Shown here: piece by piece, positions 1 through 38,896 of the stretch
How positions within the stretch are numbered: the stretch's first letter is position 1
How the letters are laid out: every line of letters begins with the position of its first letter
DNA from: Sphingomonas bacterium
GTDB lineage: Bacteria; Pseudomonadota; Alphaproteobacteria; Sphingomonadales; Sphingomonadaceae
DNA: 38,896 nucleotides
Direction of reading: 5' to 3'
Assembly (NCBI RefSeq): GCF_903643035.1
Contig: NZ_CAHJWW010000003.1
Location: 1-38,896 of the forward strand
The notes under the pieces: model-generated
Told to the model about the DNA's origin: nothing
Databases searched by the model: none
Seen by the model: the letters and a program-made list of their open reading frames with translations, nothing else
Program-made: the position numbers and the translations under genes

Positions 1-2
1 AG

Positions 3-2384
3 TCCACCGCGCCCGACGCGACCGGGGAAGCGGGTCGGCTGGGGCCGGCCCAGGCGGCCGGCGGCGACATCGTCGTCACCGCCCGCCGGCGATCCGAATC
101 GGCGCAGGCGGTGCCGATCGCGCTGTCGGTGATCGGCGGCAAGGCGCTGGCCGAGACGGGCACGTATAATGTTGGCCGGCTGACGCAGCTCCAGCCCTCG
201 CTCCAGTTCTATTCCACCAACCCGCGCAACTCGGCCGCCAACATCCGCGGGCTGGGCGCGCCGTTCGGCCTTACCAACGACGGGATCGAGCAGGGCGTCG
301 GCATCTATGTCGACCAGGTCTATTACAGCCGCATCGCGTCGGCGACGTTCGACTTCACCGATACCGAGCGGATCGAGGTGTTGCGCGGGCCACAGGGCAC
401 GCTGTACGGCAAGAACACGACGGCGGGCGCGATCAACATCGTGACCCGCAAGCCGAGCTTCACGCCGGAGGCGCGCGTCGAGCTGACCGGCGGCAACTAC
501 GACTTCTTCCAGGGCAAGGCGTCCGTGTCCGGCCCGCTGATCGACGACAAGCTCGCCATCCGGCTGTCGACGTCGATCACCACGCGGCGGGGCACGATCT
601 ACAACACGCGCCTGAACGAGTATCAGAACAGCCAGGACAACCAGAGCTTTCGCGGCCAGCTGTTCTGGCAGGCGACGCCGCGGCTGGACGTGACGCTGTA
701 CGGCGACTTCAACCACCAGGACCCGAAGTGCTGCGTGCAATATTACGTCCGTACCGGATCGACCGAGCGGCCGCTGAACCGGCAATATGCGGCGCTGGCG
801 GCGGCGCAGGGTTATCAGGTCCCGTCCACCAACGCCTTCGACCGGGTCGAGGACCTCGACGCCGTGCCGCGGGCGAAGCAGAAGATCGGCGGCACGTCGC
901 TGGTCGCGAACCTGGACCTGGGGTTCGCGACGGTGACGTCGGTCACCGCCTGGCGGTTCTGGGACTGGGTGCCCAACAGCGACCGCGACTATATCGGCCT
1001 GCCGGTCACGACCGTGTCGGCCAACACGTCGCAGCAGCAGCAGGAGAGCCAGGAGGTGCGTCTGGCCTCCAACGGCAAGCACGCGATCGACTATGTCGTC
1101 GGCGCGTTCTACTTCCACCAGAACGTCGATACGCAAGGGCGGCAGGTTCAGGGGCCGGCGGCGAGCGCGTACCTGCTCAATCCGACGAGCGCGGACGGGC
1201 GCAACCCGGCGGTGCTCAACGGCCTGACCGCGACGACGCCCAACGGCCTGCGCAACACCAGCGCGGCGCTGTTCGGCAAGCTGACCTGGCACGCGACCGA
1301 CCGGTTGCAGATCGCGCCGGGCATCCGGATCAACTACGACCAGAAGACCGGCTATTACAATTCGGTCGTGACGACGGGCACGGGGGCGGTGCTGAACTGC
1401 TCGCTGGCGGCGCAGGCGGTGACGGTGGTGAGGGACCAGTGCGGCGTGCTGTCTCCGCAGACCTATGATCCGCGGTTCCACAACTGGAACGTGTCGGGCG
1501 ACGTGACCGTCGCCTATCTGGTCGCGCCCGACATCCACGCCTATGCGACCTTCGCGCGCAGCTACAAGTCGGGCGGCATCAACCTGTCGGGCCTGCCGCT
1601 CGACGTGAACAACCAGCCGTTCCTGTCCACCGCGACCGTCAAGCCGGAGAAGGTCAACCATTTCGAGCTCGGCCTGAAGACCCAGTTCCTCGACCGACGC
1701 GCGACGCTCAACCTCGCCGGCTTCTGGACCGACATCTACGACTATCAGGCGACCGTCACCAACGGCCAGCTGGGCCTGCTGCGCGGCTATCTCGCCAATG
1801 CCGAGCACGTCCGAACGCGGGGGCTGGAGGCGGACAGCGCGTTCCGGCCCACCGATCGGCTCAGCCTCTACGGCAACGGCGCCTATACCGACGCGAAGTA
1901 CGTCCGCTTTGACGGTGCGCCGTGCCCGCCCGAGCTGTCGGGCGGCACGACGGTCGCGGCGGGCCAGACGCCCAGCCCCGCCGGCACGCCGGGCGGGTTC
2001 AGCCCCGCGAGCTGCGACATATCGGGTCAGGTGCTGCCCGGCGTGTCCAAATGGGCGTTCTCCTATGGCGCGGAGTACGACCTGCCGGCGCGGGTCGCCG
2101 GGCTCGATGGGCAGGTGTATGTCGGCTACGACGGCAGCTATCGCTCGCGCTTCTCGTCCAACCCGTCGGCGTCGGCCTATACCTATGTCGACGGCTATGC
2201 GCTCAGCAACTTCCGGCTGGGGTTCCGGTCGAGCGACCGGTGGAACGTGTTCGGCTGGGTCCGCAACGCGTTCGGCAAGAATTATTACGAGGTGCTGGCG
2301 ATCCAGTCGGGCAGCACCGGGCTGGTGGTGGGCCAGCCGGGCGATCCGCGCACCTATGGCGCGACGATCTCGCGGACGTTCTGA
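3..2384 (+). CDS. TonB-dependent outer-membrane receptor (5' end cut)
   Basis: The gene encodes a TonB-gated outer-membrane beta-barrel importer; the substrate cannot be told from sequence. The frame is open from the first complete codon (base 3), so the signal peptide and true start lie upstream of the window; the GTG at 111 is internal. A TonB-box-like segment, DIVVTARRR, lies just before the plug domain. The plug carries the typical stretches IEVLRGPQGTLYGKNTTAG and INIVTRKP. The barrel runs to a terminal phenylalanine (ISRTF), the usual outer-membrane insertion signal. Long polar loops containing cysteine pairs occur around bases 1390-1450 and 1920-2020. The overall pattern resembles the sphingomonad receptor class with RGLG and YGKNTTAGAIN motifs. 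The family call is secure; the ligand is unknown. Confidence 0.95.
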   Translation, partial: STAPDATGEAGRLGPAQAAGGDIVVTARRRSESAQAVPIALSVIGGKALAETGTYNVGRLTQLQPSLQFYSTNPRNSAANIRGLGAPFGLTNDGIEQGVGIYVDQVYYSRIASATFDFTDTERIEVLRGPQGTLYGKNTTAGAINIVTRKPSFTPEARVELTGGNYDFFQGKASVSGPLIDDKLAIRLSTSITTRRGTIYNTRLNEYQNSQDNQSFRGQLFWQATPRLDVTLYGDFNHQDPKCCVQYYVRTGSTERPLNRQYAALAAAQGYQVPSTNAFDRVEDLDAVPRAKQKIGGTSLVANLDLGFATVTSVTAWRFWDWVPNSDRDYIGLPVTTVSANTSQQQQESQEVRLASNGKHAIDYVVGAFYFHQNVDTQGRQVQGPAASAYLLNPTSADGRNPAVLNGLTATTPNGLRNTSAALFGKLTWHATDRLQIAPGIRINYDQKTGYYNSVVTTGTGAVLNCSLAAQAVTVVRDQCGVLSPQTYDPRFHNWNVSGDVTVAYLVAPDIHAYATFARSYKSGGINLSGLPLDVNNQPFLSTATVKPEKVNHFELGLKTQFLDRRATLNLAGFWTDIYDYQATVTNGQLGLLRGYLANAEHVRTRGLEADSAFRPTDRLSLYGNGAYTDAKYVRFDGAPCPPELSGGTTVAAGQTPSPAGTPGGFSPASCDISGQVLPGVSKWAFSYGAEYDLPARVAGLDGQVYVGYDGSYRSRFSSNPSASAYTYVDGYALSNFRLGFRSSDRWNVFGWVRNAFGKNYYEVLAIQSGSTGLVVGQPGDPRTYGATISRTF

Positions 2385-2410
2385 GGGAGAGCGCGCCCAT
2401 GCTCTCGCAT

Positions 2411-2436
2411 CCCGTTCGTGCTGAGCTTGCCGAAGG
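2411..2436. repeat. Dispersed palindromic repeat, copy A (single arm)
   Basis: The minus strand of 2420-2435 reads CTTCGGCAAGCTCAGC. It differs at one base from the core inside dnaE (7622-7637) and at two from the copy at 2938-2953. It lies 27 bases after the receptor stop codon. I infer a member of a dispersed repeat family; only one arm is recognisable here. Confidence 0.6.
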
Positions 2437-2529
2437 TAATTGTATCGCTTGCCAACATGACAGCGGCGGGTCTTCGATTGGTGGTTAGCTGCCATTGCTG
2501 TTGATGCTTCTCGGCCGCATGATGTTCGC

Positions 2530-2841
2530 ATGAAGAAATTGCTGTTGGCAGGCGCGCTTATCGGCGGCGCTGCGCCACTCGCCTCCTGCGTTCTGCAACG
2601 CGAAGAAGCCTCACCACTTATCATGAACGCACAGCGGGACGGCGAAGGCTGCCGCATTACCGTGAATGGTGAGCGCGTCACAAGCGAGCAGCTGGTTGAG
2701 CTTTCGCGTTCCACCAGCCGCAGGTTGGGGATCGTGCTTTACGATCGCGACACACCCTACAAGTGCATCGGTGGGGCAATCTATTCGCTTCAACGTGCGG
2801 GTTTGCGGCACGTTTACGCCGCACAATGGGGCGGCAGCTAA
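2530..2841 (+). CDS. Small lipoprotein with ExbD/TolR-like C-terminal pattern
   Basis: This 103-residue protein begins with a lipoprotein signal: MKK, a hydrophobic run, then the lipobox LASC with the acylated cysteine at residue 20. It is therefore expected to be membrane anchored. The remaining ~80 residues resemble the periplasmic domain of ExbD/TolR: a short strand (CRITVNGERVTSEQLVEL), then IVLYDRDTPYKCIGGAIYSL, then QRAGLRHVYA. In ExbD proteins the matching pattern is ADxxxPYxxVVxVMxxLQxAG. The usual N-terminal transmembrane helix with its essential Asp is replaced by the lipobox. Two cysteines (in EGCRI and YKCIG) could form a disulfide. The start is fixed because upstream ATGs in the region are out of frame or quickly stopped. 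No good ribosome binding site is visible. The ExbD resemblance is by eye only; the exact role is unknown. Confidence 0.7.
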   Translation: MKKLLLAGALIGGAAPLASCVLQREEASPLIMNAQRDGEGCRITVNGERVTSEQLVELSRSTSRRLGIVLYDRDTPYKCIGGAIYSLQRAGLRHVYAAQWGGS

Positions 2842-2842
2842 C

Positions 2843-2866
2843 GTCCGCAATTGGGCGGAAGCGGAC
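2843..2866. repeat. Hairpin just after the lipoprotein stop codon
   Basis: GTCCGC (2843-2848) pairs with GCGGAC (2861-2866) around a 12-base loop, one base after the TAA stop. No T-run follows, so it is not a classical intrinsic terminator. From memory, similar hairpin sequence recurs between genes in sphingomonad genomes; that was not checked. Confidence 0.5.
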
Positions 2867-2896
2867 GGGCGGTTTGCAAGCTACGCCGTCGCTTTT

Positions 2897-2961
2897 TCGA
2901 AGCACCGTCCTTCGTCGCCCGGTGAGGGAGGGCAGAGCTTCGACAGGCTCAGCCTGGACGG
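2897..2961. repeat. Dispersed palindromic repeat, copy B
   Basis: CTTCGACAGGCTCAGC at 2938-2953 differs by one base from the core in the dnaE insertion (7622-7637). TCGAAGC near 2898 can pair with GCTTCGA at 2937-2943, giving a short inverted repeat. This is an intergenic copy of the same family as copies A, C and D. Confidence 0.65.
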
Positions 2962-3355
2962 AGAAGGGAAAAGTGATCGCCGCCGTCGAAGCCGCCATCG
3001 GACGGGTCGGCTTGGCCCCCCGCCGGCCGGTGGCGGCGACCAGGCTCGCCCCAACGGCAAACGCCCGGACCGTTGCCGATCCGGGCGCCTGCGTGACGAT
3101 CGCTCGTCAGCCCCCTGGTCTTTCGGCCGCGCGTTGATCGCCGCGTACCGGAAGCTTCCCCGAACCCACGGCCCTTGCCTGTGTCTCGATGGACAGTGGC
3201 TACGCAGCGACGGGGCGCTTGTCACGGGGGGTGTGGTCGTTGCGTTGCCGATTGCCGCCACTCTGTGTCGCAAGCGCAACAGACGCCGGCATGTTGCCAC
3301 CCCCCGGCCCGCGCCGTAGAGCGACGCGGTTCCTCCTGCCGGCATCTCCACACCC

Positions 3356-4598
3356 ATGATCCTGTCTCGCTACGAACGGATGATCGCGCGGCGCTACATG
3401 CTGCCGGGGCGCGGCGAGCGGTTCATCGTCCTCATCGCGGGGTTCAGCCTGGTGGCGGTGATGCTGGGCGTCGCGGCGCTGGTGATCGTGATGAGCGTGA
3501 TGAACGGCTTTCGCGCCGAGCTGTTCGACAAGATCGTCGGCGTGAACGGTCATGCGGTGATCCAGGGGATCGGCGGCCGGCTGGACGACTGGCAGCGCGT
3601 GGTGGCGCAGGCGAGGGCGACGCCCGGCGTCACGAGCGCGGTGCCGCTGATCGAGCAGCCGCTGATGACGAGCTACAACGGCCGGGTCGAGGCGGTGCTG
3701 GTGCGGGGGATGCGCGTGTCCGACATCCGCTCCAACGCCACGATCAACCGCAGGGTCGTGACGGGCAGCCTCTCGCGGCTGACCGCCGGCAGCGGCAACA
3801 TCGCGATCGGCGCGCGGCTGGCGGAGTCGCTCGGCGCCGACATCGGCTCCGAGATATCGCTCATCAGTCCGCAGGGGCAGACGACGCCGTTCGGCACCGT
3901 GCCGCGCATCGTCAGCTATCGCGTGGCCGCCGTCTTCGAGATCGGCGTGTACGACTATGACAAGGCCTATGTCGTCATGCCGATGGCCGACGCCCAGCAG
4001 CTGCTGATGATGGGCGGCTCGGTCGGCATGGTCGAGGTGCAGACAAGGGACGCCGACCGCGTCGGGCCGATCCTGGAGCCGCTCCGGCGCCAGGTGGCGG
4101 GCGACGCGGTGGTGTCCGACTGGCGCCAGATGAACGCGCAGCTGTTCGAGGCGCTGGCGGTGGAGCGGGTCGTGATGTTCACGGTGCTGGCCATCATCAT
4201 CCTGGTCGCGGCGTTCAACATCGCCTCGTCGCTCATCATGCTGGTGCGCGCCAAGACGCGCGACATCGCGATCCTGCGCACGATGGGGGCGACGCGCGGG
4301 GCGATGATCCGCATCTTCATGACGGTCGGGACGACGATCGGCGTGCTGGGCTGCCTGGCGGGGCTGGTGCTGGGCCTCGTCGCGCTGTTCTTCCGCCAAG
4401 GAGTGGTGAACGCCGTGCAGTTCGTGTCCGGCCAGAACCTGTGGGACCCCTCCATCCGCTTCCTGACCGAACTGCCGAGCAAGACCGATCCGGTCGAGGT
4501 CGTGGTCATCGTGATAATGACACTGACAATGACATTCCTCGCAACCCTATATCCAGCCTTCAAGGCGGCGAGCACCGACCCGGTCCAGGTACTGCGCT

Positions 4599-4606
<8 letters not shown>
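3356..4606 (+). CDS. lolC: Lipoprotein-releasing ABC transporter permease (LolC/LolE family)
   Basis: This is the inner-membrane permease of the Lol system, which extracts mature lipoproteins from the inner membrane and passes them to LolA. The 416 residues match the family length. The FtsX/MacB topology is clear: one N-terminal transmembrane helix (about residues 23-50, ending [12 protein letters not shown]), a large periplasmic domain (to about 265), then three C-terminal helices. The coupling region carries [23 protein letters not shown], which contacts the ATPase. The stop overlaps the start of lolD by 8 bases. In alphaproteobacteria one LolC/E-type permease often serves both subunit roles; no second permease is present here. 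The ATG at 3356 is chosen; its ribosome site is weak. Confidence 0.93.
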
Positions 4607-5303
<697 letters not shown>

Positions 5304-5430
5304 ACGTCGGCATGAGCATGATCGCGCCGGCTGCCCGGGCTCGGTGCCGATGCTCTGGTCCGCCTCGTTGGGATAGACCGGCCGGCCGCGCGTTGGGCTG
5401 GTTCACCGCAGGCCGGTGTCAGGAGTTGCC

Positions 5431-5910
5431 ATGGTTCCGATTGCCGACATCATCGTCCGCGCCGCCGATGGCGGTTCCGCATCGCTTGCCGCCCATGCCG
5501 GCAAGGTGCTGCTGATCGTCAACACCGCGTCCAGATGCGGGTTCACGCCGCAGTATGAAGGACTGGAGGCGCTGCACCGCGGCTATGCCGAACGCGGGTT
5601 CGAGGTGCTGGGCTTCCCGTGCAATCAGTTCGGCGGTCAGGAGCCGGGCGATGCGGCGCAGATCGCCAGCTTCTGCTCGTTGACCTACGACGTCACGTTT
5701 CCGCTCTTCGCCAGGATCGATGTGAACGGTAGCAACGCCGATCCGCTGTTCGAGCGGCTGAAGGCGGACGCGCCCGGATTACTGGGCACGAAAGCGATCA
5801 AATGGAACTTCACCAAGTTCCTGGTCGATCGCTCCGGCAAGGTCCGTGCGCGATATGCGCCGACGAGCAAGCCGCAAGCGATCAGGGTGGATATCGAGGC
5901 GCTCCTCTAG
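5431..5910 (+). CDS. Glutathione peroxidase, thioredoxin-dependent 2-Cys type
   Basis: This cytoplasmic enzyme reduces hydroperoxides. The catalytic residue is Cys 36 (NTASRCGF), not selenocysteine, with Gln 70 (NQFGGQEPG) and the Trp/Asn pair in KWNFTKF completing the active site. Two further cysteines lie at 64 (FPCNQF) and 82 (FCSLTYDVTF). The 36/64/82 arrangement matches the yeast Gpx3/Orp1 type, in which Cys 82 resolves the sulfenic acid and thioredoxin is the reductant, so the real donor is probably thioredoxin rather than glutathione. The start at 5431 is preferred because AGGAG (5421-5425) precedes it by 5 bases; a GTG at 5416 is possible. The stop lies within a palindrome shared with the facing gene. 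Length (159 aa) is normal. Confidence 0.93.
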   Translation: MVPIADIIVRAADGGSASLAAHAGKVLLIVNTASRCGFTPQYEGLEALHRGYAERGFEVLGFPCNQFGGQEPGDAAQIASFCSLTYDVTFPLFARIDVNGSNADPLFERLKADAPGLLGTKAIKWNFTKFLVDRSGKVRARYAPTSKPQAIRVDIEALL

Positions 5911-5929
5911 GCGGAAGCTGGTCTAGAGG
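5904..5929. terminator. Palindrome spanning both convergent stop codons
   Basis: CCTCTAG (5904-5910) and CTAGAGG (5923-5929) form a perfect 7-bp inverted repeat around a 12-base loop. The TAG stops of both facing genes are part of the arms. There is no T-run, so a bidirectional terminator or end-protecting hairpin is inferred only. Confidence 0.45.
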
Positions 5930-6480
5930 GAGAAGGCCGGTGCCCCTGCACGATGGGCGGAAGCGGCACGTATCTCGCCGAAGCCCCCAAGCAACAGGCT
6001 GATCCCCAACAGCGTGCCGGGCAGCGTCAGCGCAGACCCCGGCATCGTGGCGAAGATCAGTACCGCCAGGATCACGTTGATCGCGCCCAGCGCCAGCATC
6101 AATCCGCGAGCGCGCTTGCGCCGAGCCGCCGCAATCAATTCCAGCACTCCACGTACTCCCAGCCAGACCGCGACCAGCACCGTCAGCGTCACTGCGCCCG
6201 ACAGCGGAAAGGACGCGATCGATAATCCAATGATGAATGACAATATACCCGACAGGATCAGATACGTCTCGCGCCCGTGTCCGCGGCCCAGCGCACCGGC
6301 GGCGATCGTCGTGATGCCGATAGTCATCAGCAATGTGCCTACGACCAGCGTCGCCGCAAAGGTCGCGGGAAATGGCCATATCAGCGCCGCAACGCCCAGC
6401 GCGGCGGAGACGATGCCGACCGCCATCAGCCATCCCCAGCCGGCACCCGCGCCCTTTTTGGCCATCGTATCGATTACCAT
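5923..6480 (-). CDS. HdeD-family multi-pass membrane protein
   Basis: This 185-residue protein is almost entirely hydrophobic, with about six transmembrane segments, for example WLMAVGIVSAALGVAALIW, LILSGILSFIIGLSI and LMLALGAINVILAVLIF. The internally repeated pattern fits the HdeD/DUF308 family, named for an Escherichia coli acid-resistance membrane protein; its biochemical role is not known. The start at 6480 is chosen because GGAGG lies 7 bases upstream on the minus strand; longer upstream reading to 6606 would add an unlikely Pro/Gly-rich leader. It faces the glutathione peroxidase gene, with only 12 bases between the stops. The pair may be a small stress-related insertion between lolD and dnaE, which is inference. 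Confidence 0.85.
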   Translation of the reverse strand: MVIDTMAKKGAGAGWGWLMAVGIVSAALGVAALIWPFPATFAATLVVGTLLMTIGITTIAAGALGRGHGRETYLILSGILSFIIGLSIASFPLSGAVTLTVLVAVWLGVRGVLELIAAARRKRARGLMLALGAINVILAVLIFATMPGSALTLPGTLLGISLLLGGFGEIRAASAHRAGAPAFSL

Positions 6481-6599
6481 GGCACATCCTCCGACCGACA
6501 TGATCGCACACGGCCAACGGTCGCCCGCAAACGTGGTTCCTGCCTCCGCCGGTCGGAAGCCGGGTTCCCCGAATCGCCGGGACGCCCCATAGAGTGGCG

Positions 6600-9500
6600 A
6601 TGTCACACTCCGGGTTCGTGCCGCTCCGCGTCTTCTCCTGCTATACGATGCTGGACGGTGCCATCGAACCCAAGGCGATTGCGAAGCAGGCGGCGAAGCT
6701 CGGCTTTCCAGCGACCGCGCTGACCGACCGCAACGGACTTTACGCGGCGATGGCCTTTTCCGATGCGGCGGCGGCGATTGGCGTCCAGCCGATCATCGGC
6801 ACGATGCTGGCGGTGGCGCGGCCCGGCATGCCCGCAGGCGTGGCGGCGCCGATCGACTGGCTTGCGCTCTATGCCCAGGACAAGCCCGGCTATGACAATC
6901 TGTGCGCGCTCGTCTCGATGGCACATCTCGATCGACCGGCGGAGCTTGTGGCGCATGTCGACCTGTCGCTTCTCGAAGGCCGTACCGAAGGACTGATCGC
7001 GCTCACGGCCGGTGGCGAGGGCGCGCTCGCAAGGCTGTTCGCCGAGGATCAGCCGGCGCGGGCGGAAGCCTATGCCGATCGACTGGAAACGTTGTTCCCC
7101 GGCCGGCTGTACGTGGAGATCGTGCGGCGCGACGATCCGGTGGAGACCGCCGCGGAAGGCGCGCTGATCGACCTTGCCTATGCGCGAAACCTGCCCCTCG
7201 TCGCGACCAACCCGTGCTGCTTCACCGACAGCGGCTTTGGTCAGGCGCACGACACGATGCTGTGCATCGCGCATTCGACCTATCTGGAGGCAGAGGACAG
7301 GCTGCGCAGCTGTTCCGAGGCGTGGATGAAACCCGCCAAGGCGATGGCAAGGCTGTTCGCCGACCTGCCCGAGGCGATCGCGAACACGCTGGTCGTGGCG
7401 CAACGGTGCGCGGTCGCGGCGCCCAAGAGGAAGCCGATCCTTCCAAGCCTCGCGGGCGATCCGGAGGCCGAAGCCGAAGCACTGCGCGTCGATGCGCGCG
7501 CAGGGCTTGAGGCACGGTTGCAGCGGATCGCGGACCTCAGGGGGCTCGCCTGCCCGATCTCCGCCAGCCCCGGGCCTGTCGAAGGGCGCCCTCCTTTGCA
7601 CACCGGAGAAGACAGGCAGGGCTTCGACAAGCTCAGCCCGGGAGAACGGGGGGCCGTCCCGGCAGACTGGACGCAGCCCTATCGCGAGCGACTGGAGTTC
7701 GAGCTCGCCGTCATCATCCAGATGGGGTTTCCCGGCTATTTCCTGATCGTCGCCGACTTCATCAAGTGGGCCAAGGATCACGACATCCCGGTCGGACCGG
7801 GGCGCGGGTCGGGCGCGGGCAGCGTCGTCGCCTGGTCGCTGACGATCACCGATCTCGACCCGCTCGCGCTCGGCCTGCTGTTCGAGCGGTTCCTGAACCC
7901 CGAGCGCGTGTCGATGCCGGACTTCGACATCGACTTCTGCGAGACGCGGCGTGGCGAGGTGATCCGCTACGTTCAGGAAAAATACGGCCGCGACCAGGTG
8001 GCCCAGATCATCACGTTCGGCAAGCTGAAGGCGCGAGCCGTGCTGAAGGACACGGGCCGCGTGCTTCAGATGAGCTATGGGCAGGTCGACCGGCTGGCGA
8101 AGCTCGTGCCCAATCACCCGACCGATCCATGGACGCTGAAGCGTGCGATCGACGGCGTGTCGGAGCTGCACAAGGAGTATCGCAACGACGACGGCGTGCG
8201 TCGGCTGCTCGACCTGGCGATGAAACTGGAGGGGCTGCCGCGCCATTCGTCGACGCACGCCGCGGGCGTGGTGATCGGCGACCGGCCGCTTGCGCAGCTC
8301 GTGCCGCTGTTCCGCGATCCGCGGTCGGACATGCCCGTCACGCAGTTCGACATGAAATATGTCGAAGGCGCCGGGCTGGTGAAGTTTGACTTCCTTGGCC
8401 TCAAGACGCTGTCGGTGCTCCAGAAAGCCGTCCGGCTACTCGCCAAGCGTGGCGTCGCGATCGATCTGGATGCGCTGAGCTGGGACGACGAGCGCGTCTA
8501 TCAGCTGCTCCAGCGGGGTGATACGGTCGGCGTGTTTCAGCTTGAGTCGGAAGGGATGCGCCGTACGCTTTCCGCTGTACGTCCGTCCAACTTCGGCGAC
8601 ATCATCGCGCTCGTGTCGCTTTATCGGCCAGGGCCGATGGACAGTATTCCAAGCTTTGGTCGCCGCAAGCAGGGCACCGAATCGATCGACTATCCGCACG
8701 CGCTACTCGAGCCGATACTAGCCGAGACGTACGGCATCTTCGTCTATCAGGAACAGGTGATGCAGGCGGCGCAGGTGCTCGCCGGCTTTTCGCTGGGCGG
8801 CGCAGACCTGCTGCGCCGCGCGATGGGCAAGAAGGTAAAGGCGGAGATGGACGCGCAGCGCGCCGGCTTCGTCGAGGGCTGTCGGACCGTCAACGGGATC
8901 GGGACCGCGGATGCCAATGCGCTGTTCGATCTGATCGACAAGTTCGCAGGCTATGGCTTCAACAAGAGCCACGCCGCCGCCTACGCACTGCTCGCCTATC
9001 AGACCGCCTGGCTGAAGGCGCATCATCCGCACGAGTTCTATGCCGCGTCGATGTGCTTCGACATGGACCAGACCGACAAGCTTGGGCTGTTCGTGGAGGA
9101 TGCGAGGCGACTTGGCGTGGCGGTGCTCGGGCCTTGCATCAACGCCAGCGAGCCCGGTTTCGATGTCGAGGCGATCGACGAAGGGCTCGCGATCCGCTTT
9201 GCGCTCGCGGCTTTGAAGTCGGTCGGTGAAGGAGCGATGGAGCGGCTGGTCGCCGAACGGGCGGGGCGTGGGGCGTTCGCCTCGCTCGACGATCTGGCCG
9301 CGCGCGTCGATCCGCGACTGCTCAACAAGCGGCAGCTGGAGACGCTCGCCGCCGGCGGAGCCTTCGACGGCATCGATGCCAACCGCGCCGGCGTCCATGC
9401 CGCCGCCGAGACGATCCTGGCGGTCGCCACGCGCACGCAGGAGAGCCGCATCAGCGGTCAGGGAGGTCTCTTCGGATCGGAGAGTCAAGCCGGCGACGCG

Positions 9501-10202
9501 ATCCGCCTCTCCGGATCGGTACGCTGGGATCTGCAGCAGCGGATGGAAGCGGAAAAGGAGGCGTTCGGCTTCTACTTTTCCGCGCATCCCGTAGACCGTC
9601 ACCGTCATCTGGCGGCGATGCACGGCGCGCGCGCCTATGCGGCTTTGGGGGAACTGGCCATCCCGAGCGATGGCAGCCGCGCGGGCGCGACGATGGCGGC
9701 GCTGGTCGAGGACGCGCGCTGGCGCACCTCGGCAAGGGGCAAGCGGTATCTGATGGCGACGATGTCGGATGCGAGCGGCCAGTATGTCGCGACCTGCTTC
9801 GACGATGCGGTGGCGAAGGAGCTGGAGACGGCCGCAGCGGCGGGCGGCTGCGGGCTGGTCACCGTCGAACTCGATCGCCGGCCGGGCGAGGAGACCCCGC
9901 GGGTGACGGTACGCCGGATCCAGCCGTTCGAGGCGCTGGCCAGTACCGCGCGCTTCGTGATCGATGTCGACGTGGCCGATCCGGCGGCGTTCGCCCTGCT
10001 GGCAGGACTGCTGGACGATCACCGCGGCGCGCGCGGAGAGGTGCGGGCACAACTGACGCTTGTCGGCGGCGAGGAGGCGACGGTGTTGCTGGGCCGCGAC
10101 TTCCTGCTTGATGCGGAGCTCGCCGGCCGGATCGAGGGCATCGCGGGGGTTACGGCGGCACGGCTGCGCGGTTCGGAGACGAGATTGTCGTTGGTGGGAT
10201 AG
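6600..10202 (+). CDS. dnaE: DNA polymerase III alpha subunit, with in-frame repeat insertion
   Basis: This is the replicative polymerase subunit (about 1200 aa). Order: PHP domain (about 1-280), palm with VGPGRGSGAGS and the catalytic acidic pair in MPDFDIDFCE, a third carboxylate in VKFDFLGLK, the fingers/tau region, a helix-hairpin-helix region (FAGYGFNKSHAAAYALLAYQ) and a C-terminal OB fold (about 1010-1080). Residues about 318-353 form an extra Gly/Pro-rich segment encoded by a palindromic repeat (7566-7658), just before the conserved YRERLEFELAVI. The first PHP metal motif is degenerate (LRVFS where active forms have LHxH), so intrinsic proofreading is unlikely. Start ATG 6600 is preferred; an in-frame GTG lies at 6594. 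The frame is intact throughout, so the insertion is translated. Confidence 0.96.
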   Translation: MSHSGFVPLRVFSCYTMLDGAIEPKAIAKQAAKLGFPATALTDRNGLYAAMAFSDAAAAIGVQPIIGTMLAVARPGMPAGVAAPIDWLALYAQDKPGYDNLCALVSMAHLDRPAELVAHVDLSLLEGRTEGLIALTAGGEGALARLFAEDQPARAEAYADRLETLFPGRLYVEIVRRDDPVETAAEGALIDLAYARNLPLVATNPCCFTDSGFGQAHDTMLCIAHSTYLEAEDRLRSCSEAWMKPAKAMARLFADLPEAIANTLVVAQRCAVAAPKRKPILPSLAGDPEAEAEALRVDARAGLEARLQRIADLRGLACPISASPGPVEGRPPLHTGEDRQGFDKLSPGERGAVPADWTQPYRERLEFELAVIIQMGFPGYFLIVADFIKWAKDHDIPVGPGRGSGAGSVVAWSLTITDLDPLALGLLFERFLNPERVSMPDFDIDFCETRRGEVIRYVQEKYGRDQVAQIITFGKLKARAVLKDTGRVLQMSYGQVDRLAKLVPNHPTDPWTLKRAIDGVSELHKEYRNDDGVRRLLDLAMKLEGLPRHSSTHAAGVVIGDRPLAQLVPLFRDPRSDMPVTQFDMKYVEGAGLVKFDFLGLKTLSVLQKAVRLLAKRGVAIDLDALSWDDERVYQLLQRGDTVGVFQLESEGMRRTLSAVRPSNFGDIIALVSLYRPGPMDSIPSFGRRKQGTESIDYPHALLEPILAETYGIFVYQEQVMQAAQVLAGFSLGGADLLRRAMGKKVKAEMDAQRAGFVEGCRTVNGIGTADANALFDLIDKFAGYGFNKSHAAAYALLAYQTAWLKAHHPHEFYAASMCFDMDQTDKLGLFVEDARRLGVAVLGPCINASEPGFDVEAIDEGLAIRFALAALKSVGEGAMERLVAERAGRGAFASLDDLAARVDPRLLNKRQLETLAAGGAFDGIDANRAGVHAAAETILAVATRTQESRISGQGGLFGSESQAGDAIRLSGSVRWDLQQRMEAEKEAFGFYFSAHPVDRHRHLAAMHGARAYAALGELAIPSDGSRAGATMAALVEDARWRTSARGKRYLMATMSDASGQYVATCFDDAVAKELETAAAAGGCGLVTVELDRRPGEETPRVTVRRIQPFEALASTARFVIDVDVADPAAFALLAGLLDDHRGARGEVRAQLTLVGGEEATVLLGRDFLLDAELAGRIEGIAGVTAARLRGSETRLSLVG
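7566..7658. repeat. Dispersed palindromic repeat, copy C, inside dnaE
   Basis: The arms are 7569-7584 and 7622-7642. The outer seven bases (cccgggc / gcccggg) and about nine inner bases (ctgtcgaag against cttcgacaag) pair, with a five-base bulge in the right arm and a loop of about 37 bases. The core CTTCGACAAGCTCAGC (7622-7637) matches intergenic copies at 2420-2435 and 2938-2953 with one mismatch each. It is read in frame within DnaE as about 30 residues. Confidence 0.8.
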
Positions 10203-10249
10203 GCAGCGGTCTCCACCTCCGCTCGTACCGAGCCCGTCAGAGCATCGTC

Positions 10250-10288
10250 CTTCTTCGAAGCGACGGGCGCCCTTCGAAGAAGCTCAGG
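10250..10288. terminator. Perfect 11-bp hairpin between convergent genes (repeat copy D)
   Basis: CTTCTTCGAAG (10250-10260) and CTTCGAAGAAG (10272-10282) are perfect inverted repeats around an 11-base loop. It continues as CTCAGG, so CTTCGAAGAAGCTCAGG resembles the repeat core in copies A-C. It sits between the ends of dnaE and the facing glycosyltransferase and could stop transcription from both sides, though no T-run is present. Confidence 0.55.
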
Positions 10289-10308
10289 GCAAACGGATGT
10301 GGGGTGGA

Positions 10309-11319
10309 TCAACCCCGCAGTATCTCTTGGTACAGCGTCACATACCGATCCGCCATTCGCCCGACCGTGAACCGCTCCGCCACTCTCGCCCGGCAGGCGC
10401 TGCGGTCGATCTCGCCGATCCGGCCGACCGCTGCCACCGCTTCCTCCACCGAGCCGACGAGGAAGCCGGTGATGCCGTCCTCGATCAGTTCGGGCATCGA
10501 GCCCCGGTCGAAGGCGATCACCGGCGTGCCGCAGGCCATCGCCTCGACCACTGACAGTCCAAACGGCTCATCGAAGCCGATCAGGTGGAGGAGGGCGCGA
10601 GCGTGGCCGAGCGTACGCACCCGCTCGTCGCCGCCGACCGGGCCGCGGAAGATCACCCGGTCGCCATCGATATGCGGGGCCACCTCGCGGTCGTGATAGC
10701 CGGCATCCTGGACGATCCCGGCGATCACCAGCCGACGCCCGCTTGCCTGCGCCACCGCCACCGCCTCCTTCGCGCCCTTGTCGGGGTGGATGCGGCCGAA
10801 GAACAGCAGGTCGTCGCTGCCGACCGGGTCGAACGCGAAGTCGTCCAGCGGAATGCCGTGGTGGATCGTGGCGGCATAGCGCAACGTCGGGTGCCGGTCG
10901 GCCTCGCTGATCGCGACGTAGTTCACGCGATCTTGATAGGGCGCGTACATCGGCAGTATGCGTCCGGACGAGAAGCCGTGGATCGTCGTGACCATGGGTG
11001 TATCCACCAGCCCGGAAAAGGCATGGGCAGGGAAATCGGCTTGGTTGTGGATCAGGTCGAACTCGTCCGCGCGCTCGAACAGATGGGCGAGATGACGCAT
11101 CTCCCACACTTTCGCGTCGATGGCCGGGTCGTCGGAATATGGATGGGGCACGACGCCGGCAAGCGTACCGGTCGTGTGGCTGTCGAGTGTCGCGAAGAGG
11201 GTCACGTCGACGCCGCGCGCGACCAGCGCCTCGGTCAGAAGGCTGGTGACGAGCTCCCACGGACCATAGGCGCGCGGCGGCGTGCGCCAGGCGATCGGCG
11301 CGAGCATGGCTATCTTCAC
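10309..11319 (-). CDS. Glycosyltransferase family 4 (GT-B fold)
   Basis: This 336-residue cytoplasmic enzyme has the GT-B two-domain layout. The N-terminal part starts KIAMLAPIAWRTPP and includes YGPWELVTSLLTEALVARG, the acceptor-side Rossmann domain. The C-terminal donor domain has FFGRIHPDKGAKEAV and the retaining-GT4 motif EPFGLSVVE, the E-x7-E pair that contacts the nucleotide sugar. The start is GTG (11319), overlapping the stop of the upstream glucosidase gene by 4 bases (GTGA), so the two are probably translated together. Donor and acceptor are unknown. Coupling to a glucosidase suggests work on a glucose-containing oligosaccharide or storage sugar, which is inference. Confidence 0.88.
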   Translation of the reverse strand: MKIAMLAPIAWRTPPRAYGPWELVTSLLTEALVARGVDVTLFATLDSHTTGTLAGVVPHPYSDDPAIDAKVWEMRHLAHLFERADEFDLIHNQADFPAHAFSGLVDTPMVTTIHGFSSGRILPMYAPYQDRVNYVAISEADRHPTLRYAATIHHGIPLDDFAFDPVGSDDLLFFGRIHPDKGAKEAVAVAQASGRRLVIAGIVQDAGYHDREVAPHIDGDRVIFRGPVGGDERVRTLGHARALLHLIGFDEPFGLSVVEAMACGTPVIAFDRGSMPELIEDGITGFLVGSVEEAVAAVGRIGEIDRSACRARVAERFTVGRMADRYVTLYQEILRG

Positions 11320-12929
11320 GGGCGTGCAGTTCCCCAGATCACGCCTTGGTCGGGAGCAAGGTGTCCAGGATCGACGTTGGCGTGGCCGGTGACGAGCAGA
11401 GGCTGCATGGAACGGACCCAGTCAGGCACGTCGAACCGCGCTGGCTCTCCGGACAGGTTGAGCGCCACCAGCATCCGCTCCTCGCCCAGCCGGCGTTCGT
11501 AGAGCAGGGCTTCGCCGCCGCCGGACAGCAGCGACACTGTCCCCGACACCAGCGCGGGCCGCTCGCGCCGCAGACCCAGCAGCGCGCGGGTCAGCGACAG
11601 CATGGAGCCGGGATCACTCTCCTGCGTCGCGACGTTGCAGGTGGTCGCCTCCGTCGATACCGGCAGCCACGGCTCTCCGGTCGTGAAGCCCGCGCCGGGG
11701 CTCGCGTCCCACGCCATCGGCAGCCGCGCCTCGTCGCGGTTGAAGGCGGCGCCCGGCTCGCGCAGCGCCTGCGGATCGCGGACGCTGTCGGGCGGGACCG
11801 CCTCGCCCGCCAGACCCAGCTCGTCTCCATAGTATATCGTCGGCGTGCCGCGCAGCGTCAGTAGCAGCATCATGGCGATCCGCGCCTGCGCCGCGCCGAT
11901 CCGGGCGGCGATACGGGGCTGGTCGTGGTTGCTCAGGACCCAGTTCGGCCAGGCACCCTCGGGCAGCGCCGATTCATACTCCTCCACGATCGCCGCCACC
12001 GATCGCGCCGTCCACCGTACCCCGATCAGCCGGAAGTTGAACGGCAGATGGACTTCCGGGTGTTCGGAGTTTCCGTAATAGGTCATCAGCCGATCGTAGG
12101 GCAGGTAGATCTCGCCGATCAGGACGCGATCCCTGCCATCCACCGCCGCCGCCTCGTCGGCGACTTGCCGCATCTCTGCCGCGATCGCGTGGACCTCGGG
12201 CTGGTCGGTCGAGTGGTGCTGGATCACCCGGTCGCGATCGCGCACGCCGGGCGTCCAGTCCGGGTTGGCCGGATTGTCCGGGAAATCGGCGTGTTTCATC
12301 AGATGCCAGAGCACGTCGATCCGGAACCCGTCGATCCCGCGCGCGAACCAGAAGCGCAGGACCTTCATCATCGCTGCGCGCAGGTCGGGGTTGCGCCAGT
12401 TCAGGTCGGGTTGCTCCTTCAGGAACGCGTGGAGATAATACTGTCCGGTCGCCGCGTCCCATTCCCAGGCCGAACCGCCGAAGTCGCTGGTCCAGTTGTT
12501 GGGTGGTCCGCCGTTCGAGCCTGGGTCGTGCCAGATGTACCAGTCACGCCTGCGATCGATGCGCGACGACCGGCTTGCGCGGAACCACGGATGCTCGCTC
12601 GAGCTATGGTTGGGCACCAGATCAAGCAGCACGCGCAGGCCCCGATCGTGCGCCGCGGCGATCAGCGCGTCGAGGTCGCCGAGCGACCCGAAGATCGGGT
12701 CCACGTCGCGGTAATCGGCGACGTCATAGCCGAAGTCCGCCATCGGCGACGTGAAGATCGGGGACAGCCAGAGCGCGTCCACGCCGAGGTCGCGCAGGTA
12801 GTCCAGCCGGGCTACGGTGCCGCGCAGGTCGCCTATCCCGTCGCCGTCGCTGTCCTGGAACGAGCGTGGATAGATCTGGTAGATCGTCGCTGTCTGCCAC
12901 CAGCGGGCCGCGGGAACGGGCGAGATCAT
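11316..12929 (-). CDS. GH13 alpha-glucosidase (oligo-1,6-glucosidase-like)
   Basis: This 537-residue retaining alpha-glucosidase has a (beta/alpha)8 barrel. Visible motifs are the calcium-site-like DSDGDGIGDLRG (26-37), conserved region I DLVPNHSS, the nucleophile Asp 205 (GFRIDV), the acid/base Glu 273 (LIGEIYLP) and the stabiliser Asp 336 (SNHDQPR). Val 206 after the nucleophile is the residue associated with alpha-1,6 preference in oligo-1,6-glucosidases; alpha-1,4-specific relatives usually have Thr. No signal peptide is seen, so it is probably cytoplasmic. It lies 4 bases after the aminopeptidase stop and overlaps the next gene by 4. Exact substrate (isomaltose-type, sucrose or trehalose-type) remains open. 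Confidence 0.92.
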   Translation of the reverse strand: MISPVPAARWWQTATIYQIYPRSFQDSDGDGIGDLRGTVARLDYLRDLGVDALWLSPIFTSPMADFGYDVADYRDVDPIFGSLGDLDALIAAAHDRGLRVLLDLVPNHSSSEHPWFRASRSSRIDRRRDWYIWHDPGSNGGPPNNWTSDFGGSAWEWDAATGQYYLHAFLKEQPDLNWRNPDLRAAMMKVLRFWFARGIDGFRIDVLWHLMKHADFPDNPANPDWTPGVRDRDRVIQHHSTDQPEVHAIAAEMRQVADEAAAVDGRDRVLIGEIYLPYDRLMTYYGNSEHPEVHLPFNFRLIGVRWTARSVAAIVEEYESALPEGAWPNWVLSNHDQPRIAARIGAAQARIAMMLLLTLRGTPTIYYGDELGLAGEAVPPDSVRDPQALREPGAAFNRDEARLPMAWDASPGAGFTTGEPWLPVSTEATTCNVATQESDPGSMLSLTRALLGLRRERPALVSGTVSLLSGGGEALLYERRLGEERMLVALNLSGEPARFDVPDWVRSMQPLLVTGHANVDPGHLAPDQGVIWGTARP

Positions 12930-12933
12930 CGCT

Positions 12934-14325
12934 TCATGACCGCTGGCCGTACCGCGCCTCCAGCAACCGGAAAGAGGCCCTCAGTCCATAGGCCTCGCCG
13001 CCCTTGGGCCGGCCAGGCCTGGCGACCGGGCGCCACGCGAAGGTGTCGAGATGCGCCCAGGCGATGTCTGCGGGCACGAAGCGTTGCAGGAACAGCGCCG
13101 CCGTCACCGCGCCGGCGAAGCCGCTGTCGGGCGCGTTGACGAGGTCGGCGACATCGGACTTCAGCATGTCCTCATACCCGCGCCATAGCGGCAGCCGCCA
13201 AAGCGGGTCGCCGACCTCCTCGCCGGCCGCCAGCAGCTCGGCCGCCAGACGGTCGTCGTTGGCGAAGGCGGCGGGCAGGTCCGGCCCCAGCGCCACGCGT
13301 GCCGCGCCGGTCAAAGTGGCGAAATCGAGGATCAGCTCCGGCACCTCCTCCGCCGCCCGCGCCAGCGCATCGGCCAGGACGAGTCGCCCCTCGGCGTCGG
13401 TATTCGTGTTCTCCACCGTCGGCCCCAATCGCGACGGCAGCACGTCACCCGGACGAAAGGCGTTGCCGGAAATCGCATTCTCCACCGCCGGGATCAGCAG
13501 GTGCAGCCGCACCGGCAGCGCGGCGTCCATCACAAGCCCGGCGAGCGCCAGCGCATGCGCGGCGCCGCCCATGTCCTTCTTCATCAGCCGCATGCCCGCC
13601 GACGACTTGATATCGAGCCCGCCCGAGTCGAAGCACACGCCCTTGCCTACGATCGCGACACGCGGATGGGCGAGGTCGCCCCAGAAGAGCTCGATCATCC
13701 GCGGCTCGCGGCCGCTGGCGGCAGCCTGACCGACGATGTGGACCATGGGGAAACTCAGGCGAAGCGCGTCCCCGCGCGTCACGACGATATCGGCACCATG
13801 CGCCGTTGCCAGCGCCTCGGCGGCACCTTCCAGCTCGGCCGGTCCCAGATCGGCCGCGCCGGTGTCGACGAAGTCGCGGACGCTCGCCGTCGCCGCCACG
13901 AGCCGAAGCACCTGCGCGATCCGTACCGGCTCGCCGGTCAGGAGCACACGCGGCCCGCGGTCGTCGTCACGGCCGCGGTAGCGGGCGAAGCGATGCTGCG
14001 CGAGTGCCCAGCCGAACGCCGCCATCCCAGGCTCGCGTCCCGCGAGGCGGTAGGTATCGGCCGGGAGTGTTTCCGCCAGTTTCGCGAGCGGCCACAGCAT
14101 GTCGTCGGGCGTGGCGATGGCGAGCGCGGACCAATCCTCCGCTTCCTCGCCGGGCAGTATGGCGGTCGTACCCGCCTTGCCGGCCACCCGGTGCGCGGCA
14201 ATCGCGGCGCGGATGCGCTGCGGCTGGCGGGTCAGCCAGTCGTCCCAGCCGTCAGGCTCGACAAGCACGATCGTGCGCGCGGGCTGACCATGATCGGGTC
14301 GAAGCGTCGCCTCGAGATCGGTCAT
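12934..14325 (-). CDS. Leucyl aminopeptidase family (M17) metallopeptidase
   Basis: This cytoplasmic dizinc aminopeptidase trims N-terminal residues from peptides. In 463 residues the M17 active site is complete: Lys 228 and Asp 233 (VGKGVCFDSGGL), Asp 251 (KKDMGGAA), and Asp 310 and Glu 312 (NTNTDAEGRL). The spacing between these is identical to that in E. coli PepA (270, 275, 293, 352, 354). The N-terminal domain is short and divergent, as in the shorter alphaproteobacterial M17 branch, so it is probably not PepA itself. It starts 1 base after the serine hydrolase stop and is followed 4 bases later by the glucosidase, suggesting one transcript. Confidence 0.93.
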   Translation of the reverse strand: MTDLEATLRPDHGQPARTIVLVEPDGWDDWLTRQPQRIRAAIAAHRVAGKAGTTAILPGEEAEDWSALAIATPDDMLWPLAKLAETLPADTYRLAGREPGMAAFGWALAQHRFARYRGRDDDRGPRVLLTGEPVRIAQVLRLVAATASVRDFVDTGAADLGPAELEGAAEALATAHGADIVVTRGDALRLSFPMVHIVGQAAASGREPRMIELFWGDLAHPRVAIVGKGVCFDSGGLDIKSSAGMRLMKKDMGGAAHALALAGLVMDAALPVRLHLLIPAVENAISGNAFRPGDVLPSRLGPTVENTNTDAEGRLVLADALARAAEEVPELILDFATLTGAARVALGPDLPAAFANDDRLAAELLAAGEEVGDPLWRLPLWRGYEDMLKSDVADLVNAPDSGFAGAVTAALFLQRFVPADIAWAHLDTFAWRPVARPGRPKGGEAYGLRASFRLLEARYGQRS

Positions 14326-14326
14326 G

Positions 14327-15796
14327 TCAGCTGGAGGGCATCACGAGGAACTGCTCGTATTTCCCGCCCGCGCCTGGCTCGGCATAGCTGACGATTGCGA
14401 GCGTCCGGCCAGGATAGGTCACGCGGTAGTTGCGGTTGACGAACCCGCCGCGCAGCTTCGCCGGGCCGGTCGGCTCGAAGCCGGTGGGCCTGCCCAGCGG
14501 ACCAAGGCTCGCCCGATAGTCGGCGAGAGCGGTCGGCGTGAAGTAGAAGTTCGAGTTCGCAGTCATCGTCGACCGGTCGAGCGTACCGGCGCGCAACGCA
14601 TCGAACACCGCGCGGGCGTGGATCGCGGCCATGGCGTCGTCCAGCCCGGCGGCGGGAGCGGGAGCGGGCAGCACGACCTTGTAGACGCTCGCGGCGATGC
14701 CCTTGTACGCGTCGGAGAAGTCGGCGTTGGTGAAGACGATCACCGCCGCGCGATCGTCGGGATAGACGATGTTCTCCGTCAGGAACCCGACCGCCTCGCC
14801 ACTATGCTCGACGAAGCGGCGCCCGTCCCGGTTGACGCCGACGTCCACGCCCAGGCCGTAGCCGGTATCCTTCCCCTTGTCTGGCCCGTCGGCGAGCTTG
14901 ATCGCGGTCTCCTGCGCCTGCCAGTCCGCCGGCGAGAGCAGCGTCCGATCGATGCGGGCGATGTCCCATTTGGCGAGGTCGCTCGCGCTCATCGCCAGCT
15001 CGCCGGCCGCGAACAGCCAGCCGTGCGCCGCCGGCCGCTCGACGCGGACGGGGCCTAGCGCGAACCGCTCATAGCCTTGCGGATAGCCTGCGCCGGTCGC
15101 CAGGTCCTGATCGACGGCGCGGATGTCCAGCGGCCGGAACACGCGCCGCTGGAGGAAGGCGAGCAGCGGTTCGCCCGCCACGCGCTCCACGATCAGCCCG
15201 GCGACGACATAGCCTGTGTTCGAATACTGCCATTGCGTCCCGGGCTGGAAATCGAGCGGCTTCCTGGCCCATCGGGCGACGATGGCCTGGGGTGTGGTCG
15301 GCCGCGCCATGTCGGCAAAGCCATAGTCCTGTGGCCAGTAATCCTGGAGCCCCGACGTGTGCGACAGCAGTTGGCGGATCGTGATCCGATCGCCCTGCGT
15401 CACGCCGGGCACGTATTTCGCGACGGTGTCGTCAAGGCTCAGCTTGCGGTCGCGGGCGAGCAGCAGGATCGCGGCGGCGGTGAACTGCTTGGAGATCGAC
15501 GCGATCTGGTATGGCAGCGCGGGCGTCGCGACAGGGATCGCCTCCGACGCCTTGCCATAGGCGCGCGTGAACACGAGCCGGTCGCCGCGCACCACCGCGA
15601 TGGAGGCGGACGGAACGCCGGTCCTGGCGAGCGCGGTGGCGACGATCCCGTCGATCCTCGCCGATTCGGCAGGCGTGATCGCCTGCGCCGCGAGTGTTGC
15701 AGGGGTGAGAAGCGCCAGTGCGGGAAGGAACCGGCGGATGAAACGGACACGCGTGGGGAAAGGCGACCCTCTCGCCTCGTCTTGCGCGCTCCTCAC
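14327..15796 (-). CDS. Exported serine hydrolase, class C beta-lactamase-like fold
   Basis: This is a penicillin-binding-protein-like serine hydrolase with the SISK motif (S-x-x-K nucleophile), YSNTGY (Y-x-N) and HSGEAVGF as the third motif. The N-terminus carries an export signal: RVRFIRRFLPALALLTPATLAAQA. About 130 C-terminal residues follow the catalytic domain, as seen in several beta-lactamase-related esterases and peptidases. The start is uncertain: GTG at 15796 gives a 39-residue leader and is preferred; ATGs at 15847 and 15838 give longer leaders; none has a strong ribosome site. The substrate (a peptide, an ester or a D-amino-acid peptide) is unknown. A classical beta-lactamase role is not claimed. 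Confidence 0.86.
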   Translation of the reverse strand: MRSAQDEARGSPFPTRVRFIRRFLPALALLTPATLAAQAITPAESARIDGIVATALARTGVPSASIAVVRGDRLVFTRAYGKASEAIPVATPALPYQIASISKQFTAAAILLLARDRKLSLDDTVAKYVPGVTQGDRITIRQLLSHTSGLQDYWPQDYGFADMARPTTPQAIVARWARKPLDFQPGTQWQYSNTGYVVAGLIVERVAGEPLLAFLQRRVFRPLDIRAVDQDLATGAGYPQGYERFALGPVRVERPAAHGWLFAAGELAMSASDLAKWDIARIDRTLLSPADWQAQETAIKLADGPDKGKDTGYGLGVDVGVNRDGRRFVEHSGEAVGFLTENIVYPDDRAAVIVFTNADFSDAYKGIAASVYKVVLPAPAPAAGLDDAMAAIHARAVFDALRAGTLDRSTMTANSNFYFTPTALADYRASLGPLGRPTGFEPTGPAKLRGGFVNRNYRVTYPGRTLAIVSYAEPGAGGKYEQFLVMPSS

Positions 15797-15930
15797 GGAT
15801 CGGGCGGGCCGGAAGTTCGGGCATGGGCGGGAGGGCATTGGCGACATGACGTCGACGATGGCAGAAATCACCGGGGCAGGACAGCCGGCTTGCAACTGGC
15901 GCGTGACGGTCGCGATCCGAGCTCGACTGA

Positions 15931-17295
15931 TCACCAATCCGCGACCGGCGCTCCATAGAGGTCGTGCTCGTCGGCGTCCTCGATCTCGACCGACACGATC
16001 TCGCCGACCGTCAGATGGCCGGCGTCGCGTAGGAAGACCTGGCCATCGATCTCGGGCGCGTCGGCCTGGCTTCGGCCCGTCGCGCCCTCTTCGCCGACCT
16101 CGTCGATGATGACGGGCAGGGTGCGGCCGACCTTGCGCTGGAGCTTCGCGGCGCTGATCGCAGCCGTCTTCTCCATCACGCGGGCGTAGCGTTCCTCCTT
16201 CACCGCCTCCGGTACCGGATCGGGGAGATCGTTCGCCGCGGCGCCCGCCACCGGCTCGAACCGGAACGCGCCGACGCGATCGAGCTGCGCCTCGTCCAGC
16301 CAGTCGAGCAGGTACGCCACATCATCCTCGGTCTCCCCGGGGAAACCGATGACGAAGGTCGAGCGGATCGCGATGTCGGGACAAATGCCGCGCCAGCCAC
16401 GGATGCGTTCCAGCACCTTAGCATCGTTGGCCGGCCGCTTCATGCGGCGCAGCACGGCGGGGGACGCGTGCTGGAACGGGATGTCGAGATACGGCAGCAC
16501 CAGCCCTTCCGCCATCAGCGGGATGACGTGGTCGACGTGCGGATATGGATATACGTAGTGGAGCCTGACCCAGCCTTGCACCTGGGCGACGATCCGCCCG
16601 AGTTCGCGCGACAGGTCGGTCATGTGCGCCCGGACCGCTCCGCCCGATTTCAGCGGGTAGTCGGCGTGGCGCAGGTCGAGGCCATAGGCGCTGGTGTCCT
16701 GGCTGATGACCAGCAGCTCGCGCGTTCCCGCCGCCACCAGCTTCTCCGCCTCGCGCAGGATCGCATGGGGCGGCCGGCTGGCGAGGTCGCCGCGCAGGGA
16801 CGGGATGATGCAGAAGGAGCAACGGTGATTGCAGCCCTCCGAAATCTTGAGGTAGCTGTAATGGCGCGGCGTGAGCTTGAGGTCGGTCTGTTCGACTGCG
16901 CCGCCCGGCACGAGGTCGAGGTACGGCGATCGTGTGGCCGGCGCCGCCTGGTGCACCGCCGTCACCACCTGTTCGTACTGGTGTGCCCCCGTCACCGCCA
17001 GCACGCCGGGGAAGCGCGCGCGGATCGTCTCCGCCTCGGACCCCATGCAGCCCGTCACGATGACGCGGCCGTTCTGCGCGACCGCCTCGCCGATTGCCTC
17101 CAGACTCTCCTCCTTGGCGCTGTCGAGGAAGCCGCAGGTGTTGACCAGCACCACGTCCGCGCCGGCATAGTCGGCGCTCATCGCATAGCCGTCGGCGCGC
17201 AGCCGCGTCAGGATGCGCTCGGAGTCCACCAGGTTCTTGGGACAGCCGAGCGATACCATGCCGACACGCGGCGGGGAGGGAAGGACAGTGGCCAT
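15931..17295 (-). CDS. rimO: Ribosomal protein S12 methylthiotransferase RimO
   Basis: This radical SAM enzyme adds a methylthio group to the conserved aspartate of ribosomal protein S12. In 454 residues it has the N-terminal UPF0004 domain with three cluster cysteines (C18 in SLGCPKN, C54 in NTCGF, C83 in TGCMG), the radical SAM motif C155-x3-C159-x2-C162 (GCNHRCSFC), and a C-terminal TRAM domain. [14 protein letters not shown] is diagnostic for RimO rather than MiaB. ATG 17295 is chosen, since it places the family's N-terminus correctly; the longer frame to 17382 has no support. It lies about 110 bases after rnd on the same strand. Confidence 0.96.
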
Positions 17296-17404
17296 GGGTA
17301 ATCCGATATAGGGCAAAGGGGTATTGCGTGCCAGCGCGCCGGCTTCACCTCGCGTCGCCCGTTCGAGCGGGATGACCACCAAACAGCTCCCCCGTGACGG
17401 GTCG

Positions 17405-18571
17405 TTACTCCGCCCGCGTCATCGCCAGCCGGCCGTCTTTCACCGCAAAGGCCAGCCTTCCCTCCACCAGGTCTAGCGCGTCGCGGCCGAACTGGTCGTG
17501 GCGCCATCCCTCCAGCATCGCGAGCCCCGTGCGCTGCCCCGCGGCCAGCGATTCCAGCTCGTCGGAACGGGCGAGCAGGCGCGGCGCGACGTCGATCTCC
17601 TTAGCGCGGATCTTCAGCAGCAGCTTCAGCAGGTCCGCGACCAGCGCGCCGTCCTTGCCGAGCCCCGGTTTGCGGTCCTCGCGCGGGGGCAGCTCGTCGG
17701 CGGCCATCGGTGCGGCGGTCTCCAGCGCGGCCATCAGCCGACCGCCGATGTCGTTGGTCGCCCAGTTCGGCGACAGTCCGCGCACCTTGGCGAGGTCCGC
17801 CTGCCGGCGCGGGAAATGGCCGGCGAGGTCGGCGAGCGTCTCGTCCTTGACGATGCGTCCGCGTGGCAGGTCTTTGCCCCTGGCCTCCAGCTCGCGCCAG
17901 CGGGCGAGCGCCTTCAGCCGGCCGAGCACGTCCGCCTTGCGGGAGGGCACGCGCACCCGCTTCCAAGCCTCGTCGGGGTCGTTGGCATAGTTGGCGGGGT
18001 CGCCCAGCCGCTCCATCTCCTGGTCCAGCCAGGCGCCGCGCCCCGTCTTGCGTAGCCGGGCGAGCATCTTGGGGAAGATCGCCGCGAGGTGTGTGACATC
18101 GCCGATCGCATATTCGATCTGCCGCGCATCGAGTGGCCGGCGAGCCCAGTCGGTGAAGCGCGCGCCCTTGTCGATCGTGATGCCCAGCCAGCTGTCGACG
18201 AGGTTCGAATAGCCGATCTGCTCGCCCTGGCCGAGCGCCATCGCCGCCACCTGCGTGTCGAACAGCGGGTGCGGCGTCTTGCCCGTCAGGTTGTAGACGA
18301 TCTCCAGATCCTGCCCGCCGGCGTGGAAGACCTTCAGCACGTCCTCGTTGTCGACCAGGAGGTCGAGCAGCGGCTTGAGGTCCAGCCCCGGCGCGAGCGG
18401 ATCGATGGCGGCCGCCTCATGCTCGTCGGCGACCTGGATCAGGCAGAGCAGCGGCCAGAACGTGCTCTCGCGCATGAACTCGGTATCGACGGTGACGAAG
18501 CCGGCCTTTGCCCAGCGGGCGCATAGATCGGCAAGGGTGGCGGTATCGGTGACGAGCGGGTGGATGTGCAT
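17405..18571 (-). CDS. rnd: Ribonuclease D
   Basis: This is a 3'-5' exoribonuclease that trims the 3' ends of tRNA and other stable RNA precursors. In 388 residues the DEDDy exonuclease residues are all present: Asp 29 and Glu 31 (VDTEF), Asp 88 (HAGGQDLE), and Tyr 154 and Asp 158 (YAIGDVTHL). HRDC domains follow from about residue 205. The start at 18571 is set by the family N-terminus; no ribosome site is visible. A predicted promoter (18578-18606) ends 6 bases before the ATG, so the mRNA may be leaderless. The gene is divergent from aspS, with a large palindrome between them. Confidence 0.95.
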
Positions 18572-18577
18572 GGGGGC

Positions 18578-18606
18578 GGCATAGCGGGCCGGCGGCGGGT
18601 TGACAA
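18578..18606 (-). promoter_or_regulatory. Predicted rnd promoter, placing the start site on the ATG
   Basis: On the minus strand TTGTCA (18606-18601) and TATGCC (18583-18578) are separated by exactly 17 bases. Six bases follow before the ATG at 18571. Standard spacing puts the transcription start at or within a base of the start codon. The -35 box is good and the -10 moderate. This is inference from pattern. Confidence 0.45.
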
Positions 18607-18622
18607 AGATGCCTTGCACCAT

Positions 18623-18706
18623 GTCACCCCGGGCTTGACCCGAGCTCCCGCTTTGTCCAGCCGTCCCGCCCGAAGACGCGGGACCCCGGTTCAAGGCCGG
18701 GGTGAC
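18623..18706. repeat. Large palindrome between rnd and aspS
   Basis: Two 29-base arms (18623-18651 and 18678-18706) are inverted copies matching at 25 of 29 positions, with a 26-base spacer. It begins gtcaccccgggcttgaccc and ends ggccggggtgac. It fills more than half of the 153-base divergent intergenic region and ends 18 bases before the aspS ATG. The sequence resembles GC-rich palindromic repeats of alphaproteobacteria and is not related to the CTTCGACAAGCTCAGC family. Confidence 0.75.
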
Positions 18707-18724
18707 GAAGAAGAGAGAACGATC

Positions 18725-20572
18725 ATGCACGCCTACCGCACCCACCATTGCGCCGCGCTAGACGCCGACGCCGTCGGCGAGAGTGTCCGCCTGTCGGGAT
18801 GGGTGCATCGCAAGCGCGATCACGGCGGGCTGCTGTTCGTCGACCTTCGCGACCATCACGGGATCACGCAGATCGTCGCCGACGCCGACTCGCCGATGCT
18901 ACCCGTGCTGGAGCAGCTGAGGGTCGAGTCGGTCGTGACGGTCGACGGCACCGTCAAGCGCCGGTCGGAGGCGACGGTGAACCCCGCTCTCGCGACCGGC
19001 GAGATCGAGGTGTTCGCGACCGGCGTGACGGTCCAGTCCGCCGCGCAGGAACTGCCGCTGCCCGTGTTCGGGGAGGCCGAATACCCCGAGGACATCCGGC
19101 TGCGCTATCGCTTCCTCGACCTGCGCCGCGAGCGGCTGCACGCCAATCTGATGCTGCGGTCGGCGGTGATCGCCTCGATCCGCCAGCGGATGATCGGCCA
19201 GGGCTTCACCGAGTTCCAGACGCCGATCCTGACCGCCTCGTCGCCCGAGGGCGCGCGAGACTATCTGGTGCCCAGCCGCGTCCATCCCGGCAGGTTCTAT
19301 GCGCTGCCGCAGGCGCCGCAGATGTTCAAGCAGCTGCTGATGGTCGCGGGGTTCGACCGCTATTTCCAGATCGCGCCGTGCTTCCGCGACGAGGATGGCC
19401 GCGCCGACCGCTCGCCCGGCGAGTTCTACCAGCTCGATTTCGAGATGAGCTTCGTGACGCAGGAGGACGTCTTCGCCGCGATCGAGCCGGTGCTCCACGG
19501 CATCTTCGAGGAGTTCGCCGGCTGGCGCGAGGCCAAGGGGCGGGGCGGGGCGCGGCACGTCTCGCCGCTGCCGTTCCGGCGCATCCCCTATGCCCTGTCG
19601 ATGCTGCGCTACGGCAACGACAAGCCCGACCTGCGCAACCCGATCCTAATCTCGGACGTGAGCGATCAGTTCGCCGGCTCGGGCTTCGGCCGGTTCGCCT
19701 CGATCGTCGAGGCGGGCGACGTGGTGCGCGCGATCCCCGCGCCCGGCACGGCCGACCGCAGCCGCAAGTTCTTCGACGACATGAACAGCTGGGCTCAGGG
19801 AGAGGGGTTCGCCGGGCTCGGCTACGCGACACGCAAGGGCGGGGAGTGGGGTGGCCCGATCGCCAAGAACCACGGCGAGGCGAGGATGACCGCGATGGCC
19901 GACGCGCTCGGCCTCGGCCCCGACGACGGGCTGTTCTTCGCGGCGGGGAAGGCGGCCCAGGCTGCGCGGCTCGCCGGGCTCGCGCGTACCCGCGTCGGCG
20001 AGCAGCTCGGCCTGATCGACCCCGACCGGTTCGAGTTCTGCTGGATCGTCGACTTCCCAATGTTCGAATGGGACGAGGAGAACCGCAAGGTCGATTTCAG
20101 CCACAACCCGTTCTCGATGCCGCAGGGCGAGATGGCGGCGCTGGAGGACAAGGACCCGCTGGATATCCTGGCGTACCAGTACGACATCGTGTGCAACGGC
20201 GTGGAGCTGTCGTCGGGCGCGATCCGCAATCACAGGCCGGAAATCATGTACAAGGCGTTCGAGATCGCGGGCTACACGCGAAAGGACGTCGACCGCGACT
20301 TCGCCGGTATGATAAACGCCTTCAAATATGGCGCGCCGCCGCATGGCGGCTCGGCCCCCGGCATCGACCGGATCGTCATGCTGCTGGCGGGCGAGCCCAA
20401 TATCCGCGAGGTGGTGCTGTTCCCGATGAACCAGCGCGCGGAGGACCTGATGATGGGAGCCCCGAACGTGGCGACGCCCAAGCAGCTGCGCGAGCTTCAC
20501 CTCCGGTCGACGGCGGAGGCGCCCGCGGGCGCGGCGGAGCTCGACCGGGCGGTGGCGCCCAAGGCGGGGTAG
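18725..20572 (+). CDS. aspS: Aspartyl-tRNA synthetase
   Basis: This class II aminoacyl-tRNA synthetase charges tRNA-Asp. In 615 residues it has the N-terminal OB anticodon-binding domain ([24 protein letters not shown]), class II motif 1 region, motif 2 ([24 protein letters not shown]), an inserted bacterial GAD domain (about 300-430) and motif 3 ([13 protein letters not shown]). The length and GAD domain mark the bacterial type; in alphaproteobacteria this type is often non-discriminating and also misacylates tRNA-Asn, but that cannot be settled here. The ATG at 18725 fits the family; GAGAG lies about 8 bases upstream. A long palindrome occupies its immediate upstream region. Confidence 0.97.
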
Positions 20573-20604
20573 GCGATCCTCGTCCGTCCGAGCAGCGTGC
20601 GCGT

Positions 20605-20979
20605 CTATTCGGGCATCGCAGACGAATGGTGCTCGGCGATCTTCCATCCGTCGGGGCCTCGGCGGTACACGAAGGTGAAGCGGCATGGCACCTGCGTCGT
20701 CGCGCCGTCGACCGTGAGGTCGAACGTGTACACGCCCGAATCGATCGCGACGTCCCCATAGTCTCGGACGTTGGACTCGTTCACGACGCCGCGGGGTCGC
20801 TTGGCGAGGAACGCCGTGAAATAGTCTCGGATTTCCGAGTGGTTATGTCGCACCTCGTTCGACAAGGTCGGCAACAGGATCGCGTCGGGGCCGTACAGGC
20901 AAACGACCGCATCCGGATCCCGCGTCTGTAGGGCCTCGTTCCAGGTCGTGAACAGGGCTTGGATGTCGGCCTTTGCCAT
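20605..20979 (-). CDS. NTF2-like protein (SgcJ/CaMKII-association-domain type)
   Basis: This 124-residue cytoplasmic protein has the cone-shaped NTF2-like fold pattern: an N-terminal helix ([25 protein letters not shown]), a short turn [12 protein letters not shown], a second helix ([10 protein letters not shown]), and the C-terminal sheet ending [19 protein letters not shown]. The WKIAEHHSS ending and PDA-LLPT motif are typical of the CaMKII-association-domain/SgcJ group, whose bacterial members have varied or unknown roles. GAGGAGG lies 5 bases upstream of the ATG, one of the clearest ribosome sites in the window. It faces aspS and is divergent from lipA. No ligand can be assigned. Confidence 0.87.
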
Positions 20980-21080
20980 GGATGCCTCCTCTCCCGCCGC
21001 GCGACGCCGATCCGGCCGCGTCTGGGGCGTGGCCCCCTATCGCCGAAGCGCGAATACGGCAAGCCGCGCTGGCTGCGGCA

Positions 21081-21109
21081 TTGTCTTGGCCCGTGCCGAC
21101 CGCTATCTT
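21081..21109 (+). promoter_or_regulatory. Predicted lipA promoter, placing the start site on the ATG
   Basis: TTGTCT (21081-21086) and TATCTT (21104-21109) are 17 bases apart, and six bases separate the -10 box from the ATG at 21116. This geometry matches the rnd promoter and predicts a leaderless or near-leaderless mRNA. There is no ribosome site before the ATG, which agrees. It is inferred from pattern. Confidence 0.5.
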
Positions 21110-21115
21110 CGAACC

Positions 21116-22033
21116 ATGAACGACATGACGCCGCTGGCGCGCGCCCCCCGGGAGCGCAAGCCCGACTGGATCCGCGTCAAGGCCCCGACCTCGACCGGGT
21201 TCGCGGAGACCAAGGCGCTGATGCGCCGCCTGAAGCTTGCCACTGTTTGCGAGGAGGCGGCTTGTCCCAATATCGGCGAGTGCTGGACCAAGAAGCACGC
21301 GACGGTGATGATCCTGGGCGATACCTGCACTCGCGCCTGTGCCTTCTGCAACGTCAAGACCGGTATGCCACGTGCGGTCGATCCGCTGGAGCCTGAGCAT
21401 ACGGCCACCGCCGCCGCCGAGATGGGCCTGGAGCATATCGTCATAACCTCGGTCGATCGCGACGACCTGCCTGACGGCGGCGCGTCGCAGTTCGTCAAGG
21501 TGATCGAGGCGTTGCGACGGAACACGCCTCGCACGACGATCGAGATACTGACGCCCGATTTTCGGAACAAGGCGCAATCGGCAGTCGAGTCGATCGTCGC
21601 CGCGCGGCCCGACGTCTATAATCACAACCTGGAGACGGTGCCGCGGCTCTATCCGACGATCCGGCCCGGTGCGCGCTATTACGCTTCTCTAAGGCTGCTC
21701 GAGAGCGTGAAGCGCCATGATCCGTCCATTTTCACCAAGTCCGGCGTGATGATGGGACTGGGCGAGCAGCGGCTGGAGGTTCATCAGGTGATGGATGACA
21801 TGCGCTCCGCCGATATCGATTTCCTGACGATGGGACAGTATCTCCAGCCGACTCCACGCCATGCCAAGGTAGCGGATTACGTCACTCCGCAGGCGTTCGA
21901 CGCCTATGCGCAGATCGCCCGCGCCAAGGGGTTCCTGCTTGTCGCCTCGTCCCCGCTCACCCGGTCCAGCTACCATGCCGGTGAGGACTTCGCGCGGCTG
22001 CGAGCCGCCCGCGAGTTGAAACTGGCGCGCTGA
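21116..22033 (+). CDS. lipA: Lipoyl synthase
   Basis: This radical SAM enzyme inserts two sulfur atoms into protein-bound octanoyl groups to make lipoyl cofactor for pyruvate and 2-oxoglutarate dehydrogenases. In 305 residues the auxiliary cluster cysteines are C45-x4-C50-x5-C56 ([12 protein letters not shown]) and the radical SAM cysteines C71-x3-C75-x2-C78 (CTRACAFC). The C-terminal [10 protein letters not shown] supplies the serine ligand to the auxiliary cluster. The ATG at 21116 matches the family N-terminus. The stop overlaps the next start by one base (TGATG), a common alphaproteobacterial pairing with a START-domain protein. Confidence 0.97.
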
Positions 22034-22527
22034 TGCCCGAACATCGCGAGACGCGACGCCTGCCCTACACGCCGGAGCAGATGTTTGACCTCGTTGCCGA
22101 CGTTACCCGCTATCCCGAGTTCCTACCTTGGGTGAATGCAGCCCGGGTCCGTTCCGACTCCCCCGTGCAGATGGTCGCCGACATGATCGTCGGCTTCAAG
22201 GGTCTGCGCGAGAGCTTCACGTCGAAGGTGGAGAAGCAGCGGCCGGGCAGCATACACGTCGATTACGTAGACGGACCGCTGAAGTTCCTGCGCAACGAGT
22301 GGGCGTTTGCGCCAGATGGTGATGGCGGCTGCCGGGTCGACTTCGCGGTCGCCTTTCAGTTCAAGAACCGATTGTTCGAGACGATCGCCGGCCAGGTGTT
22401 CGGAAGCGCGCTGCGCCGGATGATCGGGGCGTTCGAGGAACGCGCGAAGGCGCTTTACGGCAAGGAGTCGGGCGGCGTGTCCGACCGATCCGGCATCAAC
22501 AGGTCGAGCGCGCACAGCGCCGCCTGA
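22033..22527 (+). CDS. COQ10/RatA-type START-domain protein
   Basis: This 164-residue protein has the polyketide-cyclase/START fold of the COQ10/RatA family: [34 protein letters not shown] at the N-terminus and a hydrophobic cavity region. COQ10 proteins bind ubiquinone and support respiration; E. coli RatA was described as a ribosome-association toxin. The position next to lipA favours a respiration-related role, but this is inference, and no antitoxin partner is adjacent. It begins at the lipA stop (1-base overlap). The last ~24 residues are encoded on DNA that also encodes the end of cinA on the other strand (22455-22527). Confidence 0.9.
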   Translation: MPEHRETRRLPYTPEQMFDLVADVTRYPEFLPWVNAARVRSDSPVQMVADMIVGFKGLRESFTSKVEKQRPGSIHVDYVDGPLKFLRNEWAFAPDGDGGCRVDFAVAFQFKNRLFETIAGQVFGSALRRMIGAFEERAKALYGKESGGVSDRSGINRSSAHSAA

Positions 22528-22997
22528 AACCGGATGCCGCCACGGCCGAGATCGCCGAACTGGCGCACGTCCGCTACGACTTCCCCCGGATCATCGCCAC
22601 GCTGGGCGCGCGCGAACACCACGGTGCCGACCGGCTTCTTCGTGGAACCGCCGCCTGGTCCCGCGACGCCGGTGATCGCCACCGCCACATCGGCGTCCGA
22701 CCGCGCGAGCGCGCCCTGCGCCATGCTCCAGGCCGTCGCGATCGAGACGGCGCCGAACGTGTCGAGCACGTCCTCGCTTACCTTCAGGAAACCGCGCTTC
22801 GCTTCGTTGGAATAAGTGACGAACCCGCCTTCGACCACATCCGAACAGCCCGCGACCTCCGTCAGCGCCGCTGCGACCAGCCCGCCCGTACAGCTCTCCG
22901 CGGTAATGATCCGGCGCCCGGCAGCCCGGTTCGCCTCCACGACGCGGATCGCGGCGGCGACCAGCTCCGCCGGCAGGATCGTTCCTCGAACGCTCAT
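22455..22997 (-). CDS. pncC: CinA C-terminal-domain protein (nicotinamide-nucleotide amidase)
   Basis: This stand-alone CinA-C domain (180 aa) is expected to deamidate nicotinamide mononucleotide to nicotinate mononucleotide in the pyridine nucleotide cycle. Family motifs are ITAESCTGGLVAAALTEVAGCS, VTYSNEAKRGFL, VAITGVAGPGGGSTKKPVGTVVFA. The N-terminal MoCF/COG1058 domain of full-length CinA is absent, as in many proteobacteria. The ATG at 22997 overlaps the stop of the upstream periplasmic protein by 4 bases (ATGA). The last 73 bases overlap the 3' end of the COQ10/RatA-like gene on the other strand; both tails lie beyond the conserved domains. Confidence 0.93.
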   Translation of the reverse strand: MSVRGTILPAELVAAAIRVVEANRAAGRRIITAESCTGGLVAAALTEVAGCSDVVEGGFVTYSNEAKRGFLKVSEDVLDTFGAVSIATAWSMAQGALARSDADVAVAITGVAGPGGGSTKKPVGTVVFARAQRGDDPGEVVADVRQFGDLGRGGIRFQAALCALDLLMPDRSDTPPDSLP

Positions 22998-23521
22998 CGC
23001 GGCTCCGCGCAAAGCGGAAGGTTGGGCACGCTGACCGATTTGCCCTTCGCCTTCTGCGCCTTTAGATATTGCAGCGCAGTCACTACCACGCCCGCGGCGT
23101 TGCGCGGCGGCAGCGGGGCGAGCTCGGTCACGAGCCGGTCGATCATGGCACAGTCGCCGGTGTCGATCCGCCCGACGAGCTGGGGCACCAGCAGCGTGAC
23201 GAGCAGCGGGCGGGCGTAGTCGGACTGGAGCAGCGTCTGCACCATCGGGTCGCTGAGCTTCACGATCGCTGCCTGCGCATCGGGCCAGGCCCGCGCCGCG
23301 GCGGCGTCGAACCGGTCGATGAATGCACCTTGCCGCTGGCGGATCAGGCTGGCGGGCGGAAGCCGGTCGACGCAGATCGTGCCGGTCTCGCGGATGATCT
23401 CGGGCATTGCCACCAGCGCGATCGACTCGGCCTCGGGCGCGGTCAGGCAGGGTGCGGCGGAGGCTGGCGCAGGCGCGAGGGCAATGGCCAGCAGCGCCGC
23501 GATGAAGGTCCGGCGCCTCAC
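22994..23521 (-). CDS. Periplasmic protein of unknown function with four cysteines
   Basis: This 175-residue protein has a clear export signal: MRRRTFIAALLAIALAPAPASA, cleaved after residue 22. The mature part is helical, with four cysteines at 25, 50, 124 and 171 that could form two disulfides. I do not recognise a named family. The start is GTG at 23521, and it overlaps the stop of ispDF by 4 bases (GTGA); its own stop overlaps pncC by 4 bases. The gene therefore sits between two cytoplasmic metabolic genes in a tightly coupled operon. The position is not enough to give a function. Confidence 0.83.
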   Translation of the reverse strand: MRRRTFIAALLAIALAPAPASAAPCLTAPEAESIALVAMPEIIRETGTICVDRLPPASLIRQRQGAFIDRFDAAAARAWPDAQAAIVKLSDPMVQTLLQSDYARPLLVTLLVPQLVGRIDTGDCAMIDRLVTELAPLPPRNAAGVVVTALQYLKAQKAKGKSVSVPNLPLCAEPR

Positions 23522-24702
23522 GCGGTGCCAACTCCCGCCGATGGAAGCCGGACCGTGGCGCAGGCCTGGGCGGCGATGCCCTCGCCGCGTCCGGTGAAGC
23601 CAAGCCGTTCGGTGGTGGTCGCCTTGATGCTCACGCGCGCCTCGTCCAGCTCCAGCAGCGCGGCGATGCGGGCGCGTATCGCGGCACGATGCGGGCCGAT
23701 CTTCGGCTCCTCGCAGATCAGGGTAAGATCCACGAAGACGATTGCGCCGCCCTGTGCCTCGACAAGGGCTGCGGCGTGACGCAGGAACCGGTCGGACGAA
23801 GCGCCCTTCCACTGCGGGTCGCTTGGCGGGAAGTGCGTGCCGATGTCGCCCGCCGCGATCGTGCCGAGCAGCGCATCCGTCAGCGCGTGGAGCGCCACGT
23901 CCGCGTCGCTGTGCCCGGACAGCCCGCGGTCGTGCGGGATGAGGACGCCCCCCAGCCACAAATCCTCACCCGCCTCCAGCCGATGCACGTCAAAGCCGGT
24001 CGCCATCCGGGTCTCGCTCGCACTGTCGAGCCGCGCCTGCGCTGCGGCGATGTCCTGCGGGTGGGTGATCTTGTCCAGCATCATGTCTCCGGCCACGATG
24101 GCCACGTCCTGTCCCGCGTCCCGTACCATCTGCGCATCGTCCGTGACATCGCGGTCCGTCGGCCACAAGCGGTGAGCGGCCACTATCGCCTCATACACGA
24201 ACGCCTGCGGCGTCTGCACGCGATACAGCGCGTCGCGGTCGACGGTGTCGCCGAGCCGCAGGTCGCCGAGGACCCGGTCCGAGCGCGCGAGCGTGTCGAC
24301 GAGGGGGAGCACCGGGATCGCGCCCGCATGGGAGCCGAGCGCCGCCAGCAGCCGGTCGATCACCGCGCCCGGCACGAACGGCCGAGCGGCGTCATGGATC
24401 AGCACGCGCGCCGGGGGATCGTCAGCCAGCGCGGCCAGGCCCTTCTCGACCGACTGTCGCCGCAGGACGCCGCCGGTCACGATCGCTGCCGGCTCGCCGA
24501 GCGCAGCGGCGAGGGACGCGCGCTGATCGTCGGCCGTCACCACCACCACCTCGTCGATGGCGGGATGACGGGCCAATGCGCGGAACGCGTGCGCGACGAT
24601 CGCCTTGCCGCCGATCGTCTTGTATTGCTTGGGGACGTCGCCGCCGATCCGAGCGCCGCGGCCGGCGGCCATCAACAGCGCCACCGTGCGAGGTTTGCTC
24701 AT
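23518..24702 (-). CDS. ispDF: Bifunctional IspD/IspF, MEP pathway
   Basis: This cytoplasmic enzyme carries out steps 3 and 5 of the MEP isoprenoid pathway. Residues about 1-225 are the IspD cytidylyltransferase (LLMAAGRGARIGGDVPKQY, the CTP-binding loop; DAARPFV). Residues about 235-394 are the IspF cyclodiphosphate synthase (GFDVHRL and GHSDADV with metal-binding Asp/His residues, then GDIGTHFPPSD, and C-terminal GFTGRGEGIAAQA). Fusion of these two in one chain is common in alphaproteobacteria and does not include IspE, which must lie elsewhere. The gene is divergent from dusB with 83 bases between the starts. It leads the operon with the periplasmic unknown and pncC. Confidence 0.96.
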   Translation of the reverse strand: MSKPRTVALLMAAGRGARIGGDVPKQYKTIGGKAIVAHAFRALARHPAIDEVVVVTADDQRASLAAALGEPAAIVTGGVLRRQSVEKGLAALADDPPARVLIHDAARPFVPGAVIDRLLAALGSHAGAIPVLPLVDTLARSDRVLGDLRLGDTVDRDALYRVQTPQAFVYEAIVAAHRLWPTDRDVTDDAQMVRDAGQDVAIVAGDMMLDKITHPQDIAAAQARLDSASETRMATGFDVHRLEAGEDLWLGGVLIPHDRGLSGHSDADVALHALTDALLGTIAAGDIGTHFPPSDPQWKGASSDRFLRHAAALVEAQGGAIVFVDLTLICEEPKIGPHRAAIRARIAALLELDEARVSIKATTTERLGFTGRGEGIAAQACATVRLPSAGVGTA

Positions 24703-24785
24703 CCGCGAGCGTCTAGACGAAGCCGCGCCCGCCCGCCAGCCTTGCCCACGAGAAGTCGATCCCGTACTGCCCGTTTTTCAGGCAT

Positions 24786-25787
24786 ATGAACCAGACCCTA
24801 GCTTCCCTTCGGATCGGTCCCGTGCGGATCGATACGCCGGTGATCCTGGCGCCGATGACCGGCGTCACGGATCGGCCGTTCCGCACGCTCGTCCGCCGCT
24901 ATGGCTCGGGGCTGAACGTCACCGAGATGATCGCCAGCCAGGCCGCGATCCGCGAGACGCGGCAGTCGTTGCAGAAATGGGCCTGGGACCCGGTCGAGGA
25001 TCCGGTGTCGATGCAGCTCGTCGGCTGCACCCCGCACGAGATGGCGGAGGCGGCGAAGCTGTCGCAGGATCGCGGGGCGGCGATCGTCGACATCAACATG
25101 GGCTGCCCGGTCCGCAAGGTTACGAGCGGGGACGCGGGATCGGCGCTGATGCGTGACCTGAAGCTCGCGGCCGCGATCGTTTCCGCGACGGTTCGCGCGG
25201 TGTCGGTGCCCGTCACGCTCAAGATGCGGATGGGCTGGTGCCACGACAGCCTGAACGCGCCCGAGCTGGCGCGGATCGCCGAGGACCTGGGGGTAAGGAT
25301 GGTGACTGTCCACGGTCGCACCCGCAACCAAATGTACAAGGGCGCCGCCGACTGGCGCTTCGTGGCGGGCGTCAAGCAGGCGGTGACGATACCGGTCATC
25401 GTCAACGGCGACATCTGCTCGCCCGAGGATGCCGCGGCCGCGCTGGCCCAGTCGGGCGCGGACGGCGTGATGATCGGGCGCGGCGCCTATGGCAGGCCGT
25501 GGCTCCTCGGCCAGGTGATGCGCTGGCTGGAGACCGGGCATCCGGTTCCCGACCCGGACCTCGACGAGCAGTATCGCGCGATCGCCGGCCACTACGAGGA
25601 AATGCTCGAGCATTACGGCATCACGACCGGCGTCAACATGGCCCGCAAGCACATCGGCTGGTACACGCGCGGCCTGCCCGGATCGGCCGAGTTCCGCAAC
25701 CGGGTGAACCAGGAGCCCGATCCGGCGGTGGTGCGCGCGATGCTGGCGGAGTTCTACGCGCCCTGGCGCCGACAGGATGCGGCCTGA
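24786..25787 (+). CDS. dusB: tRNA dihydrouridine synthase DusB
   Basis: This flavoenzyme reduces specific uridines in tRNA to dihydrouridine. The 333 residues have the TIM-barrel motif set: [16 protein letters not shown] at the N-terminus, catalytic Cys 107 in [17 protein letters not shown], the [11 protein letters not shown] motif and IVNGDI. It sits 1 base before ntrB, the classic alphaproteobacterial order nifR3/dusB-ntrB-ntrC. The ATG at 24786 matches the family N-terminus. Regulation is not clear; the pair TTGCCC (24742-24747) and TACTGC (24765-24770) with 17-base spacing is a weak promoter candidate. Confidence 0.95.
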
Positions 25788-25788
25788 G

Positions 25789-26820
25789 ATGACAGCGGCG
25801 CGTCCGGATCGCCCGCCCGCCATCCCGGATGCGGACCTGTTCGCGGCGTTGCCGGTGACGGCGATGCTGGTCGACCCCGACGGTCGTATCAGACGGGTCA
25901 ATCCCGCCGGCGAGCTGCTGCTCAACTGGTCCGATCGTGGCCTGCGCGGCCAGGCGCTCGCGGCGGTGCTGCCCGGCGTTCCCGATCGCGCGGAGGACTT
26001 CGCCGCGTTCGATACCGTGATCGAGACGGCGCGCGGCATCCGGTTGCGGGCGGATGTCGCCGAGGCGGCGCTGCCCGACCAGCCCGGCTGGCGGCTCGTC
26101 ACGCTGCATGCGACCAGCCCGCGCCAGTTCGACCGCGCGCCCGGCACGCGCGCCGCGATCGGCGCGGCGGCGATGCTGGCGCACGAGATCCGCAACCCGC
26201 TGTCGGGAATTCGCGGCGCGGCGCAGCTGCTGGGAGAGGGCGAGCTGCCGCGTCTCATCATCGACGAGGTCGATCGCATCGTCGGGCTGATCGACCGGAT
26301 GGAGGACTTCACCGACACCCGCCCGCTGCCGATCGCGCCCGAGAACATCTATCCCGTGCTCGATCACGTCACGCGGATCGCGCGTGCCGGGTTCGCCCGC
26401 GACGTCGTCGTAGAGGAACGGTTCGATCCGTCCCTGCCGGCCGCGCTCGCGAACCGGAACGCACTGATCCAGGTGCTGCTGAACCTCATGAAGAACGCCG
26501 CCGAGGCGACGCAGGGCCAGGCGGCACGGCGGATCGTGCTGGCGACCGCCTATCGCCATGGCGTCACCAGCGCAGCGCTCGGTCGCGCGCCGCAACGGCT
26601 GCCGATCGAGATCGCGGTGCTGGACGACGGTCCGGGCGCGCCTGCCGACATCGCCGACCATCTGTTCGATCCGTTCGTGTCCGGCCGACCGGAAGGTCGC
26701 GGGCTGGGGCTGGCGCTGGTCGACAAGCTGGTGCGCGACATGGGCGGCATCGTCCATCACGCGCGCGAGGGGTATCCGCAGATGACCGTCTTCCGCCTGC
26801 TGCTGCCGCGCGCGGCATGA
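25789..26820 (+). CDS. ntrB: Nitrogen-sensing histidine kinase NtrB
   Basis: This soluble histidine kinase partners NtrC and responds to nitrogen status through PII in known systems. The 343 residues comprise an N-terminal PAS domain (about 15-110), the H-box with phosphorylated His 132 (AMLAHEIRNPLSGIRG), and the ATPase domain with the N-box (LMKNAAEA), DDGPGAP and the G-box GRGLGLALVDKL. There is no membrane segment. The ATG at 25789 (1 base after the dusB stop) is chosen; ATG 25777 would overlap dusB. The stop overlaps ntrC by 4 bases. Confidence 0.94.
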   Translation: MTAARPDRPPAIPDADLFAALPVTAMLVDPDGRIRRVNPAGELLLNWSDRGLRGQALAAVLPGVPDRAEDFAAFDTVIETARGIRLRADVAEAALPDQPGWRLVTLHATSPRQFDRAPGTRAAIGAAAMLAHEIRNPLSGIRGAAQLLGEGELPRLIIDEVDRIVGLIDRMEDFTDTRPLPIAPENIYPVLDHVTRIARAGFARDVVVEERFDPSLPAALANRNALIQVLLNLMKNAAEATQGQAARRIVLATAYRHGVTSAALGRAPQRLPIEIAVLDDGPGAPADIADHLFDPFVSGRPEGRGLGLALVDKLVRDMGGIVHHAREGYPQMTVFRLLLPRAA

Positions 26821-28286
26821 GCGAGGGCGGTTCGCACGTCCTGGTGGTCGACGACGATCGCGCGATCCGCACCGTCGTGGCTCAGGCGTTGCGTCGCGCC
26901 GGGCACGAGGTCACGGCCGTGGCGACGCTGCGCGAACTGGATGCGGCACTCGCCCGTGAGCGACCGGACGTGCTGCTGACCGACGTGGTGCTGCCTGATG
27001 GTGACGGACTGGAGCGGGCGGCGGCGGTCGCGCGCAGCCATCCCGAGTTGCCGGTGATCGTCTTCTCCGCGCGCAACACGCTGTCGACCGCGGTGCGCGC
27101 GACGGAGGCGGGAGCGTTCGACTACCTGCCCAAGCCGTTCGACCTCGACATGCTGACGCGATCGGTAGCGGCGGCGCTGGCGCGTGGCGGGCATGGCGCC
27201 TCGAGCGGTGTCGCAAGCCCCGAGGAGGGTCTGCCGCTGATCGGCCGGTCCCCGGCGATGCAGGATGTCTACCGCACGATCGCGCGCGTGGTGGCGACGG
27301 ATCTGACCGTGCTGATCACGGGCGAGTCGGGGACTGGCAAGGAACTGGTCGCGCGCGCAATCCACGACCTGGGGCCGCGCGCGGCGGCGCCGTTCGTCGC
27401 GCTCAACATGGCCGCGATCCCCCGCGAGTTGATCGAGGCGGAGCTGTTCGGGCACGAGCGCGGCGCCTTCACCGGCGCCGCGAGCCGTGCCGCCGGCCGG
27501 TTCGAGCAGGCGGCGGGCGGCACGTTGTTCCTCGACGAGATCGGCGACATGCCGACCGACGCGCAGACCCGTCTGCTCCGCGTGCTGCAATCAGGCGAGT
27601 TCACCTCGGTAGGCGGCGCCCGCGCGCTGCGCGCCGACGTGCGCGTGCTGGCGGCGAGCAACCGCGACCTGACGGCGCAGGTGGCGACAGGGCTGTTCCG
27701 CGAGGACCTGTTCTACCGCCTGAACGTCGTCCCGATCGCGATGCCGGCGCTACGCGAGCGGCAAGGCGACGTCGCGCTGCTCGCGCGCCATTTCCTGGAC
27801 TCCGCGCCGGCGCAGGGATTGCCGCGCAAGACGCTGGAGGACGCGGCGGTCTCCGCGCTGGAGGCCCACGACTGGCCCGGCAACGTGCGCGAGCTGGAGA
27901 ACCTGATGCGGCGCCTCGCGGTGCTGAGCCGTGACGAGCGGCTCGGCGCCGGCGACATCGCGGCGATGCTGGGCCGCCGCGAGCCCCTCGGGATCGAACG
28001 GACGGCTGACGATCGGGTCGGCGCCGAAGACCCCGACATCGCCCATGCGATACGGGCGCGCATCGCACGGCTTGCGCGCGAGCGGCCGGCCGCGCTGGAG
28101 GACGGCTCGCTCTACGATCAGGTGATCGGCGAGGCGGAGCGGTCGCTGATCGAGGCGATGCTCGCCCGGTGCAACGGCAATCAGCTTCGCGCGGCCAGGG
28201 CGCTGGGCATCAATCGCAACACGCTGCGCAAGCGGCTCGACTCGCTCGGCATCGACGGCACGGGGCGCAAGGCCACGGCAGCCTAG
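26817..28286 (+). CDS. ntrC: Sigma-54-dependent response regulator NtrC
   Basis: This 489-residue activator switches on nitrogen-assimilation genes. The receiver domain has phosphoacceptor Asp 56 (LLTDVVLPDGDG) and Lys 106 (LPKPFD). The AAA+ domain has Walker A GESGTGKE (169-176), the sigma-54 contact loop GAFTGA (216-221) and Walker B GGTLFLDE (234-241). A C-terminal Fis-type helix-turn-helix lies in NQLRAARALGINRNTLRKRL. With the complete GAFTGA motif it should work with sigma-54. It overlaps ntrB by 4 bases and precedes ntrY by about 58 bases. Confidence 0.96.
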   Translation: MSEGGSHVLVVDDDRAIRTVVAQALRRAGHEVTAVATLRELDAALARERPDVLLTDVVLPDGDGLERAAAVARSHPELPVIVFSARNTLSTAVRATEAGAFDYLPKPFDLDMLTRSVAAALARGGHGASSGVASPEEGLPLIGRSPAMQDVYRTIARVVATDLTVLITGESGTGKELVARAIHDLGPRAAAPFVALNMAAIPRELIEAELFGHERGAFTGAASRAAGRFEQAAGGTLFLDEIGDMPTDAQTRLLRVLQSGEFTSVGGARALRADVRVLAASNRDLTAQVATGLFREDLFYRLNVVPIAMPALRERQGDVALLARHFLDSAPAQGLPRKTLEDAAVSALEAHDWPGNVRELENLMRRLAVLSRDERLGAGDIAAMLGRREPLGIERTADDRVGAEDPDIAHAIRARIARLARERPAALEDGSLYDQVIGEAERSLIEAMLARCNGNQLRAARALGINRNTLRKRLDSLGIDGTGRKATAA

Positions 28287-28344
28287 ACGGCGCGACGTCA
28301 ACTATGTGTTTTCGCGGCCACACCGCTTGTGTATCGTGTTGCGG

Positions 28345-30603
28345 ATGATCGCCGGCATGCAGCCCGTTTCCGATCCCTCGATGATGTCGCGGCGCTTCAC
28401 CGTCACGCCGCTGATGGAGGCGGGCGTGCTTGCGCTCGCCGCCGCGATCGCGGTGACGAGCTATTTCGTGATCGCAGGAGAGGTGCGCGCCGAGCGGCTG
28501 ATGTCGCAGGGGCTGGTCGCGTTGCTGCTGGTCGGCAATCTCGTTCCGGGCGTCGCGCTGATCATCCTGCTTGGCCGCCGCATCGCGCGTCGGCGCGCGG
28601 CGCGCTCGCCGGTCGGGGGCGAGGGGCAGCTGCACGTCCGGCTGGTGGCGTTGTTCTCCGTCATGGCGGCGGTGCCGATGCTGCTGGTCGCGCTCGTCGC
28701 CTCGGTGCTTTTCCAATATGGCATCGAGTTCTCCTCCAGTAGCCGGGCGCGGGCGATGGTCGCCAACGCGCGCGAACTGGTGCGGGGAAACTTCCAGCGC
28801 GAGCTGCACTCCGTGGTCGCCGAGACCAATGCGATGAGCGGCGACATCGGCGGCTATCTGAAAGAGAGTCCGATCGAGAGCCAGCGGTTCCAGAAAGGGC
28901 TGGTCTTCCAGACGTTGAGGCGCGAGCTGTCGGAAGCGATGATCCTCGCCGCCAACGACCCCGACAAGCCGCTGGCCGTGCTCAATCCTTCCGATCGCCC
29001 GATGACCAACGTCGTCACCGCGCGGATGCTCGGGCAGTTCCGGCACGGGTCCAGGGTGGTCATCGTCCAGAGCCGCGACCGGATAGGGGCGATCGTGCCT
29101 CTGGCCTACGATGGCGGTTCCTACCTTTATGCCTCGCGCGTGTTCGACGAACAGCTCGCCGCGCTGCTGCGACGCGGTGACGCGATACTGGCCGACTATC
29201 GCGCGCTCCAGTCGCGTTCGCGTACGCTGCAGCTGGAGTTCAACGCGGCGCTGCTCGCGCTTTCGCTCGTCATCATCGGCATCGGCGTGTGGATCGCACT
29301 TGCGGTCGCGGACAGGCTGGTGCGTCCCATCGGCGAACTGGTCGACGCCGCGCGCAGGGTCGAGGGCGGCGACCTGACCGCGCGCGTCACCGCGCCGCGC
29401 ACCCGCGACGAGGTCGGCACGCTGGCCAGCGCTTTCAACCAAATGACCGGGCGGCTCCAGAAGCAGAACACCGCGCTCGTCACCGCGAACGAACAGCTCG
29501 ACAGCCGCCGCGCGCTGACGGAGGCGGTCATGGGCGGCGTGTCGGCGGGGGTGATCTCGGTGGCGGACGACCGGACGATCCGCATCATCAACCGCTCGGC
29601 ATCTCAGCTGCTGGACGTCGACAAGGTGGGGGGCGATGTGGCCGCCGTCGGTCGCCCGCTGGTGGAAGTGTCCCGTGAGCTCGACCGGTTGCTCAACGGC
29701 GCGGCGCGCGAGGCGGTGGTGCAGGTGCAGGCGGGAACCGAGCTGCGCACGCTCGCGGTGCGGATCGTGCGCGCGGACGCAGGCCCGATCCTGACCTTCG
29801 ACGACGTGACGCAACAGTTGCAGGATCAGCGTCGTGCGGCCTGGGCCGACGTCGCCCGCCGCATCGCGCACGAGATCAAGAATCCGCTCACCCCGATCCA
29901 GCTCGCCGCCGAGCGGCTCCAGCGCCGCTATGGCCGCACCGTCGAGGAAGGCGATACGACCTTTGGTCGGCTGACCGAGACGATCGTGCGCCAGGTCGGC
30001 GACCTTCGCCGGATGGTCGACGAGTTCTCGTCCTTCGCGCGGATGCCCAAGCCCGTTTTCCGGCCCGAGCCGCTGGTCGACATCGCACGCCAGACGATGT
30101 TCCTGCACGAGGTCGCGCATCCGGGCGTTCGCTTCCGCCTGATCCATGACGATCCCGGTCCCGTCATGGTCTGCGACCGCCGCCAGATCGGCCAGGCACT
30201 GACCAATCTCGTCAAGAACGCGGTGGAGGCGGTGGAGGCGGCCGAAGCGGATGCGGGCACGGTCACGATGACGCTGGAGGACATGGCCGGCCGCACCCGG
30301 ATCGAGGTCGCCGACAGCGGCGTCGGCCTGCCCGCCGAGCGTGATCGCATCCTGGAGCCCTATATGACGACGCGCGCGCGGGGGACCGGGCTGGGGCTCG
30401 CGATCGTCAAGAAGATCGTGGAGGAACACGGCGGCACCATCGGCTTCACCGACCGCCCCGGCGGCGGCACGATCGTGACGCTCGATTTCGATGCCGCGAT
30501 GCTCGCCGGGCTGGAGACGCCGCTCGACACGGATGCCGGCGAAGCCCACGACAGCCTGTATGACGGCGCGGCGCTCGCCCCGCTGACACGAACCCGGATC
30601 TGA
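28345..30603 (+). CDS. ntrY: Membrane histidine kinase NtrY
   Basis: This is the sensor of the NtrYX system, linked in other alphaproteobacteria to nitrogen, redox and envelope control. It has four transmembrane helices: about residues 24-46, 53-75, 95-118 and, after a periplasmic domain of about 180 residues, one just before the HAMP domain (residue about 310-335). A PAS domain follows, then HisKA with RRIAHEIKNPLTPIQLAAER and HATPase motifs (LVKNAVEA, GTGLGLAIVKKIVEEHGG). The start is uncertain: ATG 28345 is preferred; GTG 28306 and ATGs 28357, 28381 and 28384 are in frame. It starts ~60 bases after ntrC and is 5 bases before ntrX. The longer form would add only a short basic leader. Confidence 0.94.
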   Translation: MIAGMQPVSDPSMMSRRFTVTPLMEAGVLALAAAIAVTSYFVIAGEVRAERLMSQGLVALLLVGNLVPGVALIILLGRRIARRRAARSPVGGEGQLHVRLVALFSVMAAVPMLLVALVASVLFQYGIEFSSSSRARAMVANARELVRGNFQRELHSVVAETNAMSGDIGGYLKESPIESQRFQKGLVFQTLRRELSEAMILAANDPDKPLAVLNPSDRPMTNVVTARMLGQFRHGSRVVIVQSRDRIGAIVPLAYDGGSYLYASRVFDEQLAALLRRGDAILADYRALQSRSRTLQLEFNAALLALSLVIIGIGVWIALAVADRLVRPIGELVDAARRVEGGDLTARVTAPRTRDEVGTLASAFNQMTGRLQKQNTALVTANEQLDSRRALTEAVMGGVSAGVISVADDRTIRIINRSASQLLDVDKVGGDVAAVGRPLVEVSRELDRLLNGAAREAVVQVQAGTELRTLAVRIVRADAGPILTFDDVTQQLQDQRRAAWADVARRIAHEIKNPLTPIQLAAERLQRRYGRTVEEGDTTFGRLTETIVRQVGDLRRMVDEFSSFARMPKPVFRPEPLVDIARQTMFLHEVAHPGVRFRLIHDDPGPVMVCDRRQIGQALTNLVKNAVEAVEAAEADAGTVTMTLEDMAGRTRIEVADSGVGLPAERDRILEPYMTTRARGTGLGLAIVKKIVEEHGGTIGFTDRPGGGTIVTLDFDAAMLAGLETPLDTDAGEAHDSLYDGAALAPLTRTRI

Positions 30604-30608
30604 TCCCC

Positions 30609-31979
30609 ATGGCGCTCGACATCCTCGTCGTCGACGACGAACTCGACATTCGCGACCTCGTGTCCGGCGTGCTGGAGGACGAGGGCTATACCGCCCGTGT
30701 CGCTGCCGACAGCGATGCCGCCCTGGACGCGATCGCCGACCGGCGGCCCTCGCTGGTGCTGCTCGACGTGTGGCTACAGGGATCGCGGATGGACGGGCTG
30801 GATCTGCTTGACGAGATCAAGCGGCGCGATCCGTCGCTGCCGGTGCTGGTGATTTCGGGTCACGGCAATCTCGACACGGCGGTGGCGGCGATCCGGCGCG
30901 GCGCATCGGACTTCATCGAGAAGCCGTTCGAGGCGGAACGACTGCTGCTGCTGGTCGAGCGCGCGACCGAGACCGACCGTTTGCGCCAGGAACTCGCCAC
31001 GTTGCGCGTATCGGCCGGCCGCGACATGGACCTGACCGGGACGTCCAACGCGATCAATGCGGTGCGCGCGACGCTGAAGCGGGTCGCGTCCACCGGCAGC
31101 CGGGTGCTGGTGATGGGTCCCGCCGGCGTCGGCAAGGAGGTCGCGGCGCGACTGCTCCACGGGTGGAGCCAGCGCGCGACCGCGCCCTTCACCGTCGTCA
31201 GCGCCGCGCGGATGACGCCGGAGCGCGTCGAGGAGGAGCTGTTCGGGACGGAGGAGGGGGGCGTCGTGCGCCCGGGCCTGCTCGAGCAGGCGCATGGCGG
31301 AACGCTGTTCCTCGACGAGATCGCCGACATGCCGGTCGCCACCCAGGCAAGGATCATGCGCGTCCTGACCGAGCAGAGCTTCACCCGGGTCGGCGGCGCC
31401 CGCGTCGTTAAGGTCGACGTCCGCGTGCTGTCCGCCACTTCGCGTGACCTGACCGTCGAGATCACGGAAGGGCGGTTCCGCGAGGATCTCTACTACCGTC
31501 TGAACGTGGTGCCGGTCGCGATCCCGCCGCTCGCCGACCGGCGCGAGGATATCCCGCCGCTCGTCCAGCATTATGTCGCCCATTATGCCGCCGAACGTCG
31601 GGTGCGCACGCCGGACGTCGCACCCGACGCGATGGTCGCGCTGCAAGGCTACGACTGGCCGGGCAACGTGCGCCAGTTGCGCAACGTCGTCGAGCGGACG
31701 ATCATCCTGGCGCCGGGCGACCGCATCGGGCGCATCGATCTCGACCTGCTGCCTTCAGACGTGCTGGGCGCAGCGCCGGAGGCGGGGAGCCCGCCGTCGA
31801 CGATCATGGGATCGCCGCTGCGCGAGGCGCGCGAGACCTTCGAACGCGAGTATCTGCGCGTCCAGATCCGCCGCTTCTCCGGCAACATCAGCCGCACGGC
31901 GAGTTTCATCGGCATGGAACGCTCCGCGCTTCACCGCAAGCTGAAGCTGCTGGGCATCAACGAGACGCGCGAGGAGTGA
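30609..31979 (+). CDS. ntrX: Response regulator NtrX lacking the GAFTGA motif
   Basis: This 456-residue regulator is the partner of NtrY. The receiver has phosphoacceptor Asp 53 (LLDVWLQG) and Lys 105 (IEKPFE). The AAA+ core keeps a Walker A GPAGVGKE (170-177), Walker [11 protein letters not shown], and [12 protein letters not shown]. The GAFTGA segment is absent: between LFG and GGTLFLD, NtrC has GAFTGA plus flanks, whereas here residues 212-231 read [16 protein letters not shown] and are five residues shorter. A Fis-like helix-turn-helix is present at the C-terminus ([23 protein letters not shown]). ATP binding and DNA binding look kept, but sigma-54 activation does not, so it probably acts with other sigma factors or as a repressor. 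Confidence 0.93.
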
Positions 31980-32121
31980 CGGCGGCGGCATAAATACCGC
32001 AAGACGCTGGATTCCATGCGCCTGCGGTCCTATTTCATCGCAGCGGGCTCGGTACGATCCGCATCCGACGTCGGGACAACGACGCATTCGCGGGCAACAA
32101 TCCGCCAACAAGGGGCCGCCG

Positions 32122-32613
32122 ATGGCCGACAAGCAGACCTCGCTCCAGGACCTGTTCCTGAATACCTTGCGTCGCGCCAAGACGCCCGTCACGATGTTCC
32201 TCGTCAAGGGCGTCAAGCTCCAGGGCATCGTCACCTGGTTCGACAACTTCTCCGTCCTGCTTCGCCGCGACGGCCAATCCCAGTTGATCTACAAGCACGC
32301 CATCTCGACGATCATGCCCGCGGGCCAGATGGACACCAGCGCGATCGTCGATCCGCTCGTCGCGTCCGGCGGCAAGCACCGCGGGCTTCAGGAGGTGTTC
32401 CTCGGCGCCGTCACCCGCTCCGACGACAGCGTCACGATGTTCCTCGTCAACGGCGTGATGCTGCAGGGTTATGTCGCCGCCTATGACCTGTTCTGCATGC
32501 TGCTCCAGCGCGACGGCTTGTCGCAGCTCGTCTACAAACATGCGGTGTCGACGATCCAGCCGGCGCGTCCGCTCAACCTCGCCGAGGAGCAGGCGGGAGT
32601 GGAGGAGGATTGA
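32122..32613 (+). CDS. hfq: RNA chaperone Hfq, tandem two-domain form
   Basis: This 163-residue protein contains two Hfq (Sm-like) domains in one chain, residues 7-67 and 88-148, joined by a 20-residue linker. Each has a full pattern ending YKHA(I/V)STI, with proximal-face residues kept: Gln 9/Gln 90, Phe (DNF/DLF), and Lys-His 58-59/139-140. The first copy has the basic rim LRRAK; the second has VTRSD, with one Arg left. The position matching E. coli Lys 31 is Lys in copy 1 and Met in copy 2. Three chains could make the six-domain ring. An acidic tail (EEQAGVEED) ends the protein. GGGG precedes the ATG by about 6 bases. The stop overlaps the hflX start by 4 bases. Confidence 0.95.
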
Positions 32614-33917
32614 CCGACCCAAATACCGCCAGCGGCTTTGATCGAGATCGCGACGAGTTCGCCCGTGGCGCCCGCGCGATCGTCGTGCTTCCCGACCGCG
32701 GCGGCGCCAGCCGGGATGCGGACGCGCGGCTCGCCGAGACGGCGGGTCTGGCGGGAGCGATCGGCGTCGAGGTGGTCGACCGCGTCGCGCTGCGGGTGCG
32801 CCAGCCGAGGGCCGCGACGCTGATCGGATCGGGGCAGGCGGCGGCACTTGCCGTCACCGTGCGACAGAACGAGGCGAGCCTCGTCGTCGTGGACGCCGCG
32901 CTTTCGCCGATCCAGCAGCGCAACCTGGAGACCGCGCTGGGCTCCAAGGTGATCGATCGCACCGGGCTGATCCTTGAGATATTCGGCGAGCGCGCCGCGA
33001 CCGCCGAGGGGCGGTTGCAGGTTGAGCTTGCGCATCTCGACTACCAAGCCGGGCGGCTGGTGCGCAGCTGGACGCATCTGGAGCGTCAGCGCGGCGGCTT
33101 CGGGTTCCTGGGCGGCCCGGGCGAGACGCAGATCGAGGCCGACCGGCGGCTGATCCGCGACCGTATGGCGAAGCTGCGCCGGGAGCTCGACCAGGTCACC
33201 CGCACCCGCGGCCTGCATCGCGGGCGACGGCAGAAGGCGCCGTGGCCGGTGATCGCGCTGGTCGGCTACACCAATGCGGGCAAGTCGACGCTGTTCAACC
33301 GGCTGACGGGCGCGGCGGTGATGGCCGAGGACCTGCTGTTCGCGACGCTCGACCCGACGCTGCGGCAGACCGCACTGCCCGGCCTCGACAAGGCGATCGT
33401 GTCGGACACGGTGGGCTTCGTGTCCGACCTGCCGACCCAGCTCGTCGCGGCGTTCAAGGCGACGCTGGAAGAAGTCGTTTCCGCCGATCTGCTGATTCAC
33501 GTCCGCGACATCGCGCATCCCGATAGCGAAGCGCAGCGTGTCGACGTCGAGGCGGTGCTGGCGGAGATCGGCGTCGACGAGACGACGCCGCGGATCGAGG
33601 CGTGGAACAAGCTCGACCTGCTTGACCCCGAACGTCATGACGGCCTTCTCGCGGAGGCGGCGCGGCGAGCGGACGTGACGGCGATCTCGGCCTTGACCGG
33701 GGAGGGGGTGGATGTCCTTCTGCGCACCGTCGCCGAGCAGTTGACGCAGGGACACCGGCGATACCGGATCGAACTCGACGCGGCCGACGGGGCGGGGGCG
33801 GCCTGGCTGCATGCGCATGGCGAGGTGCTGGGGCAGGAGACGATGGACGATCACGTCGCATATGATGTGCGACTGGCGGCGCGCGATCACGAACGGTTCG
33901 TGACCCGTACCCGGTGA
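32610..33917 (+). CDS. hflX: Ribosome-associated GTPase HflX
   Basis: This GTPase splits stalled or stressed ribosomes. The 435 residues include the N-terminal HflX domain (about 15-180, with the coiled region [11 protein letters not shown]), then the G domain with G1 [10 protein letters not shown]3 DTVGF, G4 NKLDLL and G5 SALTGEG. The best start is TTG at 32610, overlapping the hfq stop by 4 bases and preceded by GGGAG; no ATG or GTG fits upstream of the conserved part. The TTG start and overlap suggest HflX levels depend on hfq translation. The order ntrYX-hfq-hflX is the usual one in alphaproteobacteria. Confidence 0.94.
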
Positions 33918-34200
33918 CGGGAGAGTGTGGGAGGGGAGCGGAGTGCCCCCGTCGCGCGCCAGATACCCGCGCGAGGGGCAGGAGAGTCGATCGGGCAATG
34001 GCTCGATGCCTACTAGCTGTCCGCATGGATCGACTCGTGGAGTCCTCTGGCGGGCTTGTCGGGCATCATCGATTCTTGACGACGATCCGATTGGTTGCTC
34101 GAGCATCAGGATCGACGATGGCCGGATGCTGTCGACGGGACGACAGGCCGCAGCGGCGATGCGGGCAGGGGGCTACTCACCCGCTAATGCGGGCTGGGGG
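33918..34200. other. Convergent intergenic region, hflX/mazG
   Basis: These 283 bases hold no convincing gene. Near its right end is a tandem repeat (34161-34213). Elsewhere, GC-rich low-information sequence is seen, with no clear promoter or terminator. Confidence 0.5.
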
Positions 34201-34213
34201 CTACTCACCCGCT
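34161..34213. repeat. 25-base tandem duplication at the mazG stop codon
   Basis: Copies 34161-34185 and 34189-34213 match at 24 of 25 bases, with a 3-base spacer (28-base period). The second copy contains the mazG stop (34201-34203) and last codons; the first is a downstream duplicate. CCCGC (34181-34185 region) and GCGGG (34189-34193) form a hairpin around TAAT at the junction. It looks like a local duplication of the gene's end, possibly useful for termination. Confidence 0.7.
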
Positions 34214-34956
34214 CCCGGCTTCTTCGCTTGCGCCCACAGCCGCTCCTTCCCCGCGAGATCGAGGGCGGCGAACCCCGCTCCGGCCTCCGCCTCCATCGCC
34301 CGAAACCGCGCCTCGAACTTCGCGCTCGCTCCTCGCAGCGCCGCTTCGGGATCGACGCCCAGGTGCCGCGCCCAGTTGACGACGGAGAACAGGACGTCGC
34401 CGATCTCCTCGGCCCGGTGCTCGTGCGAGGTGGCCGTTTCGACCTCCGCCAGTTCCTCGTCGATCTTCGCGCGCGGCCCGGTCGCATCGGGCCAGTCGAA
34501 GCCGGTGCGCGCCGCGCGTCCTTGCAGCTTCTCCGCCCGGCTCAGCGCCGGCAGCCCAAGCGCCACGCCCGCCAGTGCGCTCGGGTCGTCCTTCGCCATG
34601 CGCTCCTCGGCCTTGATCGCCTCCCAGAAGCCGGGCGTCGCGGCACCCGCAGCATCCGGGCCGAAGATGTGCGGATGGCGGCGCTCCAGCTTGTCGCTGA
34701 CCGCGTCGACCACATCCGGCAACGCGAACAGCCCGGCTTCCTCGGCGATGCGGCTGTGGAACGCGACCTGGAGCAGCAGGTCGCCGAGCTCGTCCTTCAG
34801 GTCGGCCATGTCGCCGCGCTCGATCGCGTCGGCGACCTCATAGGCTTCCTCGATCGTGTAGGGCGCGATGCTGCGGAAGTCCTGCGCGCGGTCCCACTCG
34901 CAGCCATGCTCGGGGTCGCGCAGCCGCGCCATGATGGAGACCAGACGTTCGACCAT
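34201..34956 (-). CDS. mazG: Nucleoside triphosphate pyrophosphohydrolase MazG
   Basis: This cytoplasmic all-helical enzyme hydrolyses NTPs to NMP and pyrophosphate, removing damaged or excess nucleotides. The 251 residues contain two tandem MazG domains. The first has PYTIEEAYEVADAIERGD and DLKDELGDLLLQVAFHSRIAEE with the metal-binding EExxE and ExxD motifs. The second has KIDEELAEVETAT and RAEEIGDVLFSVVNWARHLGVDPEAAL. Length and layout match E. coli MazG. The ATG at 34956 is chosen. It follows the retropepsin-like gene by 27 bases. It is not part of a mazEF toxin pair here. Confidence 0.95.
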   Translation of the reverse strand: MVERLVSIMARLRDPEHGCEWDRAQDFRSIAPYTIEEAYEVADAIERGDMADLKDELGDLLLQVAFHSRIAEEAGLFALPDVVDAVSDKLERRHPHIFGPDAAGAATPGFWEAIKAEERMAKDDPSALAGVALGLPALSRAEKLQGRAARTGFDWPDATGPRAKIDEELAEVETATSHEHRAEEIGDVLFSVVNWARHLGVDPEAALRGASAKFEARFRAMEAEAGAGFAALDLAGKERLWAQAKKPGAGE

Positions 34957-34983
34957 GGCCAGCTCTCGATCCGATAATAGATA

Positions 34984-35622
34984 TTATGTAAAGTCTGCGG
35001 TCGATTTGCGACGTTCGGGGTGATGCGGAACCAGGATCAGCGTCGATTCCTCCACCCGCCACGACTTCAGCTGCGACAGGAAGTTCATGCCCAGAACGTC
35101 GGTGTCGCCGAACGCCGGCGAGACGACGACCGGCAGGTCGCTCGCGCGGATGTCGCCGAGCGTCAGCCTGCCCACGGTGGCGGTCTTGGCCGCGATCGTG
35201 CCGTTGGCGGTGCGGATCAGCATCGGGAACGCGCTCGCCTTGACGTCCAGCCCGGCGGCGTCGGCCGTGTCGCTCGACAAGGCGGTCATCGTCGCGCCGC
35301 TGTCGATCAGCAGCCGCCGCGACACGCCGTCCAGCTTCGCGCGCGCCCAAAAATGGCCATCGGCACTCATGCGGATGCGTACCTCGTTGCCGACGACGCT
35401 CTGGTCCTCCAGGTTCAGCGCCTTCGCGATCCGCGCGATATAGGGATCGAACCGCTGGCGCTGGCCGATCAGCATCAGGCCGAGCCCGAAGATCAGCGCC
35501 CACGACGCCAGCGAGAACACGATGCGTACCAGTGGCACGCGCCGCGCCACCAGCGCCGAGATCGGCAGGACGAGCAACAGCGCATAGAGCAGGAGGTCGG
35601 TATTCGTGTGGCCGGTCAGCAC
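34984..35622 (-). CDS. Retropepsin-like aspartic protease, membrane anchored
   Basis: This 212-residue protein has two N-terminal transmembrane helices (about 10-27 and 32-53), then a soluble domain with one retropepsin half-site, LLIDSGATMTALS, where the catalytic triplet is Asp-Ser-Gly. Downstream DVLGMNFLSQLKSWRVEES is the usual second conserved block. A single half-site means it should work as a dimer, like retroviral proteases and the bacterial clan AA (TIGR02281) group. The substrate is unknown. The start is GTG at 35622, overlapping the MBL gene's stop by 7 bases. The catalytic domain probably faces the periplasm, but topology is not certain. Confidence 0.9.
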   Translation of the reverse strand: MLTGHTNTDLLLYALLLVLPISALVARRVPLVRIVFSLASWALIFGLGLMLIGQRQRFDPYIARIAKALNLEDQSVVGNEVRIRMSADGHFWARAKLDGVSRRLLIDSGATMTALSSDTADAAGLDVKASAFPMLIRTANGTIAAKTATVGRLTLGDIRASDLPVVVSPAFGDTDVLGMNFLSQLKSWRVEESTLILVPHHPERRKSTADFT

Positions 35623-36380
35623 GTCATCTCCAGTCCGTCGTAGCCCGGCGCCACCCCGTCGGGCAGCGCGGCGACGAGCGTCATGTGATCCATCGACTGG
35701 TCCATGTGTACCAGTGCTGACCGGCCCGGGCGCAACTCGTCGATCCAGCCCAGTACCGCGGCCAATGTGGGATGCGACGGATGCGGCCGGCGACGCAGCG
35801 CATCCACCACCCAGATGTCGAGTCCGGTGTAGAGCGCGCGCATCGCGGGGGTCAGCTCGTGGAAGTCGGTCGCATAGCCGATCGCCTGGCCATCGGCCTC
35901 GAACCGCAGCCCGGCGGACGTGATGTTCCCATGGGGCTGGTCGACCACGGCCACGTCGATGCCGCCGATCCTCAGCCGATCGGGCAGGACGGATTGCGAC
36001 ACGACCGGAGGATAACCTTCCATCCCCCTAAAGACATAGCCGAACCGCTCGGTGATGACGGTCATCGTCCGTCGCCTCGCATAGCCGTCGACGGGTCGGC
36101 CCAGCGCGTGGAACACCTGTCGCAGGTCGTCGATGCCATGGACGTGGTCGGCATGGTCGTGGGTCCAGATCACCGCGTCGACCGTATCCACATCGGCGGC
36201 GAGCAGCTGCTCGCGCAGATCCGGCGAGGTGTCGACGAGGATGCGCGTGCCGGCATGTTCGACGATCACCGACGCACGGGTCCGGCGGTTGCGCGGCTCG
36301 GCAGGGTCGCAGCTTCCCCAGTCGTTGCCGATCCGCGGCACTCCCGACGAGGTGCCCGAGCCGAGGATCCGTATCTTCAT
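35616..36380 (-). CDS. MBL-fold metallohydrolase (PhnP-like phosphodiesterase)
   Basis: This 254-residue enzyme has the metallo-beta-lactamase zinc motif THDHADHVHGIDD (H-x-H-x-D-H). Other family blocks are ILGSGTSSGVPRIG at the N-terminus, where SGTSxGVP is typical of the PhnP/cyclic phosphate phosphodiesterase group, and ATDFHELTP plus MDQSMDHM near the C-terminus. PhnP members act on cyclic nucleotides or 5-phosphoribosyl cyclic phosphate. No phn genes are near, so substrate is open; a general cyclic-phosphate role is likely. It overlaps tatD by 4 bases and the protease gene by 7. Confidence 0.92.
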   Translation of the reverse strand: MKIRILGSGTSSGVPRIGNDWGSCDPAEPRNRRTRASVIVEHAGTRILVDTSPDLREQLLAADVDTVDAVIWTHDHADHVHGIDDLRQVFHALGRPVDGYARRRTMTVITERFGYVFRGMEGYPPVVSQSVLPDRLRIGGIDVAVVDQPHGNITSAGLRFEADGQAIGYATDFHELTPAMRALYTGLDIWVVDALRRRPHPSHPTLAAVLGWIDELRPGRSALVHMDQSMDHMTLVAALPDGVAPGYDGLEMTC

Positions 36381-37171
36381 GCGGCGGTCGCCCCCTCGCC
36401 CGTCGTCCTGGCGAACAGCCGATGAAAGTTGCGCGCGGTCGTCTCCGCCAGCATCGCCGGGTCCTCGCCCCGCAGCGTCGCGAGGAAGGCGACGGTATCC
36501 GCCACGAAGCCCGGCTCCCCCAGCTTGCCGCGATGAGGTACCGGTGCGAGGAACGGTGCATCGGTCTCGACCAGCAAGCGGTCGATCGGCAGGCGGGCGG
36601 CGGTCTGCTGCAGATCGCGGGCGTTCTTGAACGTCACGATGCCTGAGATGGATATATAAAGCCCTAACGCCAACGCCTTGTCCGCGAAGTCTCCGGTAGC
36701 GGTGAAACAATGGATCACCCCGGTATAGGCGCCCTTCCCCATCTCGTCGGCCAGGATCGCGGCCGTGTCGTCCTCCGCGTCGCGGGTGTGGACGACGATC
36801 GGCAGGCCCGTCTCGCGCGCGGCGGCGATGTGCGCCCGGAAGCTCGCACGCTGTCTGTCGCGATCCGAACGGTCGTAGTGATAGTCGAGGCCGGTCTCGC
36901 CCAGTCCGACGACCCTGGGATGTTCCGCGCGCGCGACCAACCACCCGGCGCCGACCTCCGGATGCTCGTCCGCCTCGTGCGGGTGGATGCCGATCGTCGC
37001 CCATACGTCGGGCTCGCGCTCGGCGGTGGCGATCACCGCATCCCACTCGCGCTCGCGGGTCGAGATGTTGAGCATGGCGGTGACGCCGCGCGCGCGGGCA
37101 CGGGCCAGCACCTCGGGCTGGCGCTCCAGCATGCCCTCGTAGTTCAGGTGGCAATGGCTATCGGCGAGCAT
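36377..37171 (-). CDS. TatD-family metal-dependent hydrolase/DNase
   Basis: The 264 residues form a TIM barrel with the TatD metal motifs: DSHCHL (HxH) at residues 4-9, GLGETGLDYHYD (metal-binding Glu), IVVHTRDAED, IHCFTA, and the late ETDAPFLAP. TatD proteins are 3'-5' DNA/RNA exonucleases in DNA repair and RNA quality control; a direct role in the Tat export system is not supported. It starts 1 base before the metG stop (TGATG arrangement) and overlaps the MBL gene by 4 bases, so it probably depends on metG translation. The metG-tatD-MBL order recurs in many alphaproteobacteria. Confidence 0.94.
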   Translation of the reverse strand: MLADSHCHLNYEGMLERQPEVLARARARGVTAMLNISTREREWDAVIATAEREPDVWATIGIHPHEADEHPEVGAGWLVARAEHPRVVGLGETGLDYHYDRSDRDRQRASFRAHIAAARETGLPIVVHTRDAEDDTAAILADEMGKGAYTGVIHCFTATGDFADKALALGLYISISGIVTFKNARDLQQTAARLPIDRLLVETDAPFLAPVPHRGKLGEPGFVADTVAFLATLRGEDPAMLAETTARNFHRLFARTTGEGATAA

Positions 37172-38733
37172 CAGGCGGGCTCCGCGGGCATGTCGAGCCG
37201 CGGGAACACCGGTGTCGGTGCCGCGATCCGGAATTCGCTGGCGCCAAGGCGGTCGTACCAGTCGTCATCGTCGATCGCCGCATGGTCGCGGGCCTCCGCC
37301 CCGATCTGATCGAGCATGCGAGCGGCGGAGGTCGGCACGACCGGCAGGATCGTGATCGCGAGCGCCCGGATCGCGCGGACCAGCGTGCGCAGCACCGCGT
37401 GCATCCTCTCGGGATCGGTCTTGCGCAATGCCCAGGGGGCGGCGGTGTCGATATACTGGTTGCAGGCGACCACGCCGCGCAGCCAGATCTCGATGCCCTG
37501 GCTCAGCGCAAGATCGCCGAACGCGGCCTTGAAGCCGGCGCAGGCGAGCGTCACCTCCTCGATCAGCGCGCCGTCGATCGGCTCCGCCCGTCCCCTGCCC
37601 GGCAGCTCGCCGCCCAGGGTCTTGGCGATGAACGACACCGTGCGCTGCGCCAGATTGCCGAACGCGTTGGCCAGCTCGGCGTTGGCGCGGGTCACGATCG
37701 CCTCGGGCGACCAGCTGCCGTCGTGGCCGAAGCTCACCTCGCGCAACAGGAAATAGCGCAGCGTATCGACGCCATAGGCATCCGCCAGATCGACCGGATC
37801 GACGACGTTGCCAAGCGACTTGCTCATCTTCTCCCCACGCTGGAGCAGGAAGCCATGGCCGAACACGCTTCCGGGCAGCGGCAGGCCGGCGGACATCAGG
37901 AACGCCGGCCAGTAGACCGCGTGGAAACGGACGATGTCCTTGCCGATCAGGTGCAGGTCCGCGGGCCACCAGCGCGCCAGCTCGTCCGGCGCGTCGGGAT
38001 AACCGGCCCCGGTGAGATAGTTCGTCAGCGCGTCGACCCACACGTACATGACGTGATCCGGGCTGCCCGGCACCTTCACGCCCCAGTCGAAGCTGGTGCG
38101 CGACACCGACAGATCGGTCAGTCCCCCTTCCACGAAACGCATCACCTCGTTGCGTCGCGCGTCCGGGCGGATGAAGTCCGGGTTGGCGGCATAGAGGTCC
38201 AGCAGCCTCTGCCGATAGCTGGACAGGCGGAAGAACCATGTCTCCTCCGCGGTCCACTCGACGGGCGTGCCGTGCGGCGACAGCCTCTCGCCCGCGCCGT
38301 CCCCTGTCCCCGCCACCAGCTCGTCCTCGGCATAGAATGCCTCGTCGCGGACGGAATACCAGCCCTCGTAGCGATCGAGGTACAGGTCGCCCGCCGCCTC
38401 CATCGCGCGCCAGATCGCCTGGCTGGCGGCGTGATGCGCGGGCTCGCTGGTGCGGATGAACCGGTCGTAGGAGATGTCCAGGCGGTCGTCCATCGCACGG
38501 AACAGCGCGCTCATCTCGTCCGCGAGCTGCCCTGTCGGGATGCCGCGTGCGCGGGCCGCCTGCATCATCTTGAGGCCATGCTCGTCCGTGCCGGTCTGGA
38601 AGCGCACGTCGCGCCCGGCCTGCCGCTGGAAGCGCGCGATCGCGTCGGCGGCGATCGCCTCGTACGCATGGCCGATGTGGGGACGCCCGTTGGGATAGCT
38701 GATCGCGGTCGTGACGTAGAAGGGGTCGGCCAT
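37171..38733 (-). CDS. metG: Methionyl-tRNA synthetase
   Basis: This class I enzyme charges initiator and elongator tRNA-Met. The 520 residues show the HIGH motif as HIGHAYEAI (about residue 18), the region TGTDEHGLKMMQAA, and the GEKMSKSLGN loop (about 296-305). The form is the shorter type without the C-terminal dimerisation domain; GWYSVRDEAFYAEDEL replaces the zinc-binding knuckle, as is common in alphaproteobacteria. The ATG at 38733 is set by the family N-terminus; it lies 10 bases after the stop of the partial upstream gene. The stop overlaps tatD by 1 base. Confidence 0.97.
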   Translation of the reverse strand: MADPFYVTTAISYPNGRPHIGHAYEAIAADAIARFQRQAGRDVRFQTGTDEHGLKMMQAARARGIPTGQLADEMSALFRAMDDRLDISYDRFIRTSEPAHHAASQAIWRAMEAAGDLYLDRYEGWYSVRDEAFYAEDELVAGTGDGAGERLSPHGTPVEWTAEETWFFRLSSYRQRLLDLYAANPDFIRPDARRNEVMRFVEGGLTDLSVSRTSFDWGVKVPGSPDHVMYVWVDALTNYLTGAGYPDAPDELARWWPADLHLIGKDIVRFHAVYWPAFLMSAGLPLPGSVFGHGFLLQRGEKMSKSLGNVVDPVDLADAYGVDTLRYFLLREVSFGHDGSWSPEAIVTRANAELANAFGNLAQRTVSFIAKTLGGELPGRGRAEPIDGALIEEVTLACAGFKAAFGDLALSQGIEIWLRGVVACNQYIDTAAPWALRKTDPERMHAVLRTLVRAIRALAITILPVVPTSAARMLDQIGAEARDHAAIDDDDWYDRLGASEFRIAAPTPVFPRLDMPAEPA

Positions 38734-38743
38734 GCCGATCGCC

Positions 38744-38896
38744 TTAGCCGGACCGGCCGCCGCTCGCCAGTCGCGCGACGAGCGCGGAAAGCTCGAGCAC
38801 CGTCGACTCCGCCGCCATCGAGAGCGGCCGCGCCGCGCCGGCGACGGAGCACGCCGCGTCATAGGCGTCGAGCGCGCGGGCCAGCGCCGGTCCGGT
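38744..38896 (-). CDS. holB: DNA polymerase III delta-prime subunit, C-terminal end only
   Basis: Only the last 50 codons plus the stop lie in the window; the rest is upstream on the minus strand. The translated end reads ALARALDAYDAACSVAGAAR, then PLSMAAESTVLELSALVARL. This helical tail resembles the C-terminal end of clamp-loader delta-prime subunits, and holB precedes metG-tatD in many alphaproteobacteria. The call therefore rests partly on gene order. The gene ends 10 bases before metG and probably shares its transcript. Confidence 0.7.
   Translation of the reverse strand, partial: TGPALARALDAYDAACSVAGAARPLSMAAESTVLELSALVARLASGGRSG

Follow-up and report, generated by a model that had tools for sequence, protein, structure and literature searches.

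Palindromic repeats that sit in frame inside bacterial genes are already known as a general kind, from the Rickettsia palindromic elements (RPEs), one of which lies in Rickettsia DnaE, and from intragenic REPs. The REPIN unit consists of an inverted REP pair with a spacer. According to passages of PMC3767692, the DNA polymerase III alpha gene contains RPE-4 in R. japonica, R. conorii and R. africae and RPE-6 in R. felis; a hotspot is weighed there against common origin, and common origin is favoured for RPE-4, -6 and -7 without the hotspot being dismissed. The main-text parts of PMC3733652 describe GTAG/CGTC REPs inserted in frame into genes for replication and repair, among them those for DnaE2 and for the DnaE of R. 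conorii; S. alaskensis and E. litoralis also have intragenic copies; same-site insertion is reported for recB of Xanthomonas and different sites for other genes, and those parts name no Sphingomonas DnaE1 case. In the open-licence literature that we searched, no DnaE case from Sphingomonas is reported.

We analysed a 38,896-nucleotide stretch of DNA (the window), which is contig C3 of its own Sphingomonas draft genome (2,846,736 bases, 339 contigs, 78.41% complete). The features that bear on its dnaE gene are these:

6600..10202, plus strand: dnaE, encoding the DNA polymerase III alpha subunit (DnaE1), 1200 amino acids, with a palindromic insert inside the frame (open frame; NCBIfam, Pfam).
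7551..7658, plus strand: extra DnaE segment, residues 318-353 (about 36 amino acids), with approximate edges (linker length against relatives; pLDDT).
7561..7587, minus strand: left unit of the REP-A doublet, its 5' tail degenerate and its stem GCCC/GGGC retained, read S-P-G-P-V-E-G (alignment with own-genome copies; frame).
7619..7649, plus strand: right unit of the REP-A doublet, with stem GGGCT/AGCCC and tail GAACGG, read G-F-D-K-L-S-P-G (exact core; alignment with own-genome copies).
2420..2435, minus strand: lone REP-A core with one mismatch; no single open frame with coding signal spans the core.
2938..2953, plus strand: lone REP-A core with one mismatch (L010); an open frame spans the core, with no Pfam match.
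About 10270..10296 (10247-10296 at widest), plus strand: degenerate REP-A copy immediately downstream of dnaE (sequence by eye).

The protein belongs to DnaE1: the NCBIfam equivalog NF004226 scores it at 1269 bits against a cut-off of 1002, and the error-prone model NF004225 at 607 bits, below its cut-off of 939. Pfam recognises PHP (9-176), DNA_pol3_alpha (354-600), finger and HHH_6 domains. The linker from PILP to YRERL spans 82 residues as against 40-54 in 78 of 110 loci, which bears out the original prediction that some 36 residues (318-353) are extra; because the insert is defined as the excess over short linkers, its edges are approximate. E. coli alpha has about 14 residues in the corresponding gap. 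An AlphaFold model of modest confidence (mean pLDDT 67.9, 39 sequences) places residues 321-353 between helices 288-314 and 359-375, in a loop whose pLDDT, below 50, is among the lowest of the model; this is weak evidence of disorder, because parts of the polymerase core score equally low. The predicted position between the PHP and polymerase domains agrees with both the domain limits and the model.

Positions 7561-7649 are confirmed to hold two head-to-head units of REP-A (core CTTCGACAAGCTCAG), a palindromic repeat spread over the genome; the pair lies in frame inside DnaE1 and supplies most of the extra residues, and the frame is open throughout. The whole-repeat reads are GCCCCGGGCCTGTCGAAGGGC (7567-7587) and GGGCTTCGACAAGCTCAGCCC (7619-7639), the 16-base core at 7622-7637 is exact, and the arms at 7574-7584 and 7622-7632 are complementary at 10 of 11 positions, so that the inverted repeat claimed to encode the extra residues is present. 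At up to three mismatches the core CTTCGACAAGCTCAGC has four matches in the window against 0.41 expected, a number reached by none of 100 shuffles. Both intergenic one-mismatch copies claimed earlier were recovered, as was the altered one near 10272-10288, in the form of the degenerate copy listed above.

The core is repeated across the window's own genome, as had been anticipated: a 15-base core with at most one mismatch occurs 23 times (11 forward, 12 reverse) against 0 forward and 2 reverse for the reversed control pattern, the contrast being weak at two mismatches (38 against 25 for the control). Fifteen of the 23 copies form inverted pairs spaced 34-55 nt start to start. The unit is short, palindromic and multi-copy per genome, inversely paired and mostly extragenic, as REPs are. 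Aligned copies resemble CCGTTC..TGAGC(C/T)TGTCGAAG ... CTTCGACAAGCTCA..GAACGG, and the three bases flanking the right unit pair with each other in several (GCC/GGC in L005, GTG/CAC in L007, GGG/CCC in L021) and are unpaired in others. The DnaE copy has kept this flank pairing in both units (GCCC/GGGC; GGGCT/AGCCC); it looks older than the intergenic copies, because its 5' tail has decayed and about four bases have been added ahead of its 3' tail.

Residence inside a gene is rare for these repeats. Only one of 16 own-genome elements, the DnaE copy, lies in a gene supported by both frame signal and a Pfam match, and so does one of another 40, taken from G031, G073 and G066 (among the matches listed, dnaE copies excluded). 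Four other candidates, L010 (window 2938), L279, L282 and L287, are open in one frame without a Pfam match and were left uncounted. In G031, a CCCCTCCCGC element lies in frame in glyS, which encodes the beta subunit of glycyl-tRNA synthetase (L277; C1 1119800-1122400, about 1271-1372), and shares its family with the DnaE insert of that genome.

We then read the linker across the genus. In an even sample it was readable in 98 of 101 genomes (G007, G012 and G084 gave fragments only), and 11 of the 98, ten plus G088, bear a palindromic insert. Among the matches listed for 295 genus genomes, 66 gave DnaE as an unsplit match, which indicates a long linker; we read every one of the 66, and 32 contain a linker motif. 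Ten additional genomes picked from the list gave one insert, in G262 (L265). The genus total, G088 included, is 34 genomes with inserts among 158 read, of 295. The motifs fall into six families: REP-A; CCCCGGCCTTCGCCGGGG (CGTC-like); CCCTCTCCCC palindromes; TTCTCGACTTCGCTCGA; CCCCTCCCGC palindromes; and CCCCTCCCCTTCAGGGGAGGGG (L241). Alignment of related DnaE sequences, proposed with the original prediction, uncovered no single conserved segment; most linkers are short, and other relatives bear different palindromes at the same place. The window insert belongs to a larger set of insertions that occurred in parallel and involve several families, which goes beyond what was first claimed.

The inserted family is multi-copy in its own genome in 13 of the 14 insert-bearing genomes checked, with 8 to 445 matches, reversed-pattern controls giving 0 to 3. 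Counting both strands, REP-A matches number 23 in the window genome, 160 in G062, 43 in G073, 94 in G088 and 23 in G101; CCCCGGC, 445 in G022 and 16 in G102; and TTCTCGAC, 131 in G079 and 167 in G010. G003 has 41 CTCTCC palindromes and G066 has 8, of which two lie within dnaE; CCTCCCGC palindromes number 94 in G031 and 148 in G103. Insert and genome agree in family: G022, with its 445 CCCCGGC and zero REP-A matches, has a CCCCGGC insert in DnaE, and G003, with 41 CTCTCC palindromes and zero CCCCTCCCGC, a CTCTCC insert. The remaining genome is G019 (L038), with a single match to its motif-assigned family; that family is unsure, because CCTCCCGC was assigned by a loose pattern and G019 has one such palindrome. 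Repeat abundance alone does not predict an insert, since the insert-free genomes G001, G016, G021, G090 and G034 also contain several of these repeats.

Several linkers have features of their own. L113 has a CCCCGGC insert of CGTC-like appearance with a CCA tail. In the L222 linker a second palindrome seems nested within the first, and L038 and L082 are similar. A further CCCCTCCCGC palindrome stands at G031 C1 90178-90199, just after a dnaE match bearing two of them. Long linkers without motifs run through whole clades (L245-L258, L040, L042, L043, L232, L242; PAPWED and GWDRPHHGD types) and could be old, decayed inserts; these and other motif-less types were excluded from the insert counts.

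An assembly or binning artefact might be suspected, the window coming from a 339-contig, 78% complete draft. We give this next to no weight: the same pattern recurs in genomes listed as 99-100% complete, some of them one contig (G010, G217, G253, G266, G275), and in records named S. gilva, S. lenta and S. immobilis.

The linker is strongly enriched for these motifs. Among 194 distinct DnaE sequences, 33 have a linker motif from one of the six unrelated palindromic families, against a mean of 0.74 (maximum 3) of 194 for codon-shuffled linkers. The linkers, 16,239 bp in all, contain 120 pattern matches, and the remaining coding DNA examined, 638,049 bp, contains 17, where the base-pair totals skip rows in which no start motif was found and overlapping patterns are counted repeatedly; this enrichment is partly circular, because the motif families were defined after viewing the inserts. 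Ten of the 17 matches outside the linker sit at a second site, residues 823-851 of four rows in the numbering of that count. This site, readable in 132 of the 194 tree rows, lies near window residue 855, where the model predicts the turn of a beta-hairpin between strands 855-859 and 862-866. Ten rows of one species group (L066, L067, L121, L143, L152, L200-L203, L205) have the insert SPA(K/E)AGAQ(T/S)G there; L204, L164 and L103 have others, and L207 is also listed at the site. The PHP-polymerase linker of sphingomonad DnaE is, on this evidence, an insertion hotspot, and the parallel use of one site by different families appears to be new.

To follow the history of the inserts we used a tree of the 194 DnaE sequences with the two insertion sites removed (quick method, LG+G4, a single support value). 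Presence or absence of an insert requires at least 18 changes on it; once family states are added the number rises to 26, and counted over the insert-bearing tips alone, the six families require at least 15 switches. Near relatives have empty sites or different occupants. L037 has an insert and L071 none, with DnaE 97.1% identical; the CCCCGGC insert is in L037 and L265 and lacking in L071 and L260 of the same small clade; L045 and L107, 94.4% identical in DnaE, differ in family; and the close relatives L241, L230 and L236 bear three different families. In the largest tree the rows closest to the window are L212, L211 and L226, which bear two other families. Two smaller trees make the window sister to L061, a lichen-derived draft; a single insert common to the two looks doubtful, since the largest tree separates them and their stems, spacers and right-arm frames differ.

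Inheritance does account for some of the sharing. TTCTCGAC inserts cluster on the tree beyond chance (1 of 500 shuffles is as low), so part of their sharing is inheritance, and inserts are common to the neighbours L035/L217/L219, L221/L223, L045/L233, L227/L228, L032/L213 and L037/L265. Extending this to one ancestral DnaE insertion from which all of today's sequences diverged is very improbable: the six families differ in sequence and the inserted one is repeated in its own genome in 13 of the 14 checked, the family switches on the tree are many, and near-identical relatives lack an insert. That different families inserted in parallel in one place points instead to a hotspot of tolerance.

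We consider it very probable that a mobile REP doublet inserted in frame in the PHP-polymerase loop, that its translation product is a peptide which the enzyme tolerates and which is probably unstructured, and that such insertions survive in this loop and, less often, at the second site. Repeats of at least six unrelated families would reach dnaE through their ordinary genome-wide spread; copies adding neither a stop nor a frame shift would persist, later to decay or give way to others. In the window, a head-to-head doublet would have landed in frame between the PHP and polymerase domains, and the predicted beta-hairpin turn near residue 855 would be a second, lesser tolerant loop.

An alternative is that the loop attracts insertions. 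A mobilising enzyme, or local DNA structure in dnaE, could draw palindromic repeats to the site, with tolerance secondary. In four sequences the left arm of REP-A starts at linker base 144 (three sequences) or 141 (one), as a preferred target would produce, but this could equally reflect shared ancestry; the apparent nesting of one palindrome in another in L222, and similarly in L038, and the three families in the close relatives L241, L230 and L236 also fit attraction. Against it, the first arms of eight inserts from other families start at seven different points, from 111 to 173, a second and unrelated loop of DnaE also takes inserts, and linker length varies even where there is no motif (40 to 100 residues). 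We judge attraction unlikely and favour a loop that tolerates, with the repeats moved by a putative mobilising enzyme.

Beyond the genus, we sampled 397 genomes of the family, 96 genera having a match. Linkers of other genera also contain inserts: REP-A in L311, L312 and L314, TTCTCGAC in L318 and L320, and CTCTCC in L316; those of L315 and L317 resemble TTCTCGAC by inspection only. A 24-row clade of related genera has a conserved linker of 75-82 residues, 'YYPE..AEL.EAL....F.KL...G..DEV'. Linkers outside the clade were checked in the 28 best-matching loci, one without a readable gene; the YYPE linker looks derived, because none of 25 class-level loci outside the family has it, nor do L358 and L359, which represent two other family genera. 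Its length exceeds that of the short form by about one REP doublet, and it falls in REP reading frames. In 4 of 23 rows (L329, L333, L341, L345) REP-A matches both arms beyond the expectation from protein sequence (P ≤ 0.03 each, uncorrected), and most of the other rows resemble REP-A in amino acids only. An ancient REP doublet, acquired by an ancestor of other family genera, may have been domesticated as a conserved DnaE segment, a reading of these sequences that we hold tentatively and rate at somewhat less than even; the alternative is that repeats arrived again at the same place. If the former is true, a selfish repeat would have turned into a conserved piece of a replicative polymerase.

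Within the genus, the inserts have the marks of translated sequence. Both flanks lie in one open frame in 33 of 33 sequences, the exception among the 34 genus inserts being the frame-shifted G088 (L206); that linker lengths are multiples of three is an artefact of how linkers were cut and is not evidence. In L206 (G088 C1 426450-430690) the dnaE with its REP-A insert is split over frames by more than one break, possibly sequencing indels. The REP-A left arm is read as the polar VRAE(P/L)VE or a decayed form of it in 12 of 12 partly non-independent rows, and never in the more hydrophobic open frame. Inserts common to neighbouring species have pN/pS of 0.14-0.89, with pN of 0.00-0.09 in the flanking linker codons, a pattern that fits a translated, weakly constrained peptide; the insert peptide is probably present in the DnaE protein. 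Hairpin bypass elements are known elsewhere, and by that precedent the insert could be in the mRNA and yet be absent from the protein, through translational bypass or excision. A skipped element need not stay in frame, however, and no stop interrupts the frame between the flanks in any genus insert other than that of L206, so that we regard bypass or excision as extremely improbable.

The segment could also be kept for a function, a DNA or mRNA hairpin or the peptide itself tuning polymerase synthesis or activity. Synonymous divergence is lower in the insert than in its flanks in three groups (L035/L217/L219, L221/L223, L045/L233), at 0.12-0.17 against 0.31-0.43 in flanking linker codons for the first, and both the conserved linker of related genera and the four rows that keep REP-A DNA in both arms would suit such a role. 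Other shared inserts, however, have no synonymous deficit, the rate in the insert being above that of the flanks in L227/L228, L039/L228 and L037/L265 and about equal in L032/L213; amino acids are weakly constrained; and most DnaE sequences read have no insert at all. Folded as RNA, the insert DNA of the window does no better than its shuffles (z +0.95), and an RNA hairpin as the selected feature of the window copy was rejected for this reason. We consider retention for function improbable.

The sphingomonads offer a natural experiment in which one loop of an essential enzyme has received unrelated mobile palindromes in different species. It suggests that new protein segments can come from repeat DNA even in a protein thought unforgiving, and cultured species are available in which removal of the insert could reveal its effect.

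Compared with known systems, REP-A shares with REPIN/RAYT the inverted REP pair with spacer as unit. The RAYT domain Y1_Tnp is present in 3 of 20 genomes (G010, G088, G090), with none in the window's 78% complete draft and none in the insert-bearing G003, G031, G066, G022, G073 and G079 (listed as 99-100% complete); with so narrow a distribution, RAYT is doubtful as the mover. Like the GTAG/CGTC REPs of the PMC3733652 main-text parts, REP-A forms dimers, as those often do, and CGTC REPs are there without a dedicated transposase; unlike them, its ends (CCGTTC..GAAG / CTTC..GAACGG) carry neither the GTAG nor the CGTC tag by inspection. The closest likeness, already drawn in the original prediction, is to the RPEs and is apt, in that the Rickettsia gene for DNA polymerase III alpha contains RPE-4 or RPE-6 (PMC3767692): in both cases an in-frame palindrome of similar size (114 nt there) sits in the same essential gene, and orthologues hold different groups of element. 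Its position is solvent-exposed in Rickettsia; the window copy, in an open frame, occupies a loop exposed by prediction, at modest confidence. The likeness appears to be one of behaviour. According to the same passages (PMC3767692) all Rickettsia orthologues have an insert, whereas here most species read are empty and the families differ; sphingomonads allow a direct test of the question of origin versus hotspot raised for Rickettsia, and our data favour the hotspot.
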